DNA of 64,000 bases from Bradyrhizobium sp. Rc3b (lineage in GTDB: Bacteria; Pseudomonadota; Alphaproteobacteria; Rhizobiales; Xanthobacteraceae), in assembly GCF_900114915.1 (NCBI RefSeq), contig NZ_FOUS01000001.1:62001-126000 (forward strand), written 5' to 3'. Under the pieces are notes generated by a model. It saw nothing but the letters and a program-made list of their open reading frames with translations. It was not told where the DNA came from and made no database searches. Below, piece by piece: positions 1 through 64,000 of this stretch (position 1 is its first letter; each line of letters begins with the position of its first letter). Made by a program: the position numbers and the translations under genes.

Positions 1-364
1 TGCCGAGCTCGAGCTCGAGGCCGGAGAGATCCATGGTCGAGGGCGCGATGTGCAGCCGCGGCACCGCGGTCGAGACCACGGCCTCGCGCAGCGGGGCTTC
101 ACCGATCAGCACGTCATAGGTCGAGCATGAGCGGTTGCGGCGATCGATGCCGAGGCCGGTCGAGGCGTTGCCCTGCGGATCGAGATCGACGATCAGGACG
201 CGCTCGCCGATCGCAGCGAGCGCCGTGCCGAGGTTGATCGCTGTGGTTGTTTTTCCCACACCGCCCTTCTGATTCGCCAGCGCCAGGATGCGCGGATGGC
301 CATGCGGCACCTCGCTGGTCGGTTCTTGGGTCTGTTCTTGCTGCGGCTCGTCAATCACGGTCAT
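1..364 (-). CDS. parA: ParA chromosome partitioning ATPase (partial, C-terminus outside window)
   Basis: The minus-strand frame opens at the ATG whose complement is at 362-364 and runs off the left edge after 121 codons. After a Pro/Glu/Gln-rich leader of about 25 residues comes NQKGGVGKTTTAINLGTAL, the deviant Walker A of ParA/Soj, and then VDLDPQGNAST, the Walker A' region. ParA binds DNA as an ATP dimer and moves ParB-parS complexes apart before division. It follows rsmG by 31 nt and is probably co-transcribed with it; parB should lie just outside the window. The five parS-like sites downstream of position 970 support the assignment. Confidence 0.97.
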   Translation of the reverse strand, partial: MTVIDEPQQEQTQEPTSEVPHGHPRILALANQKGGVGKTTTAINLGTALAAIGERVLIVDLDPQGNASTGLGIDRRNRSCSTYDVLIGEAPLREAVVSTAVPRLHIAPSTMDLSGLELELG

Positions 365-395
365 CGAAATTTTCCCCACTCAACCCCTGAGCGCC

Positions 396-1169
396 TCAGC
401 TGCGCCGTTCGGCGGCATCGAGCTCCACGATCCAGCCGTCACCCGTGCGGCTTTGGTGGAGCCGAGGCTCGATATTCCAATATTTAGCGGCTTCGGTCAA
501 TTCAGCCTCTACATCTTGACCCTTAGGAAATAACGCCTTTGCGCCCTGGCGCATCAGCGGCTCCGCAAAGCCGATGAGTTGATGTAGCGGAGCCAGCGCA
601 CGCGCGGTGACGCAATCGACGGGGCCGGTGATTCTATCCACATTATCCCCGATCTCAGCGAGATGTACGACTCCCGGAGATGTGGTGACGCGAATTGCTT
701 CGCGCAGAAATGCCGCCTTCTTGGCGATTCGCTCGACGAGGTGAACTTTCGCGTCCGGCGACGCCGCCATAGCGCAGGCCAGCACGACGCCGGGAAAACC
801 GCCGCCGCTGCCGAGGTCAGCCCAGCGCTTTGCGGTCGGCGCGAGATCGACAAGCTGGAGCGAATCGGCGATGTGCCGGGTCCAGAGGTTTGGCAGGGTC
901 GAGGGCGCGACGAGATTGGTCTTGGCCTGCCACTCCCGCAGCAGCGCAATGTAGCGGTCGAGCCGTATCTCGGTTTCACGTGAAACGGGCGCGAGTTTGA
1001 GCGCCGCGATCTTGTCCGCGGCGATGATGGCATCGAGCGACTGATCATTGGCGCTGCTGGCCTTGTCGATCTTCGGTCTTGCCGGCGGTTCGCTACGCCG
1101 CCCAGCGCCCTCACCCGTTCCGGGTCGTCGCGATAGCGGTCTGTCCCCGCCCGGTCCGCGCTGTTTCAC
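396..1169 (-). CDS. rsmG: 16S rRNA (guanine-527-N7)-methyltransferase RsmG
   Basis: RsmG (GidB) methylates G527 of 16S rRNA in the 530 loop. The class I SAM-binding motif DLGSGGGFPG is at about residues 118-127, preceded by the family-typical TRHIADSL. The 257-residue frame is about 40 residues longer than usual. I found no internal ATG, GTG or TTG in the right place, so the GTG at 1169 is kept; it lies inside a parS-like site. A second parS-like site at 972-987 is inside the coding sequence and encodes the VSRET segment. The gene starts 9 nt after the mnmG stop, so it is in the mnmG-rsmG-parA operon. Confidence 0.93.
   Translation of the reverse strand: MKQRGPGGDRPLSRRPGTGEGAGRRSEPPARPKIDKASSANDQSLDAIIAADKIAALKLAPVSRETEIRLDRYIALLREWQAKTNLVAPSTLPNLWTRHIADSLQLVDLAPTAKRWADLGSGGGFPGVVLACAMAASPDAKVHLVERIAKKAAFLREAIRVTTSPGVVHLAEIGDNVDRITGPVDCVTARALAPLHQLIGFAEPLMRQGAKALFPKGQDVEAELTEAAKYWNIEPRLHQSRTGDGWIVELDAAERRS
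972..987. other. parS-like ParB binding site 1 (inside rsmG)
   Basis: GTTTCACGTGAAAC, the 14-bp palindromic core of the bacterial parS consensus, is at 973-986. Both outer bases of the 16-mer differ from the TGTTTCACGTGAAACA consensus. ParB loads here to nucleate the partition complex. Confidence 0.85.
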
Positions 1170-1177
1170 GTGAAACG
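1162..1177. other. parS-like ParB binding site 2 (mnmG-rsmG junction)
   Basis: TGTTTCACGTGAAACG has one outer mismatch to consensus. It spans the rsmG start codon and ends just before the mnmG stop codon, so ParB bound here could affect rsmG and parA expression (inference). Confidence 0.9.
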
Positions 1178-1178
1178 C

Positions 1179-3059
1179 CTATGCGATTGCCTGGGAAGTC
1201 TTCCGTGCCTCGCGGCGGAGATAGGCCGCGAGAATACCGAGTGCCGCCGGCGTCATGCCATCGATGCGGCCGGCCTGACCGACCGTGAACGGCCGTGCCT
1301 TCGCCAGCTTGGCGCGCACCTCATTGGAGAGCCCGGGCACCTGCTGGTAATCGACGTCCGCCAGCACCAGCCCCTCGTCGCGCCGGAAGGCTTCGACGTC
1401 GGCGCTCTGGCGCTCGAGGTAGACATCGTACTTGGCGTCGATCTCGAGATGGGTGGCGATAACAGGGTCGATGGCCGACAGCTCCGGCCAGATCGCGCGG
1501 ATCTGGCTCCAGCCGATATCCGGGTAGGCCATCAGCGAGAACGCCGACCGGCGTTGGCCGTCCCGATTCAGGGACAGTCCGTGCTTGATCGCCTCGTTCG
1601 GGGTGATCGCCAGCGACTTCGAGAGCGTCCTGGCCGCGTTCAGGGCGTCCATCTTGGCACGGTGATGCTGGGTCCGGGCACTGCCGACGCACCCCAAAGC
1701 GATCCCCTTCTCGGTCAGGCGCTGATCAGCATTGTCCGCCCGCAGTGTCAGCCGGTACTCGGCCCTAGATGTGAACATTCGATAGGGCTCGCTGATCCCG
1801 CGGGTCACGAGGTCGTCGATCATCACGCCGAGATAGCCATCGGCGCGGTCGAACACGGTCAGTGCGGCCCCGCTCGCAGCCAATGCCGCGTTCAGGCCGG
1901 CCACGATGCCCTGCCCGGCGGCCTCTTCGTATCCGGTGGTGCCGTTGATCTGTCCGGCCAGGAACAGGCCGCGCAGACGCTTGGTCTGCAGGGTCGGATC
2001 GAGCTCGCGGGGATCGATATGGTCGTATTCGATGGCATAGCCCGGGCGGACCATCTTGACCCGCTCCAGGCCAGGAATGCTGGCGAGGATCGCGAGCTGG
2101 ACTTCCTCGGGCAGCGAAGTCGAGATGCCGTTGGGATAGACCGTGCTGTCGTCGAGCCCTTCCGGCTCCAGGAAGATCTGGTGACCGTCGCGATCGCCAA
2201 AGCGGACGATCTTGTCCTCGATCGAGGGGCAATAGCGGGGACCAGAGCTCTTGATCTGGCCGGAGTACATCGGCGAGCGATGAACATTGGCCCGGATCAC
2301 CTCATGGGTCGCGGACGTGGTCCGGGTGATGCCGCACTGGATCTGCGGGGTCGTGATCCGCTCGGTCATCACCGAGAACGGCTCCGGCGGCTCGTCGCCG
2401 GGCTGCATTTCGACCGCCGACCAGTCGATCGTGGTGCCGTCCAGACGCGGCGGAGTGCCGGTCTTGAGCCGTCCCAGGGTGAAGCCGGCGCGCTCAAACG
2501 AGCCGGAAAGACCCATCGCGGGCGCCTCATCGACGCGGCCGGCCGGCCAGTTCTTCTCGCCGAGATGAATGAGACCGCGGAGGAAGGTGCCCGTGGTGAC
2601 AACCACAGCCCCTGCCCGAAGCTCACGGCCATCGGCCAGGCGCAGACCGGTGACTCGGCTATCGGCCACGATCAACTCGTCAGCCTCGCCCTCGATGACC
2701 GAGAGACCCTCGGTCTGCCGGATCGCGGCCTGCATCGCGGCGGCATAGAGCTTCCGGTCTGCTTGGGCGCGAGGACCGCGGACGGCGGGACCTTTGCGGC
2801 GATTGAGCACGCGAAACTGGATGCCGCCGGCATCGCCCACGCGACCCATCAGACCGTCCAGCGCATCGACCTCCCGAACCAGATGACCCTTGCCGAGGCC
2901 GCCGATCGCGGGATTGCAGGACATCGCACCGATCGTGGAGAAACGATGCGTCACCAGAGCGGTCGTCGCGCCCATCCGGGCGGCCGCAGCCGCGGCTTCA
3001 CAGCCGGCGTGGCCGCCGCCAATCACGATGACGTCGAAGCTTTCTCGCACTGTTCGCAT
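1179..3059 (-). CDS. mnmG: tRNA uridine-5-carboxymethylaminomethyl(34) synthesis enzyme MnmG
   Basis: MnmG (GidA) works with MnmE to install the cmnm5 group on U34 of the tRNA wobble position, using FAD. The N-terminal dinucleotide-binding motif [12 protein letters not shown] is at about residues 12-23. The conserved family segments [12 protein letters not shown] and [15 protein letters not shown] follow, and the C-terminal helical domain is complete. The length of 626 residues is normal. It starts at the ATG at 3059, downstream of the parS-containing gap, and is followed closely by rsmG and parA on the same strand. Confidence 0.98.
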
Positions 3060-3113
3060 GGCGGACTTCTAGCTCAGTGTCGGGAAAGCCGGAAGAAGAA
3101 ACTCGTGGGCGGA

Positions 3114-3129
3114 TGTTTCACGTGAAACA
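3114..3129. other. parS site 3 (perfect consensus)
   Basis: TGTTTCACGTGAAACA is a full 16-bp match to the classical parS consensus. It lies about 55 bp upstream of the mnmG start. Confidence 0.95.
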
Positions 3130-3200
3130 CGGATCAGGGGGCCCAAGCGATTTCGCGAAAACTACCCCATGCACAGTAGAATGACAGTTGGATTGGCTCG

Positions 3201-3216
3201 TGTTTCACGTGAAACG
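3201..3216. other. parS-like site 4
   Basis: TGTTTCACGTGAAACG, one outer mismatch to consensus, in the mnmG-mnmE intergenic gap. Confidence 0.9.
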
Positions 3217-3280
3217 AAATCGGCATTCCCCGGACAAAGTGCCGACCGGTGGATGTTGGGTCCGCTCGCCGCCACACTCT

Positions 3281-3360
3281 TCATTGCGAACAAAGCGCAA
3301 TCCAGAATCCCTCCTCAGAAGGCAGTCTGGGTCTCTTCGTCGCGAGGTTCCTCGCAATGA
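3281..3360. repeat. Dispersed Bradyrhizobium-type intergenic repeat
   Basis: The terminal arms TCATTGCGA (3281-3289) and TCGCAATGA (3352-3360) enclose a CAATCCAGAATCC-type core. The sequence resembles a short palindromic repeat that is common between genes in Bradyrhizobium (recognised from memory). It has no coding capacity. Confidence 0.6.
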
Positions 3361-3491
3361 CTGGGCGAGCGTAGCGCCGCTGAAGCGGTCCTTTGTGCAC
3401 AGAGAGAGGGAACTTCCATTCGCCGTGCTCGCGCTGTGCCCATCCGAACTTCAAAGCGGATCCAGATATCGAGCGACAACGAGCCCTGGAA

Positions 3492-3507
3492 TGTTTCACG
3501 TGAAACA
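3492..3507. other. parS site 5 (perfect consensus)
   Basis: TGTTTCACGTGAAACA, a full 16-bp match, about 45 bp downstream of the mnmE stop codon. It is the rightmost of the five sites found. Confidence 0.95.
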
Positions 3508-3550
3508 CAAAGAATGGAACAAGGGCTAGTTCTACAATGAAGAACTAGAC

Positions 3551-4900
3551 TTACTTTCCGATACAGAACTTTTGGAAGATGGCTCCGAGGACGTCTTCGA
3601 CATCCACCCGGCCCAGCAATCGGCCCAAGGCATAAGCGGCAGCGCGCAGCTCTTCGGCCGCAAGCTCCTCGCCGTCTTCTACAAGGTCCAGGCTCCGGCG
3701 CAAGCTTTCTGACGTCCGGACCAACAGATCCCGCTGGCGAGCCCGGGTCACCAGCGCGCCCTCGGTGGCTCCGAAAAACTCAGAGGCGAATTTAACCAGC
3801 GCGTCCACAAGGTCCGGGACACCATCCCCCCGGCTCGCGGAGATCTCGAACTCGGCCCGCGGTACGACGCCCTCGCTCAGGTCGATCTTGTTGCGGACGA
3901 TCCAGACCGGTCCACCGGACGGATCGCCCTCATCAGACGTCCGCGGCGACCGCATCGCACTGGGATCGACGGCCTGCTCCGCCTCCACCAGCCACAGCAC
4001 GAGGTCGGCGTCTTCGGCGCGGGCCCTCGCCCGGCGCACGCCCTCCTGCTCGACCGGATCATCCGTCTCGCGAATGCCGGCAGTGTCGATCACCGTGACG
4101 GGATAACCATCGAGATCGAGCTGGACCTCGATCACGTCGCGCGTCGTGCCGGCATAGGGCGAGACGATCGCGACCTCGCGGCGCGCGAGCTGATTCATCA
4201 GGGTCGACTTGCCGACATTCGGCTCGCCCGCGATCGCAACCACGAGGCCCTCGCGCAGACGTTCAGAATGTCCCTGTGCTGCAAGGACTTCTGCAATTTC
4301 ATCGTGCAGCGCTTTGATCGCTTGCACCGCCGGCGCCCTTAGCTCCGCCGGCACATCACCCTCATCGGAAAAATCGATGCCGGCCTCGATCAGCGCCGAC
4401 GCCTCGATGATGCGCTCGCGCCAGTCGCGCGCACGGTCCCCGAGCAGGCCCTGCAGCTGGCGCAGCGCCTGACGGCGCTGGCGGTCGGTGTCGGCGTGGA
4501 TGAGATCGTCGAGGCCCTCGGCTTCGGTGAGGTCGAGCTTGCCATTCTCGAAGGCGCGCCGCGTGAATTCGCCGGGCTCGGCCGCACGCGTATTCGGAAT
4601 TACAGAAATAGCAGCAAGCAGCGCGGCCAGGACCGCGCGGCCGCCATGCACGTGGAATTCGGCGACGTCCTCGCCGGTCGCGCTGGCCGGCCCCGGAAAC
4701 CACAGCACGACCGCATCGTCGATCGGCTGGCCCGCGCCGTCACGAAGCAGCCGGCGGCTGGCCTGCCTCGACGCCGGCAGCTTCCCCGCCAGGGTCGTCA
4801 ACGCCAAGCCGGCCTGTGGACCCGAAATGCGCACCACGGCGATCGCACTCGGCGCCCGGCCGGACGACAGTGCAAAGATGGTCTGGTCTCGCGGATGCAT
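3551..4900 (-). CDS. mnmE: tRNA modification GTPase MnmE
   Basis: MnmE (TrmE) is the GTPase partner of MnmG in wobble-uridine modification. An N-terminal formyl-THF-binding-type domain (about 1-115) precedes a helical domain. The inserted G domain has G1 GEPNVGKS at about 225-232, G2 GTTRD at 251-255 and G3 DTAG at 272-275. The protein ends in FCIGK, the conserved C-terminal cysteine motif needed for tRNA modification. The length of 449 residues is normal for the family. It is separated from mnmG by the parS gap and is probably transcribed from its own promoter. Confidence 0.98.
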
Positions 4901-5213
4901 GGCCTATTTGTCCGGCTCGCGACGAAAAGGCAAACGGGGCCATTCCCTAGACCGCGGCGGGTCGGTTTTGCTGCGATTTTGCCGCAGCAAAGATCATATT
5001 GCATTGCAGCAAAGACCCAGGAATTTGCTGCAAAAATCTCGCCGATTGGAAGGTCCACCCAACGCACGTCAAATATTGTGTAGACATATCAACATCTTCC
5101 GAGCAGCCCGGATCTGCGCTTCGATATAGCTCCATGCTGCACCTTCGCTGCAGCAAAGCTGCACAACAAAAAGGGCGCCCGAAGGCGCCCTTAAATTTCA
5201 TATTGCACTGCAA
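4901..5213. other. Gap between mnmE and rho rich in TTGC/GCAA palindromes
   Basis: This 313-bp gap has no credible gene. It holds the rho terminator (5163-5192) and several palindromes built from TTGC and GCAA half-sites: arms 4967-4975 with 4983-4991 (9 bp, 7-nt spacer), TTTGCTGCAAA at 5024-5034, GCTGCAGC at 5147-5154 and ATTGCACTGCAAT at 5202-5214. They may be repressor sites; see findings. Confidence 0.6.
5163..5192 (-). terminator. Rho-independent terminator of rho
   Basis: Read on the minus strand, AAGGGCGCC, a TTCG loop and GGCGCCCTT form a perfect 9-bp stem (5171-5192). A T-rich tract follows (complement of 5163-5170). It lies 22 nt after the rho stop codon. Confidence 0.9.
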
Positions 5214-6479
5214 TCAGGTGTTCATGGAGTCGAAGAACTCCGAATTGCTCTTGGTCGAGCGCAGCTTGTCGAGCAGGAAGTCGATCGCGTCCATCGTGCC
5301 CATCGGGTTGAGGATGCGGCGGAGCACGTACATCTTCTTGAGCACCTGCGGATCGGTGATGAGCTCCTCCTTGCGAGTGCCGGAGCGCGAGATGTCGATC
5401 GCCGGGAAGGTGCGCTTGTCCGAGACCTTGCGGTCCAGGATCAGCTCCGAGTTACCGGTGCCCTTGAACTCTTCGAAGATGACTTCGTCCATGCGGCTGC
5501 CGGTATCGACCAGCGCGGTCGCGATGATGGTCAGCGAGCCGCCCTCCTCGATGTTGCGGGCGGCACCGAAGAAGCGCTTCGGGCGCTGCAGCGCGTTGGC
5601 GTCGACACCGCCGGTCAGCACCTTGCCGGATGACGGCACCACGGTGTTGTAGGCGCGACCGAGCCGCGTGATCGAATCGAGCAGGATCACGACGTCGCGG
5701 CCATGCTCGACCAGACGTTTTGCTTTTTCGATCACCATCTCGGCGACCTGGACGTGACGCACCGCCGGTTCGTCGAAGGTCGATGACACGACCTCGCCCT
5801 TCACCGAGCGCTGCATGTCCGTGACTTCTTCCGGACGCTCGTCGATCAACAGCACGATCAGATAGCATTCGGGATGATTGTGCGTGATCGAGTGCGCGAT
5901 GTTCTGCATCAGCACGGTTTTACCCGTGCGCGGCGGCGCGACGATCAAGGCGCGCTGGCCCTTGCCGATCGGCGCGACGATGTCGATCACGCGTGCAGAC
6001 AAGTCTTTCCGCGTCGGATCGTCGATCTCCATGCGGAAACGCTGATTCGGAAACAGCGGCGTGAGGTTGTCGAAATTGACCTTGTGCTTGGCCTTTTCCG
6101 GGTCCTCGAAATTGAGCGTATTGACCTTCAGCAGCGCGAAATAGCGCTCGCCCTCTTTCGGGCTGCGGATGTGGCCTTCGATGGTATCGCCGGTGCGCAG
6201 GCCGAAACGGCGGATCTGCGACGGCGAAACGTAGATGTCGTCCGGGCCCGGCAGATAATTCGCATCGGGCGAGCGGAGGAAGCCGAAGCCGTCGGAGAGA
6301 ACCTCGACGACGCCCTGGCCGACAATATCGGTCTCGGCGAGCGCGAGCTGCTTGAGGATGGCGAACAGCAGCTCCTGCTTGCGCATGGTGCTGGCATTCT
6401 CGACCCCATTCTCCTCCGCGAACGAGACGAGCTCGGCCGGCGTTTTGGACTTGAGGTCTTCGAGTTTAATTTCCCGCAT
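5214..6479 (-). CDS. rho: Transcription termination factor Rho
   Basis: Hexameric RNA-dependent ATPase that releases RNA polymerase. The N-terminal helical and cold-shock-like primary RNA-binding domains include GFGFLR (about 64-69) and [10 protein letters not shown] (about 83-92). Walker A APPRTGKT is at about 181-188, followed by the [10 protein letters not shown] and R-loop regions. The 421-residue length is normal for alphaproteobacteria. The gene has its own promoter and a leader of about 180 nt, the arrangement in which rho commonly regulates itself by attenuation, and it is followed by an intrinsic terminator. Confidence 0.98.
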
Positions 6480-6663
6480 TGGGGTGGTCCTGTGGGGTAA
6501 CCTTGGGAGGGGTGCGAGGAGGCTCTGAAATGCGGACGTGAGAAGATAAGGTCCGCAGGTCTGGCAAGGTTAAGTGCCGATGAGGCTTCAAACCTGATGC
6601 GGTGTCCGGCCTCTGGAAAGCTCAGACACAACCACATCCGCCTGCGTTGGGTGGGATATCGAT

Positions 6664-6692
6664 AATATAGAAAATCGCTCCCCGCTCCGCAA
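6664..6692 (-). promoter_or_regulatory. Sigma-70-type promoter of rho
   Basis: Reading the minus strand, TTGCGG (complement of 6687-6692) and TATATT (complement of 6664-6669) are separated by exactly 17 bp. It lies about 185 nt upstream of the rho start and just beyond the hemJ stop codon. Confidence 0.7.
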
Positions 6693-6726
6693 GCCGAAGC
6701 GCTGAGCTAATCGTCGCGCGTCTTGC

Positions 6727-7161
6727 CTAGAACGGCTTCACGATCACCATGATGACGATGAAAATCATCAGAACGGTCGGCACCTCGTTGATAATTCTAT
6801 AGAATTTCTGGGTCCGAGAGCGCCGGTCGGCGGCGAAATCCTTCAGCCAGCGGGAAAAAAAGCCGTGGACCGCCGACATCGCCAGGACCAGTGCCAGTTT
6901 TACGTGCAACCAGCCGAATGAGAACCAATGGCCGGACCAGGCAAGATAAAGGCCGGCGAGCCAGGTGACGGTCATGGCCGGGTTGATGATGGCCTTGAGC
7001 AGCCGGCGTTCCATGATCTTGAACGTCTCGGACTGTTTCGAGCCGATTTCGGCCTCGCTGTGATAGACGAACAGCCGCGGCAGATAGAGCATGCCCGCCA
7101 TCCAGGCGATGACCGCAATCACGTGCAGCGCCTTGATCCAGAGATAGACGTCTTCAAACAT
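6727..7161 (-). CDS. hemJ: Protoporphyrinogen IX oxidase HemJ
   Basis: A 144-residue membrane protein with four hydrophobic segments and a conserved early histidine (His13) in WIKALHVIAVIAWMAGMLYLPRL, the signature region of the HemJ/YPO family. It ends with the typical RIINEVPTVLMIFIVIMVIVKPF tail. HemJ oxidises protoporphyrinogen IX to protoporphyrin IX in heme synthesis. It lies between rho and the presumed origin region. hemE, usual at this place in other alphaproteobacteria, is not next to it. Confidence 0.92.
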   Translation of the reverse strand: MFEDVYLWIKALHVIAVIAWMAGMLYLPRLFVYHSEAEIGSKQSETFKIMERRLLKAIINPAMTVTWLAGLYLAWSGHWFSFGWLHVKLALVLAMSAVHGFFSRWLKDFAADRRSRTQKFYRIINEVPTVLMIFIVIMVIVKPF

Positions 7162-7620
7162 TTTCTGCTTCCGGATTTCCGACCCAGCCGAGGGAACGCT
7201 GGGGATAGTAAGAACTCGTTAAGGTCTTGCCTGCACACATATCCGTCCGTAGCGCCTTCCTCAAATCTAGAATCTTAGATTCTTAAGGTTTGAGTCTATG
7301 TGACCGTGGATTGGACTCACGCAATTCCGTCCGCGCATTCACGCGCGCTTGTTCACATCCATCAACATATCCCTGATCGCTCTGGCGACTTGCGATAAGT
7401 CGGCCAGCTTCAAAGGCTTGCGCCTTTCTGTCGGCAGCTTATCAAGGGGGTTGTCCGCGCAATCCCGTTTCCCTGCAGCGAGGGCGCCGGACTTGTCCTG
7501 ACGGGCAGCGGTGTGAAGAAAATTGGCACTTGTCCCGCCCCTGGTGTCGCGCAACCCTTTCCGAGGGGTTAAGCTCCACAGAAATCCACAAATCACCCCG
7601 CCTTCATCCAAAGAGTTTTC
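7162..7620. other. Candidate chromosomal replication origin (oriC)
   Basis: This 459-bp gene-free region adjoins the PPSR-maf-coaE-dnaQ-secB block, which flanks the mapped origin of Caulobacter crescentus. It contains four GANTC (CcrM methylation) sites at 7270-7274, 7278-7282, 7292-7296 and 7314-7318. The first two lie within the palindrome AGAATCTTAGATTCT (7269-7283). Two TCCACA DnaA-box cores at 7575-7580 and 7585-7590 are 10 bp apart, and there are CTTAAG/GTTAAG motifs. parS sites and parA are 4-7 kb away. Full 9-mer TTATCCACA boxes are not present, so the assignment rests mainly on context. Confidence 0.6.
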
Positions 7621-8460
7621 GTGCCAACCTCGAACAATTATTTCCATCTGCACCTCGTGTCCGACTCCACCGGCGAGACGCTGATCACCGTGGCCCGGGC
7701 CGTCGCCGCGCAATACGCCAACGTCACCCCGGTCGAGCACGTCTATCCGCTGGTGCGCAGCCAGAAGCAGCTCGACCGCGTGCTCGACGAAATCGAGGAA
7801 GCGCCGGGGATCGTACTGTTCACGCTGCTGGAGAAGGATCTGGTCTCCAGGCTCGAGGACAAGTGCAAGGAGATCAATGTTCCGAGCCTGTCGATCATCG
7901 GTCCGGTGATGCAGCTGTTCGAAGCCTATCTCGGGGCTGCGACCACCGGCCGCGTCGGCGCCCAGCACGTCCTCAACGCAGAATATTTCAAGCGCATCGA
8001 TGCGCTGAACTACACCATGATCCATGACGATGGTCAGCATGTCGAAGGCCTTGACGATGCCGACGTCGTGCTGGTCGGCGTGTCCCGCACTTCCAAGACG
8101 CCGACGTCGATTTATCTGGCCAATCGCGGCATCCGCACCGCCAACGTGCCACTGGTTCCCGGCATCCCGGTGCCTTCGCAACTGGAGACGCTGACGCGGC
8201 CGCTGGTCGTCAGCCTGCACGCGACGCCGGAACGCCTGATCCAGATCCGTCAGAATCGCCTGCTCTCGATGGGGACCGATTCCGGCAACGACACCTATAC
8301 CGACAGGCAGTCAGTCACCGAGGAAGTTGCGTTTGCGCGCAAGCTCAGCGCCAAGCACGATTGGCCGCTGCTGGACGTCACGCGACGCTCGATTGAGGAA
8401 ACCGCGGCGGCGATCATGAAGCTCTACAGCGATCGTCAGCGCAACCGGCCTTCCGGATAG
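7621..8460 (+). CDS. PPSR family kinase/pyrophosphorylase (pyruvate, phosphate dikinase regulatory protein)
   Basis: A 279-residue DUF299 protein starting at a GTG (7621). The N-terminal [14 protein letters not shown] is the family signature, and the P-loop VGVSRTSKT is at about 152-160, followed by [10 protein letters not shown]. Characterised members phosphorylate and dephosphorylate PEP synthase or pyruvate, phosphate dikinase to switch it off and on. It is the alphaproteobacterial gene found right beside the origin (the Rickettsia RP001 and Caulobacter CC_0001 position). maf follows 8 nt after its stop codon. Confidence 0.92.
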
Positions 8461-8468
8461 CTTTCGCG

Positions 8469-9077
8469 ATGGGTCTGTGGCTCGGCAAATCTCCGTTGAT
8501 CCTGGCCTCGCAGAGCAGCGCGCGAAAAATGCTGCTGGCCAATGCCGGGCTGGAGTTCAAGGCTGTTACCGCCGATATCGACGAGCGCGGTATTCAAGCC
8601 GCTTCAGCGCTTTCAAATCCGCGCGAGATCGCTCTGCTGCTGGCGCGCGAAAAGGCCAAGGCGATCTCGGCCAATCATCCCGGAAGCTACGTGATCGGGG
8701 CCGATCAGACACTGGCTCTTGGCAACCGTCTTTTCAACAAGCCTGCAGGCCGTCCGCAGGCATTGGCGCAATTGCGCGATCTCGCCGGCAACAGCCATGA
8801 GCTGAATTCCGCCGTGGCCGTGGCACATGACGGCCAGATTGTTTTCGAAGACGTCGCGGTCGCCCGCATGACCATGCGCGAGATGACCGAGGACGAGCTT
8901 TCAGCCTATCTGGACGCTGCCGGTGACGCCGTCACCACCAGCGTCGGGGCCTATCAGCTTGAAAGCCTGGGCATCCATCTGTTCGAGCGGATCGAAGGCG
9001 ATCATTTCACCATTCTCGGTCTGCCGCTGCTGCCGCTGCTTGCGTTCCTGCGAGGCGAGCGGCTAGTTGCGGTGTGA
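8469..9077 (+). CDS. maf: Maf-like nucleotide pyrophosphatase
   Basis: A 202-residue Maf/YhdE family protein. LILASQSSARKMLL near the N-terminus and VIGADQTL at about 77-84 are the family motifs, with the catalytic Asp in GADQ. The later motif GAYQLESLG replaces the common GxYxI(E/Q)G. Maf proteins hydrolyse non-canonical or modified nucleoside triphosphates. It is the second gene of the PPSR-maf-coaE-dnaQ run, and coaE begins 23 nt downstream. In many alphaproteobacteria aroE lies between maf and coaE; here it is absent. Confidence 0.93.
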   Translation: MGLWLGKSPLILASQSSARKMLLANAGLEFKAVTADIDERGIQAASALSNPREIALLLAREKAKAISANHPGSYVIGADQTLALGNRLFNKPAGRPQALAQLRDLAGNSHELNSAVAVAHDGQIVFEDVAVARMTMREMTEDELSAYLDAAGDAVTTSVGAYQLESLGIHLFERIEGDHFTILGLPLLPLLAFLRGERLVAV

Positions 9078-9100
9078 ATGACAGACAGGGCTGAGCGCTG

Positions 9101-9700
9101 ATGCGGATCCTGGGACTGACCGGCTCGATCGGGATGGGAAAATCCACCACCGCGAAACTGTTCGCGGAGGCCGGCGTGCCCGTCTACGATGCCGATGCAG
9201 CCGTGCATCAGCTCTATGAGGGGGAAGCGGCGCCCGCCATCGAGGCAGCTTTTCCCGGCACCACCGCGAACGGCAAGGTGGACCGGCCAAAACTGTCGGC
9301 GCGCGTCGTGCACGATCCGGCCGCAATCAAGCAGCTCGAGCAGATCGTCCATCCGATGCTCGGTGCGTCCCGGCAAAAGTTCTTCGCCGCGGCGGAAGCC
9401 GCCAAGGCGCCGGTCGTGGTGCTGGACATCCCGCTGCTGTTCGAGACCGGCGGCGAGAAGCGGGTCGACGCCGTGGTCGTGGTCTCGACCTCGCCGGAAC
9501 TCCAGCGCGAGCGAGTGCTGGCCCGCGGCACGATGGACGAGGCCAAGCTCGACGCGATCATCGCCAAGCAGACGCCGGACGCGGAGAAGCGCAAGCGGGC
9601 CGATTTCGTGGTGGATACGTCACATGGACTTGACCCGGTGCGCGCGCAAATCGCCCACATCCTGGCCGAGGTCGTTAAGATGCCGCAGCGGCGGGCCTGA
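9101..9700 (+). CDS. coaE: Dephospho-CoA kinase
   Basis: Catalyses the last step of coenzyme A synthesis, ATP-dependent phosphorylation of the 3'-OH of dephospho-CoA. The P-loop [12 protein letters not shown] is at residues 5-16, followed by [10 protein letters not shown], the substrate-binding DAD motif, and the lid region [18 protein letters not shown]. The 199-residue length is standard. It lies between maf and dnaQ in the conserved origin-flanking block. Confidence 0.97.
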
Positions 9701-9755
9701 TTCGCCGCCGCACACGGCTCTCAAGACGCTGCTCTCACGCCACTGATCTCAAGAC

Positions 9756-10469
9756 ATGCGCGAAATCGTTCTCGATACCGAAACCACCGGCCTCGATCCG
9801 CTTCGCGGCGATCGTCTGGTCGAAATCGGCTGTGTCGAGATCCTCAATCGCATGCCGACCGGGCAGACGTACCACGTCTATATCAATCCTGAACGGGACA
9901 TGCCGGCGGAAGCCTTTGCGGTGCATGGGCTGTCGGCCGAATTTCTGTCGACCAAGCCGCTGTTCCACGAGGTCGTCGATGCGTTTCTGGAGTTCATCGG
10001 CGATGCGCCGCTGGTGATCCACAACGCCTCGTTCGACATCGGCTTCATCAATGCCGAGCTCGACAAGATCAAGCGCGCGGCGATCCCGCGCGAGCGGCTG
10101 GTCGATACGTTGCTGCTGGCGCGGCGCAAGCATCCCGGCGTGTCCAACCGGCTCGACGATCTCTGCTCGCGCTATGCGATCGACAATTCACACCGCACCA
10201 AGCACGGCGCGCTGCTGGACGCCGAGCTGCTGGCCGAGGTCTATGTCGATCTGGTCGGGGCGCGGCAGTCGCAGCTGCTCCTGGCGTCGGACGCTCAGGA
10301 GATTCGCGTCAATGCGGCTGGCGATGCGCCGCGGCGGCAACGTCTGGTGCCGCTCGCGCCGCGGGTTTCCGATGCCGAGCGCGAGGCCCACAAGGCCTTC
10401 ATTGCAACGCTCGGCGACAAGGCGATCTGGAACGAGTTTTTGCCCGCTCCATCTCCTCCGGCTGGTTAG
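9756..10469 (+). CDS. dnaQ: DNA polymerase III epsilon subunit
   Basis: The 3'-5' proofreading exonuclease of the replicative polymerase. ExoI is [10 protein letters not shown] (Asp7, Glu9), ExoII is [10 protein letters not shown] at about 89-98, and ExoIII is the [14 protein letters not shown] segment, as in the DEDDh class. The 237 residues include a C-terminal tail for binding the alpha subunit. The stop codon overlaps the end of the convergent secB by 4 nt. Confidence 0.97.
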
Positions 10470-10948
10470 GCCTGGCCGCTCGGCTGAGCGGCCATTTGCC
10501 GCTCCATGTTCTGGCGGTAGAGACCGACGAAGTCGACCGGATCCAGCATCAGGGGCGGGAACCCGCCGTCGCGCACCGCGGTCGCGATGATCTCGCGGGC
10601 GAACGGGAACAGCAGGCGCGGGCACTCGATCATGACCAGCGGATGCAGATTCTCCTTCGGCACGTTGGCGATGCGAAACACGCCGGCATAGGCGAGCTCG
10701 AACGAGAACATGATCTTGCCCGCGGTCTCGGCCTTGCCTTCGACCGACAACGTCACCTCGAACTCCTGTTCGCTGAGATTGTTGGCGCTGACATTGATCT
10801 GGATGTTGATCTGGGGGGGCTGGCTCTGCTGCTGGAGCGAGCTGGGCGCGTTCGGATTTTCGAACGAAAGGTCCTTGGTATATTGCGCCAGCACGTTGAG
10901 CTGGGGAGCCTGGGCCGCCTCGGGAGGGGTGCCGTTACCGTTGGTCAT
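10466..10948 (-). CDS. secB: Protein-export chaperone SecB
   Basis: A 160-residue tetrameric chaperone that keeps preproteins unfolded and hands them to Sec[20 protein letters not shown] is the classical SecB N-terminal motif. The [24 protein letters not shown] region near the C-terminus is also diagnostic. It is convergent with dnaQ, with a 4-nt overlap, as in other members of this conserved block. Confidence 0.98.
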
Positions 10949-11359
10949 GAGAGTCTCTCCTTACCCGATTTGGGCTGAATTTCGCGGCGGTTGGCTAACA
11001 TAGGGCCGCCTCGTTCCACAAGGACGAACGGTCCCGGAGGCGGGATTCCGGCCGCGCCGCAACTGCCGCGTTCATCCTGCCTTTTCCGCAAATCTGCGCC
11101 TTAAATGATTGAAGATGCGCGATTTCCGGGCAGGATCGGGTTTCCCCTTAAGCATAAAACGCGCTACACTCGGTGCTGTGCCAAAAGGCGCCATTGGCCG
11201 GGCAAGATTTCGTGCCTACATCCCACGGACCTGACGCGGACCTAAAATGGTGATGTAGACTTGCCGTTCCCGTATGGAACGGTCTACTGGCCGGATTGAT
11301 TTTCCCGGCGACGACCCCAAAGCAAAGACCCAGAGCAAAGACCAGAAAGCGAATCCGAC
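10949..11359. other. Divergent non-coding region between secB and the Tim44-like gene
   Basis: About 410 bp with no credible gene, holding the promoters of two divergent units. CCGTTCC (11264-11270) and GGAACGG (11276-11282) form a perfect 7-bp stem with a 5-nt loop. The stem is extended by GTAGA (11255-11259) and TCTAC (11283-11287). It lies about 75 nt before the Tim44-like start. Confidence 0.6.
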
Positions 11360-12067
11360 GTGGACATCTACACCATCATCTTCCTGGCGCTGGCGGTCTT
11401 CATCTTTCTGCGGCTGCGCAGCGTGCTCGGGCAGCGGACCGGCAACGAGCGGCCGCCGTTCGATCGGACTGCCGCGCGCAATGCGCTCGGGGGTACCCAG
11501 GACAACAACGTCGTGACCATGCCGGGCAAGGTGATCGACCAGGCCCCGCTGGCGCCGACGGCCGAGCCGACCCCACCCTCCGATCGCTGGAAGGGCCTGA
11601 CCGAGCCGGGCACCGCGCTGGCGCAGGGCCTCGATGCCATCGTCGAAAAGGATTCCACCTTCGACCCGCGGCATTTCATCTCGGGCGCCCGCGGCGCCTA
11701 CGAGATGATCGTGCTGGCCTTTGCCAATGGCGACCGCCGCGCGCTGCGCGACCTGTTGTCGTCGGACGTCTATGACAGCTTCGAGGCCGCGATCAAGGAA
11801 CGCGAGAAGAACGAGCAGAAGACCGAGACCCGCTTCGTCTCGATCGACAAGGCCGAGCTCGTCGGCGCCGAGCTGCGCGACCGTACCGCCCAGCTCACGA
11901 TCCGCTTCGTCTCGCAGATGATCTCGGCCACCCGAGACAAGGCCGGCAACATCGTCGACGGCAGCGCCGACACGGTCGCCGACATCACCGATATCTGGAC
12001 TTTCGCCCGCGACGTCACCTCTCGCGATCCGAACTGGAAGCTGGTTGGCACCGGAAGCGCGAATTAA
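11360..12067 (+). CDS. Tim44/TimA-like domain protein
   Basis: A 235-residue protein starting at GTG (11360). One N-terminal hydrophobic segment (about 3-20, DIYTIIFLALAVFIFLRL) is followed by a Pro-rich linker. A C-terminal Tim44-like domain (about 95-230) carries GARGAYEMIVLAFANGD and the end motif DPNWKLVGT. Alphaproteobacterial members are inner-membrane anchored and distantly related to mitochondrial Tim44. Its 3' end overlaps the mltA frame by 23 nt, suggesting translational coupling to mltA and the Smr gene. Confidence 0.88.
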   Translation: MDIYTIIFLALAVFIFLRLRSVLGQRTGNERPPFDRTAARNALGGTQDNNVVTMPGKVIDQAPLAPTAEPTPPSDRWKGLTEPGTALAQGLDAIVEKDSTFDPRHFISGARGAYEMIVLAFANGDRRALRDLLSSDVYDSFEAAIKEREKNEQKTETRFVSIDKAELVGAELRDRTAQLTIRFVSQMISATRDKAGNIVDGSADTVADITDIWTFARDVTSRDPNWKLVGTGSAN

Positions 12068-13583
12068 GGTCTATCTGAAGACCGGCGCGACGGCGCTTTG
12101 CGCAGGTGTCGTCGTGCTGTCGTCGTTTTCGCTCGGCGCCGAGGCGGCGCGGCGCCACTATCGCAGCCATCACCATCATGCTCCAGCGTTGCCTGCCGCT
12201 CCGCCGCGGGCCTTGCCCTATCCGCAGCTCCCGCTGCCGTTCGAAATTCCGGGCGCGCAATATCTGCCGCTGGCCTGGGCGGACGTGAAAGGCTGGAGCG
12301 ATGACAATCATCTCGCGGCGTACAAGACGTTCCGCGCCAGTTGCAAGACGATCAATGCACAAACCGGCGCGACTGAACCGAAGGCGCTGGCAGGCTCGCT
12401 GAACGAACCTTGCCGGTCGGCAAAAGCGCTCGATCTCAGCGACGACGCCAAGGCAAAGACCTTCTTCGAGGAGAACTTCGCGCCGCTGCGGATCTCGCGA
12501 CTCGGCGAGCCCGACGGTTTCGTCACCGGCTATTACGAGCCGGTGTTGGAGGGATCGCGCACCCAGACCGACGTCTACAATGTTCCGGTCTACCGCCGTC
12601 CGTCGAATCTGTTCGTGCGCGGCTACAAGCAGGATTCGGTGAGCCTGCCCAACAAGGGCCCGGTCTATCGCAAGATCGGCCGCCGCAAGCTGGTGCCCTA
12701 TTACGACCGCGGCGAGATCGAGGACGGCAAGATCGCGGGCCGCGGGCTCGAGATCGCCTGGCTGAAGGATCCGACCGATCTGCTGTTCGCGCAGATCCAG
12801 GGTTCGGCGCGGATCAAGTTCGACGACGGCAGCTCGGTTCGGCTCAATTACGACGCTTATAACGGTTATCCCTACACCGCCGTCGGGCGCATCCTGATCG
12901 AGCGCGGCATCATTCCGAAGGAAGAGATGTCGATGCAGAAGATCAGGGAGTGGATGACGCAAAACCCTGATGGCGCCAAGGAGCTGCGGCGCGCGAACCG
13001 CGCCTACATCTTCTTCCGCGAGATCAATCTCTCCGACAAGGACGAGGCGGTGGGCGCACAAGGCATTCCGCTAACGGCGGGACGCTCGATCGCGGTCGAC
13101 AAGGCGCTGCATGTCTACGGCACGCCGTTCTTCATCGAGGGCGAGCTGCCGATCGATTCCGAGCGCTCCAAGACACCGTTCCATCGGCTGATGATCGCGC
13201 AGGACACCGGCTCGGCCATCATCGGACCCGCGCGCGCCGATCTGTTTTTCGGCGCGGGCCAAGAGGCCGGCCGCGTCTCCGGCCGGCTGCGCCATCCCAT
13301 GCATTTCGTGATGCTGGTGCCGAAGGGCCTCGATCCCTCGGCGCGGGCTGTGCGGCTGCCGGTGCCCGATCCGCGGCCCTCGGAGAAGATCGCAAAGCTG
13401 TTTCCGCAGACCGATCCTGGGAAGGTGACGGCCAAGCCCGCTGCTGCCGCCGGTCCTGTGGAAGCCAAGACCGACACGGTCGCTATCGCGGGTCCAGTCC
13501 CGCTGCCCACGCCGCGTCCCGTGATCGAGCCCGCTTCCGAACCGCAGCGGCCGGCGAAGAAACGTCCCCATCGGCAGCAATGA
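12045..13583 (+). CDS. mltA: Membrane-bound lytic murein transglycosylase A (MltA)
   Basis: The 512-residue frame starts at TTG 12045, inside the end of the previous gene. That start gives a positively charged leader and a hydrophobic signal segment (about 14-34). The MltA domain has GFVTGYYEPVLEGS and a VYRRPSNL region. The C-terminal 3D domain ends in MIAQDTGSAIIGPARADLFFG with its catalytic aspartates. MltA cleaves glycan strands to 1,6-anhydromuramoyl ends. A Pro/Ala-rich tail of about 70 residues follows. A lipobox cysteine is not evident, so it is probably periplasmic rather than lipid anchored. Confidence 0.93.
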   Translation: MAPEARIKVYLKTGATALCAGVVVLSSFSLGAEAARRHYRSHHHHAPALPAAPPRALPYPQLPLPFEIPGAQYLPLAWADVKGWSDDNHLAAYKTFRASCKTINAQTGATEPKALAGSLNEPCRSAKALDLSDDAKAKTFFEENFAPLRISRLGEPDGFVTGYYEPVLEGSRTQTDVYNVPVYRRPSNLFVRGYKQDSVSLPNKGPVYRKIGRRKLVPYYDRGEIEDGKIAGRGLEIAWLKDPTDLLFAQIQGSARIKFDDGSSVRLNYDAYNGYPYTAVGRILIERGIIPKEEMSMQKIREWMTQNPDGAKELRRANRAYIFFREINLSDKDEAVGAQGIPLTAGRSIAVDKALHVYGTPFFIEGELPIDSERSKTPFHRLMIAQDTGSAIIGPARADLFFGAGQEAGRVSGRLRHPMHFVMLVPKGLDPSARAVRLPVPDPRPSEKIAKLFPQTDPGKVTAKPAAAAGPVEAKTDTVAIAGPVPLPTPRPVIEPASEPQRPAKKRPHRQQ

Positions 13584-14170
13584 AGCGATCGTCCCGTCCG
13601 CCCGTGCTGGAGCCTCGCCCCTCGCCGCGCCGCCGCGCGCTGAGCGAGGAGGAGCGCGCGCTGTGGGAGGTCGTTGCCAAGCAGGTCAAGCCGCTGCGGA
13701 AGCACCGCGCGGCGAAGGCGCATGCCGCTCCGCGCACAGAGCCTTTGCCCGCAGCCCCGGTCACGCGGCCTGCGTCATCGCCACGGCCGGTCGCTGCTGC
13801 ACCGGCGCCGCGCGCCGCAAAACCGGCCGTCCCGCCTCTGGCGCCGCTCGGCAAGCGCGAGCGTACAAAACTGTCGCGCGGCCGCAGCGAGATCGAGGCG
13901 CGGCTCGATCTGCACGGCATGACCCAGACCCGCGCGCATCGCGCCCTGACCGGCTTCCTGCACCGCGCTCATCACGACGGCATGACCTTCGTGCTCGTCA
14001 TCACCGGCAAGGGCCGCAGCGGCGGCGAAAGCGGCGTGCTGCGCCGCCTGGTGCCGGAATGGCTGAGCCTGCCGGAATTCCGCGCCTTCGTCGTCGGCTT
14101 CGAGACGGCGCATATCGGCCATGGCGGCGAGGGCGCGCTGTATGTGCGGATCAGGCGGGCGAGATTCTAA
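13580..14170 (+). CDS. Smr domain protein
   Basis: A 196-residue protein overlapping the mltA stop by 4 nt (ATGA), hence translationally coupled. A basic, Pro/Ala-rich N-terminal half (about 1-95) precedes a complete Smr (MutS2 C-terminal) domain. LDLHGMTQTRAHRAL, VLVITGKGRSGG and a final YVRIRRARF are the typical signatures. Smr domains bind or nick nucleic acids, including collided-ribosome mRNA in some systems. The specific role of this standalone form is not known. Confidence 0.92.
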   Translation: MKRSSRPPVLEPRPSPRRRALSEEERALWEVVAKQVKPLRKHRAAKAHAAPRTEPLPAAPVTRPASSPRPVAAAPAPRAAKPAVPPLAPLGKRERTKLSRGRSEIEARLDLHGMTQTRAHRALTGFLHRAHHDGMTFVLVITGKGRSGGESGVLRRLVPEWLSLPEFRAFVVGFETAHIGHGGEGALYVRIRRARF

Positions 14171-15291
14171 AACGGCCGGATGATTCCGACGCGCGGGATC
14201 AGCGTGAGGATCAGGCCGAAGACGTTGGTCTTCCGATCCTCCGTCGGGATCAGCGCTGTCTCACGCGCGGCCGGCAGCATCTTCACGGCATGCAGGATCA
14301 GGAACATGCAGACCGCCCAGTTCGAGATCCAGCGCGAATAGTCGAACACCATCGCGAACATCACGAGATAGGCGAGGCTGACGCCGGTCAGCGCCGCGAG
14401 CACGAGGCGGCGGTGCGTCTCGCTTGCGAGCGCGGCGATCAGCCTGGCAAAATAGCGCCACAGCGGCGTGTGCAGCCAGATCAGCAGCGCGAACACGGGC
14501 ACGCCGAGGATGTTGTGCGGCAGGCGCCCCCAGGTATCCGAGACCTCCTTCGCCAGCGGCTGGTACCAGATGTAAGCGAATTGCAGCAGGTCGGTTCGCG
14601 ACGGGTCGGCCATCCGCGTTTTCAGATACGCGACGAAATCCGCTTCGGGAATTGGCATCGTTCCCAAAAATTGCGCCGCAAAGAACAGCACCGCGACGAT
14701 GAGCAGGGCGACGATGCCGAAGGCGACGTTGCCGCGATTGAGCCCGCAAGCGAGATAGTGCCTGATCACGACGATGGTGACGATCGTCGGCACATACATC
14801 AGCAGGTGAATGTGGTGGATCAGCACGAGAACGATCGCGAACAGCGCAGCCGTCGCCACGAACAGCAGCGATCCCGCCGGCATCAGCAGCAGGACGATCG
14901 CCAGCGCACAACCATAGATGTCGAAATGGCCGAGCGTGTGCATGAAATTTTTCAGGAAGAACGGCGAGCCCGCGACGAAGACGAACAGCGGCAACGTCTT
15001 TGCGGTGAAGCCAAAGCTCTTCTGAAACAGCCTTGCGTAGAGGGCCAGCGTCACCAGCCACGTCACCCCGCCGATCGCGAACACCGACCAGACCGGCACC
15101 TTGTCCGTGAACAGCGCGACGATGGCCCCGATCAGCGCGCGCTTGATGAAGCCGAAATGGTAGTCGACCACGAGATGGATGTAGGGGACGTAAGGCGGCA
15201 GCTGGATCTTGTGAACGAACACGCCGACGAGGATGGCGGCGTTGACCACGAGCAGAAGGCGCCAGGGATTTTTCTGAATTTGAGCGATCAC
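14167..15291 (-). CDS. Polytopic membrane protein of unknown function
   Basis: I do not recognise a named family with confidence. The 374-residue protein has about nine or ten hydrophobic segments spread over its length. The early loop HLVVDYHFGFIKRALIGAI resembles the acidic/basic loop between TM helices of EpsG-type or GT-C-like polysaccharide proteins (weak inference). Its stop codon overlaps the convergent Smr gene by 4 nt. A REP-type repeat lies directly upstream, separating it from hslU. It may handle lipid-linked sugars, but nothing in the neighbours confirms this. Confidence 0.8.
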   Translation of the reverse strand: MIAQIQKNPWRLLLVVNAAILVGVFVHKIQLPPYVPYIHLVVDYHFGFIKRALIGAIVALFTDKVPVWSVFAIGGVTWLVTLALYARLFQKSFGFTAKTLPLFVFVAGSPFFLKNFMHTLGHFDIYGCALAIVLLLMPAGSLLFVATAALFAIVLVLIHHIHLLMYVPTIVTIVVIRHYLACGLNRGNVAFGIVALLIVAVLFFAAQFLGTMPIPEADFVAYLKTRMADPSRTDLLQFAYIWYQPLAKEVSDTWGRLPHNILGVPVFALLIWLHTPLWRYFARLIAALASETHRRLVLAALTGVSLAYLVMFAMVFDYSRWISNWAVCMFLILHAVKMLPAARETALIPTEDRKTNVFGLILTLIPRVGIIRPF

Positions 15292-15319
15292 GCCGCACCT
15301 GAGCTGGCGCGATCGACCA

Positions 15320-15479
15320 CCGCTGTCGTCCCGGGCAAGCGAAGCGCGACCCGGGACCCATAACCACAGGACGCTGTTTGAGCCAAGGCTGGAGCCGCCA
15401 TCTTTTCTAACAAGGACCGCTGGTGGTTATGGGTCCCCGCGCCCGTGCGCAATAGCGCACTAGGCGGGGACGACAGCGG
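15320..15479. repeat. REP-like palindromic element, family A
   Basis: CCGCTGTCGTCCC at the left end is matched in reverse complement by GGGGACGACAGCGG at the right end. Inside are a second arm pair, GGGACCCATAACCAC and GTGGTTATGGGTCCC. A related copy is at 42641-42769. This is a dispersed GC-rich intergenic element typical of Bradyrhizobium, without coding capacity. Confidence 0.85.
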
Positions 15480-15503
15480 AATAGATAGCGGACTGAATCC
15501 AAA

Positions 15504-16808
<1,305 letters not shown>

Positions 16809-16857
16809 GTCTGTCTAGCTAGGGCGGGAGGCGGTTAAGGACAAGTCGCTTTTTAGC

Positions 16858-17475
16858 TCAGATGATGGGCGGACCCGATTGCCATTGCTTCACGGCTTCG
16901 ATCGGATGGATCAGCATCAGGATATTGAGCGTCAGATTGTCGCGAATGTGCAGCGCCAGCATGATCTCGAAGGCGAGCCCGAGCAGAACCGTCGCACTGA
17001 CAGGCAGCGCGCGTGCAGCGAGGAACCCCAGGATCATGGCCAGATTGTCGGAGACCGAATTGACGATGCTGTCGCCGTAATAATCCAGCGAAATCGTGCC
17101 GGCGCGGTAGCGCTCGATGATGAAGGGCGAGTTCTCGACGATCTCCCAGGCGCCTTCGATCAGCATGGCGATGATGAGGCGGGCCGGCCAGGACAGAGAC
17201 AGCAGGGGCAATCGCGCAAACAGCAGCCAGGTCAGGCCGTAGAACAGGAAGCCGTGGAGGACGTGCGAGAAGCTGTACCAGTCGGCGATGTGCTGGGAGT
17301 TCTCCGAGCTGTTCACCACGCCGTGCCACAGCTTGACATAGCCGCAGGTGCAGATCGGCACCCGCCCCATCGCGAACAGGATCGCAGCCTGCAGCGCCAG
17401 CAGCAGCAGCGCGATGCCGGCCCAGGCGAGCGGCGGAAACGCTGTCTTGACGGTGGTGGTTGCGGCAAGCGTCAT
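16858..17475 (-). CDS. UPF0314/DUF2585 family membrane protein
   Basis: A 205-residue protein with about five hydrophobic segments. [20 protein letters not shown], the strongly conserved motif of DUF2585, is followed by [19 protein letters not shown] and [15 protein letters not shown]. Function is unknown; the conserved His, Glu and Asn residues near membrane faces suggest an enzyme or a metal site (inference). It overlaps the end of the upstream acetyltransferase gene by 4 nt and lies upstream of hslU. Confidence 0.9.
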
Positions 17476-17954
17476 GGCTCTCGGATCATCAGGAGGGCGG
17501 GACCATCGGGCGTAACGATCTCGTGCTGCGGCACGAATCCAGCCTTCTCATAGGCACGAATTGCGCGCGGATTGGCGGGGCTGGGGTCGATCACGATGCG
17601 CGGCACGCCGCGGGCAAAGAGCTGGTCGATGAAAGCGCGGATGAAAGCGGAGCCGTGGCCGCATCCGAGCATGTCGGCCTCGCCGATGAACTGATCGAGG
17701 CCGCGGGTCCCTACGGGCTGCGGGCCGAAGCTGACATGCCAATCGCTCATCTGGTAGCACTGCAGATAGGCGAAAGACCGGCCGTCAAGGCTGACGATGA
17801 ACTGCGCCAAGTCGGGATGCTCGAGGTCGCCGCCGACGAGCTCGAGCGTCTCCGGATCATGCCACCATTCGGCAACATGCGGCGCGTCCAGCCAGCGCCG
17901 GATCATCGGCAGATCGGCCGCGGTCATCGGGCGGAAGGTGTAGGCAGGCGCCAT
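17472..17954 (-). CDS. GNAT family acetyltransferase, aminoglycoside 6'-N-acetyltransferase-like
   Basis: A 160-residue single-domain GNAT protein. [27 protein letters not shown] is the N-terminal pattern shared with AAC(6')-I enzymes and related N-acyltransferases. The acetyl-CoA loop lies around [12 protein letters not shown], and [13 protein letters not shown] is the classical C-terminal GNAT motif. Its natural substrate is unknown; resistance cannot be inferred from sequence. It starts 3 nt after the hslV stop and overlaps the next gene, so it is part of the hslV unit. Confidence 0.88.
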
Positions 17955-17957
17955 GGC

Positions 17958-18518
17958 CTATCCCGCTGCCAGGCTCTCGATCGTCAAATTCCGGTTGGTG
18001 TAGACGCAGATGTCGGCGGCGATGTCGAGGGAGCGGCGGACGATGGTCTCGGCGTCCTTGTCGGTGTCGAGCAGGGCCCGTGCCGCCGCCAGCGCGTAAT
18101 TGCCGCCGGAGCCGATCGCCATCACGCCGGCCTCGGGTTCGAGCACGTCGCCGGTGCCTGTCAGCACCAGGGAGACTTCCTTGTCGGCCACGATCATCAT
18201 GGCCTCCAGCCGCCGCAAATAACGGTCGGTGCGCCAGTCCTTGGCCAGCTCGACCGCGGCCCGGGTCAGCTGCCCCGGATATTGCTCGAGCTTGGCTTCC
18301 AGCCGCTCAAACAGGGTAAAGGCGTCGGCGGTGGCCCCGGCAAAGCCGCCGATCACGTCGCCCTTGCCCAGTTTCCGGACCTTCTTGGCGTTGGACTTGA
18401 TCACGGTCTGGCCGATCGAGACCTGGCCGTCGCCGCCGACCACCACCTTGCCGCCCTTGCGGACGGTCAAGATCGTGGTGCCGTGCCAGCCTGGCGAGCT
18501 GTTCTGGGAATCCTGCAT
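17958..18518 (-). CDS. hslV: ATP-dependent protease peptidase subunit HslV
   Basis: Threonine peptidase (ClpQ) of the HslUV complex. The frame is open for 64 further codons upstream, but the ATG at 18518 has a GAGGATC Shine-Dalgarno sequence and gives a normal 186 residues. [17 protein letters not shown] follows a 13-residue propeptide, so processing exposes Thr14 as the nucleophile. [14 protein letters not shown] is also typical. An RpoH-type promoter lies about 80 nt upstream. Confidence 0.97.
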
Positions 18519-18599
18519 GAATGATCCTCGTTGTTCGGCCTGATTTAGGCGGTCGGGGGCGGGGGCACAACGGGCCGTTCCGGGCCGAATTTCGCTCAC

Positions 18600-18626
18600 C
18601 ATAGGTGGAAGTGCCGGCCTGCCAAG
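18600..18626 (-). promoter_or_regulatory. RpoH (sigma-32)-type heat-shock promoter of hslV
   Basis: Reading the minus strand, CTTG (complement of 18623-18626), exactly 17 bp, then CCTATG (complement of 18600-18605). This fits the alphaproteobacterial RpoH consensus CTTG-N17-CYTATNT closely. The same spacing occurs at dnaK (53682-53710). Confidence 0.75.
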
Positions 18627-18709
18627 GCGATCCCGCGGTAGCGAAGGCGTCATTTGGCTGTTAAAAGACCGGCGTTTTCGGCCCCGAGCCAGGATGAGAG
18701 CTAGTTTCA

Positions 18710-19303
18710 ATGCGCACCGCGACGATCAAGCGCAAGACCAAGGAAACCGACATCGAGGTCTCCGTGAACCTCGATGGCACCGGCGTGGCCAACATCACGA
18801 CCGGCATTGGCTTTTTCGACCATATGCTCGATCTCCTCGCCCGCCATTCCCGTATCGACCTCACGGTCAAGGCGGTGGGCGATTTGCACATTGATTACCA
18901 CCATACCACCGAAGACACCGGCATCGCGCTCGGCCAGGCGGTCAAGCAGGCGCTCGGCAACATGGCTGGCATCACCCGCTATGCCGGCGTGCACATGCCG
19001 ATGGACGAGACGCTGTCGCGCGTGGTCATCGACATCTCGGGCCGCCCGTTCCTGGTGTTCAAGGCCGACTTCCCCCGCGACAAGATCGGCGAGTTCGACA
19101 CCGAGCTGGTGCGCGAGTGGTTCCAGGCCTTCGCCATGAACGCCGGCGTGACTCTCCACGTCGAGACCCTATATGGCGATAACAGCCACCATATCGCCGA
19201 GTCCTGCTTCAAGGGCCTGGCGCGGGCGCTGCGCACCGCGGTCGCGATCGATCCGAAAGCGGCGGGAGAAATCCCGTCCACCAAGGGCTCGCTCGGCGGC
19301 TGA
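18710..19303 (+). CDS. hisB: Imidazoleglycerol-phosphate dehydratase
   Basis: Sixth step of histidine synthesis. The 197-residue monofunctional enzyme carries [16 protein letters not shown] (about 37-52) and [18 protein letters not shown], the paired metal-binding His motifs. [21 protein letters not shown] supplies the second metal site. It is transcribed divergently from hslV and starts the run hisB-DUF2628-hisH-hisA-hisF-hisE-coaA. Confidence 0.98.
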
Positions 19304-19368
19304 CCTCTTTCGGCTAGCGGCACGCGCCGCTTGCGGCATCACTGAATCCTTAAGAACGGGGCATTACC

Positions 19369-19899
19369 ATGCCTGTCTACACAGTTCATGCTCCCTCCCC
19401 TGCCGGAGCCGATCTGCGCGCGACCGACAAGTTCGTGTTCGTGCGCGACGGATTCCATTTCTGGGCGATGATCCTCGGCCCGTTCTGGCTGCTGTGGAAT
19501 CGGCTGTGGCTGGCGCTGATCGGCTGGGTGGTTTTCGTCGCGGCGTTCAACGCCGGACTGTCCAGCCTCGGCGTCGGACGCGGCTCGATCTTCTTCGCCG
19601 ATCTCATCGTCGCGCTTCTGATGGGCTTCGAGGCCTCGAGCCTGCGCCGCTGGACGCTGTCGCGCGGCAAGTGGCGGCAGCTCGACGTGGTGGTTGGCGA
19701 TGACGAGGACACTGCCGAGCGCCGCTTCTTCGAGCGCTGGAGCCAGAAGCAGCACGGCATCGTCAACGATCAATGGGCCGTCGATCGCGGCGGCCCGCCG
19801 CCGACCCGCAGCGTGCCGGGTCAGCAATTCTCGAATCCGCCGCCGCTTCCGGCCGGCGGCATCATCGGGTTGTTTCCAGAACCGGGAGGGTCAAGATGA
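19369..19899 (+). CDS. DUF2628 family membrane protein
   Basis: A 176-residue protein. [22 protein letters not shown] is the characteristic DUF2628 motif, within two to three hydrophobic segments (about 38-85). A cytoplasmic, Pro/Gly-rich C-terminal tail with FPEPGG follows. Function is unknown. It lies inside the histidine cluster, and its stop codon overlaps the hisH start (ATGA), so it is co-transcribed and translationally coupled with hisH. No histidine pathway role is implied by the sequence. Confidence 0.85.
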
Positions 19900-20546
19900 G
19901 CGTCGCCATCATCGATTACGGTTCCGGCAATCTGCATTCCGCCGCCAAGGCGTTCGAGCGCGCCGCGCGCAGCCTCGAAAATCCGCAGAAGGTCTTCGTT
20001 ACCAGTGATCCCGATCAGGCCTATGAGGCCGACCGTCTGGTGCTGCCGGGCGTCGGCGCCTTTGCCGATTGCCGGCGCGGGCTCGACGCCGTCAACGGCA
20101 TGGTCGAGGCGATCACCGAAGCGGTGCGCGTCAAGGCGCGGCCGTTCTTCGGCATCTGCGTCGGCATGCAGTTGATGGCGACCCGTGGCAAGGAGCATGT
20201 CACGACCGATGGCCTGAACTGGATCGGCGGCGATGTCGAGAAGATCACGCCGCGCGACGAATGCCTGAAGATCCCGCACATGGGCTGGAACACGCTCGAC
20301 GTGCTGCAGGAGCATCCGGTGCTGAACAAGCTGCCGCTCGGTCCGAAGGGCCAGCACGCTTATTTCGTGCACTCCTACCACCTCAACGCCGCCAACGAAG
20401 CGGACGTGCTCGCGCGCGCCGATTATGGCGGGCCTGTCACCGCGATCGTCGGCAAGGACACCGCCATCGGCACCCAATTCCACCCCGAGAAGAGCCAGCG
20501 CTTTGGCCTCGCTCTGATCTCGAACTTTTTGCGATGGAAACCGTGA
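19896..20546 (+). CDS. hisH: Imidazole glycerol phosphate synthase, glutaminase subunit HisH
   Basis: The class I glutamine amidotransferase half of the HisFH synthase, giving ammonia to HisF. The ATG at 19896 is chosen because it follows GGGAGGGTCAAG and gives [12 protein letters not shown], the standard HisH start; the open frame extends 41 codons further upstream. The nucleophile Cys88 is in [10 protein letters not shown], and the His/Glu pair is in THFHPEKSQ-like TQFHPEKSQ. Length is 216 residues. Confidence 0.97.
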
Positions 20547-20561
20547 TGCCTACCGCTCTTG

Positions 20562-20693
20562 TTACCTCCCCCCTTGTGGGGGAGGTCGAATGCGCAGCAT
20601 TCGGGAGGGGGGTAGCGGCAACGGCGGTGCCCGTGGCTTACCCCTCTCCCCAACCCTCCCCCACAAGGGGGGAGGGAGCGCACCCTGTGCGCG
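20562..20693. repeat. GC-rich palindromic repeat, family B
   Basis: ACCTCCCCCC...GGGGGAGGT forms one hairpin at the left end, and CCCTCCCCCACAAGGGGGGAGGG forms another at the right. Related copies lie at 52336-52453 and 59483-59667. It fills nearly all of the hisH-hisA gap and may act on mRNA stability between the two genes (inference). Confidence 0.85.
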
Positions 20694-20712
20694 GAAAAAT
20701 TCTGGCTCAATC

Positions 20713-21450
20713 ATGATTCTCTTTCCCGCGATCGATCTCAAGAACGGCCAATGCGTGCGCCTCGAGCAAGGCGACATGGCGCGTGCGACGGTGTTCAACC
20801 TCAATCCTGCCGCGCAGGCGCAGAGCTTTGCCGAGCAGGGCTTTGAGTATCTCCACGTCGTCGACCTCGACGGTGCCTTCGCCGGCAAGCCGGTGAATGC
20901 CGAGGCCGTCGAGGCGATGCTGAAGACGATCAAGATTCCGGTGCAGCTTGGCGGCGGCATTCGCGATCTCGCCACCGTCGAAGCCTGGCTCGACAAGGGC
21001 ATCACCCGCGTCATCATCGGCACCGCCGCGGTGCGCGATCCGGAGCTGGTGAAGGCTGCCGCGAAGAAATTCCCCGGCCGTGTTGCGGTCGGGCTCGACG
21101 CCCGCGACGGCAAGGTCGCGGTCGAAGGCTGGGCCGAAACCTCGCAAGTGACCGTGCTGGAGATCGCAAAGCGCTTCGAGGATGCCGGCGTTGCCGCCAT
21201 CATCTTCACCGACATCGCGCGTGACGGCCTGCTCAAGGGCCTGAACCTCGATGCGACCATTGCGCTGGCTGATGCCATCTCGATTCCCGTGATCGCCTCC
21301 GGCGGCCTCGCCTCGATCGAAGATGTGAAAGCCATGCTGACGCCGCGCGCCAGGAAGCTCGCCGGCGCGATTGCCGGCCGGGCGCTCTATGACGGCCGGC
21401 TCGATCCAGCTGCGGCCCTCACCTTGATCCGCGACGCGCGCAGGAGCTGA
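20713..21450 (+). CDS. hisA: Phosphoribosyl isomerase HisA (ProFAR isomerase)
   Basis: The (beta/alpha)8 barrel isomerase of histidine synthesis. The start at 20713 gives [20 protein letters not shown]; the catalytic Asp8 lies in PAIDLK and the second catalytic Asp in FTDIARDG at about 129-136. VQLGGGIRD and VIASGGLAS are the phosphate-binding loops. The 245-residue length is typical. The open frame continues upstream into the repeat, but that extension is not homologous to HisA. hisF begins 3 nt downstream. Confidence 0.97.
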
Positions 21451-21453
21451 CAC

Positions 21454-22227
21454 ATGTTCAAGGTGCGCGTGATCCCCTGCCTCGACGTCAAGGACGGCCG
21501 CGTCGTCAAGGGCGTCAACTTCGTCGATCTCAGAGATGCCGGCGACCCCGTCGAAGCCGCCATCGCCTATGACGCCGCCGGCGCTGACGAGCTCACTTTC
21601 CTCGACATCACCGCGACCCATGAGAACCGCGGCATCATGCTGGACGTGGTCCGGCGCACGGCGGAAGCCTGCTTCATGCCTGTGACCGTCGGCGGCGGCG
21701 TGCGTGAGGTCAACGACATCAAGACGCTGCTGCGCGCCGGTGCGGACAAGGTCTCGATCAACAGCGCCGCGGTATCCCGGCGCGAGTTCGTCAAGGAAGC
21801 GGCCGAAAAATTCGGCGAGCAATGCGTGGTGGTTGCGATCGATGCCAAGCGCGTCAAGCGCCCCGGCGGCGACCGCTGGGAGATCTTCACCCATGGCGGG
21901 CGCAACTCGACCGGCATCGACGCGATCGAATATGCCCAGGAAGTGGTCTCGCTCGGTGCCGGTGAAATTCTGCTGACGTCGATGGACCGCGACGGCACGA
22001 GGCAGGGATTCGACATCCCGCTGACCCGGGCGATCGCCGACAGCGTTGCCGTCCCCGTGATCGCCTCGGGCGGCGTCGGCAATCTCGACCATCTCGTTGA
22101 CGGTATCCGCGACGGCCACGCCACGGCCGTGCTTGCCGCCTCGATCTTCCATTTCGGGGAATTCACCATCCGCGAAGCCAAGGAGCACATGGCCCGGCGC
22201 GGACTGGCCATGCGCCTCGATGCATGA
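21454..22227 (+). CDS. hisF: Imidazole glycerol phosphate synthase, cyclase subunit HisF
   Basis: Partner of HisH, forming IGP and [22 protein letters not shown] at the N-terminus contains the catalytic Asp (about residue 11), and the second catalytic Asp is in LTSMDRDGT at about 176. VGGGVRE and VIASGGVGN are the phosphate-binding loops. The 257-residue length is normal. It lies 3 nt after hisA and is clearly in the same transcript. Confidence 0.98.
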
Positions 22228-22317
22228 CGACTCCCGTTCATAAAAGTGCTACATGAGGTAGCGGGGAATGGCCTCCGTGGCCAAGTGTGTTGCCAAGCGT
22301 GTTTCCGAGTAATTCCG

Positions 22318-22638
22318 ATGCCGCGTTTCACGATCCACGATCTGGCCGAGACCATCGACGCCCGTGCGGCGGCGGGCGGCGAAGCGTCCTATACCCGCAA
22401 GCTCCTCGACAAGGGCGCCGAGCATTGCGCCAAGAAGTTCGGTGAGGAAGCAGTCGAAACCGTAATCGCAGCAGTCGAAAACGATCGCGCGCATCTGATC
22501 GCGGAGAGCGCAGACCTGCTCTATCACTTCCTTGTCTTGCTCAAGGCCCGCGGCGTAAAGCTGGAAGAGGTGGAAGCGGCGCTCGACAAGCGGACGAATA
22601 TGTCAGGGTTGGAAGAGAAAGCGTCGCGTAAGGGCTAG
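22318..22638 (+). CDS. hisE: Phosphoribosyl-ATP pyrophosphatase
   Basis: Second step of histidine synthesis, hydrolysis of PR-ATP to PR-AMP. The 106-residue all-alpha MazG-like fold has [13 protein letters not shown] with the metal-binding Glu residues and [13 protein letters not shown]. The ATG at 22318 is preferred over an in-frame upstream ATG (22246) because it gives the standard N-terminus [10 protein letters not shown]. It lies 90 nt after hisF, and coaA begins 27 nt after its stop. Confidence 0.96.
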
Positions 22639-22665
22639 TATAAGCCGCAACGGAAAGGTCGCGTT

Positions 22666-23622
22666 ATGGATATCCGCGCACCCGAGCAGCAGTATAATCC
22701 GTACCGCATCTATTCGCGTGAGGAGTGGGCGCGTCTGCGCGACGATACGCCGATGACGCTGGAGCCGGGCGAGTTCGACCGGCTGCGCTCGCTGCACGAT
22801 CGCCTCGATCTCAAGGAAGTCGAGGATATTTATCTTCCGTTGTCACGCCTGCTCTCGATCTATGTCGATGCGATGCAGCGCCTGTATTATGCGGAGCGCC
22901 AGTTCCTCAACATCCGCGACCGCAAGGTGCCCTACATCATCGGCGTCGCCGGCTCGGTCGCGGTCGGAAAATCCACCACGGCCCGCGTGCTCCAGGCCCT
23001 GCTGGCGCGCTGGTCGCCGCGTCCGAAGGTCGAACTCATCACCACCGACGGATTCCTCTATCCGAACGCCGTGCTCGACCGGCAGGGCATCATGCAGAAG
23101 AAGGGCTTTCCGGAAAGCTACGACCTGCCGCTGCTGCTCAGCTTCCTGTCCGACATCAAGTCCGGCCGCCGCCATGTGCGTGCGCCGGTCTACTCGCATC
23201 TGACCTACGACATCGTGCCGAACCAGTGGGCCGAGATCGACCAGCCCGACATCCTGATCGTCGAGGGCGTCAACGTGCTGCAGACCGGCAAGCTGCCGCG
23301 CGACGGCAAGGCGGTGCCCGTGGTCTCCGACTTCTTCGATTTCTCGGTCTATATCGACGCCGACGAAGCCGCGCTGCGGCAATGGTACATCAAGCGCTTC
23401 CTGGCGCTGCGCGACACCGCATTCACCAATCCGAAGTCCTACTTCAACCGCTATGCGCTGTTGTCGGACGAGGAAGCCACTGCCACCGCGATCGCGATCT
23501 GGGAACGCACCAACCTCGCCAATCTCGAGGACAATATCCTGCCGACCCGCCCTCGCGCGACGCTGATCCTGAAGAAGGGCGCCGACCACACCGTGGAGAG
23601 CGTGGCGCTCAGGCGTCTGTAA
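22666..23622 (+). CDS. coaA: Type I pantothenate kinase
   Basis: ATP-dependent phosphorylation of pantothenate, the first step of coenzyme A synthesis. The P-loop [12 protein letters not shown] is at about 93-104. TTDGFLYPN and the [12 protein letters not shown] [10 protein letters not shown] are standard CoaA motifs, and [13 protein letters not shown] follows. The 318 residues match the family. It is the last gene of the hisE-coaA run; association of coaA with histidine genes is common in this group. Confidence 0.97.
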
Positions 23623-23722
23623 TCGCGGCGGTCGGCGGATCCTGCGCGTTCGTGCAGCGGTATCTTTTGTTGCAGACCGACGAGAGGTATTGGGCTAAGA
23701 CCTTGGAAAACGCGAGGTCTCG

Positions 23723-23962
23723 ATGGTTGATCGTCTCAGAAGTGCTGCGGAACAACTCGAAGCACCGACCTGTCCGGATTGCCATGTCGAGATGAGGTGG
23801 TTCCGCTCGGAACTGCTCGCGGACGAGCCGGTTCCGGTGATCGCGCATCTCTTCGTATGCCCGCATTGCAAGCGGGCGGCAAAAACGGACACCGTCTTCC
23901 AGAACACTCCGGGGCCGCCCGACAAGCTCTCCGCGCCGCGCTTCATCGCTTACGCCGCGTAG
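23723..23962 (+). CDS. Small zinc-ribbon protein of unknown function
   Basis: A 79-residue protein with two CxxC knuckles, CPDCH (about 17-21) and CPHCK (about 46-50), forming a likely zinc ribbon around a WFRSELL segment. The reading frame has a start codon, neighbour-like codon use and a convergent neighbour ending 5 nt away, which together support a real gene. No function can be assigned. It may bind nucleic acid or a protein partner. Confidence 0.7.
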   Translation: MVDRLRSAAEQLEAPTCPDCHVEMRWFRSELLADEPVPVIAHLFVCPHCKRAAKTDTVFQNTPGPPDKLSAPRFIAYAA

Positions 23963-23966
23963 CAGG

Positions 23967-25025
23967 TCATTTCCGGGCTTCCTGTTGCTCTTTCGAGCGG
24001 ACGTAGACCTGCCAGGCCGTCAGGAACATGGCCGCGACGAGTGGGCCGATGACGAAGCCGTTTGCACCGAAAGCCGCAAGGCCGCCCAGGGTGGCGAGCA
24101 ACACAATGTAGCTTGGCATCCGGATCGACTGCCCGACCAGGATGGGGCGAAGAAAGTTGTCCGCAAGGCCAATCACGAAGGTGCCAAAAGCGAGCAGGAT
24201 GATTCCCTTCGTGACTGAGCCTGCCACGAGCAGATAGAGCCCGGCCGGAAACCACACCAGTGCGGAGCCAAGCACGGGCAGAAGCGAGAGCAGCGCCATC
24301 AGCGCGCCCGCCAGGAGCGGTGCGGTCAGTCCGAGCAACCAGAAGATCACCCCGCCAAGCGCGCCCTGAATCAGGGCAACGAGGATGATTCCCTTGATCG
24401 TCCCGCGTACCGCCAGGGTGAACGCAGTCAGAATCTCGGCGCTGTGGCTCGCACGCAGCGGCAGGGCGTCGCGGATGCGCGCGTTCAGCTCGTCACCGTC
24501 GCGCAGCAGAAAGAACAGCAGGTACAACATCACGAGCAAGCTTGCGACGAATTCGAGGGTCAACTGACCGATGTTGATCGCGTGCCCGGCCAGCTGTTGG
24601 CCGGCCGGGACGAGCAGACCCGACAGGCGTTCCTTCAGGGCCGAAAAATCGATGCTGGCGAGGCGATCCGCCATGGGAGCAGCCCAGTCAGGCAGTGCGG
24701 ATTTCAGCTGCTGAAGCGGATGAGCAAAGCTGATCTCCCCCGACTGAACCCGCTGATACAGCTCCCCTCCCTGGTCGATGAGCGAGGCGATGACGATCGC
24801 GACAGGGATCAAGACGATCACCACCACGACGACAACGGTGGAGAATGCGACAAGGTTACGCTTTCCCGGCAGGGTTTCCAGGAAGCGTCGATAGAGCGGG
24901 GCGAAGATGATGGCCAGCAGCGTGGCCCACAGCAATGCTCCGGAGAAAGGCCAAAGCACCCAGCCAAACGCGACCGTGATTGCGGCAAGCAATGCGAGAA
25001 ATGAGCGGTCTTCCGATGTTCTCAC
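23967..25025 (-). CDS. AI-2E/PerM family transporter
   Basis: A 352-residue membrane protein with about eight hydrophobic segments in the PerM arrangement: two or three at the N-terminus, a soluble stretch around 95-150, and the rest towards the C-terminus. The motif LLSLLPVLGSALVWFPAGLYLL and the following NFLRPILVG are characteristic. Relatives have been linked to AI-2 export or to Na+/H+ exchange; the substrate here is unknown. An exceptionally strong inverted repeat lies upstream at 25127-25161. Confidence 0.9.
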   Translation of the reverse strand: MRTSEDRSFLALLAAITVAFGWVLWPFSGALLWATLLAIIFAPLYRRFLETLPGKRNLVAFSTVVVVVVIVLIPVAIVIASLIDQGGELYQRVQSGEISFAHPLQQLKSALPDWAAPMADRLASIDFSALKERLSGLLVPAGQQLAGHAINIGQLTLEFVASLLVMLYLLFFLLRDGDELNARIRDALPLRASHSAEILTAFTLAVRGTIKGIILVALIQGALGGVIFWLLGLTAPLLAGALMALLSLLPVLGSALVWFPAGLYLLVAGSVTKGIILLAFGTFVIGLADNFLRPILVGQSIRMPSYIVLLATLGGLAAFGANGFVIGPLVAAMFLTAWQVYVRSKEQQEARK

Positions 25026-25126
25026 CTGTTCGCCAGCCTTTCAGTCGGAACTCGCAAGACGTGGGTATCACAAGACGATCGTGCGGGGGCAAGTCGGACA
25101 AGGTCAATCTGTCCGCGGCGTGTCGG

Positions 25127-25161
25127 CAATGTCTCGGCAAATCTCAGTTGCCGAGACATTG
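25127..25161. repeat. Perfect 14-bp inverted repeat between two minus-strand genes
   Basis: CAATGTCTCGGCAA (25127-25140), a 7-nt spacer, and TTGCCGAGACATTG (25148-25161) are exact reverse complements. It lies 100 bp upstream of the PerM-type gene. No T-run follows on either strand, so it is not a canonical terminator; an operator or an RNA processing hairpin is possible. Confidence 0.85.
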
Positions 25162-25251
25162 GCCGGATACCCTCCACGTGAGCCGGCTCGTCGAGGCCGG
25201 GGAAATCCGGCCCCTCCATCACACCAGCGAACAGGGTCGAATGCGGGCGCT

Positions 25252-25881
25252 TCACTTGCCGGCTTTGGCGCTCCAATCCGCAGGCTTGATGCGTCCGGCA
25301 AAGGTGGCGGGGCCGGCGCTGCCGGCCTTGTAAACGAAAGCCTCGCCTTCCCCGACGTCGCCGGCCTCCTTGCCAAAGGCATCGGCGATGTTCGTCTTGT
25401 GGGTGACCAGGAAATTGTTGGTACCAGCTTTCGGCGGCGCGTCGACGAGCTGGCGCACCGCCTGTCCGGCCTTTGCATTGGCGCCGGTCGGGTTTGCCAT
25501 TCCCGATGCGCTGGCGTTGCTGCTGTCCGTCAACGCGTCAACCGGCTTGACCTCGCGGCCGGAGATCAGCTTGCCGGCCTCGATCGCACGGTTGAGTCGG
25601 CTGGTGTAGACATCGCCGATCGGGATCTCGAGGTCCTTGACCGCTGCCCCGATCTGGCGCGCCATGTCCCTGCCCTTTTCGCTGAGCTGACGCTGGGCGC
25701 TCATGTCGTCGAACTTGAAGGGGTAGACGTCCTTTTGACTGTCGTCGGTGGCGGTGTGCCGAAAGATCAGCACGTAGCCGCCTTGCTTGAGCGAGGTGAT
25801 GAGCTCCGGCGTATCGGCCGCGGCGTGTCGGGAAAATCCAGCGAGAAGAACAATGAATACGAGGCGGCAAAGCACGTTCAT
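25252..25881 (-). CDS. Exported histidine phosphatase family protein
   Basis: A 209-residue protein with a cleavable signal peptide (about 1-22, ending HAAA). The phosphohistidine motif is YVLIFRHTATDD, with Arg41-His42 corresponding to the RHG motif with Thr in place of Gly. SRLNRAIEAG follows, and the second catalytic His is in VTHKTN at about 161. It is likely a periplasmic phosphoesterase of the SixA/AIS-like group; the substrate is unknown. Confidence 0.85.
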   Translation of the reverse strand: MNVLCRLVFIVLLAGFSRHAAADTPELITSLKQGGYVLIFRHTATDDSQKDVYPFKFDDMSAQRQLSEKGRDMARQIGAAVKDLEIPIGDVYTSRLNRAIEAGKLISGREVKPVDALTDSSNASASGMANPTGANAKAGQAVRQLVDAPPKAGTNNFLVTHKTNIADAFGKEAGDVGEGEAFVYKAGSAGPATFAGRIKPADWSAKAGK

Positions 25882-25985
25882 GCGCGAAACCCTCCTGCAA
25901 AGGCCCCCGGAGAATGGTGGCGCGCAACGCGGTCGATTTCAATTATCGATTGCTGATGGGATGAGGTTCCCGTGAGGTTTTCGGA

Positions 25986-28223
25986 TCAGACTGCCAGCCG
26001 CCGTGACGCCGCCAGCCCTGCCAGCGCTTCGTCCAGCTTGTCGCGATCGAGCGGCTTGATCAGGAATCCGTTCATGCCCGCCTCGAAGCAGGCATAACGG
26101 TCCTCCACCAGCGTATTGGCGGTGAGCGCGAGGATCGGCGTGTGGTGGCCGCCGGTCGCGGCCTCATGCGCGCGGATGCGCTTCGTCGCCTCGATGCCGT
26201 CGAGCTGCGGCATCTGGATGTCCATCAGCACGAGATCATAGGGCGTGCCGGCCGATGAAGCGGCGAGCCAGGACTCCAGCGCGGCCTCGCCGTGCACGGC
26301 GATGACGACGCGATGGCCGAGCTTCGTCAGCAGCGAGCGCATCAACAGCGCGTTGATCTCGTTGTCCTCGGCGACGAGGATCGACAGGCCTTTGGTCGCT
26401 GCTTTGGCCGGTGTCGCGCCGGCAGCTTCCGCCGGCGGTTCCGGCGCCAGATCGGGCGAGGCCACCTCCGGCGTCATCGCAAGGCGCGCGGCAAGCGAGG
26501 CCGCCCGAAGCGGCTTCACCAGAAAACCGGTGAAGGCCGGCGACAGCTTTTCGTGGCGCGAGCTGGAGGTCAGCAGCACGAGGCGCTGCAGCGCATGCGC
26601 GCGGGCCAGTTCGCCCAGCTGGTCGGCCGCGGCAGGGCCGATCGCACGATCGATCAGCACCGCGTGCCATGAGCGTTCCGGCAGCAGCGCTTCGGCGACC
26701 GCGGCATCCGCAACCATGCAGGTCTGGCCACCCCAGCGCTCGAGGCGCCGCGCGATCAGCGAGGCCTCGATGCCGTCGGCGACGAGGAGCATCGACTTGC
26801 CGGTGAGGTCGGGGCTCGGAAAGGCCGTCTGTCCCGCACTGGCTTGCGAGGGCGGAAGCGGCACCGCGATCTCGAAGGTCGAGCCTTTGCCCGGCTCGCT
26901 TGCGAGCGTGATCCGGCCGCCCATGCGCTTGACGATGCGTTCGCTGATGGCAAGGCCAAGCCCGGTGCCGCCATAAGTGCGGGCGACGCGCTCGTCGGCC
27001 TGCTCGAATTCGCGGAAGATGCGCTGCTGCGCCTCCGGCGCAATGCCGATACCGGAGTCGCGGACCAGGAAGCTGATCTCGTTCGGCCAGATACCGGGCT
27101 CGACGATCAGCGCGACGCCACCGCTCCCGGTGAACTTGATGGCGTTGCCGGCGAGATTGAGCAGCACCTGGCGCAGCCGCGCCGCATCGCCGACCACCTC
27201 CAGCGGCAGGCGCTCGTCGACATAGGCGGCGATCTCCAGCGTCTTGGCCTGCGCGCGGGGCGCGAGCAGCTCGGTGATCTCCTCGACCAGGGTCGAGAGC
27301 GCGAAGGGACGCTGCTCCAGATCAAGCTTGCCGGCCTCGATCTTGGAATAGTCGAGCAGTTCCTCGATCAGCGCCATCAAGGCTTCGCCCGAGGTTTTCA
27401 CCGCCCTGGCGTACGTCCCCTGCTCCGGAGTCAGATTGGTGTCGAGCAGGAGGCCGCCCATGCCGATGATGCCGTTCAGCGGCGTGCGGATCTCGTGCGA
27501 AGCCATCGCGAGGAAGCGCGATTTGGCGCGGTTGGCAGCGTCGGCCTGGTCGCGCGCGTCGGATAGAGCGCGTTCGGTCTCGGTGCGGTCGGTGACGTCG
27601 CGCCCCACGCTCTGCAATTCGGCGGGCTGTCCGGCATCGAGGCGGACATAACCTTCGCGCCAGGCGATCCAGCGCGCGCCGAGCGGGGCTGCGATCTTCT
27701 GGTCGTGGATGCGTGTGCCGCTGCTCTCGCGGGCGCTGTCGCCCTGCTCCAGCACGTCGAAATCGAAACGCGTGCCGACCAGCGCGCTGCGCGCTTGTCC
27801 CGCGAGCGCGCAATAGGCTTCGTTGGCAAAAGTGATGCGGCCATCGGTAGCGCGCAGCACGATGAGGTCGCCTTGCTGCTCGAACAGACTGCGGGCGCGT
27901 TCTTCCGCCTCCTTCAGCTCCCAATTGCGGTCGATCAGCGCCTCGTTGTGGGCGGCGAGGGTGCGCAGCCGCTTGTTCACGAAACGCAGGCGCATGCTCA
28001 GCGTCGCAAGGCCGAGGCAGGCGAGCGCGAACAGGAAGCTCGCGCCGATCGCAAAGGTGTGGGGATCGTAGCCGGAACTTTCGGACCGGCTGCCGGACAC
28101 GAAACCATAGGCGCCGCCGAACGTCGCCGAGAAGATCATGAAAGAGCGGATCGCGAAGGCGATGCGGGGATGCTGTCGCCTGAAACGGCGCATGCGCACC
28201 TTGATCCGGAACGTCCGACCCAT
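25986..28223 (-). CDS. Hybrid sensor histidine kinase with two receiver-type domains
   Basis: The chosen ATG (28223) gives 745 residues; an in-frame upstream start at 28391 would add 56 residues and overlap the preceding gene. Order: two TM segments (about 24-41 and 56-76), a coiled region, a PAS domain (about 110-215), HisKA with FLAMASHEIRTPLNG (His243), HATPase_c with NAIKFTG and GTGLGLAI, a degenerate receiver lacking the phosphoacceptor Asp context, and a C-terminal receiver with LVLMDIQMPQLDG. No partner regulator or phosphotransfer protein lies nearby. Confidence 0.92.
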   Translation of the reverse strand: MGRTFRIKVRMRRFRRQHPRIAFAIRSFMIFSATFGGAYGFVSGSRSESSGYDPHTFAIGASFLFALACLGLATLSMRLRFVNKRLRTLAAHNEALIDRNWELKEAEERARSLFEQQGDLIVLRATDGRITFANEAYCALAGQARSALVGTRFDFDVLEQGDSARESSGTRIHDQKIAAPLGARWIAWREGYVRLDAGQPAELQSVGRDVTDRTETERALSDARDQADAANRAKSRFLAMASHEIRTPLNGIIGMGGLLLDTNLTPEQGTYARAVKTSGEALMALIEELLDYSKIEAGKLDLEQRPFALSTLVEEITELLAPRAQAKTLEIAAYVDERLPLEVVGDAARLRQVLLNLAGNAIKFTGSGGVALIVEPGIWPNEISFLVRDSGIGIAPEAQQRIFREFEQADERVARTYGGTGLGLAISERIVKRMGGRITLASEPGKGSTFEIAVPLPPSQASAGQTAFPSPDLTGKSMLLVADGIEASLIARRLERWGGQTCMVADAAVAEALLPERSWHAVLIDRAIGPAAADQLGELARAHALQRLVLLTSSSRHEKLSPAFTGFLVKPLRAASLAARLAMTPEVASPDLAPEPPAEAAGATPAKAATKGLSILVAEDNEINALLMRSLLTKLGHRVVIAVHGEAALESWLAASSAGTPYDLVLMDIQMPQLDGIEATKRIRAHEAATGGHHTPILALTANTLVEDRYACFEAGMNGFLIKPLDRDKLDEALAGLAASRRLAV

Positions 28224-28347
28224 CGCACCGACCCCGACTCTTTTTCGAATTCCGCCACCCGCCGTCTGCGACGATGTCGCGCCGACCTTGCGAACAGCTT
28301 GAGGCTTTGGCGCTGCCTCCAAACAGGGTTGACGAGGTGTTAACGCT

Positions 28348-28821
28348 TCAGAGCGAGGCGGCCTGGAGCGGGAGCGGGCGATGGCCACCATGGGCGCCGA
28401 CGATCAGCGCCGCGGCCTCGCGCTGCGAGAACGACTTCGAGCGCACATAGATGCGGTAATCCGCCGGCCCTTCGGTGGAGAGATAGATCACCTGGCCGCC
28501 ATCGACGGGCTGAGCGGCAATCGAGACCAGGCGCGTCGAGGGATTGGCCTGACAGGAATCCGGCTCGGAACCGAGACCGTCGTCGACCACGGCGAAGTCC
28601 GCAGTATCGGCATCGTCGGTGATCTGAACCCGCACTGTGGCCCGGGCGGGATCTTCGGTGAAGGCGACATGGACGGCGGCCGTCCAGAACAGGGAGGTGA
28701 GCTCGACCGAGGTTTCGCCGAGGGCGATGCAGGGATGCGAGACCGAACCGATCTCCGCGCGGGCGAACACCGCAGCCGCCAACAAGGGAACAACCGAGGC
28801 CAGGAACTTGAAACGCAACAT
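28348..28821 (-). CDS. Secreted protein of unknown function
   Basis: A 157-residue protein with a clear signal peptide (about 1-22, ending FARAEIG). The mature part has two cysteines, is rich in beta-prone and acidic stretches, and has no recognised domain. SFSQREAAALIVGAHGGHRPL near the C-terminus is the most distinctive segment. It lies just upstream of the hybrid kinase on the same strand and could be co-transcribed with it. Confidence 0.75.
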   Translation of the reverse strand: MLRFKFLASVVPLLAAAVFARAEIGSVSHPCIALGETSVELTSLFWTAAVHVAFTEDPARATVRVQITDDADTADFAVVDDGLGSEPDSCQANPSTRLVSIAAQPVDGGQVIYLSTEGPADYRIYVRSKSFSQREAAALIVGAHGGHRPLPLQAASL

Positions 28822-28917
28822 GACACTCTACCCGTCCGGGCCCGGGGAACTCATTGGGCCTTATGGTTTGCAGAGCGTAAAGGAAACTCGTTACCGCCGG
28901 GTTGATGCGCGGAATGA

Positions 28918-30381
28918 TCAAGCCATCTGCCGCACATCCTCCGCGAGTGCGCGGTAGGACAAGGCTTCGGCGAGATGCAGCCGGCCGATCTTGTCGGCGC
29001 GATCGAGGTCGGCCAGCGTGCGCGCCACCCGCAGCACGCGGTGATAGCCGCGCGCCGACAGCCGCATGGTCTCGGCGGCGTCGCGCAGCAGCTTCTGGCC
29101 CTGCGCGTCCGGCTTTGCGATCTCCTCCAGCACGGAGGCAGGAGCCTCGGCATTGGTCCGAACCTTGGGCAGGCCGGCATCGGCATAACGCGCGAGCTGA
29201 ATGTCGCGCGCCGCGGCCACGCGGGCGGCGACCTCCGCGGAGCCTTCCGCCGGCGGTGGCAGGATCAGATCCGCCGCGGTCACGGCCGGCACTTCGATGC
29301 GCAGGTCGATGCGGTCCATCAGCGGGCCGGAGATGCGCGCCTGATAGTCGCCGGTGCAGCGGTCGACGCGGCCGCGCTTGCAGGCATAGCCCGGCTCGAA
29401 CGCGTTGCCGCAGCGGCACGGATTCATCGCCGCGACCAGCATGAAGCGGGCAGGATAGGTGACGCGGTGATTGGCGCGCGACACCGCGACTTCGCCGTTC
29501 TCCAGCGGCTGCCGCAGTGAATCCAGCACGCGCGGATCGAACTCCGGCAATTCGTCGAGGAACAGCACGCCCTGATGCGCCAGCGAGATCTCGCCGGGTT
29601 TTGCACGCATGCCGCCGCCGGTGAGCGCGGCCATGCTGGCGGAATGATGCGGCGAGCGGAACGGCCGCCGCGCGGTCAGCGCGCCGCCCTCGATCTCGCC
29701 GGCGACGGAGGCGATCATCGAGACCTCGAGCAGTTCGCTCGGTGACAGCGGCGGCAGGATCGAGGGCAGGCGCGCCGCCAGCATCGACTTGCCGGCGCCG
29801 GGCGCGCCGATCATGAGCAGATGATGCCCGCCGGCGGCGGCGATCTCCAGCGCGCGCTTGGCACTTTCCTGACCCTTGATGTCGCGCAGGTCGAGCGTCG
29901 AGGCCGCGGGCTCATGCACCTTCGGTGACGGCCGCGACAGCACCTGCGTGCCCTTGAAGTGGTTGGCGATCTGGATCAGCGAGCTTGCTGCGATGATCTG
30001 GATGTCCGGGCTCGCCCACGCCGCTTCAGAACCGCACGAGACCGGGCAGATCAGCCCTTCCTCGCGCATATTGGCGCCGAACGCGGCGGGAAGAACGCCG
30101 GCCACGGGCGCGATCGAGCCGTCGAGGCCGAGCTCGCCGAGCACGGTGAAGCCGGTCAGCGCATCCGGCGGGATCGCGCCGATCGCCGCCATCAGGCCGA
30201 GTGCGATCGGCAGGTCGTAATGACTGCCTTCCTTCGGCAGGTCGGCCGGCGCCAGATTGACGATGATCCGCCGCGCCGGCAGCGCCAGGCCGGAGGCGAT
30301 CAGCGCCGAGCGCACCCGCTCGCGCGCCTCCGACACCGCCTTGTCCGGCAGGCCGACGATCGCAAAGGCAGGTCGTCAATG
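28918..30381 (-). pseudogene. comM: comM, C-terminal part (gene split by a mobile element)
   Basis: This segment encodes all but the first 33 codons of the ComM/YifB Mg-chelatase-like ATPase, the branch-migration helicase of natural transformation. It starts in mid-gene as AFAIVGLPDKAVSEARERVRS. Walker [12 protein letters not shown], the MNPCRCG motif and the C-terminal domain are intact. A stop codon in frame just upstream (about 30379-30381) comes from the inserted element. The first in-frame initiator is a GTG at 30336 giving 472 residues without the N-terminal beta strands, so the fragment is probably non-functional while the element is integrated. Confidence 0.95.
30365..30369. other. 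Left attachment core of the comM element
   Basis: AAGGC (complement GCCTT) marks the point where comM homology stops. The same five bases occur at the other junction (36378-36382). Joining the flanks through one copy restores the codons for LPAFAIVGLPDK. Large serine recombinases cross over at a 2-bp site within a short shared core like this. Confidence 0.75.
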
Positions 30382-30391
30382 ACAAATATTT

Positions 30392-30479
30392 GGGTCCCAT
30401 CTGGTCGCGTGGACCCTATTTTGGCCTTTCCCACCCTCTCGGCTTCAAATCTACTTGCCTTTAAGGTGCTGCCGCCGCC
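30392..30479 (+). repeat. Island leader repeat, copy 1
   Basis: It begins GGGTCCC and ends with a CGGCTTCAAA...TTTAAGG...GCCGCCGCC block exactly 48 bp later. The second copy (31349-31435) has the same two blocks at the same 48-bp offset, with a much diverged middle. GGGTCC (30392-30397) and GGACCC (30411-30416) can pair. It lies about 95 bp upstream of the first gene pair. Confidence 0.6.
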
Positions 30480-30574
30480 CGGCTCCAGCCTGCCGACAGG
30501 TTCCGGTCGAGGCGTAGCCGTGATACCAAGTTCGTCGGTAATCGCTGCCGTAAGGACGGTCCCTCCCAAAGCCC

Positions 30575-30997
30575 ATGAATTGGTCAGCATTCTTTCCTGT
30601 TCCCGCCTTCATCAACGGGGCACGCAGCACCGTCCTGCAAACGCTTTCCTGGATGATGGTGCTTCTCATCACAGCCCTCGTAGCTTCTGGTATCGCCCAC
30701 GTATCCGAGTGGCTTCTTGTGCTGCTCGCCGTTCTGCTCTCTATCAACTTCCTCGTGTTCATCCTTGCCTATTTGTATTTTGCTAAGACCAATCCGGAAT
30801 TCCTTCGGTCCGAGCAGTTCGCAATTCGTAAGCTGGAAATCGAGCACCGGCTTGTGGGCGACGACACCACCGGCCCTATGGAAGACATAGTGGACGGTGA
30901 GGTCATTGAGGAGCCTCGTAGGCTCGGGAGGCCTCCGCAACTCATTAGCGCGAAGCCTGCAGCGTCGAAGCGGTCCAAGCCGAGAGGCACCAAATGA
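30575..30997 (+). CDS. Small two-TM-segment membrane protein of the comM island
   Basis: A 140-residue protein of no family I recognise. Two hydrophobic segments (about 23-42 and 46-69) form a helical hairpin. The cytoplasmic C-terminal half is charged, with a basic tail (SKRSKPRGTK). Its stop codon overlaps the start of the next gene by 4 nt (ATGA), so the two are translationally coupled and likely act together. Membrane proteins of this size paired with a small soluble protein are common in phage-defence and toxin modules, but no function is shown here. Confidence 0.75.
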   Translation: MNWSAFFPVPAFINGARSTVLQTLSWMMVLLITALVASGIAHVSEWLLVLLAVLLSINFLVFILAYLYFAKTNPEFLRSEQFAIRKLEIEHRLVGDDTTGPMEDIVDGEVIEEPRRLGRPPQLISAKPAASKRSKPRGTK

Positions 30998-31299
30998 GCC
31001 GCTTCATTGTTGCTACAGACGACATGACTAAAGACCAAGAGCGCGCGTTCCTTGAGTATCTCAAAGAGAACCGGGTGGGCTGGTGGCACTACCTGAAAAA
31101 CCTCTGGCTGGTCGATACCACTCGCTCGGCGTTCACTGCCGCTGCAATTCGGGACAAGTTGGCCGATGAAATTGCGCCCGGTGTGAACCTTTTGGTCTTC
31201 CGCATAGACGGGACGACCGACTGGGCGGGCATGGGCCCGGACGATGAAAAGAGAAGCATGTTTCGGTGGCTCCTCCACAACTGGAAAGACCCGACTTAG
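30994..31299 (+). CDS. Small soluble protein, possibly Cas2-like ferredoxin fold, of the comM island
   Basis: A 101-residue protein. The N-terminal strand SRFIVATDD, a helix, then WWHYLKNLWLVDT, a second helix with AIRDKLADEI, then VNLLVFRID and WAGMG, follow a beta-alpha-beta-beta-alpha-beta order. That order resembles the Cas2/VapD/SinR-like ferredoxin fold (inference from pattern only). There is no CRISPR array or cas1 nearby, so it is not a CRISPR adaptation gene. It is translationally coupled to the upstream membrane protein. Confidence 0.7.
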   Translation: MSRFIVATDDMTKDQERAFLEYLKENRVGWWHYLKNLWLVDTTRSAFTAAAIRDKLADEIAPGVNLLVFRIDGTTDWAGMGPDDEKRSMFRWLLHNWKDPT

Positions 31300-31348
31300 T
31301 TTGCTCCTCCTAAGTGCTTAGACGGGCCGAGTTTCTCAGCCCCTGAAT

Positions 31349-31435
31349 GGGTCCCCTTTTTACTACCGGGCCCCTTTCAGAGCGACCCGGCCCCCCCGAC
31401 TTCAAACTGCTCGGCTTCAAGGGGCGGCCGCCGCC
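31349..31435 (+). repeat. Island leader repeat, copy 2
   Basis: GGGTCCC at 31349 and a CGACTTCAAA...TTCAAGG...GCCGCCGCC block at 31397-31435. The offset between blocks is 48 bp, as in copy 1 (30392-30479). It lies about 125 bp upstream of the DUF4365 gene. It may be a shared promoter or RNA leader, or the scar of a duplication. Confidence 0.6.
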
Positions 31436-31561
31436 GAACTTGCATCAGCGGCTTCGCTCCCCGATCTCCGGAGTTGCGCAACAGGGCTTGTATTGCGTTA
31501 AGTTGCAATTCAATAAATTGTCGTACTGATCAGCGCTCGCGTGGGGCAAACGGGTCTCGAA

Positions 31562-32083
31562 ATGCCAACGGTTTCGCCGTACGCGGCGACCTCTCACAGA
31601 CAGGATGAGTTCTCAGGGGCCTACATTCGGGCGGTGTGTGCCGCTGCCGGGTGTTCGCTGTCAGTGCCCAGCATCGATCACGACAAGATTGACTACTCCG
31701 TAAAATCGCGGGTGATAGGGTTGGTCAGGACAAAGCCTCAAATTGACATCCAAGCTAAGTGTCAAATGAGCGGCCTCGCGTCATCGGACCCGATTTCCTA
31801 TCCGCTGGATCTTGAGACTTATGACAATCTGCGGGACCCATTGGTCAGCATTCCAAGAATACTGGTGCTGGTCTTAGTTCCGCCTAACGTCAACGAGTGG
31901 CTTAGTCAGTCGCACAGGGAGCTTGTAATGAGCCATTGCGCCTATTGGCTTTCGCTCAAGGGCGCCGCCGAGAGTTCGAACACCACCACGCAAACGGTTC
32001 ATCTTCCGAAGAACAACGTCTTCAATCCGGCCGCCTTGCAAGTCATGATGTCCAACACGAGCAACGGATTAGACCTCTCGTGA
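31562..32083 (+). CDS. DUF4365 nuclease-like protein of the comM island
   Basis: A 173-residue protein from the ATG at 31562; a GTG 21 nt upstream is an alternative. EFSGAYIRAVCAAAGCSLS, PSIDHDKIDYSV and IDIQAKC are the DUF4365 motifs. Asp40/Asp44 with the Q-x-K of residues 64-66 match the PD-(D/E)XK-type nuclease pattern. YPLDLETYDNL and HCAYWLSLKG follow as expected. DUF4365 proteins recur in defence islands. Its stop codon overlaps the GTG start of the next gene (GTGA), so the two form a coupled pair. Confidence 0.82.
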   Translation: MPTVSPYAATSHRQDEFSGAYIRAVCAAAGCSLSVPSIDHDKIDYSVKSRVIGLVRTKPQIDIQAKCQMSGLASSDPISYPLDLETYDNLRDPLVSIPRILVLVLVPPNVNEWLSQSHRELVMSHCAYWLSLKGAAESSNTTTQTVHLPKNNVFNPAALQVMMSNTSNGLDLS

Positions 32084-33246
32084 GAGCAGTCATAAAGGAC
32101 GCACAGGCTATTGGCTCGCTGACGCCAATCAATGTCGTTGGCTACCTGCGTTCGCGTGGCTGGCAAAGGTTCAGCGAGGTGCCCGGAAAATTCTCTGTGT
32201 GGTTCCATAGCGCACATCCGGAGGCCGAAATCCTCGTCCCCGCAACGAGAGACGCGCGGGATTATGTCACTCAGATTTCTGAGGCGCTCCAAGAACTGGA
32301 GACCGTCGAGAACCGATCCCAGCTCGACATCCTCAAGGACCTGCGCAATTCCGGGTTCGACGTCATTCGGCTCGCTGCGCGCGGTGCAAGCACTCAAGAC
32401 GGTACTGTCCGCATCGATGCTGGCGTGCGGCTCTTCGAGCAGGCACGAGAACTCCTTCTTTCCGCTGCATGCGCTACGGTAAGGCCTCGGCCCGTATTTC
32501 ACTCGCGAAAGCCTCAGCCTGCACTGGAGTACATGTCGAAGGCCCGGCTTGGCCAAACCGAACACGGAAGCTACGTGCTAACGGTGCTCTCTCCAGTATC
32601 CCCCCAGCTCACCTTCCACAGCGACACCGACCTCTTTCCGGAGGAGCCCTTTGAACGCTCGGTCGTCAAAATGCTTACCGGAGCGGTGGAGCGAGCGATG
32701 AACGCCGCTGCAGCTTCTTCGATTTCTGAGGAGCAAGACTTCGGGCCTTTCCAACGTGCTGTTGACGGCGGCGTTAGTGCCAACCTGTGCGAAGCGATTG
32801 CCGGCTTCTTCGGGCCCATCGATGCTTCTGCGATTGATCTTACGGTAGCGTGGTCTCTTAACCGGCCTCTTCCTGCGGACAGCGTGCCAGCGAGGGTGCG
32901 GATAAACTCAGATTTTGTGCCCACCCTCCAGGAGGCGGCGCGTCTTTTTCGGCAATACGACAGGCTCGGGGGCTATTTGATAGAGGGCCCGGTCGTGAAG
33001 TTAGAAAGGGACGATGGGGACGACTTTGGGTTCGTTACGGTGTTCGCGCGGGTAGAGGGCACGATGCGCAAGGTTACGGTCGCCCTACCCGATGCCGACT
33101 ATAATAGAGCCTTGATGGCGCATCGCGCATACCGTCCTGTAAAGGTCACGGGCACGGTCGTACGGGAGGGGCGCTCGTATAGGCTTTACAACCCCACGGC
33201 CTTGGAGATTGCGCACGATGACGAGGATCCTGCCGAGGAGGCTTAG
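32080..33246 (+). CDS. Conserved partner of DUF4365 protein, possible OB-fold C-terminus
   Basis: A 388-residue protein from the GTG at 32080; the frame is open further upstream but only over the DUF4365 gene. I recognise the general pattern of a ~400-residue family found beside DUF4365 genes, without a named function. The N-terminal part has INVVGYLRSRGWQRF and EILVPATRDARDY. A middle segment carries LGQTEHGSYVLTVLSP. The C-terminal 80 residues (GGYLIEGPVVKLERDD, PVKVTGTVVREGRSYRLY) look like a small beta barrel of OB type (inference). It probably works with the DUF4365 protein. Confidence 0.75.
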   Translation: MRAVIKDAQAIGSLTPINVVGYLRSRGWQRFSEVPGKFSVWFHSAHPEAEILVPATRDARDYVTQISEALQELETVENRSQLDILKDLRNSGFDVIRLAARGASTQDGTVRIDAGVRLFEQARELLLSAACATVRPRPVFHSRKPQPALEYMSKARLGQTEHGSYVLTVLSPVSPQLTFHSDTDLFPEEPFERSVVKMLTGAVERAMNAAAASSISEEQDFGPFQRAVDGGVSANLCEAIAGFFGPIDASAIDLTVAWSLNRPLPADSVPARVRINSDFVPTLQEAARLFRQYDRLGGYLIEGPVVKLERDDGDDFGFVTVFARVEGTMRKVTVALPDADYNRALMAHRAYRPVKVTGTVVREGRSYRLYNPTALEIAHDDEDPAEEA

Positions 33247-33486
33247 CTGACACTACCGCACGGGGTCCACGGTGGCCCTCGACGGTTTCGTTAGAGCATT
33301 ATCGCCACCTCAATATCCCGAAGATAGTCATAAACTGGGACTGCAGGGCCGTCCGGCGCTTGCGCTGGGTGGAGTTAGCCTTGAGGGAGGCTTGGCTTCC
33401 TCTCGCGATGTAATATTAGTTCCGTTTCGGCCCTAAAGCCAGCGTATTCCGAGGGTGCAATTTGCACGTCCTGTATTTGCACTCCT
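33247..33486. other. Convergent gap in the island with a palindrome
   Basis: 240 bp between convergent genes, no credible ORF. GTGCAATTTGCAC (33456-33468) is a perfect palindrome around one central base, and a second half-site TTTGCAC follows at 33478-33484. It could be a terminator stem or a site for the adjacent ParB-like protein. Confidence 0.5.
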
Positions 33487-34440
33487 TCAGAACTCGAGGT
33501 CCGGAGGTGGGTTGGTGATCCGTGCTGCCAGCTCCGTGATCAGCTCTGGATAGTCCCCGGCCCATTCTTCGATCAGAGCTTCAGGCAACCTCTCGCTCAA
33601 CATCCTAAGCGCCATGGCAGCAATCTCGATGTCTGCCAGCAACCCAATCTCAGCATTGTGTCGCCTGATAAGTTCAGCGACCTCTTCCGCCTTCTTTTCC
33701 TTCCAAGTATCAGCGTCAAAGTCCGCGTCTGGCTCGATCCCTTCGCGGAGGTCTCTGGCCGCCTTCCAAGTTATCGTCGGGAGCTTCTCCCGCTGCTCAT
33801 CGCTTAGGTCCGTGCGCGCGTTCAGCTCCTTCCAGACCTGTTTCATGGCGAATGCGGTCCGGCGGGAAATGGTGGTGTGCTCGGCCACCTCGTCGGCGGT
33901 CAGGTTTCCGATGTTTTCCTTTGTGATCCTCCAAGCCGCTGCGCTCTTTTGGCCCGGCGTCATGCGTAGCTTGTCTCGGACATTGCCTGCGATAGCCCGC
34001 AGCCGCGCCTGATCCAATGTGCCGGTGAATACCTCCACCGGGATGTCCTTCTTCCACTTCGCGGTGTCATACGCGCCAAGGCGATGGTGGCCATCAATCA
34101 CGTAAAATCTTTTCCCTACTTGCCAGACCAGTAGGCGCGTTAGGGGTGCCTTTTGGTTTCGCAGGTCTTTCGCGAGTGTGTAAATGTGGTTCTCGCGCTC
34201 CCAGCGGTCTTGCTTTGGACCCCCGCGCCACTGGAAGGCCTCCTCGGCAACGTAAATGGCGCTGCGCGGCAGCGAGCGCTTCACCGGCCCTTGTGTCGGC
34301 TTTGCCTTCTCGCTGTCAGCCTTCAACTCTGCGGCCGTCTTCCCGCTATCCTTTGGCATTACGATGTCAGCACGTGTCACGCGTGGGCCTCGCGGTGCCC
34401 GCTGCACCTTCTTGTTGGTTTTCTTGGCCACTCGGCTCAC
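33487..34440 (-). CDS. ParB/Srx-fold protein of the comM island
   Basis: A 317-residue protein. A basic N-terminus is followed by a ParB/sulfiredoxin-like domain with VGKRFYVIDGHHRLGAYDTA (motif around 114-124). A predicted helix-turn-helix region follows, with TADEVAEHTTISRRTAFAMK at about 177-196. The C-terminal third is acidic and helical. Its start overlaps the recombinase stop by 4 nt, so the two are coupled. It may be a regulator or a recombination accessory protein; CTPase or nuclease activity is possible but not shown. Confidence 0.85.
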   Translation of the reverse strand: MSRVAKKTNKKVQRAPRGPRVTRADIVMPKDSGKTAAELKADSEKAKPTQGPVKRSLPRSAIYVAEEAFQWRGGPKQDRWERENHIYTLAKDLRNQKAPLTRLLVWQVGKRFYVIDGHHRLGAYDTAKWKKDIPVEVFTGTLDQARLRAIAGNVRDKLRMTPGQKSAAAWRITKENIGNLTADEVAEHTTISRRTAFAMKQVWKELNARTDLSDEQREKLPTITWKAARDLREGIEPDADFDADTWKEKKAEEVAELIRRHNAEIGLLADIEIAAMALRMLSERLPEALIEEWAGDYPELITELAARITNPPPDLEF

Positions 34441-36107
34441 CCTTCTTTCGTGTTCGTTGGATGTGTGTGGTCAGGAAACAATGCGCGCATTGGCGGCTTC
34501 GTTTCCCGAAAGTCTTCCCAACTCATGTGTCGAGTAGCACACGGAACGTCCTGCACTTCGTCAGAGTGGTGCCACCGGACCCAGAGGTGTCCCTGCTCCG
34601 GATCGAGCACAACGCGTCGTATGGCGTCCCTCAGGACCCCATTGATCTCCACGGTGTCTGTGTTGCCGCTCAGTGCGCGTTCCACCGCCTTGAGGCGGTC
34701 CTTAACGCTGGCGGTGGTCAGCGTGTCCCTTTGAGCCCTCAGGTCCCGAAGTTCCTTCTTAAGGCTCTTGAGGCGCTGCTCCACCTCTCTCAGTTTTCGC
34801 GACGCTGCCGTCGCCTCAGGTGTCCCCCGCTCTTCGGCGATTAGCTGCAGCAAATCGGATGCAAGGGTTTCCATTCCGTCCGCCTCAGCCTGCGTCCGCT
34901 CAATCAGCTTTTCCAGCGCTGCGGTGCTCTTCCCTCTGGGCGCATCCTTGACCAGCCGCCGTGCGTTCTCTCTCAGCGCCTTCTCGACGGTGTCATACCG
35001 CACGGCCTGATAGGGGTGTCCGTCCGCTCGCATGTTGGCTCGGGAGCACACGAGGTACACGTACTGACCCTTGGCGACCCTCGTGACCGCGTGTCCGCAA
35101 GTGGCGCAGAACACGATGCCGGCCACGATGGATTTCGGCGCCTGTCTGGCGTTGCGCCCGCGTGCCGCCGTTGTGCTGAGCTTGCGGTGAACTCTCCAGT
35201 ATGTGTCCGCATCGACAGCGGCCGGAAACAGGTTCTCCACGGGTGCCATAGGTTCGTCACGGCGCGCTCGGGTAACCTCATCATGCGTTGTAGTGTGTGG
35301 CGTGAAGGTCCCAATAGGTGCGGTACTCGTGAGCACCTTGCGGATGTAGCTCGTGCGCCAGTGATCTGCGGTTCTCTGCTTTCCGCTTCTGCCCCACGTC
35401 GGGACGCCGCGTTGGTTGAAGTCGCGGGCTATGCGCTCAAGCCCGTCACCCGCGTCCATGCGCTTAAACATTTCGCGCACGAGGTCGGCACGCTCCTTGA
35501 TCAAGGTGTATCGCTGATCGTCCTCAGACCACCTGATCCAAGCGGGTGTCTGCCGGGTGTATGGCTTGCCTTCAAGTCCGTGTTCTGCAAGTCGCTTTTT
35601 CTTTCGCGCCTTGGCGTCGCCGATGAGTTGAGCTTTCCGCACGCTCTCTTTGTTCGCGCGGATCAGCTCCAACACAACGAGCAAGAGGGCCTCTGGCTCG
35701 CGTTCGAGGCGCGCCAATGAGTAGGCCTCAAAGTTCGTCAAGGTGACCACGGTGATGCCGCTGACGATCAGTTGGCTGAACAGCGCCTGTGCGGTGATGA
35801 TGTCGGCACGCGACAGACGATCCATGTTCTCGATCAGCAGGTAGCTTCCCCGCTCGACATAACCTTTCCGAACGGCCTCAAGGAACTCCCCGAGCGCCCC
35901 TGTGCGGGCGTTCTTACCGCGGAACGCGGACACGCCCAGGTCGGTCATGTTCAACTCGGTGTCCAACGTCAGCCCATGCTCAAGTGCATACTTGGCCGCC
36001 TTCTCGCTCTGACGCTGCAGGCTGGCTCCAGCGGCTTGCGAAGGTGTCGAGAACCTGACGTATGAGTACGCCTTGGTCTGGGCTTCGGTGTACGGAGGGG
36101 CGTCCAT
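34437..36107 (-). CDS. Large serine recombinase (site-specific integrase) of the comM island
   Basis: A 556-residue recombinase. The resolvase catalytic domain (about 12-160) has YSYVRFSTPSQ with Ser20 as nucleophile and ENMDRLSRAD with conserved arginines. The recombinase domain follows (about 175-310). A zinc-ribbon-type segment FCATCGHAV (about 333-341) comes next, then a coiled coil (about 395-465). It is preceded by a GAGG Shine-Dalgarno in the end of the small upstream ORF. It is the likely integrase and excisionase of the element in comM. Confidence 0.95.
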   Translation of the reverse strand: MDAPPYTEAQTKAYSYVRFSTPSQAAGASLQRQSEKAAKYALEHGLTLDTELNMTDLGVSAFRGKNARTGALGEFLEAVRKGYVERGSYLLIENMDRLSRADIITAQALFSQLIVSGITVVTLTNFEAYSLARLEREPEALLLVVLELIRANKESVRKAQLIGDAKARKKKRLAEHGLEGKPYTRQTPAWIRWSEDDQRYTLIKERADLVREMFKRMDAGDGLERIARDFNQRGVPTWGRSGKQRTADHWRTSYIRKVLTSTAPIGTFTPHTTTHDEVTRARRDEPMAPVENLFPAAVDADTYWRVHRKLSTTAARGRNARQAPKSIVAGIVFCATCGHAVTRVAKGQYVYLVCSRANMRADGHPYQAVRYDTVEKALRENARRLVKDAPRGKSTAALEKLIERTQAEADGMETLASDLLQLIAEERGTPEATAASRKLREVEQRLKSLKKELRDLRAQRDTLTTASVKDRLKAVERALSGNTDTVEINGVLRDAIRRVVLDPEQGHLWVRWHHSDEVQDVPCATRHMSWEDFRETKPPMRALFPDHTHPTNTKEG

Positions 36108-36110
36108 GGC

Positions 36111-36311
36111 TCAGCCTCGGTCCGTAGCGTCGGCTCTCAGGGCTTCCAGCGGCTCGGTCGTATCCGCCAGTCCCCCGTACGCCTGCCGCTGTACGACGCG
36201 CTCTCCAAGGCTCCCAAGGCCTTCCAGCGGCCGCGCCACCGGAGCCATGACACAAACAGGCTTACTGGTGCTCTTCAGCGCAACGATGCTAACCGGGTTC
36301 CAAAATTCCAT
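36111..36311 (-). CDS. Small protein upstream of the recombinase
   Basis: A 66-residue reading frame starting MEFWNPVSIVALKSTSKPV, with a good GGAGA Shine-Dalgarno 7 nt before the ATG at 36311. It ends 3 nt before the recombinase start, which suggests translational coupling. No family is recognised. Its position next to attR and the integrase suggests a directionality factor or regulator, but its sequence does not show a helix-turn-helix, so this is a guess. The frame is also open up to an ATG at 36359. Confidence 0.5.
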   Translation of the reverse strand: MEFWNPVSIVALKSTSKPVCVMAPVARPLEGLGSLGERVVQRQAYGGLADTTEPLEALRADATDRG

Positions 36312-36370
36312 TGCAATCTCCGTGTGATACTGATTGCCGCCGCCGTATAGCGTTGGCATTCACACTCTGC

Positions 36371-36469
36371 AATGGCGAAGGCCGGCAAGCCCGGCGCGAC
36401 CTGCACCTGCACGTCGACCGCACGGGCCTCGATCCCCTCAAAGGCGACGGTGGAAACCCGCTGAACCAT
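36371..36469 (-). pseudogene. comM: comM, N-terminal part (first 33 codons, split by the element)
   Basis: The start codon at 36469 begins MVQRVSTVAFEGIEARAVDV, the standard ComM N-terminus, and homology ends at GLPAFAI, close to the AAGGC core (36378-36382). Translation continues for about 30 codons into the element. The remainder of comM lies at 28918-30369. Joined at the core, the two parts encode about 512 residues, the normal ComM length. Confidence 0.93.
36378..36382. other. Right attachment core of the comM element
   Basis: AAGGC shared with 30365-30369. The bases to the right (CGGCAAGCCCGG) are comM; the bases to the left are element sequence. Confidence 0.75.
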
Positions 36470-36697
36470 GCTCAAACCAGCCTGCCCCTCTCGCACAATT
36501 AGGGGTAGCAGAGGCGGGCCGCTTCCGCAAGAACAATACGGGAACGATCCCGAACGGGCAGCAAGCCCTAACCAAACGTAAACACCACGCCGACACTAAG
36601 CCTCGAATGCCAGCTTCTGTCCTCAGCACATTCCAACGAATGTCCGCTACTCCTAAGGCTGCGGGATGGGCCGTGGTCTAACGGGTGAACAATTCAA

Positions 36698-36943
36698 ATG
36701 CTTGCAAATCGCCGGAGAAGCGAACGTCGGGTATGCAGCCGGCTCGCCAAGATCCATTTTGGCGCGGGCTCGCTGCCGCGGGACTGCACGATCACCGATA
36801 TTTCGGATGGCGGCGTGAAAGTGGTGGCGGAATTCCTGGAAGTGCCGCCGCAATTCACCATCATCTTCGCACCCGATTATTCCCGCCAGTGCCGCCTGCG
36901 CTGGCGCATCGGCTGCGAATTCGGTGCCGAGTTCACCGACTAA
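36698..36943 (+). CDS. PilZ domain protein
   Basis: An 81-residue protein consisting of a PilZ domain. RRRSERR near the N-terminus and DISDGGVKV at about 38-46 match the RxxxR and D/NxSxxG motifs that bind cyclic di-GMP. It lies beside comM and a Tad pilus locus, so a role in pilus or surface behaviour is plausible but not shown. The stop codon is the first base triplet of an inverted repeat (36941-36980). Confidence 0.85.
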   Translation: MLANRRRSERRVCSRLAKIHFGAGSLPRDCTITDISDGGVKVVAEFLEVPPQFTIIFAPDYSRQCRLRWRIGCEFGAEFTD

Positions 36944-36980
36944 AGCGCGACGCGATGAGGATGAATCGCATCGCGCTTTA
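36941..36980. repeat. Hairpin-forming repeat after the PilZ gene
   Basis: TAAAGCGCGA (36941-36950) and TCGCGCTTTA (36971-36980) are exact complements, starting in the PilZ stop codon. The following 36995-37045 stretch (TTTTCGGAAAACC..CTTTTCCGGATCATGC) is another intergenic sequence common in this genus. The hairpin could terminate PilZ transcription. Confidence 0.7.
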
Positions 36981-37062
36981 GGTTGTTGTTCAAGCAAGGT
37001 CTTTTCGGAAAACCGCTGCGCACTTTTCCGGATCATGCTTTGAGATCTCCCAAGCCGCGTCC

Positions 37063-37078
37063 TTAACGAGAATTTAGC
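37063..37078. promoter_or_regulatory. CtrA-box-like sequence upstream of tadD
   Basis: TTAA, 7 bp, TTAGC: one mismatch from the CtrA consensus TTAA-N7-TTAAC. It lies 45 bp upstream of the tadD start. CtrA controls pilus genes in Caulobacter; its action here is inference. Confidence 0.4.
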
Positions 37079-37094
37079 GTTAATCGGTAAGCAT

Positions 37095-37121
37095 CTCTGA
37101 TCAGTTGCCGAGTGATCAGAG
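37095..37121 (+). promoter_or_regulatory. Inverted repeat covering the tadD ribosome-binding region
   Basis: CTCTGATCA (37095-37103) and TGATCAGAG (37113-37121) form a perfect 9-bp stem with a 9-nt loop, ending one base before the ATG at 37123. It either masks the ribosome-binding site in mRNA or is a protein operator. Confidence 0.7.
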
Positions 37122-37122
37122 T

Positions 37123-37896
37123 ATGTCCAAGCGTTCGTCCCTCGCCTCTCCCCCGGCGAGATTGCTGCTTCCCGCACTTCTGGTGCTCGCCTTGGGTGGC
37201 TGCCAGACCGCCGGCATCGAGGATGTGACCGGCGCGCTCGGTGTCAGATCGGAAACGGCCGTCAAGGCCGATGCCAAGCCGGAAATGGATGCGTTGCGCG
37301 AGCGCTATCGCGCCAAGCCCAGTGATCCCAACATTGCGCTCGCCTACGGCAAGGCGCTGCGCGAGTCCGGCCAGCGCGCGCAGGCGGTTGCGGTCATGGA
37401 GCAGGCGGTGCTCGCCCATCCCAGCAACAAGGCGCTGCTCGCCGGCTATGGCCGCGCGCTCGCCGACAGCGGCAATTTCCAGCAGGCCTTCGACGTCCTC
37501 AGCCGCGCGCATACGCCCGAGGATCCGGACTGGCGCATCCTGTCGGCGCAGGGTGCGGCGCTCGATCAGCTTGGCCGCAACGAGGAGGCGCAGCAATATT
37601 ATGCCGCGGCGTTGAAGATCGTGCCGGACGAGCCGACCGTGCTGTCCAATCTCGGCCTGTCCTATATGCTGCAAAACAATTTGCCGAAGGCCGAACAGGT
37701 GCTCGGCCGCGCTTATCAGCGCAATCAGAACGATGCGCGGGTCCGCGCCAACCTCGCGCTCGTGCTGGGATTGCAGGGCCGCGAGGCCGAGGCCGAAATC
37801 CTCATGAAGGCCGATTTGCCGCCGGACCAGGCCGCGGCCAAGGTCGCGGCGCTGCGGCAGCTGCTGGCGAAGAAGCAGCAGCGGGCGGACAAGTAA
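37123..37896 (+). CDS. tadD: TPR lipoprotein TadD of the Tad pilus
   Basis: A 257-residue lipoprotein. The signal peptide ends VLALGGC, with Cys27 as the lipidated residue. At least four TPR-like repeats follow (about 60-235), including NIALAYGKALRESGQRAQAV and TVLSNLGLSYMLQNNLPKA. TadD is the pilotin-like partner of the Tad secretin. The ATG at 37123 is preferred over a TTG six codons upstream. It converges on the cpaBCDE unit. No other tad genes lie on this strand. Confidence 0.9.
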   Translation: MSKRSSLASPPARLLLPALLVLALGGCQTAGIEDVTGALGVRSETAVKADAKPEMDALRERYRAKPSDPNIALAYGKALRESGQRAQAVAVMEQAVLAHPSNKALLAGYGRALADSGNFQQAFDVLSRAHTPEDPDWRILSAQGAALDQLGRNEEAQQYYAAALKIVPDEPTVLSNLGLSYMLQNNLPKAEQVLGRAYQRNQNDARVRANLALVLGLQGREAEAEILMKADLPPDQAAAKVAALRQLLAKKQQRADK

Positions 37897-37917
37897 TCCG
37901 CCCCTTTTGGTGTACGC

Positions 37918-39207
37918 TTACGACGCCTTGCGATGCGGCGCCGAGTTGCGGCTTGACTTGCCCTTCAGCTTCTTCAGCAGCGGTCCGAGCAGCGAGCGCT
38001 TCGGCTTCTTCACCTCGCCGCGCCCGGCGAGGCGGTTCGCCATGTTCTGGAACAGCTCGGTGGTGCGGTGGCTCTTGGAGACCTCCGCGATCATCTGGCC
38101 GTTATTGGCTGCGGTGGAGAACAGTTTCGAATCGAACGGGATCACCGCGATCGGCTGGCTTTCCATGGTCTTGGCGAACGCCTTGACCTCGATCTCTGCG
38201 CGCTTGTGCATGCCGACCTGGTTGAGGCAGTACAGCGGTGGCCGGTCGTTCGGCCGCGCCGCCTTCAGCACGCTCAGCATATTCTTGGTGTTGCGCAAAT
38301 TGGCGAGATCGGGCTCGGCCACGATGACGATGTCGTCGGCGTTCACCAGTGCGCGCCGCGTCCAGCCGGACCATTGGTGGGGAACGTCGAGCACGATGCA
38401 GGGCGTGGTCATGCGCAGCGTGTCGAACACGGCGTCGAAAGCTTCGGCGCCGAAATCATAGACGCGGTCGAGGGTGGCAGGCGCCGCGAGCAGGCTGAGG
38501 CGCTCGGTGCATTTGGAGAGCAGGCGCTCCATCAGCGCCGTGTCCGGCCGGTCCTGCGACAGCACCGCGTTGGCGATGCCCTGCACGGGGTCCTGGTTGT
38601 AGTCGAGGCCCGCGGTGCCGAAGGCGAGGTCGAGGTCAATCACGACGGAATCGAGCGCGAGGTCACGCGCGATGGTCCAGGCCACATTGTGCGCGACCGT
38701 GGAGGCGCCGACGCCGCCCTTGGCGCCGACCACCGCGATGACGCGGCCGGTGATGATGGCCTCGGAGGCCGAGAACAGGCTGCAGATCGAGCGGACGACG
38801 TCGAGGGTTTCGACCGGTCCCACCACGTAATCGTTGACGCCGCGGCGCACCAGCTCGCGATAGGGCGCGGTGTCGTTGGGATTGCCGATCACGACCACGC
38901 GGGTGCCGGGGTCGCAGACGCCGGCGAGGTCGTCCAGTCCCTCGAGAATGTCGCGCGTACCGTCGGATTCGATCACGATCACGTTCGGCGTCGGCATCGA
39001 TTCATAGACTTCGATCGCCGCGGCAAGGCCACCGTCCTTGGCGGTGAGGTGCGCCTTGGCGAGCCGGCGGTCCTGCCCTGCCGCGGTCACCGCGGCGAGC
39101 GTCTTATCGGTCTCGCAAAAAGCCTGCACCGAGATGCGGGGAACCGGCGCAATGTGTTCCTCGGGGTGCTGCGGATCGTCCGCTTCTTCGTCGTGAATGC
39201 CCGTCAT
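37918..39207 (-). CDS. cpaE: CpaE/TadZ-family ATPase of the Tad pilus
   Basis: A 429-residue MinD/ParA-like ATPase with an N-terminal receiver-like domain (about 25-145) that lacks a normal phosphorylation site. VVGAKGGVGASTVAHN (about 160-175) is the deviant Walker A, and DLDLAFGTAGLDYNQDP follows. The C-terminal tail is strongly basic. CpaE/TadZ places the Tad machinery in the cell. Its start overlaps the cpaD stop by 4 nt. cpaF, normally the next gene, is not present; the gene ends facing tadD. Confidence 0.95.
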   Translation of the reverse strand: MTGIHDEEADDPQHPEEHIAPVPRISVQAFCETDKTLAAVTAAGQDRRLAKAHLTAKDGGLAAAIEVYESMPTPNVIVIESDGTRDILEGLDDLAGVCDPGTRVVVIGNPNDTAPYRELVRRGVNDYVVGPVETLDVVRSICSLFSASEAIITGRVIAVVGAKGGVGASTVAHNVAWTIARDLALDSVVIDLDLAFGTAGLDYNQDPVQGIANAVLSQDRPDTALMERLLSKCTERLSLLAAPATLDRVYDFGAEAFDAVFDTLRMTTPCIVLDVPHQWSGWTRRALVNADDIVIVAEPDLANLRNTKNMLSVLKAARPNDRPPLYCLNQVGMHKRAEIEVKAFAKTMESQPIAVIPFDSKLFSTAANNGQMIAEVSKSHRTTELFQNMANRLAGRGEVKKPKRSLLGPLLKKLKGKSSRNSAPHRKAS

Positions 39208-39938
39208 TTGCCTGTGTCGCTGAGCTTGGCCTTGTCGGCCTCGGAATTGGGAGTCGAGATCGCAGTGCCCTTGCGATAGCGATCAAAGGCGATGTCGCGC
39301 CGCGCGGTATAGGCCGGCGTCTCGGATCGCGGCTGCTCCAGGTCGGCCGGATTGTCGATCATCGCGGCGAGATTACGCTGGCTGGCGCAGCCCAGATTGA
39401 AGTAGGGCCGATTCTCGTTGTAGCCGGGATCGAGGATGTTAGGACCGAGGTCTTCCGGCCACAGCCCGCAAGGGCCGGCGACCGCGGCGATCTTCGAATA
39501 GCTCAGACGGATGGTGGGCAGCAGCCCGGGATCCTCAGGGCGATAGGGGTGCTGGACGATGGCACGCGACGGCACGCCACCGGATGCGAGCACGGAACGG
39601 ATTTCCCGATAGGTCGCAGCCGCCGCGCGCGAATTCGCGCTGTCGACGGGAACGTCGACGACGACGGAGCCGGTGCCTTCTCGCACCCAGTCCCGGGCGA
39701 TGCCCGCGACGTCCGAATGCTGCGCGGCCGACAGGCCACCCCTCGCCTTGCCGACGAAGATCACGATTGACTTCTTGCCTTCCTGCACCGCGATCGGGTG
39801 GCGCTGGCGATAGTCGGTCGGCACCGTCTGGGTGACGATCTCGCCGGTGGTGTTGCAGGCGCCCAGCATGAGGGAGAGTCCCGTCAGTGCCAGCGCGACG
39901 CCCAGATTGCGACGTCGATCGGCTGTCGTCTTCGTCAT
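39204..39938 (-). CDS. cpaD: CpaD pilus assembly lipoprotein
   Basis: A 244-residue protein from the ATG at 39938. The signal peptide ends LMLGAC, with Cys28 as the lipidated residue. The CpaD domain has DYRQRHPIAVQEGKKSIVIF and the conserved end region LGCASQRNLAAMIDNPADL. CpaD belongs to the outer-membrane pore of the Tad apparatus with CpaC. An open frame extends further upstream but lacks family similarity. It is coupled to cpaE by a 4-nt overlap. Confidence 0.94.
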   Translation of the reverse strand: MTKTTADRRRNLGVALALTGLSLMLGACNTTGEIVTQTVPTDYRQRHPIAVQEGKKSIVIFVGKARGGLSAAQHSDVAGIARDWVREGTGSVVVDVPVDSANSRAAAATYREIRSVLASGGVPSRAIVQHPYRPEDPGLLPTIRLSYSKIAAVAGPCGLWPEDLGPNILDPGYNENRPYFNLGCASQRNLAAMIDNPADLEQPRSETPAYTARRDIAFDRYRKGTAISTPNSEADKAKLSDTGK

Positions 39939-39993
39939 CGCTTCATCCCCTCTTGCCCCAAATCCCGCCCCGTTCCCCAGCCGTCCGTTCGTC

Positions 39994-41511
39994 TCAGTCG
40001 ATGATGAAGCCGAAATCGCCGGGCGCGCCGGCGATCGGATCGACGCGACGCGCGATGCCATAGAGGCGGTTCATACGGCCGAGCAGCGCGGTCTGCGCGT
40101 CCGAGGCCGGGGCGAAGCCGTCGTCGGGCCGCGCCAATTCCTTCTGAGCAACCGCGCGCACCACATAGGGCGTCACGATCACCATCAGCTCGGTCTCGTT
40201 GTTGACGAAGTCCTGGCTGCGGAACAGCGCGCCGATGATCGGCACCTGGTCGACGCCGGGCAGGCCGTTGATCGCCTGCTTGGTCTGTTGCTGGATCAGG
40301 CCGGCCATCGCCATCGAGCCGCCGGAGGGAATCTCCAGCGTCGTCTCGGCGCGGCGGGTCTGGATCGAGGGGATGGTGATCGAGTTGCTCGAGGTCGAGG
40401 ACACCGCCTGCGTCAACGTGATCGAATTCGTATTCGACAGCTCCGAGACCTCGGTCATCACGCGCAGGCTGATGCGGCCTTCGCTGAGCACGACCGGGGT
40501 GAAGTTCAGGGAGATGCCAAACTTCTTGTAGGTGACCTGGGTGGTGCAGACGTGGGTGACCGGATCGCAGGAATAGCCTGCCGGAATCGGGAATTCGCCG
40601 CCGGCAATGAAGGTGGCGGATTCGCCTGAGATCGCGGTCAGGCTCGGTTCGGCGAGCGTGCGCATGACGCCGGCGCTTTCCATTGCGCGCATGGTGGCGC
40701 TGACGGTGGCGACGCCCTTGGCGAGGCCGGCAACGCCGAGCCCGTTGCTGCCGACGATCGGGCCGCCCGAGACCGAGAACGGGTTGGAATTGTTGAAATT
40801 CACCACCGCGGTGCCGGCGTTCAGGCTGGCGCTGAGATCGACGCCGAGCTGCTTGACGATGTCGCGGCGCACTTCGCCGACGACGACCTTGAGCATCACC
40901 TGGTCACGGCCGCGCACGACGATGCTGTTGACGACCTTGTCCGAGCCGCCGACCAGCTTTGCGGCGACCTCGCCGGCCTGCTGGGCCTCGACCGGGCTCG
41001 ACACCGATCCGGTCAGCATCACGCTGTCGCCGACGCCTTCGATCTGGACGCCCGGCAGCGACTGGCGCAGGGCCGCGCGCATGCCGTTGAGGTCGCGCTT
41101 CACTGCGATGTCATAGGAGGCGACCTGCTGGCCGTCGGCGGTGAAGAACACGACGTTGGTCTGGCCGACCTGACCGCCGATGATATAGGCGCGCTGGGCC
41201 GAGCGGATCACTGCATTGGCGATCTTGGGATCGGCCACCAGCACGTCCTTGACCTCCCGAGGCAGGTCGATGACGACGGACTTGCCGACGCCAAGCGAGA
41301 GAAAACGCGTCTTCGCCGGTGCGATGGTCGCGACCGACGACACGCCGAAATCCGGTGCCTGCATCGGCGCCTGGTCGCCGACCGGCGCATCCGTCGCGCT
41401 GACCAGGTCGGGGGCTGCGAGCAGCCCCAGCATCAGCATCGTCCCCGTCCAGAACGAGCGCGTGCGCTTCCCCCGAGGGCGCACGCCCGTCCGATCATCC
41501 CCGTAGTTCAT
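39994..41511 (-). CDS. cpaC: CpaC secretin of the Tad pilus
   Basis: A 505-residue outer-membrane secretin. A signal peptide (about 1-39) precedes the BON/pilus-N domain with VGKSVVIDLPREVKDVLVADP. The secretin core carries VPIIGALFRSQDFVNNETELMVIVTPYVV, the hallmark of type II/III secretins. It forms the pore through which Flp pili leave the cell. It lies between cpaB (13-nt gap) and cpaD (55-nt gap). Confidence 0.97.
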   Translation of the reverse strand: MNYGDDRTGVRPRGKRTRSFWTGTMLMLGLLAAPDLVSATDAPVGDQAPMQAPDFGVSSVATIAPAKTRFLSLGVGKSVVIDLPREVKDVLVADPKIANAVIRSAQRAYIIGGQVGQTNVVFFTADGQQVASYDIAVKRDLNGMRAALRQSLPGVQIEGVGDSVMLTGSVSSPVEAQQAGEVAAKLVGGSDKVVNSIVVRGRDQVMLKVVVGEVRRDIVKQLGVDLSASLNAGTAVVNFNNSNPFSVSGGPIVGSNGLGVAGLAKGVATVSATMRAMESAGVMRTLAEPSLTAISGESATFIAGGEFPIPAGYSCDPVTHVCTTQVTYKKFGISLNFTPVVLSEGRISLRVMTEVSELSNTNSITLTQAVSSTSSNSITIPSIQTRRAETTLEIPSGGSMAMAGLIQQQTKQAINGLPGVDQVPIIGALFRSQDFVNNETELMVIVTPYVVRAVAQKELARPDDGFAPASDAQTALLGRMNRLYGIARRVDPIAGAPGDFGFIID

Positions 41512-41524
41512 GCTATCCCCATCA

Positions 41525-42346
41525 TCACTTCTGTGACGTCAATTGCCGTGCCTGCACCCCGTAACGGATTACGTTCACGCCGCCCGCACGCTTGATCCCC
41601 TGGTCCTCAGGCGTGCCGTCCACTGCGTTGGCATCGACGATGCTCCGCAGCGCGAGCTGGAGCGTGCCGCCCTGACGCGCGGCTGCGAGCACTGCGACCT
41701 GGTCGGGCCGGAGCTCAAGCGTGACGGTCTTGCCGACGACGGCGTTCTGGCCGTCCTTCTCCTTCGGCGCCTGGTCGATCGCGAGCACGCGGATATTGGT
41801 CAGGATGACCTCGGACAGGACGAGATCGTTGCCGCCGGTCGGACCGTTGTTGTTGGCGCCGTCGGGGTTCTTCAGGCGGCGGGTCAGGACGATGTCGACG
41901 CGGTCATTCGGAAGGATGAAGCCGCCAGCGGCGGTCTCGGCTGAGATCTCGGTGGAAACGGCGCGCATCCCGGCGGGCAGGATCGCGGCCATGAATCCGG
42001 AGCCGTCGGCCTTGACCAGCTTCTGCTCGCGGATCGGCTCACCCTGCATCAGCGGGACGCGGGCGATCGAGCCGGCGATCTGGGTTTGCGCCTCGGGCCT
42101 GCTGTCGCGGCGGATGAAGGCGCTGCTCGCGGTCGCTGCCGGCCAGGCCTGCCATTGCAGGTCCTCGGGCTTCACGGCCTGGCCGAGCCCGATGTCGGAC
42201 TTGGCGACGAGGACCTCGACGGTCGGCAGCTTCTCGGCGGCGGGCAGAACGATTGCGGGCTTGTTGTCGAAGCCGCTCGCCAGATACGCCGCGACGCCGC
42301 CGGCGCCCAGCGCGATGACGAGAACGACAATGCGTGCGGTATTCAT
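41525..42346 (-). CDS. cpaB: CpaB/RcpC pilus assembly protein
   Basis: A 273-residue protein with one N-terminal TM segment (about 5-24). The SAF domain follows, with VEVLVAKSDIGLGQAVKPEDLQW and AAILPAGMRAVSTEISAETAAGGFILPNDRVDIVL, typical of CpaB/RcpC. It stabilises the Tad secretin and may bind peptidoglycan. It is the first gene of the cpaBCDE unit. Its start codon overlaps the stop of a five-codon mini-ORF and directly follows a long inverted repeat (42350-42421). Confidence 0.95.
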   Translation of the reverse strand: MNTARIVVLVIALGAGGVAAYLASGFDNKPAIVLPAAEKLPTVEVLVAKSDIGLGQAVKPEDLQWQAWPAATASSAFIRRDSRPEAQTQIAGSIARVPLMQGEPIREQKLVKADGSGFMAAILPAGMRAVSTEISAETAAGGFILPNDRVDIVLTRRLKNPDGANNNGPTGGNDLVLSEVILTNIRVLAIDQAPKEKDGQNAVVGKTVTLELRPDQVAVLAAARQGGTLQLALRSIVDANAVDGTPEDQGIKRAGGVNVIRYGVQARQLTSQK

Positions 42347-42360
42347 ACGCTTTTACTCAT
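42343..42360 (-). CDS. Five-codon leader ORF overlapping the cpaB start
   Basis: On the minus strand ATG AGT AAA AGC GTA TGA reads MSKSV and stops in the TATGA that contains the cpaB start codon. The arrangement would let ribosomes ending the leader restart at cpaB. Its ATG lies in the 3' arm of the hairpin at 42350-42421. Too short to judge by coding statistics. Confidence 0.35.
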   Translation of the reverse strand: MSKSV

Positions 42361-42421
42361 ACGCGGGGCACTCGAACCGCACCTGGCGTGTTCCCCCGCG
42401 TCGATGAGTAGGGAGTAAAAG
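42350..42421 (-). promoter_or_regulatory. Long hairpin in the cpaB leader
   Basis: ACGCGGGG (42361-42368) pairs with CCCCGCGT (42394-42401), and CTTTTACTCAT (42350-42360) pairs with the bulged ATGAGTAGGGAGTAAAAG (42404-42421). The stem ends 3 nt before the cpaB start codon and would include the ribosome-binding region. Confidence 0.7.
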
Positions 42422-42640
42422 TATAAGGGGTGTTGCGAGGCCGAATGCGATGGCCGGCCACGATGCTGGTTTTCGGCAGATGGTGAACGCGGCGTTATCC
42501 GGTCGGCCAGCGGCCCCGTAGATTCACGCAGTACGGAGCGTCCGTTCGAATGACATGCGCGGCGTCATGGTGAATGGGTGGTTAGTGGTGGGTGGGTGCG
42601 ATCATGCCAATGGGATCGCAGCAGCGCTCCACAACATCGG

Positions 42641-42769
42641 TGTCGTCCCGGCGAACGCCGGAACCCATAACCCCAGGGAGCAGTTTGACGAAGATTGAGC
42701 GCCCGGTACCGCGACCAAGCTCCCCGGATAGATTCCGCAGTATGGGTCCCGGCGTTCGCCGGGACGACG
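42641..42769. repeat. REP-like palindromic element, family A (second copy)
   Basis: TGTCGTCCCGGCGAACGCCG at the left end is matched in reverse complement by CGGCGTTCGCCGGGACGAC at the right end. CCCATAACC and TATGGGTCCC are shared with the copy at 15320-15479. Together with the cpaB leader it fills the 467-bp gap between cpaB and gshB. Confidence 0.85.
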
Positions 42770-42813
42770 TTGAGGAGAGTTCGCGCGCTCCCCAACGTCA
42801 TCATTGCAGAGTG

Positions 42814-43758
42814 CTACTTCGCCCGCTTCTGCTCGATCACGTCCCACACCTTCGCCGCCACATCCGGCCCGCCAAGCCGCGCGATCGCGCGGATGCCGGT
42901 CGGCGAGGTCACGTTGATCTCGGTGAGATTGCCGTTGATGACGTCGATGCCGACGAACAGCAGGCCCTTCTCGCGCAGCGCCGGGCCGACGGTGGCGCAG
43001 ATCTCGCGCTCGCGCGGGGTGAGCTCGGTCTCCTGCGCCGCGCCGCCGCGCACCATGTTGGAACGGAGGTCGTCGGTGGCCGGCACGCGGTTCACTGCGC
43101 CAGCGAACTCGCCGTTGACCAGGATGATGCGCTTGTCGCCGTGCTTCACCTCGGGGATGAATTGCTGGATCACCCAGGGCTCCCGGAACGTCACCGAGAA
43201 CATGTCGAACAGCGAGCCGAAATTCATGTCCTGCGGCATCACGCGGAATACCGCCGCGCCGCCATGGCCGTGCAGCGGCTTCATGACGACGGCGCCGTGC
43301 TTGTCGCGGAACGCGTTGATCTCATCTAAGTCGCGCGAGATCAGGGTCGGCGGCATCAACTGCGGAAAATTCATTACGAACAGTTTTTCCGGCGCGTTGC
43401 GCACCGAGGCGGGATCGTTGACCACCAGCGTCTTCGGATGGATGCGCTCCAGAAGATGCGTCGAGGTGATGTAGGCGAGGTCGAACGGCGGGTCCTGGCG
43501 CAGCAGCACCACGTCGAAGCCGTTCAGCGCCTCGCGCCTGGGTTCGCCGAGCGTGAAATGGTCGCCGGACTCGTCGCGCACGGTCAGGAGCTGAACCGGC
43601 GCCACGATCTCCTCGCCGACCATCGAGAGCTTGTCGGGCGTATAATAGGACAGGCCGTGGCCGCGCTTCTGCGCCTCCAGAAGCAGCGCAAAGGTGGAAT
43701 CGCCCTTGATGTTGATGCGGGCGATGGGGTCCATCTGGACGGCGACGTTCAGTTTCAT
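42814..43758 (-). CDS. gshB: Glutathione synthase
   Basis: ATP-grasp ligase joining gamma-glutamylcysteine and glycine. The ATG at 43758 gives 314 residues and the standard N-terminus [17 protein letters not shown]; the open frame extends 22 codons further. [24 protein letters not shown] (ATP-binding loop) and [21 protein letters not shown] are family motifs. yraN lies 10 nt upstream on the same strand, and rsmI before that. Confidence 0.97.
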
Positions 43759-43768
43759 GGTCTGCCTT

Positions 43769-44156
43769 TCAGGTCGAGGCGTCGAATGCCGCCAACACAT
43801 GGCGCGGAAGTGAGCGCGGCGCAATCAGCATGGCGTCGAATCGCAATTCGAATTCGGCATGCTCGGGATGCGCCACGAGCCAGCCTTGCGCGGCGGCGAT
43901 GATGCGCTGCTGCTGGCGCGGCGTCACGGCGAAGGCGGCGTCATCCAGCGTGGCCCGCGCCTTGACCTCGACGAAGGCGATCAGATTGCGGCGGCGTGCC
44001 ACGATGTCGATCTCGCCATGCGGGGTGCGGTAGCGTTTGGCCAGGATGCGGTAACCCTTGGCCATCAGATAGGCCGCTGCGCGGCTCTCCGCGGAGATGC
44101 CGGTGTGAAACGCGGCGACGCGCTCGGGCGAGGCGACCTTCGGTTCCGCCGGGACC

Positions 44157-44170
<14 letters not shown>
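43769..44170 (-). CDS. UPF0102/YraN family endonuclease-like protein
   Basis: A 133-residue protein. [30 protein letters not shown] and IAFVEVKAR give the E...D...EVK pattern of the PD-(D/E)XK-like YraN fold. It is widespread beside rsmI and of unknown function. It overlaps the end of rsmI by 14 nt and is followed by gshB. Confidence 0.93.
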
Positions 44171-45107
<937 letters not shown>

Positions 45108-45446
45108 AATGAAAGCAACTTAGGCACGATCCGCAGGGCTGGGAACCGGCTCGCCGAAAAAGATCGTGCCGAGGTGAGGGGCGAGGAACGGACGGGAATG
45201 TGATCGATCCAGGATCACGTCGAGGGGGAGTGAGGGCTCTCACGCCATATTCGCGACCGAAACGCCGCCTTGATGCTGAATGAGCGAGGGCAAACAGCTG
45301 CCGGGACAGCAAGGCGGCCGCGTTAAGCGGCTATTATCCTTTTGTTTCGGTTAACTATTTGCCGACAATATGCCTGAATCCGCGGCTTGTGTCGTGGAAA
45401 GAATGTCGTGACTGGCCGGCGCCGGCGGGTCAGAAGAGAAGCTGAA
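45108..45446. other. Divergent promoter region between rsmI and the lipoprotein gene
   Basis: 339 bp without a credible gene. GCCGC (45317-45321), a GTTAA loop and GCGGC (45327-45331) form a small hairpin followed by a T-rich tract, and GTTAAC occurs at 45350-45355. I see no convincing promoter boxes. Confidence 0.5.
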
Positions 45447-46679
45447 ATGGTGGGCCCGCTTCATCCAAAATCTCCCGTTCCGGGGTCCCTGATGTCAGGG
45501 GCGACCCGCCGGAGCGCGCTCGGCCTGTTGCTCGGCACGCCCCTGCTGTCGGCCTGCGCCGGCGTGCAGCAGAGCCTGAGCCAGTTCTCCAACCCGTTCT
45601 CGAGCTCGACGCCGCCGGCTCAACCCGCAGGTCCCCCGCAACAGGCGACGACCGCCGGCACCGGCGGCGTGAAGGTCGCCGTGATCCTGCCGCTCTCGGC
45701 CGCCGGCAATGCCGGCTTGGCCGCACAATCCATGCGCAACGCCGCCGAGATGGCGCTGGCCGAGTTCCAGAACCCGAACATCCAGCTGCTGATCAAGGAC
45801 GACAATGGCAGCCCGCAGGGCGCGCAGGCGTCCGCGCAGCAGGCCGTCGACGAAGGCGCCGAGATCATTCTGGGACCGCTGTTCGCGCAATCGGTGCCGG
45901 CGGTGGCGCAGGTCGCGCGCACGCGCGGCATCTCGGTGATCGCGTTCTCGACCGATTCCAGCATCGCCGGCCGCGGCGTCTATCTGCTCTCCTTCCTGCC
46001 AGAGTCCGACGTCAATCGCATCGTCGAATATTCCGCCAGCATCGGAAAGCGTTCCGTCGCCGTGCTGGTGCCCGACAATGCCTATGGCAATGTCGTCGAG
46101 GCCGCGGTGAAGGCGGCCGTGCCGCGCCGGGGCGGGCGCATCGTCGCCTTCGAGAAATACGGCGCCGATCGCGCCACACCGGCGCGCACCGTGGCGCAGC
46201 AGCTCGGCAGCGCGGATGCGTTGTTCATTGCCGATGACGGCGATGCCGTGGTGACGGTCGCAGATGCGATGACCGCGGCGGGCGCGAACTTACGCAACAT
46301 CCAGCTGCTCGGCACCGGCCTGTGGGACAATCCGCGGGTCTATGCGAATGCGAACCTGCAAGGCGGCCTCTATGCCGCGCCCGACCCGGCCGGCTTCCGC
46401 GCCTTCTCCGGTCGCTACCGCACCAAATACGGCGCGGAGCCGATTCGCACCGCAACGCTGGCCTATGACGCGGTCGCTCTGGTCGCCGCGCTGGCGCGGA
46501 CGCAAGGCACCACGCGCTTCTCGCCCGACGTGCTGACCAATCCGTCCGGCTTCGCCGGCATCGACGGCCTGTTTCGTTTCCGCGCGGATGGCACCAATGA
46601 GCGCGGGCTTGCGGTGATGAAAGTGACGAACGGCGGCGGCGTTGCGGTCGCGGGCTCGCCGAAGAGTTTTGGGGCGTAG
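45447..46679 (+). CDS. Penicillin-binding protein activator-like lipoprotein (periplasmic-binding fold)
   Basis: A 410-residue protein. RRSALGLLLGTPLLSAC forms a lipoprotein signal with Cys37 as the lipidated residue. The mature part starts with a low-complexity Ser/Pro/Gln linker. A type I periplasmic-binding/LppC-like domain follows, with VAVILPLSAAGNAGLAAQSMRNAAEMAL. LppC (LpoA) relatives activate PBP1A; others sense ligands. The ATG at 45447 is chosen for its purine-rich upstream region; starts at 45387 (TTG) and 45492 (ATG) are possible. Confidence 0.87.
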   Translation: MVGPLHPKSPVPGSLMSGATRRSALGLLLGTPLLSACAGVQQSLSQFSNPFSSSTPPAQPAGPPQQATTAGTGGVKVAVILPLSAAGNAGLAAQSMRNAAEMALAEFQNPNIQLLIKDDNGSPQGAQASAQQAVDEGAEIILGPLFAQSVPAVAQVARTRGISVIAFSTDSSIAGRGVYLLSFLPESDVNRIVEYSASIGKRSVAVLVPDNAYGNVVEAAVKAAVPRRGGRIVAFEKYGADRATPARTVAQQLGSADALFIADDGDAVVTVADAMTAAGANLRNIQLLGTGLWDNPRVYANANLQGGLYAAPDPAGFRAFSGRYRTKYGAEPIRTATLAYDAVALVAALARTQGTTRFSPDVLTNPSGFAGIDGLFRFRADGTNERGLAVMKVTNGGGVAVAGSPKSFGA

Positions 46680-46694
46680 CTCAGGACGACGGTG

Positions 46695-46790
46695 CCGTAG
46701 GGTGCGCAAAGCGAAGCGTGCCCACGAACTTCATGCGAATTGCTGAGAGAAGGTGGGCACGGCGCAAGTGCGCCTTTGCCCGCCCTACGG
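46695..46790. repeat. Palindromic repeat, family C
   Basis: CCGTAGGGTGCGCAAAGCG at the left is matched by CGCCTTTGCCCGCCCTACGG at the right, and CGTGCCCAC by GTGGGCACG inside. A related copy is at 61217-61310. It lies between two convergent genes. Confidence 0.85.
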
Positions 46791-46797
46791 CATCTCG

Positions 46798-48012
46798 CTA
46801 CGCCGCGAGATCCGCGACCACCGCATCCAGCACCGGAAAACCGCTGCTGGTCACGCGCAGCCGGCCCGTCGCATCCACCGTGATCGCGCCTTCCTCGCGC
46901 AGGAGCGCGATGCGCTTCGGATCGAGCGGGCGACCGGAGAGGGCTTTGTAGCGCTCGGGGTCGATGCCTTCGGCGAGACGCAATCCCATCAGCAGGAATT
47001 CGTCGGCGCGCTCTTCGCTGTTGAGGAGATCGTCGGTGACGACACCATGGCCGTTGGTCTCGACCCGCATCAGCCAGGCCTCGGGACGCTTCTCGGTGGC
47101 GGTCGCATGCCTGACGCCGTCGATGTCGAGCCGGCCATGCGCGCCGGGGCCGATGCCGGCATATTCCTCACCGCGCCAGTAGACCAGATTGTGCCGGCAC
47201 TCGGCGCCGCGCCGCGCGTGATTGGAGATCTCGTAGGCGGGCAGGCCGAGCTTGTCGCAGGTCTCCTGCGTGACGTCGTAGAGCGCGCGCGAGACCGCTT
47301 CGTCCGGCGTCTTCAATTTGCCGGCCTGGTGCAGGCCGAAGAACGGCGTGCCCTCCTCGATCGTCAATTGATAGAGCGACAGATGCTCGGCCGCTTCGTC
47401 GATAGCGAGACGCAGTTCATCGGCCCACATCGCCGGCGTCTGGTCGGGACGGGCGTAGATCAGATCGAACGAATAGCGATCGAACGAGCGGCGCGCGATC
47501 GCGACCGCATCGAGCGCCTCGCGCGCGCTGTGCAGGCGGCCCAGAGCTTTCAGCGAGGCATCATCGAGCGCTTGTACGCCGAGCGAAACGCGGTTTACGC
47601 CGGCGGTGCGATAGCCGGCAAAGCGCGTGGCTTCGACGCTGGTCGGATTCGCCTCCAGCGTCACCTCGACATCGCCGGCGACGGTCCAGTGCTTGCCGAT
47701 CGCGTCGAGCACCGCGCCGACGGTTGCGGGCTGCATCAGCGAGGGCGTGCCGCCGCCGAGAAAGATCGAGGTGACTTCACGGCCGGGCGAGCGCTCGGCG
47801 GTGGCCGCGATCTCCTGCGCGAAGGCGGATGCGAAGCGCGCCTCGTCGATCGCGGCGTGACGGACATGGCTGTTGAAGTCGCAATAGGGACACTTCGACA
47901 GGCAGAACGGCCAGTGCACGTAGACGCCGAAGGCTGCGGATTCTTGTTTTGACGCGTTTTCCTGGCGCGAACCGGTATCCACTTCGCTCGAAAACGCTCT
48001 ATCGCGGCTCAA
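46798..48012 (-). CDS. hemW: Radical SAM heme chaperone HemW
   Basis: A radical SAM protein formerly annotated as oxygen-independent coproporphyrinogen III oxidase. The cluster motif CLSKCPYC gives Cys37, Cys41 and Cys44, and the following residue is Asp rather than the extra Cys of true Hem[12 protein letters not shown] and [12 protein letters not shown] are typical. The first ~25 residues are encoded by a dispersed repeat (47941-48000). The true start is uncertain: TTG at 48012 overlaps the rdgB end, and GTG at 47982 is an alternative. Confidence 0.92.
47941..48000. repeat. Dispersed repeat embedded in the 5' end of hemW
   Basis: On the minus strand it begins AGAGCGTTTTCGAGCGAAG and contains TGGATACCGGTTCGCGCC and AAAACGCGTCAAAAC. 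I recognise it as a mosaic sequence widely scattered between genes in Bradyrhizobium and relatives. Here it is in frame with hemW. Confidence 0.7.
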
Positions 48013-48634
48013 GGCAGATCTCCGCCAGTTTCACGAAGGCGCGGGCGCGATGCGACAGGCCGAGGCCAAGCGGCGGCAGGCCGTGCTTCTCGATGCTCTC
48101 CATCTCGCCGAAGGTGCGATCATATCCGTCAGGCAGGAACATCGGATCGTAACCAAAACCGGCGGTGCCGCGCGGCGGCCAGACCAGCGTGCCGTCGACG
48201 CGCGCCTCGACCTCATCGAGATGATCGTCGGGCCAGGCGACGCAGAGCGCGGAGACGAAATGCGCCTTGCGCTTCTCCGGGCTCGTCGCGCCACGCTCCT
48301 GCAGCAGGCGTTCGATCTGTGCCATCGCCGCGTTGAAGTCTTTGCCTGGGCCGGCCCAGCGCGCGCTGTAGATGCCGGGCGCACCATCCAGTGCGTCGAC
48401 CACGATGCCGGAATCGTCGGCAAAGGCGGGAAGCCTGGTCGCCTGCGCCGCCGCGATCGCCTTGATCGCGGCATTGCTGCGGAAATCGTTGCCGGTCTCG
48501 TCCGGTTCGGCGAGGCCGAGCTCACCGGCCGACACCGCCTCGATGCCGTACGGCGCGAGCAGCTCCTTCATCTCGGCCAGCTTGCCGGGATTATGGGTGG
48601 CGATGACGAGCTTTCCGGTGATTCGGCGGTGCAT
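47999..48634 (-). CDS. rdgB: XTP/dITP diphosphatase (RdgB/HAM1)
   Basis: Removes deaminated purine nucleotides (dITP, XTP) before they enter [21 protein letters not shown] at the N-terminus and [24 protein letters not shown] are the HAM1 signatures, with [11 protein letters not shown] and LSHRARAF near the end. The 211-residue length from the ATG at 48634 is normal. It lies 11 nt downstream of rph and overlaps the hemW start, so rph-rdgB-hemW form one unit. Confidence 0.96.
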
Positions 48635-48645
48635 GGGCCTATTGA

Positions 48646-49359
48646 CTACGCCACAGCCAGTTTCTGCAAGTCCACGAGACGCGCGATGCCTTTTTGCGCC
48701 AAGGCGATCAGCTTCAGGAACTCGTCCTGCGTAAAAGGCTCGCGTTCCGCGGTGCCCTGCACCTCGATGATGCGGCCATCGCCGGTCATGACGAAATTGG
48801 CGTCGGTCTGGGCTTCCGAATCCTCGGCGTAGTCGAGATCGAGCACCGGCGTGCCGTTGTAGATGCCGCAGGAGATCGCGGCGACGTTGTCGCGCATCAC
48901 GTTGGCCTTGATCATGTTGCGCGCCTTCATCCAGTTGATGCAATCGGCGAGCGCGACCCAGGCACCGGTGATCGAGGCCGTGCGCGTGCCGCCGTCGGCC
49001 TGGAGCACGTCGCAATCGACCGTGATCTGGCGCTCGCCGAGCGCTTCGAGATCGACGATGGTGCGAAGCGAGCGGCCGATCAGGCGCTGGATCTCGACGG
49101 TGCGGCCGCTCTGCTTGCCGGCGGAAGCCTCGCGGCGGGTGCGCTCGGAGGTCGCGCGCGGCAGCATGCCGTATTCGGCGGTGACCCAGCCGCGGCCCTG
49201 GCCCTTCAGCCACGGCGGCAGGCGATCTTCCAGCGTGGCGGTGACCAGCACATGGGTGTCGCCGAACTTCACCAGGCAGGAGCCTTCCGCATATTTGACC
49301 ACGCCGCGCTCCAGCGTCACGGGGCGCAATTCGTCGGGCGCACGGCGGCTTGGCCGCAT
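48646..49359 (-). CDS. rph: Ribonuclease PH
   Basis: Phosphorolytic 3'-5' exoribonuclease that trims tRNA 3' ends. The ATG at 49359 has a strong GGAGG sequence 10 nt upstream and gives [19 protein letters not shown], the standard start, and 237 residues. [43 protein letters not shown] carries the active-site arginine and aspartate residues. It is divergent from hrcA. Confidence 0.97.
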
Positions 49360-49541
49360 GGGAAATCCTCCAAAACTCGTCGGTATAGGGCTGTTCGCGG
49401 TGCTTGTAGGTGGGGTGAGGGTATGCGGCAAGGGGAAAGGACAAGGCTTTTTCACCCTCGGTTTTCCACCCTGCAAACGCGACGCTTGTCAGAACCCTCC
49501 TGGATGGACAAATTATGAGCATCTGAGAGGAGTTACCGTCT

Positions 49542-50630
49542 GTGGCCCATCACGATCCGATCCATCTGATCGCGCCGCGCGCAGGCCTCGCCCAGCTCAA
49601 CGAGCGTTCTCGCGACATCTTTCGTCAAATTGTCGAAAGTTATCTCGCGACCGGTGAGCCCGTGGGCTCGCGCAATATCTCGCGCCTTATCGCCATGCCG
49701 CTGTCGCCGGCCTCGGTCCGCAACGTCATGGCCGATCTGGAACAGCTCGGTCTGATCTACGCCCCGCACACCTCCGCCGGCCGGCTGCCGACGGAACTCG
49801 GCCTGCGTTTCTTTGTCGATGCCCTGATGCAGGTCGGCGACCTCAACGAGGCCGAGCGGCAGTCGATCCAGAGCCAGCTCACCTCCGTCGGCCAGGCCCA
49901 ATCGGTCGAGGCAGCGCTGGACCAGGCGCTGACGCGTCTGTCCGGCCTCACGCGGGCCGCCGCGGTGGTGCTGACGCCGAAATCCAATGCGCGGCTGAAG
50001 CACATCGAATTCGTCCGGCTGGAACCCGAGAGGGCGCTGGTGATCCTGGTCGGTGAGGACGGCCAGGTCGAAAACCGCGTGCTGTCGCTACCCCCCGGAG
50101 TTCCCTCCTCGGCAATCACCGAAGCCGGCAATTTCCTCAATGCGCGCATCCGTGGCCGCACTCTGGCCGAGGCGCGGCTCGAGCTCGAGACGGCACTTGG
50201 ACAGGCCCGCGCCGAGCTCGATCAGCTTGCACAGAAGGTGATTTCCGCCGGCATCGCCAGCTGGTCCGGCGGCGAGAACGAGGATCGCCAGCTCATCGTC
50301 CGCGGCCACGCCAATCTGCTCGAAGACCTGCACGCGCTGGAGGATCTGGAACGGGTGCGCCTGCTGTTCGACGATCTCGAGACCAAGCGCGGCGTGATCG
50401 ACCTGCTGGGACGCGCCGAGACCGCCGAGGGCGTGCGCATCTTCATCGGCAGCGAGAACAAGCTGTTTTCGCTGTCGGGATCCTCCACCATCATCTCACC
50501 GTATCGGGATGCCGCCGGCCATATCGTCGGCGTTCTGGGCGTGATCGGGCCGACACGGCTGAATTATGCCCGTGTGATCCCGACCGTGGACTACGCCGCC
50601 CGCATCGTCAGCCGCCTTTTGGGAGGCTGA
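49542..50630 (+). CDS. hrcA: Heat-inducible transcription repressor HrcA
   Basis: Represses groESL-type genes by binding CIRCE. The GTG start at 49542 follows [38 protein letters not shown] forms the winged-helix domain start, followed by [34 protein letters not shown]. The C-terminal GAF-like domain is complete. The 362-residue length is normal. No CIRCE sequence was seen in front of hrcA or grpE, so its targets lie elsewhere. grpE follows 96 nt later. Confidence 0.97.
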
Positions 50631-50726
50631 CCGGCGTTTCCGCCGATCACGGGCGCTTGATTTTCGGCGCTTTAGGCACGATATCCGGGCCAACAATCCC
50701 TGGAAACGAGTTCGAGATTAGAGCCG

Positions 50727-51344
50727 ATGACCGAGCAAGACCGGCAACCCGAAGACACGACTGCAGCGACCGGCGAGCCCGTGGTGTCAAAACCCTACAT
50801 CATGCCCGACGATCCCGAGCCCGGCTCGGTCGAGCTGTTGCAGAAGGAAGCCGCCGAGGCGCGCGACCGCATGTTGCGGACGCTGGCCGAGATGGAGAAT
50901 CTGCGCAAGCGCACCACCAAGGAGGTCGCTGACGCCCGGCTCTACGGCATCACCGGCTTTGCCCGCGACGTGCTCGACATCGCGGACAATCTCCAGCGCG
51001 CGCTCGATGCCGTCCCGGCCGAGGCCCGTGCCGCGGCCGATCCCGGCCTGATCGCGCTGATCGAGGGCGTCGAGCTCACCGAGCGTTCGCTGCTCAACGC
51101 GCTGGAAAAGCACGGCGTCAAGAAGCTCGATCCGCAGGGCCAGAAGTTCGACCCGAACTTCCACCAGGCGATGTACGAAGTGCCCGATGCGTCGGTGCCG
51201 TCAGGCACCGTGGTGCAGATCATGCAGGCCGGCTACACCATCGGCGAGCGCGTGCTGCGCCCGGCCTTGGTCGGTGTCGCCAAGGGCGGCGCGAAGGCGG
51301 CGGCCGCGGCGAACAACAACGAGTCGAGCGGCGCGGCGAATTGA
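50727..51344 (+). CDS. grpE: Nucleotide exchange factor GrpE
   Basis: Accelerates ADP release from DnaK. A long N-terminal helix (about 45-95, containing [26 protein letters not shown]) gives the dimer stalk, and a beta domain follows with [17 protein letters not shown] and [26 protein letters not shown]. The 205 residues are typical. dnaK lies 2.5 kb further on the same strand, with two minus-strand genes between. Confidence 0.97.
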
Positions 51345-51348
51345 GTTT

Positions 51349-51475
51349 CAGACCCTCATGGTGAGGAGCCGCGCGTTTGCGCGGCGTCTCGAACCATGAA
51401 GGCCAAGATGTAACGGCGGGGCCTTCATCCTTCGAGACGCGCGCGAAGAAGCGCGCTCCTCAGGATGAGGGTCTG
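51349..51475. repeat. Palindromic repeat, family D
   Basis: CAGACCCTCATGGTGAGGAGC at the left end is matched by the near-complement GCTCCTCAGGATGAGGGTCTG at the right, with inner GCGCGGCGTCTCGAA and TTCGAGACGCGCGC arms. It lies between convergent grpE and the nicotinamidase gene. It may act as a bidirectional terminator. Confidence 0.85.
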
Positions 51476-51492
51476 ACAGTGTCGCGCGTGTC

Positions 51493-52215
51493 CTACGCGC
51501 TCACCGCGATGTCCGCAGACTGAATCCGCTTCACGCCGGCCTTGGCCATATCGGCCCAGGCTTTTGCCAGCGAGCCCTGATTGTCGATGCCGCGGCAGGC
51601 GTCTTCCACCACATAGACCTCGAAGCCAGCCTTGCGCGCGTCGAGCGCGGTCCAGGCGACGCAGAAATCCGTCGCGAGCCCTGCGACGAAGACGCGCTTG
51701 ATCTTGCGCCCCTTGAGATAGCCGGCAAGTCCGGTCGAGGTCTTGCCGTCGGCTTCGAGGAAGGCCGAATAGCTGTCGACGTCCTTGTGAAAGCCCTTGC
51801 GGATGATCAGCTCGGCGTGCGGGATCGCAAGGTCCTTCGACAGCGAAGCGCCGTCGGTGCCCTGCACGCAATGGTCGGGCCACAGCACCTGCTTGCCGTA
51901 GGGAAGGTCGACGGTCTCGAACGGCTTCTTGCCGGAATGCACCGACGCAAACGAGATGTGGCCCGGCGTGTGCCAGTCCTGCGTCATCACCACGTTGGCA
52001 AACGCCTTCGAGATCTTGTTGATGACGGGCACCACCTGCTCGCCTTCCTTCACGGCGAGGCTGCCGCCCGGCAGGAAGCAGTTCTGCACGTCGATCACGA
52101 GCAGCGCGGAGGCATCGTCCGGCTTGATCGATGCCGCTGCAAAGAGCGCGTTGGGCGCGAGAGTCACCAGCGCCGTCGTTCCAAGCATTGCCAAGACTTG
52201 TCGCCGATCCAGCAT
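51493..52215 (-). CDS. pncA: Tat-type exported nicotinamidase/pyrazinamidase
   Basis: A 240-residue isochorismatase-fold amidase. The triad is Asp42 (VIDVQNCF), Lys140 (IIRKGF) and Cys185 (ATDFCVAW). TQDWHTPGH gives the metal ligands and WPDHCVQGT the substrate loop, as in PncA, which converts nicotinamide to nicotinate. Unlike cytoplasmic PncA it begins MLDRRQVLAMLGTTALVTL with a twin arginine and a hydrophobic segment ending near ALFAAA, so it is probably exported. A perfect 14-bp palindrome lies 48 bp upstream. Confidence 0.92.
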   Translation of the reverse strand: MLDRRQVLAMLGTTALVTLAPNALFAAASIKPDDASALLVIDVQNCFLPGGSLAVKEGEQVVPVINKISKAFANVVMTQDWHTPGHISFASVHSGKKPFETVDLPYGKQVLWPDHCVQGTDGASLSKDLAIPHAELIIRKGFHKDVDSYSAFLEADGKTSTGLAGYLKGRKIKRVFVAGLATDFCVAWTALDARKAGFEVYVVEDACRGIDNQGSLAKAWADMAKAGVKRIQSADIAVSA

Positions 52216-52262
52216 CGTTCGCCTCCCTCCAGGATGATCCAACGGAGACGAAGCCTAGTTCC

Positions 52263-52276
52263 GTTCGTATACGAAC
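52263..52276. promoter_or_regulatory. Perfect 14-bp palindrome upstream of the nicotinamidase gene
   Basis: GTTCGTATACGAAC is its own reverse complement and centres 54 bp upstream of the pncA start. The pattern is typical of operators of dimeric HTH repressors such as TetR or GntR types. No regulator gene lies nearby. Confidence 0.6.
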
Positions 52277-52335
52277 AGAAGCCCGAAAATGCGGCCGGTA
52301 GTGGCGAGGGGGGCTCTTGCCGCGTGCTCGGTGCA

Positions 52336-52453
52336 ACCTCTCCCGCTTGCGGGGGAGGTCGCGCGAAGGGCCGGGTGGGGGCTCTCTCCACATCGGGAGT
52401 GCCCCTATGCGGAAGCACCCTCTCCCCAACCCTCCCCCGCAAGCGGGGGAGGG
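52336..52453. repeat. GC-rich palindromic repeat, family B (second copy)
   Basis: ACCTCTCCCGCTTGCGGGGGAGGT at the left and CCCTCCCCCGCAAGCGGGGGAGGG-type sequence at the right share arms with the copies at 20562-20693 and 59483-59667. Confidence 0.85.
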
Positions 52454-52478
52454 AGCGCATTTCGTTCGGAGATGTAGC

Positions 52479-53420
52479 CTAGCCCTTCGGCTGAATCCCG
52501 TCGCGCACGGCGCGGAAGCGGGTGAAGGCGGCCAGCCACTGGTCGCGCGGCGCGCTGGCGATGATGCGCAGCGAGGCGCCGCCGCTCGAGAAGCGGATCC
52601 ACTGCACCACGGTCACCGGGACCTTGTCCTTGCCGCTGACGCCGTCGATCCGGGTCTCGAAGCCCTGCTGGCCGTTGATGCGGATCGGCTCGGACATGGT
52701 GACGCGCGATTCACGCACGCCGGGGATCTGCAGCGCCGCCTCCTGGGCGAAGCGGGCGCGGTCGTCGGCGGCTTGCGGCGTGGCGCCGATCAGACCGAGG
52801 ATCATGAATGGCTTCGACTCATAGCCTGCGCTCTCATTGCCGTCGGCGAGGATGATGCTGCTGCCCGGCGCGAGGGTCCGGATGTCCTTGAATTCGGCGA
52901 GATCGGTGATCCTGAACGGCATCAGCGCGATCTGCTCCTCGACCGAGACCTGCTTGCGGGTGACGGTGCTGGCGAACATCTGCCGCACCGCCTCATCCGT
53001 GTAGATCTTGGTCGCATTCTCCGGGACCTGCACCGCGACATAGCCGGAGAAGCCGGCGCCCGGCACGATCATCGAATAGCGCTTCACCGGGGTGTCGCCG
53101 GCCTTGCCGCTTTCGGTGGTGAAATAGGCGAGGCCCGCCGGCGTCTCGATCTTGTCCTGCTTGACGCCGCCGGCGCCGGCCGGATTGGAATTGAAGGCGC
53201 TCACGACCTCGCCATAGGCCGCCGGCGGCAGCTCGGTGATCAACACCTTGACGCTGCCGTCCTCGCTCTCGAAGCCCGGAAAGGTTTTTGCCGTGCTGAG
53301 ACCGACCAGCGGCACCATGCCGAGGCGCAAGCCGGGCGGAAACACGGCATCGGCGGCGAGGGCCGGAAACGCGGAGGCGATCAGGAGGGCGAGCGCGGCG
53401 AGGGGGCGGTTCAGCTTCAT
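52479..53420 (-). CDS. Exported protein of unknown function
   Basis: A 313-residue protein with a clear signal peptide (about 1-23, ending FPALAAD). The mature part has no family I recognise. Distinctive segments are FPPGLRLGMVPLVGL, SYEGV-free FSGYVAVQVPENATKIYTDEAV and SSGGASLRIIASAPRDQW. It is probably periplasmic. It lies between repeat copy B and the dnaK promoter region, on the opposite strand to dnaK. Confidence 0.8.
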   Translation of the reverse strand: MKLNRPLAALALLIASAFPALAADAVFPPGLRLGMVPLVGLSTAKTFPGFESEDGSVKVLITELPPAAYGEVVSAFNSNPAGAGGVKQDKIETPAGLAYFTTESGKAGDTPVKRYSMIVPGAGFSGYVAVQVPENATKIYTDEAVRQMFASTVTRKQVSVEEQIALMPFRITDLAEFKDIRTLAPGSSIILADGNESAGYESKPFMILGLIGATPQAADDRARFAQEAALQIPGVRESRVTMSEPIRINGQQGFETRIDGVSGKDKVPVTVVQWIRFSSGGASLRIIASAPRDQWLAAFTRFRAVRDGIQPKG

Positions 53421-53681
53421 GGGCACTCTGATTGGTTCACATTGAGGCCGTTCGATGGTCGGCCACCGGGCCGCATTGTCGCGCGAAGCAGCTGTGGCGG
53501 CTGACCGGCCGGTCCGCCTTTTACCGGGTTTGGGCGTGCGGCAACAGGGCGGGCGGACTTGCGGTAGCGGGGGCTTGCTGAAGCCTGAACCTGTTAATAA
53601 TTCCTCACCCGCAAGGGCGGTTGAGCCCGGATATCATCGTCCAAAACCCAATGTTTTCACGGCAGAAACGTAGCTTCGGTC

Positions 53682-53710
53682 CTTGCGGGCCCCTCCCCCC
53701 CTCCTATATG
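53682..53710 (+). promoter_or_regulatory. RpoH (sigma-32)-type promoter of dnaK
   Basis: CTTGCGG at 53682-53688, then CCTATATG at 53703-53710, with exactly 17 bp between CTTG and CCTATA. This is a near-perfect match to the alphaproteobacterial RpoH consensus. It lies about 105 bp upstream of the dnaK start. The rest of the 53421-53813 gap shows no gene. Confidence 0.88.
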
Positions 53711-53813
53711 AGCCTCAATCATCGCAATATCGCGGATGTTTGATCTTAGGGGGTTTCGGTCGGGTGCCTTCTGGGCCCAGCCAACCTGCCGCAAAAACAA
53801 GGATATCAGGACC

Positions 53814-55715
<1,902 letters not shown>

Positions 55716-55763
55716 ACCCCAAGAGGGTCATGATGCGGACGGCTTGGACCCCACACGCTCTAC

Positions 55764-55790
55764 CGGCCTCCTCCTTCGCGGGGGAGGCCG
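55764..55790. repeat. GC-rich hairpin between dnaK and dnaJ
   Basis: CGGCCTCC..CC, a TTCGC loop, and GG..GGAGGCCG form an 8+2-bp stem with one mismatched pair. No T-run follows. It may reduce read-through into dnaJ or protect the dnaK mRNA end. Confidence 0.6.
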
Positions 55791-55960
55791 CCGTGTCGGG
55801 ACGGACGGGCGGGTCGCCCGTTACGATCGATCAATTCCCAGCCGTTATGCTGAACGCCGCCACGCCGCCCTCTGCCGCCAAGCAGAAGGCTGCCTATATC
55901 GTCGTGTGGCGACGTCGTTTCGCTCCGACTTGAATCGCGATTGGATAGACCGAGTCCCAC

Positions 55961-57088
55961 ATGTCCACGTCCACCAAGCGCTGCTATTACGAAACCCTCG
56001 AAGTCGAGCGCGATGCCGACGAATCCGTCTTGAAATCGTCGTTCCGCAAGCTGGCGATGAAGTTCCATCCGGACCGCAATCCCGGGGACGACACCAGCGA
56101 AGTCAAGTTCAAGGAAATCAACGAGGCCTACGAGGTCCTCAAGGACAAGGACAAGCGCGCCGCCTATGACCGTTACGGCCATGCCGCCTTCGAGCAGGGC
56201 GGCGGCGGCGCCGGCTTCGGTGCGGGCTTTGCCTCTTCCTTCTCCGACATTTTCGAAGATCTGTTCGGCATGGCCGGGCAGCGCGGCCGCGGCGGCCGCG
56301 AGCGCGGCGCCGACTTGCGCTACAATATGGAAATCACGCTCGAGGAAGCCTTCGGCGGCAAGACCGCGCAGATCGAGATTCCGGTCTCGGTCACCTGCGA
56401 GGCCTGCTCGGGCATCGGCGCCAAGGCGGGAACCAAGCCGAAGACCTGTTCGAGCTGCGGCGGCGCCGGCCGCGTGCGGCAGTCGCAGGGCTTCTTCACG
56501 CTGGAGCGCACCTGTCCGGGCTGCCAGGGCCGCGGCCAGATGATCGAGGATGCCTGCCCGTCCTGCTCGGGCCAAGGCCGCGTGACCCGCGAGCGGAATC
56601 TTTCGGTCAACATTCCCCCGGGTGTCGAGGACGGCACAAGGATCAGGCTCGCCGGCGAGGGCGAGGCCGGGGTTCGCGGTGGTCCGCCCGGCGACCTCTA
56701 TATCTTCCTGTCGCTGGCCCAGCACCAGTTCTTCCAGCGCGATGGCGCCGATCTGCATTGCCGTGTGCCGATCTCGATGGTGACGGCCGCGCTCGGCGGC
56801 GAATTCGAGGTGCCGACCATCGAGAAGAGCAAGGCCAAGGTGAAGGTGCCGGCCGGGACCCAGTCGAACCGCCGGTTCCGCATTGCATCAAAAGGCATGC
56901 CGGTGCTGCGGTCGCGCCAGATGGGCGACATGTATGTTCAGGTCGTGGTCGAGACCCCGCAGAACCTCACCAAGAAGCAGCAGGAATTGCTGGCTGAGTT
57001 CGAAAAGCTGTCCTCCGGCAACACCCAACCGGAATCCGAGGGCTTCTTCGCCAAGGTCAAGGATTTCTTCGGTAATCGGGCGAGTTGA
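55961..57088 (+). CDS. dnaJ: Molecular chaperone DnaJ (Hsp40)
   Basis: A 375-residue type I Hsp40. The J domain has HPD at about 36-38 ([10 protein letters not shown]), followed by a Gly/Phe-rich stretch. Four CxxCxGxG-type zinc motifs lie at about 147-205 ([32 protein letters not shown]). The C-terminal substrate domain is complete. It stimulates DnaK ATPase. It is probably expressed by read-through from dnaK. Confidence 0.98.
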
Positions 57089-57173
57089 CCCGGCTTGACC
57101 ATACCGCTTTCGGCCTATACGTCTTTATGACCATTTTCTGACACGCGGTCCCGCGGTCCCGTCCGGTCCTGAC

Positions 57174-57773
57174 ATGCCATTGCCATCGTCCGCGCGTGCG
57201 TTGAAGAAGCCTCGTCTCGATGACGAGGTGCGCTTCCTCAGATCATGGATCGAAAAGCCCCTGCACATGGGCGCCGTGATGCCGTCGGGCAAGCTGCTGG
57301 CCCGGACCATGGCCCATTATGTCGATGTCGATTCAGACGCGCCCGTGGTCGAGCTCGGGCCTGGCACCGGCGCCATCACCTCAGCCCTGATCGAACGCGG
57401 CGTCGACCAGAAACGTCTCGTCCTCGTCGAATACAATCCCGGCTTCTGCGCGCTGCTGCGCGACCGCTATCCGCACGCCAAGGTTGTGCAGGGCGACGCC
57501 TATCGCCTGCGTGACACGCTCTGGAACGTCCTGAGCGCGCCGGCCTCCGCGGTCGTCTCCGGCCTGCCGCTCGTGACAAAACCGATGCTGACGCGGCTGC
57601 GGCTGATCCGCGACGCCTTCACGGCGCTCGCGCCGGGCGCGCCCTTCGTCCAGTTCACCTATGCGGTGGTACCGCCGATCCCGAAATCGCTGCCCGGCGT
57701 GTCCACAGAGGCGTCGGAACGGATCTGGATGAACCTTCCGCCGGCCCGCGTCTGGGTGTATCGCAAGGACTAA
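57174..57773 (+). CDS. pmtA: Phospholipid N-methyltransferase, PmtA-like
   Basis: A 199-residue class I SAM methyltransferase. FLRSWIEKPLHMGAVMPSGKLLARTMA is the N-terminal signature of the Sinorhizobium-type PmtA, and VVELGPGTGAIT (about 58-69) is the SAM motif. SGLPLVTKP lies in the active-site region. PmtA converts phosphatidylethanolamine to phosphatidylcholine, an abundant lipid in Bradyrhizobium. It may instead be one of the paralogous Pmt enzymes with partial activity. It follows dnaJ by 85 nt. Confidence 0.8.
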   Translation: MPLPSSARALKKPRLDDEVRFLRSWIEKPLHMGAVMPSGKLLARTMAHYVDVDSDAPVVELGPGTGAITSALIERGVDQKRLVLVEYNPGFCALLRDRYPHAKVVQGDAYRLRDTLWNVLSAPASAVVSGLPLVTKPMLTRLRLIRDAFTALAPGAPFVQFTYAVVPPIPKSLPGVSTEASERIWMNLPPARVWVYRKD

Positions 57774-57830
57774 TTCCGCCGGCTTGGTTCTTTGCGCGGC
57801 GGGCTCGTTTCGCCGAACGCATTGGATTGA

Positions 57831-58409
57831 ATGTCAGCTCCCAAGATCCTGATCATTCCCGGCTCGCTGCGCACCGGCTCGCACAATGCGAAGCTGGCGG
57901 CCGTCATAGCCTATGAATTCGCCCGGGCCGGCGTCGACGTCACCCGCATCTCGCTCGCCGATTTTCCGCTGCCGATCTATGACGGCGATCTCCAGGCCAA
58001 GTCCGGCCTGCCCAAGCACGCGATCAACCTCAAGCGCATGATCGGCGCGCATCATGGCGTGCTGATCGTCTCGCCCGAATACAATGCCTCGGTGCCGCCG
58101 CTGCTCAAGAACGCGATCGACTGGGTCAGCCGCGTGCACGATCTGCACGAGGCGCGCGGCGATGTGTTTCGCAACCGCGCCTTCGCGCTCGCCGGCGCCT
58201 CGCAGAGCCGGCTCGGTGCGGCTCGCGCGCTGCAGGCGTTGCGGCTGATCCTGACCTCCTGCCACGCCAATGTGATTGCCAGCCAGCTCACGCTCGCCTT
58301 TGCCGACCAGGCCTATGACGATATGGACAGGCTCAAGAACGAGGGCGACATCGCCGCGTTGAAGGAGCTGGTGGCGCGATTGATCGACATTTCTCAACGC
58401 ATGATGTGA
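57831..58409 (+). CDS. NADPH-dependent FMN reductase family protein
   Basis: A 192-residue flavodoxin-fold protein. IPGSLRTGSHNAKLA (about 9-23) is the FMN phosphate loop, and VSPEYNASVPPLLKNAIDW is the second family motif. Relatives reduce FMN, quinones, azo dyes or chromate; the substrate here is unknown. It lies 57 nt after pmtA and ends 6 nt before pyrF, so it shares a transcript with pyrF. Confidence 0.9.
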   Translation: MSAPKILIIPGSLRTGSHNAKLAAVIAYEFARAGVDVTRISLADFPLPIYDGDLQAKSGLPKHAINLKRMIGAHHGVLIVSPEYNASVPPLLKNAIDWVSRVHDLHEARGDVFRNRAFALAGASQSRLGAARALQALRLILTSCHANVIASQLTLAFADQAYDDMDRLKNEGDIAALKELVARLIDISQRMM

Positions 58410-58415
58410 GGTGAC

Positions 58416-59126
58416 ATGACGCCAGCCGAGATCGCCCCCAAGGACCGCCTGATCGTCGCGCTCGATCTGCCCAGCGTCGATGCCGCGGAGGCGACGATCA
58501 ACCGCCTCGGCGACAGCGTCAGCTTCTACAAGATCGGCTACCGACTCGCTTATGCCGGCGGATTGCCGCTGGTCGGCAGGCTCGCCGACAAGGGCAAGAA
58601 GGTCTTTCTCGATCTCAAGCTGCACGACATCGGCAACACCGTGATGCAAGGCGTCGAAAGCATCACCAGGCTTGGCGCCACATTCCTCACCGTGCACGCC
58701 TATCCGCAGACCATGAAGGGCGCGGTCGAAGGCCGCGGCAATTCCAGCCTGAAGATCCTCGCCGTCACGGTGCTGACCTCCTACAACGAGGACGATCTGC
58801 ACGCGGCCGGCTATCGGCTCGGCGTCTCCGAGCTGGTCGAGGCCCGCGCGCAGCAGGCCCAGGTGCTTGGCATCGACGGACTGGTGTCCTCGCCTGAGGA
58901 GGTTGGGGCCTTGCGCAAGATCGTCGGGCACCAGATGCATCTCGTCACCCCCGGCATCCGGCCGGTCGGTTCGGCGACCGGCGACCAGAAGCGCATCATG
59001 ACGCCGGGCCGCGCGATCGCGGCCGGCGCCGATTATCTCGTCGTCGGACGGCCGGTCGTCGAAGCCGCCGATCCGAAGGCGATTGCGGAAGCCATCCAGG
59101 CCGAGATCGCGCAAGCGCTCGGCTAA
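58416..59126 (+). CDS. pyrF: Orotidine-5'-phosphate decarboxylase
   Basis: Last step of UMP synthesis. [10 protein letters not shown], then [14 protein letters not shown] with the catalytic Asp66-Lys68-Asp71 triad, and the final TPGIRP and VVGRPV phosphate-binding segments identify it. The 236 residues are typical of the barrel enzyme. It lies in a same-strand run with the FMN reductase and the DUF1330 gene. Confidence 0.97.
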
Positions 59127-59149
59127 TCAACAAACAAGGGAGAAGAACA

Positions 59150-59461
59150 ATGGCAAAAGGCTACTGGATCGGGCGCGTCGATGTGAGCAGTGACGAGGGC
59201 TACAAGCCCTATGCCGTCGCCAATGGTCCGATCTTCAAGAAGTGGGGTGGCCGCTTTGTTGTCCGCGCCGGCAAGTTCACCACCGTCGAAGGCGCTAGCC
59301 GCACCCGCAACGTCGTGATCGAATTCCCGGACTACGAGACCGCGATCGCCTGCTACAATTCGCCGGAGTACCAGGCCAACATCAAGGTGCGCCAGCCCCA
59401 CTCGGTCGCCGATCTCATCATCATCGAGGGCTATGACGGTCCGCAGCCGTCTGACTCGTAG
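59150..59461 (+). CDS. DUF1330 family protein
   Basis: A 103-residue dimeric alpha-beta barrel-type protein. KGYWIGRVDVSSDEGYKPYAVANGPIF and FPDYETAIACYNSPEYQ are the DUF1330 signatures. Function is unknown; relatives resemble monooxygenase-like stress proteins. It starts 23 nt after pyrF behind a GGGAGAAG ribosome-binding site. Confidence 0.9.
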   Translation: MAKGYWIGRVDVSSDEGYKPYAVANGPIFKKWGGRFVVRAGKFTTVEGASRTRNVVIEFPDYETAIACYNSPEYQANIKVRQPHSVADLIIIEGYDGPQPSDS

Positions 59462-59482
59462 ATTTCGACTGCGGCGCTCTCT

Positions 59483-59667
59483 TACCCTCCCCTGGAGGGG
59501 GAGGGTCGATCGCGCGCAGCGCGAGCGGGGTGGGGTGATCTCTCCACTCGGGCACTGTGCGCCGGGGAGAGACCGTCACCCCACCCCGCTGTGCATTCCG
59601 CTTCGCTGCATGCCCAGCGACCCACGAGCGAGCTACGCTCGTCTCGGACCCCTCCCAGGGGAGGGTG
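59483..59667. repeat. GC-rich palindromic repeat, family B-like (long copy)
   Basis: ACCCTCCCCTGGAGGGGGAGGGT opens the element and CCCCTCCCAGGGGAGGGTG closes it. Inner arms GGGGTGGGGTGA and TCACCCCACCCC pair across CTCTCC/GGAGAG stretches. It occupies the DUF1330-dapB gap. Confidence 0.8.
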
Positions 59668-59745
59668 CAAGCATGCCGCGCGTTCCTGCCCCTCGGTTGC
59701 CGGAACTGCGTCCCCCCGCTACAACGGCCGTGAGAGGATCACACC

Positions 59746-60561
59746 ATGTCCGACATGCGCCTGATTGTTGCTGGAGCCGGTGGCCGGATGGGCCGCGCGC
59801 TGGTGCGGGCGATTGCCGAGAGCAAAGGCGCGGTGCTGGCCGGCGCGCTCGAGGCCCCCGGCTCGGAGCTGCTCGGCAAGGATGCCGGTGTGCTCGCAGG
59901 GCTGCCGGCCAACGACATCAAGCTCTCCGCTGACCTCTGGGCGATGTCGAAGGAGGCCGACGGCATCCTCGACTTCACCGTTCCGGCGGCGACCATCGCC
60001 AATGTCGCGATCGCGGCACAGCGCGGGATCGTGCATGTCGTCGGCACGACCGGGTTGTCCGGCTCCGACAACGCCGTGATCAAGAGCGTCACCAACCGCG
60101 CCGTCGTGGTGCAATCAGGCAATATGAGCCTCGGCGTCAATCTGCTGGCCGCCGTGGTCAAGCGCGTCGCCAAGGCGCTCGACCAGAGTTTTGATATCGA
60201 GATCGTCGAGACCCATCACCGCATGAAGGTCGACGCGCCATCCGGCACCGCGCTGATGCTGGGGCAGGCCGCAGCCAGCGGTCGCGGCGTCACCCTCGAT
60301 GACCATTCCGAGCGCGGCCGTGACGGCATCACCGGCGCGCGCAGGCCGGGCAATATCGGTTTCGCCTCGTTGCGCGGCGGCACCGTCGCCGGCGATCACA
60401 GCGTCACCTTCCTCGGCCCGTTCGAGCGCCTGACGCTGTCGCATCAGGCCGAGGACCGCATGCTGTTCGCCCATGGCGCGCTGAAGGCGGCGCTCTGGGC
60501 ACACGGCAAGAAGCCCGGGCACTACTCCATGGCCGACGTGCTCGGCCTGTCCGACATCTAA
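59746..60561 (+). CDS. dapB: 4-hydroxy-tetrahydrodipicolinate reductase
   Basis: Reduces the cyclic lysine and diaminopimelate precursor with NAD(P)[17 protein letters not shown] (about 6-21) is the dinucleotide motif. [30 protein letters not shown] (the catalytic His and Lys loop) and the GFASLRGG region follow. The 271-residue length is normal. gpmA begins 23 nt downstream. Confidence 0.98.
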
Positions 60562-60584
60562 TCGAACTTAACGGAAAGCAGTCA

Positions 60585-61208
60585 ATGAGCGAACGTCTTC
60601 TCGTGCTCGTGCGCCACGGCCAGAGCGAATGGAATCTGAAGAACCTGTTCACGGGTTGGAAGGACCCTGACCTCACCGAGCTCGGCGTCAAAGAAGCCAC
60701 GGAAGCCGGCCGCAAGCTGAAGGCGCAGGGCCTCGTGTTCGACGTCGCCTACACTTCGGTGCTCACGCGCGCGCAGCACACGCTCGACCTCATTCTCGGC
60801 GAGCTCGGCCAGGAGGGCTTGCCGACGGCCAAGAACCTCGCGTTGAACGAGCGCGACTACGGCGATCTCTCCGGCCTCAACAAGGACGACGCGCGCAAGA
60901 AATGGGGTGAGGACCAGGTGCTGATCTGGCGCCGCTCCTACGACGTGCCGCCGCCCGGCGGCGAAAGCCTGAAGGATACGCTCGCGCGCGCGCTGCCGTA
61001 TTACGTGCAGGAGATCCTGCCCGGCGTGCTCAACGGCAAGCGTACCCTCGTCGCCGCCCACGGCAATTCGCTGCGCGCGCTGATCATGGTGCTGGAAAAG
61101 CTCTCGCCCGAAGGCATCTTGAAGCGCGAGCTGGCGACGGGTGTGCCGATCATCTACCGCCTCAACGCGGATTCGACCGTGGCCTCGAAGCTCGATCTGG
61201 CGGGTTAA
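60585..61208 (+). CDS. gpmA: 2,3-bisphosphoglycerate-dependent phosphoglycerate mutase
   Basis: Interconverts 3- and 2-phosphoglycerate. [20 protein letters not shown] contains the phosphorylated His11. [21 protein letters not shown] and [11 protein letters not shown] complete the active site. At 207 residues it is the short alphaproteobacterial form, lacking the C-terminal extension of the E. coli enzyme. It follows dapB in the same transcript. Confidence 0.97.
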
Positions 61209-61216
61209 GGACGGTC

Positions 61217-61310
61217 CCGTAGGGTGGGCAAAGGCGCACAGCGCCGTGCCCACGATCTTTCCATGATAGCTGACGTAAGGTGGGCACGCTTCGCTTTGCC
61301 CACCCTACGG
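61217..61310. repeat. Palindromic repeat, family C (second copy)
   Basis: CCGTAGGGTGGGCAAAG at the left is matched exactly by CTTTGCCCACCCTACGG at the right, with an inner CGTGCCCAC and GTGGGCACG pair. The same family is at 46695-46790. It lies between convergent genes, a plausible bidirectional terminator. Confidence 0.88.
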
Positions 61311-61327
61311 CAGTGTGCTTGCGGTGC

Positions 61328-62224
61328 CTACTGCATCCCCAGCTGTCCGGCCTCCCAGCCCAGCATCGCCTGCTTGCGGGTGATGCCCCAGTGATAGCCG
61401 GTGAGCGTGCCGCTCTTGCCGAGCGCGCGGTGGCAGGGCACGACGAACGAGACCGGGTTCTTGCCGACTGCCGCGCCGACGGCACGCGAGGCCTTCGGGC
61501 TGTTGATGTTGCAGGCGATGTCGGAATAGGACACCGCGCGCCCCATCGGGATTTTCAGCAGCGTCTCCCACACCCGGACCTCGAAATCGGTGCCGATCAT
61601 CACCACGCGCAGCGGCTGGTCCGGCCGCCACAGCTTCGTATCGAAGATGCGCGCAGCGAGCGGCGCCGTGCCTTCGTGATCCTCGACATAGGTGGCGTTC
61701 GGCCAGCGCCGGGTCATGTCAGCGAGCGCAATCTTCTCCTCGCCGTGATCGGCGAAGGCAAGCCCCGACAGGCCGCGGTCGGTCGCGATCACGATCGCGG
61801 TGCCGAACGGCGAGGGGTGAAAGCCGTAACGCAGGGTCAGGCCAGCGCCGCCGTTCTTCCATTCGCCTGGCGACATGGCTTCGTGGGTCACGAAGAGATC
61901 GTGCAGCCGTCCCGGGCCTGACAGCCCGGAGTCGAGCGCGGCGTCGAGAATGCTCGCGGAATCGCGCAAGAGGCCTTTGGCGTGATCGAGCGTCAGCGCT
62001 TGCATGAAAGCCTTCGGCGTGATCGAGGCCCAGCGGCGGAACAGATGGTGCAGCTCATCCGGCGTGACCCCGGCCGCATCCGCCATCGCCTCGATGGTCG
62101 GCTGCGCGCGCCAGTTCTCCGAGATGAAGGCGATCGCCCGGCGCACCGAATCATAGTCGCGCAGCGCGGCGTTCTGGGTGCCCGGCCTGGCCAGGCGCTG
62201 GTCATGTATGGCGAGTGTCATCAT
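61328..62224 (-). CDS. Ada-like AraC-type regulator with O6-methylguanine-DNA methyltransferase domain
   Basis: A 298-residue protein. An AraC-type helix-turn-helix region (about 25-122) has ADAAGVTPDELHHLFRRW. It is followed by an O6-alkylguanine transferase domain with SFVVPCHRALGKSG, Cys264 being the alkyl acceptor. The N-terminal zinc domain of E. coli Ada, which carries the methylphosphotriester cysteine, is missing. So it can repair alkylated guanine but its switch for transcription must differ. Convergent with gpmA. Confidence 0.93.
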   Translation of the reverse strand: MMTLAIHDQRLARPGTQNAALRDYDSVRRAIAFISENWRAQPTIEAMADAAGVTPDELHHLFRRWASITPKAFMQALTLDHAKGLLRDSASILDAALDSGLSGPGRLHDLFVTHEAMSPGEWKNGGAGLTLRYGFHPSPFGTAIVIATDRGLSGLAFADHGEEKIALADMTRRWPNATYVEDHEGTAPLAARIFDTKLWRPDQPLRVVMIGTDFEVRVWETLLKIPMGRAVSYSDIACNINSPKASRAVGAAVGKNPVSFVVPCHRALGKSGTLTGYHWGITRKQAMLGWEAGQLGMQ

Positions 62225-62278
62225 GACTGGAAATGTAGGAGAGGGACGGGTGGGAAACCACCCGATTTCTGACTGCGC

Positions 62279-62809
62279 TCAGGTCACCGGATTGTAGGTC
62301 GGGCCGCGCCGGGCGGCATTCAGGGCGCCGACCAAAGCATTGTAAAAACTCGCTTTTTCCTCCGGCCCGAGAAAGCCGGCAATGAGAATCCGGCGGCCGC
62401 GCGAGATCAGATAGAGGTGCTCGATGCCGTATTCCTCGTCGACCTCCTGGTCGATCCGGACCCAGAGCGGATTGAACGTCCATTCCGAGACCTGGCCGCG
62501 ATGGCTGACGCGGCGCACGCGCAGCTCCGACGGCGTGACCACGATCTCCTCGCTGGCCCGCGCCGCGCGGAAATTGGCCTTGAAGGCCCACCAGATCACG
62601 AGAACGTCGAGGCCGAAGAAACCGAACACCGGCCAGGCACCCATCATCAGGAAGGCGAGGCCCGTGACGAAGCTGACCACGCTCAGGAACAGCATCACGG
62701 CGAGGAAGCCGGTGCGGTTCAGCGAGCGGTGCGGCGTCAGCAGCGCGGAGAAGATCTGCGCGTCGCGCGGATCAGGATCGCTGCCGTCAATTTCGTTGCC
62801 TGTGCTCAT
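62279..62809 (-). CDS. DUF2244 family membrane protein
   Basis: A 176-residue protein with two adjacent TM segments (about 33-75) and a C-terminal cytoplasmic domain. LLTPHRSLNRTGFLAVM and the WTFNPLWVRI segment are DUF2244 features. Function is unknown. It is divergent from nth, with only 22 bp between the start codons, so the two promoters overlap the opposite coding regions. Confidence 0.88.
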   Translation of the reverse strand: MSTGNEIDGSDPDPRDAQIFSALLTPHRSLNRTGFLAVMLFLSVVSFVTGLAFLMMGAWPVFGFFGLDVLVIWWAFKANFRAARASEEIVVTPSELRVRRVSHRGQVSEWTFNPLWVRIDQEVDEEYGIEHLYLISRGRRILIAGFLGPEEKASFYNALVGALNAARRGPTYNPVT

Positions 62810-62831
62810 CGTCCCTCAGTATATCCCGATC

Positions 62832-63584
62832 ATGGCGAAAATCACCCGCAAGCCGGCTCCGCGCAAAGCGCCGGTGCCGAAGAAGAAGGCAAAGGCGGTC
62901 GTCGCAAAGCCGAACGCGCCCACCAAAAAGACGCTCAAGGCGATAAAGCGCTGGACGCCCGCCGAGGTCCATGAAGTCTTCAGCCGTTTCCGCAAGGCCA
63001 ATCCGGAGCCGAAGGGCGAGCTCGAGCACGTCAATCCGTTCACGCTGCTGGTCGCCGTGGTGCTGTCGGCACAGGCAACCGATGCCGGCGTCAACAAGGC
63101 GACGCGCGCCTTGTTCGAGGTCGCCGACACCCCGCAGAAGATGCTCGATCTCGGCGAGGAGTCTTTACGCGAGTACATCAAGACGATCGGCCTCTACCGC
63201 ACCAAGGCCAGGAACGTGATCGCGCTGTCGGCCAAGGTGCTCAGCGAGTTCGGCGGCGAGGTGCCGCGCACGCGCGCCGGGATCGAGTCGTTGCCCGGCG
63301 CCGGCCGCAAGACCGCCAACGTCGTGCTCAACATGGCCTTCGGCGAGCACACCATGGCGGTCGACACGCATGTCTTCCGCGTCGGCAATCGCACGGGACT
63401 TGCGCCCGGCAAGACGCCGCTCGAAGTCGAGCTTGGTCTCGAAAAGGTGATCCCGGCCGAGTTCATGCTGCATGCCCATCATTGGCTGATCCTCCATGGC
63501 CGCTATACTTGCCTCGCGCGCAAGCCGCGCTGTGAGGTCTGTCTGATCAACGATCTGTGCCGGTGGCCGGAGAAGACGGTGTGA
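62832..63584 (+). CDS. nth: Endonuclease III
   Basis: DNA glycosylase/AP lyase for oxidised pyrimidines. A basic Lys/Ala-rich leader (about 1-40) precedes the core. The helix-hairpin-helix SLPGAGRKTANVVL carries the catalytic Lys, and AVDTHVFRVGNR the catalytic Asp. The C-terminal cluster motif is CLARKPRCEVCLINDLC, four cysteines for a 4Fe-4S cluster. The ATG at 62832 gives 250 residues; the frame stays open upstream only as antisense of DUF2244. Confidence 0.97.
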   Translation: MAKITRKPAPRKAPVPKKKAKAVVAKPNAPTKKTLKAIKRWTPAEVHEVFSRFRKANPEPKGELEHVNPFTLLVAVVLSAQATDAGVNKATRALFEVADTPQKMLDLGEESLREYIKTIGLYRTKARNVIALSAKVLSEFGGEVPRTRAGIESLPGAGRKTANVVLNMAFGEHTMAVDTHVFRVGNRTGLAPGKTPLEVELGLEKVIPAEFMLHAHHWLILHGRYTCLARKPRCEVCLINDLCRWPEKTV

Positions 63585-63618
63585 TGGCGGTGAGAGCAGA
63601 GCGTCTTGGGGTAAAATC

Positions 63619-64000
63619 GTGAGTCAACAGGAACAAGTCCCACCCCCGGCTGCCGCTGCAACGCCTGTCCCACCACCGAAGCCGACGCAGCGGCCAGCGA
63701 CTTCGCTGGGGAGCCGGTTCGCGATCCCGCTATTCGCTGTGATCGTCGCGCTCGGCTTCGTCGCGCTGGCGACGCTGCGCTTCGACGAATGGGTCGGCAA
63801 TGCCGTGATCCAGACCACGAATGATGCCTATGTGCGCGCCGAGCTGACACGGCTTTCGAGCCGCGTCTCGGGTGAAGTGCTGACCGTCGCCGTCACCGAC
63901 TTCCAGCGGGTCAAGGCCGGTGATCTCCTGATCCAGATCGATCCCGCCGATTACGAGGCCCAGGTCGCGCAGTCCGAAGCTTCGGTCGCCGCCGCTCAGG
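63619..64000 (+). CDS. HlyD/EmrA-family membrane fusion protein (partial, C-terminus outside window)
   Basis: The frame opens at GTG 63619 and runs to the window edge (127 codons). A Pro/Ala-rich leader is followed by one TM segment (about 34-54). TNDAYVRAELTRLSSRVSGEVLTV and the lipoyl-like GDLLIQIDPADYEAQVAQSEA are the EmrA/HlyD signatures. It is the periplasmic adaptor of a drug-efflux or type I secretion system, whose transporter is probably the next gene. Confidence 0.93.
   Translation, partial: MSQQEQVPPPAAAATPVPPPKPTQRPATSLGSRFAIPLFAVIVALGFVALATLRFDEWVGNAVIQTTNDAYVRAELTRLSSRVSGEVLTVAVTDFQRVKAGDLLIQIDPADYEAQVAQSEASVAAAQ

Follow-up and report, generated by a model that had tools for sequence, protein, structure and literature searches.

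The split comM gene and the genes of the insertion

The locus raises the question of how comM came to lie in two pieces, and whether the gene was a convenient place to dock or one worth breaking. Within the window (the whole analysed stretch of 64,000 nucleotides from Bradyrhizobium sp. Rc3b, genome G000), codons 1-33 of comM are found at 36469-36371 and the remainder at 30369-28918, both on the minus strand and separated by a gap of about 6.0 kb. If the flanks are joined in silico, the result is an open frame for a 512-residue ComM with LPAFAIVGLPDK, in agreement with an earlier, sequence-only reading that described comM as interrupted in frame by an element of this size with a large serine recombinase. 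Counted up to the inferred crossover, the 5' piece (36377..36469, minus strand) consists of codons 1-31, with the in-frame reading continuing into the element, and the 3' piece (28918..30361, minus strand) carries the stop codon together with the AAA+ and C-terminal domains and the greater part of ChlI (Pfam Mg_chelatase, Mg_chelatase_C and ChlI). The GC content is 0.588 in the element as opposed to 0.65 in the flanks. The same reading had proposed a search for empty sites in relatives, and all 29 of the fetched comM alleles closest to that of the window are uninterrupted at the insertion site. Since a search of G000 also gave a single comM match, the split is not a matter of chance.

The explanation we prefer, with a probability of about 0.86, is that comM was split in frame by a ca. 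6.0-kb island, likely inserted by its own large serine recombinase at the GC dinucleotide of codon 32. The recombinase would have recombined the attP of the island with this GC, and the insertion, which severs the first 32 codons from the ComM AAA+ protein, is predicted to inactivate it. It is rather improbable that the 3' piece still yields a working protein from an internal GTG at 30336, i.e. that comM is modified and not lost. The 472-aa open frame does retain the AAA+ and C-terminal domains, but it is without the first 40 residues, aligns to the ChlI profile from position 23 of 121 onward, and its start is putative.

The inserted island encodes a large serine recombinase of 556 aa (34437..36107, minus strand; Pfam Resolvase, Recombinase and Zn-ribbon; phrog_95). 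The catalytic residues S20, R18, R97 and R100 are invariant across 27 aligned recombinase rows and all are present in the window protein. The stop codon of this gene is overlapped by 4 nt by the start of a ParB-like gene (317 aa; 33487..34440, minus strand; phrog_1033, E 1.4e-9; no Pfam match), and a relative of the latter adjoins the recombinase in many related loci. This gene coupling makes the ParB-like protein a candidate excision partner. ParB-related proteins have been tied to partition in a published paper; a kinship with phiC31-type directionality factors was also considered and was dropped, as the accessible parts of the literature gave no support for it. Excision by the same recombinase, probably with a partner such as the ParB-like protein, would restore comM exactly, so that reversibility by precise excision is plausible from the arrangement of the sequence.

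On the opposite strand there are two overlapping genes that match the PADLOC models of PDC-M02A (180 aa; 31541..32083; DUF4365, Pfam PF14280; E 9e-61) and PDC-M02B (ca. 388 aa; 32080..33246; E 4.6e-137, scanned from 32083), the GTG start of the second overlapping the stop of the first; the adjacent pair by which PADLOC defines PDC-M02 is thus present. In M02B, a C-terminal OB fold is predicted (structure model pLDDT 91, OB-fold matches to residues 293-382), although the fold search gave nothing at E<=0.001 and the OB fold itself is common. The term PDC-M02 was absent from the open-access literature searched. We regard the two proteins as a candidate anti-phage pair that may be active in defence. 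A distant M02A/M02B-like pair (24-27% identity, L160:4917-6529) was seen in the comM element of G567, which belongs to another genus. The remaining frames of the island are hypothetical proteins of 140 aa (30575..30997, plus strand; phrog_27377) and 101 aa (30994..31299, plus strand; phrog_1090, weak), and an 82-aa ORF between the recombinase and the att arm (36111..36359, minus strand) that has no family match and may not be a gene.

As to the kind of element, its 7 proteins gave no match to phage structural or lysis families, four of them falling into PHROGs of unknown function; this speaks against a prophage and agrees with the sequence-only reading that had called the element non-phage. 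An ICE or IME was rejected as well, given that no relaxase or conjugation family was found in these 7 proteins. The PADLOC scan of cargo covered part of the island ORFs, 37 proteins from several islands, the window's recombinase and ParB-like protein among those scanned; nine of the 37 matched, all at E<=1e-8, and eight matches were kept, a DrmD match in G046 being dropped because the protein adjoins an IstA-like transposase. No enrichment of defence genes is seen over the control, 2 of 10 chromosomal proteins of the window matching PADLOC at E<=1e-8. For one chromosomal ORF of the window (62424-63584), PADLOC reports a type II nicking endonuclease model (E 6.7e-18).

The attachment site and its orientation

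The sequence-only reading had taken the AAGGC common to both junctions as the core of the site. The word is present at both junctions as GCCTT/AAGGC, but the copy by the 3' piece is the half-site of the element itself (CCTTT|GC). The inferred crossover is the palindromic GC found at 36375..36376 at the 5' comM junction (codon 32) and at 30362..30363 at the 3' junction. It is flanked by the element arm P' (CATTGCAGAGTGTGAATGCCAA...; 36349..36374, minus strand), which occurs in reversed position in G060, G153, G183 and G046, and by the arm P (...TTTGTCATTGACGACCTGCCTTT; 30364..30389, minus strand), an imperfect inverted repeat of P' around GC.

For locating the centre of the site, elements were aligned on comM codon 30 and only dinucleotides identical at both junctions were counted. 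In all 8 complete site-A elements aligned in this way (site A being our name for the codon-32 position), the inverted repeat scored highest when centred on the GC of codon 32, six bases into the frame, and 12-17 of 24 positions paired there. In the window element 14 of 24 positions pair around this GC, followed by an AT three bases on with 12 of 24; the AT is the second-best centre in the window, G245a and G192, with 12 to 14, and it is not common to both junctions in G060, G153, G046 and G115a. A ninth element, G148, has the same GC centre (17/24) even though it represents a lineage with a recombinase only 30% identical to that of the window, which brings the count to 9 of 9 complete recombinase-bearing site-A elements. 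The junction of G093 is an inexact fit to the codon-32 offset. In the inverted elements of G060, G153, G183 and G046 the 5'-side arm of the window abuts the 3' half of comM, and the sequences diverge at GC. In view of the centre of the repeats and the swapped arms, AAGGC is rejected as the core of the site: it reflects a partial likeness of attP and attB, and crossover would take place on the GC of codon 32. The att sites have inverted arms around an identical dinucleotide, as expected of a large serine recombinase. The restored protein is identical whichever crossover, GC or AAGGC, is taken, and the reconstituted empty site ttgccggccttcGCgatcgtcggcct is one base off that of L037, the intact comM allele closest to the window's.

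The islands of the AbaR/Tn6022 group in Acinetobacter occupy the same target gene, but they are inserted by DDE transposition with target duplication, not by a serine recombinase. One could therefore read the 5-bp word common to both junctions as the target duplication of an AbaR/Tn7-like transposon. We find this very hard to maintain: no transposase family, let alone a DDE transposase set, was found in the 7 element proteins, the GCCTT on the 3' side is part of the element arm, and the inverted repeats centre on GC.

Insertion by the serine recombinase at GC has a consequence for orientation. By the central-dinucleotide rule, a serine recombinase with a palindromic core could not distinguish the two directions, hence the GC would accept the element either way, and the relatives are indeed found both ways. 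Judged from their strands, the 14 recombinase-bearing elements at site A divide evenly, 7 forward and 7 inverted, as a palindromic crossover predicts. For a second docking point (site B, near codon 214), the automated test put the centre of the arms on CT in only 6 of the 10 complete elements; the exceptions are G141, which has swapped arms by eye, G025, with TT against CT, as well as G451 and G567. Among the site-B elements of the clade closest to the recombinase of the window, 10 of 11 are forward. The difference in orientation between site A and this clade (7/7 versus 10/1) has a Fisher p of 0.042, relatedness being ignored.

Relatives of the element and changes of docking point

Relatives were sought by the sequence of the recombinase and not by comM, with scoring confined to the top 3 to 5 candidates of each genome (at most 5 in the genus), so relatives elsewhere may be missed. 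Among 265 Bradyrhizobium genomes there were 39 recombinase matches at E<=1e-20 in 34 genomes, corresponding to 36 loci. A comM junction is found at 33 of the 36 loci (31 genomes; for some of these loci a single junction is in hand), site A accounting for 14 of them and site B or its vicinity for 19. Other genomes with the recombinase beside a split comM, for which the sequence-only reading had suggested looking, are thus found in the genus. In G245 and G115 both points are occupied, each by one recombinase, and comM is in three pieces, in G115 across two contigs. As regards the other three loci, G135 is a fragment, G247 lies at a contig end, and the element of G160, with a 76%-identical recombinase, lies within an IS21 istB gene (IstB_IS21, E 2.2e-11; L077), inserted in the part that encodes the P loop. 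A free circle was rejected for G160 as the flanks match istB; its comM is uninterrupted at codon 32 and frameshifted near codon 207.

In a sample of 397 genomes of the order there were 18 loci outside Bradyrhizobium at E<=1e-60. Fifteen of them are in comM, all at or near site B; the others are L141, which lies behind a phage portal gene, and L149 and L150, without comM in 18 kb. In a sample of 385 genomes of the class, comM adjoins 5 of 7 further loci, G810 near codons 33-36 among them, and no comM was found in the short flanks fetched for L168 and L169. Among viral contigs, 1 of the best 80 of 199 relative-bearing loci had comM in the fetched flank. The window's element bears the mark of this comM-docking recombinase clade, a position within comM with the frame regained on joining. 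Across Alphaproteobacteria the clade has its comM docking points at codon 32 and close to codon 214, and it carries exchangeable cargo.

The recombinase genes of the relatives G060, G046, G052, G175 and G241 are broken, therefore many insertions may be permanent. In G161 an island (L286, G161:C104:77500-97000) splits comM at the same GC with the arms of an inverted element and keeps M02A and M02B (78% and 72-82% identical); no recombinase match was found in it, which indicates that cargo can outlast the loss of the recombinase. The comM of G161 has in addition a frameshift near codon 332. These decayed recombinases and the G161 island invite the view that the island of the window is likewise an immobile remnant and comM is lost for good, and as comEC is also split in the strain (see below), comM may not be under selection. 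We consider such a dead remnant unlikely, for the recombinase and ParB-like ORFs of the window are open, the catalytic residues are present and both att arms are kept. An island that may still be mobile today, inserted by its own recombinase, fits these features better.

The docking point has moved in the course of evolution. In a tree of 49 recombinases, parsimony requires at least 4 changes of the comM point, and the well-supported branches alone require 3. This third forced change rests on G810, which was counted as site A with a junction not shown to fall on GC; without G810 and the other class rows (45-row tree) there are 3 changes by parsimony, of which 2 are forced. The trees were quick searches; the 49-row tree left out broken or partial recombinases (G060, G046, G052, G175, G241, G135, G247, G509, Q54) and the deep non-comM rows L149, L150, L168 and L169, of which L149 and L150 are in the 45-row tree. 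A single site-A clade is rejected by the AU test (p 1.25e-5; 19 rows, G115a outside the group, the group being named after the tree was seen). The attachment site thus changed within comM at least twice, or three times if one less certain junction is counted. Two further rows, G160 and G283, moved out of comM. The recombinase of G283, a member of the comM clade (L157:7700-10161), is directly behind a truncated phage portal gene (PF04860) that may be a prophage or gene-transfer-agent gene.

What keeps these elements in comM? In the common alleles the right halves of sites A and B are alike, sharing the 12-base word SYCATSRTCGGC, which was built by eye from these alleles and from which the reconstructed site A of the window is one base off. 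The word occurs 310 times in G000 (147 forward, 163 reverse; the reversed control gives 10 and 9), therefore likeness alone fails to explain why the elements stay in comM. The idea that conservation within comM peaks at sites A and B was rejected too, at least for the 29 intact genus alleles most like that of G000, in which 79% and 83% of sequence windows, respectively, are more conserved.

A neutral account is that comM is used as a widespread, single-copy and dispensable gene, any effect on transformation being incidental. It is possible, at somewhat less than even odds in our judgement. Loss of comM is evidently tolerated, as the gene is frameshifted in G053, G057, G118, G160, G191 and G214 with no island seen in it, and no enrichment of the cargo over the control was seen. 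On the other hand, at least two or three shifts of the site took place within comM, the many occurrences of the half-site word mean that other landing places may exist, and the two sites are not the most conserved DNA of the gene. Taken together, the site changes, the frequent word and the conservation result favour, without proving, some advantage in hitting comM. Such shifts of the docking point within one gene help to separate a convenient DNA word from a gene worth breaking, and the clade offers recombinases naturally paired with their att sites, on which the preference for comM can be tested.

Other inserts were also seen in comM. In G014, G196, G176 and G151 (loci L151, L152, L153 and L154) an insert of ca. 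4 kb interrupts the gene around codon 241-245; it encodes an IS1595-type transposase by Pfam in G014 and similar ORFs in the other three; DUF3800 proteins are present within the inserts of G196 and G151.

Known systems and the second split gene, comEC

It is useful to compare the island with known elements. Firstly, magnesium-chelatase (comM-type) genes are the target of 12.4% of predicted site-specific integrases, with competence genes enriched (Durrant 2022, PMC10083194), and those elements are, like the present one, large serine recombinases inside a comM-type gene. Secondly, most Wolbachia sr1WO phages use the magnesium chelatase gene (PMC9203015); they share with the window island a serine recombinase, the target gene and predicted att sites within it, but they are prophages, whereas the island is ca. 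6 kb long and has no phage structural family that we could find. The use of comM as an attachment site by a serine-recombinase element, which the sequence-only reading took to be an independent case, is supported but not new as a kind: comM is already published as a docking gene of large serine recombinases, and the window island belongs to a known group. Two comM points, a palindromic orientation-free crossover and moves between points are not described in the accessible text of Durrant 2022 (PMC10083194), and the open-access literature searched yielded no report of two comM points or a palindromic GC, nor of islands in comM or comEC of Bradyrhizobium. Apparently undescribed, then, are the palindromic orientation-free site and, genus-wide, moves within comM together with the striking of comEC. 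A palindromic core would amount to natural orientation-free integration, a source of new recombinase tools. That large serine recombinases prefer comM is known; the question that matters is the reason.

Thirdly, comM is split in Aggregatibacter, Acinetobacter, Mannheimia, Francisella and P. syringae, and comK, comFA, comYC and, in pneumococcus, comEC are further split genes, the targeting of which has been modelled (Croucher 2016, PMC4774983). Those elements, like ours, sit in a transformation gene, and are there proposed to stop their own removal by transformation; the hosts are different, and serine recombinases and Bradyrhizobium are unmentioned in the main text of that paper. Excision of prophages from pneumococcal comGC and comEC has been reported (PMC10383233), where restoration of the gene was measured, while for the window island excision is predicted.

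A second gene of the transformation pathway is interrupted in the same strain. In G000, comEC lies on contig C10 in two same-strand halves about 57 kb apart, matching profile positions 1-125 and 124-267, and the halves join in frame at HPSFQ|MSFAAT, codon 406 of 758 (G000:C10:58029-117543; L254, L255). A tyrosine integrase of the intervening island of roughly 57 kb (PF00589, E 7.3e-27) adjoins the 3' half, with matches at E<=1e-30 in 41 of 265 genomes. Of the 30 integrase loci fetched (G000 included), 25 have a comEC 3' piece from codon 400-404 within 1.5 kb, the 5' half having been looked for in G000 only; of the other five, L271 ends at a contig edge, and no comEC is seen at the four with <=57% identity. 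The comM and comEC islands are not associated, as they co-occur in 3 genomes (G000, G121, G153) versus about 3 expected (31 x 25 / 265).

The suggestion of the sequence-only reading that the insertion shuts down DNA uptake is inexact on two counts, for ComM is described as acting after DNA import (PMC4774983) and the import gene comEC is itself split. With comEC in two pieces as well, the loss of comM in the present strain may have no effect on transformation. At the level of the genus, the fact that an unrelated integrase family strikes comEC weighs against comM being a neutral docking place. We therefore put forward, tentatively and with slightly more doubt than trust, that the transformation genes of Bradyrhizobium are selected targets, comM of a serine-recombinase clade and comEC of an unrelated tyrosine-integrase family. 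If this is true, comM and comEC would both be disabled in one strain, as predicted by the theory that mobile elements sabotage transformation, and their recurrence as docking genes makes this theory testable beyond the classical competent bacteria. The comEC island also carries, close to one of its ends, a gene for a DprA-family protein (PF02481; L254:9328-10179).
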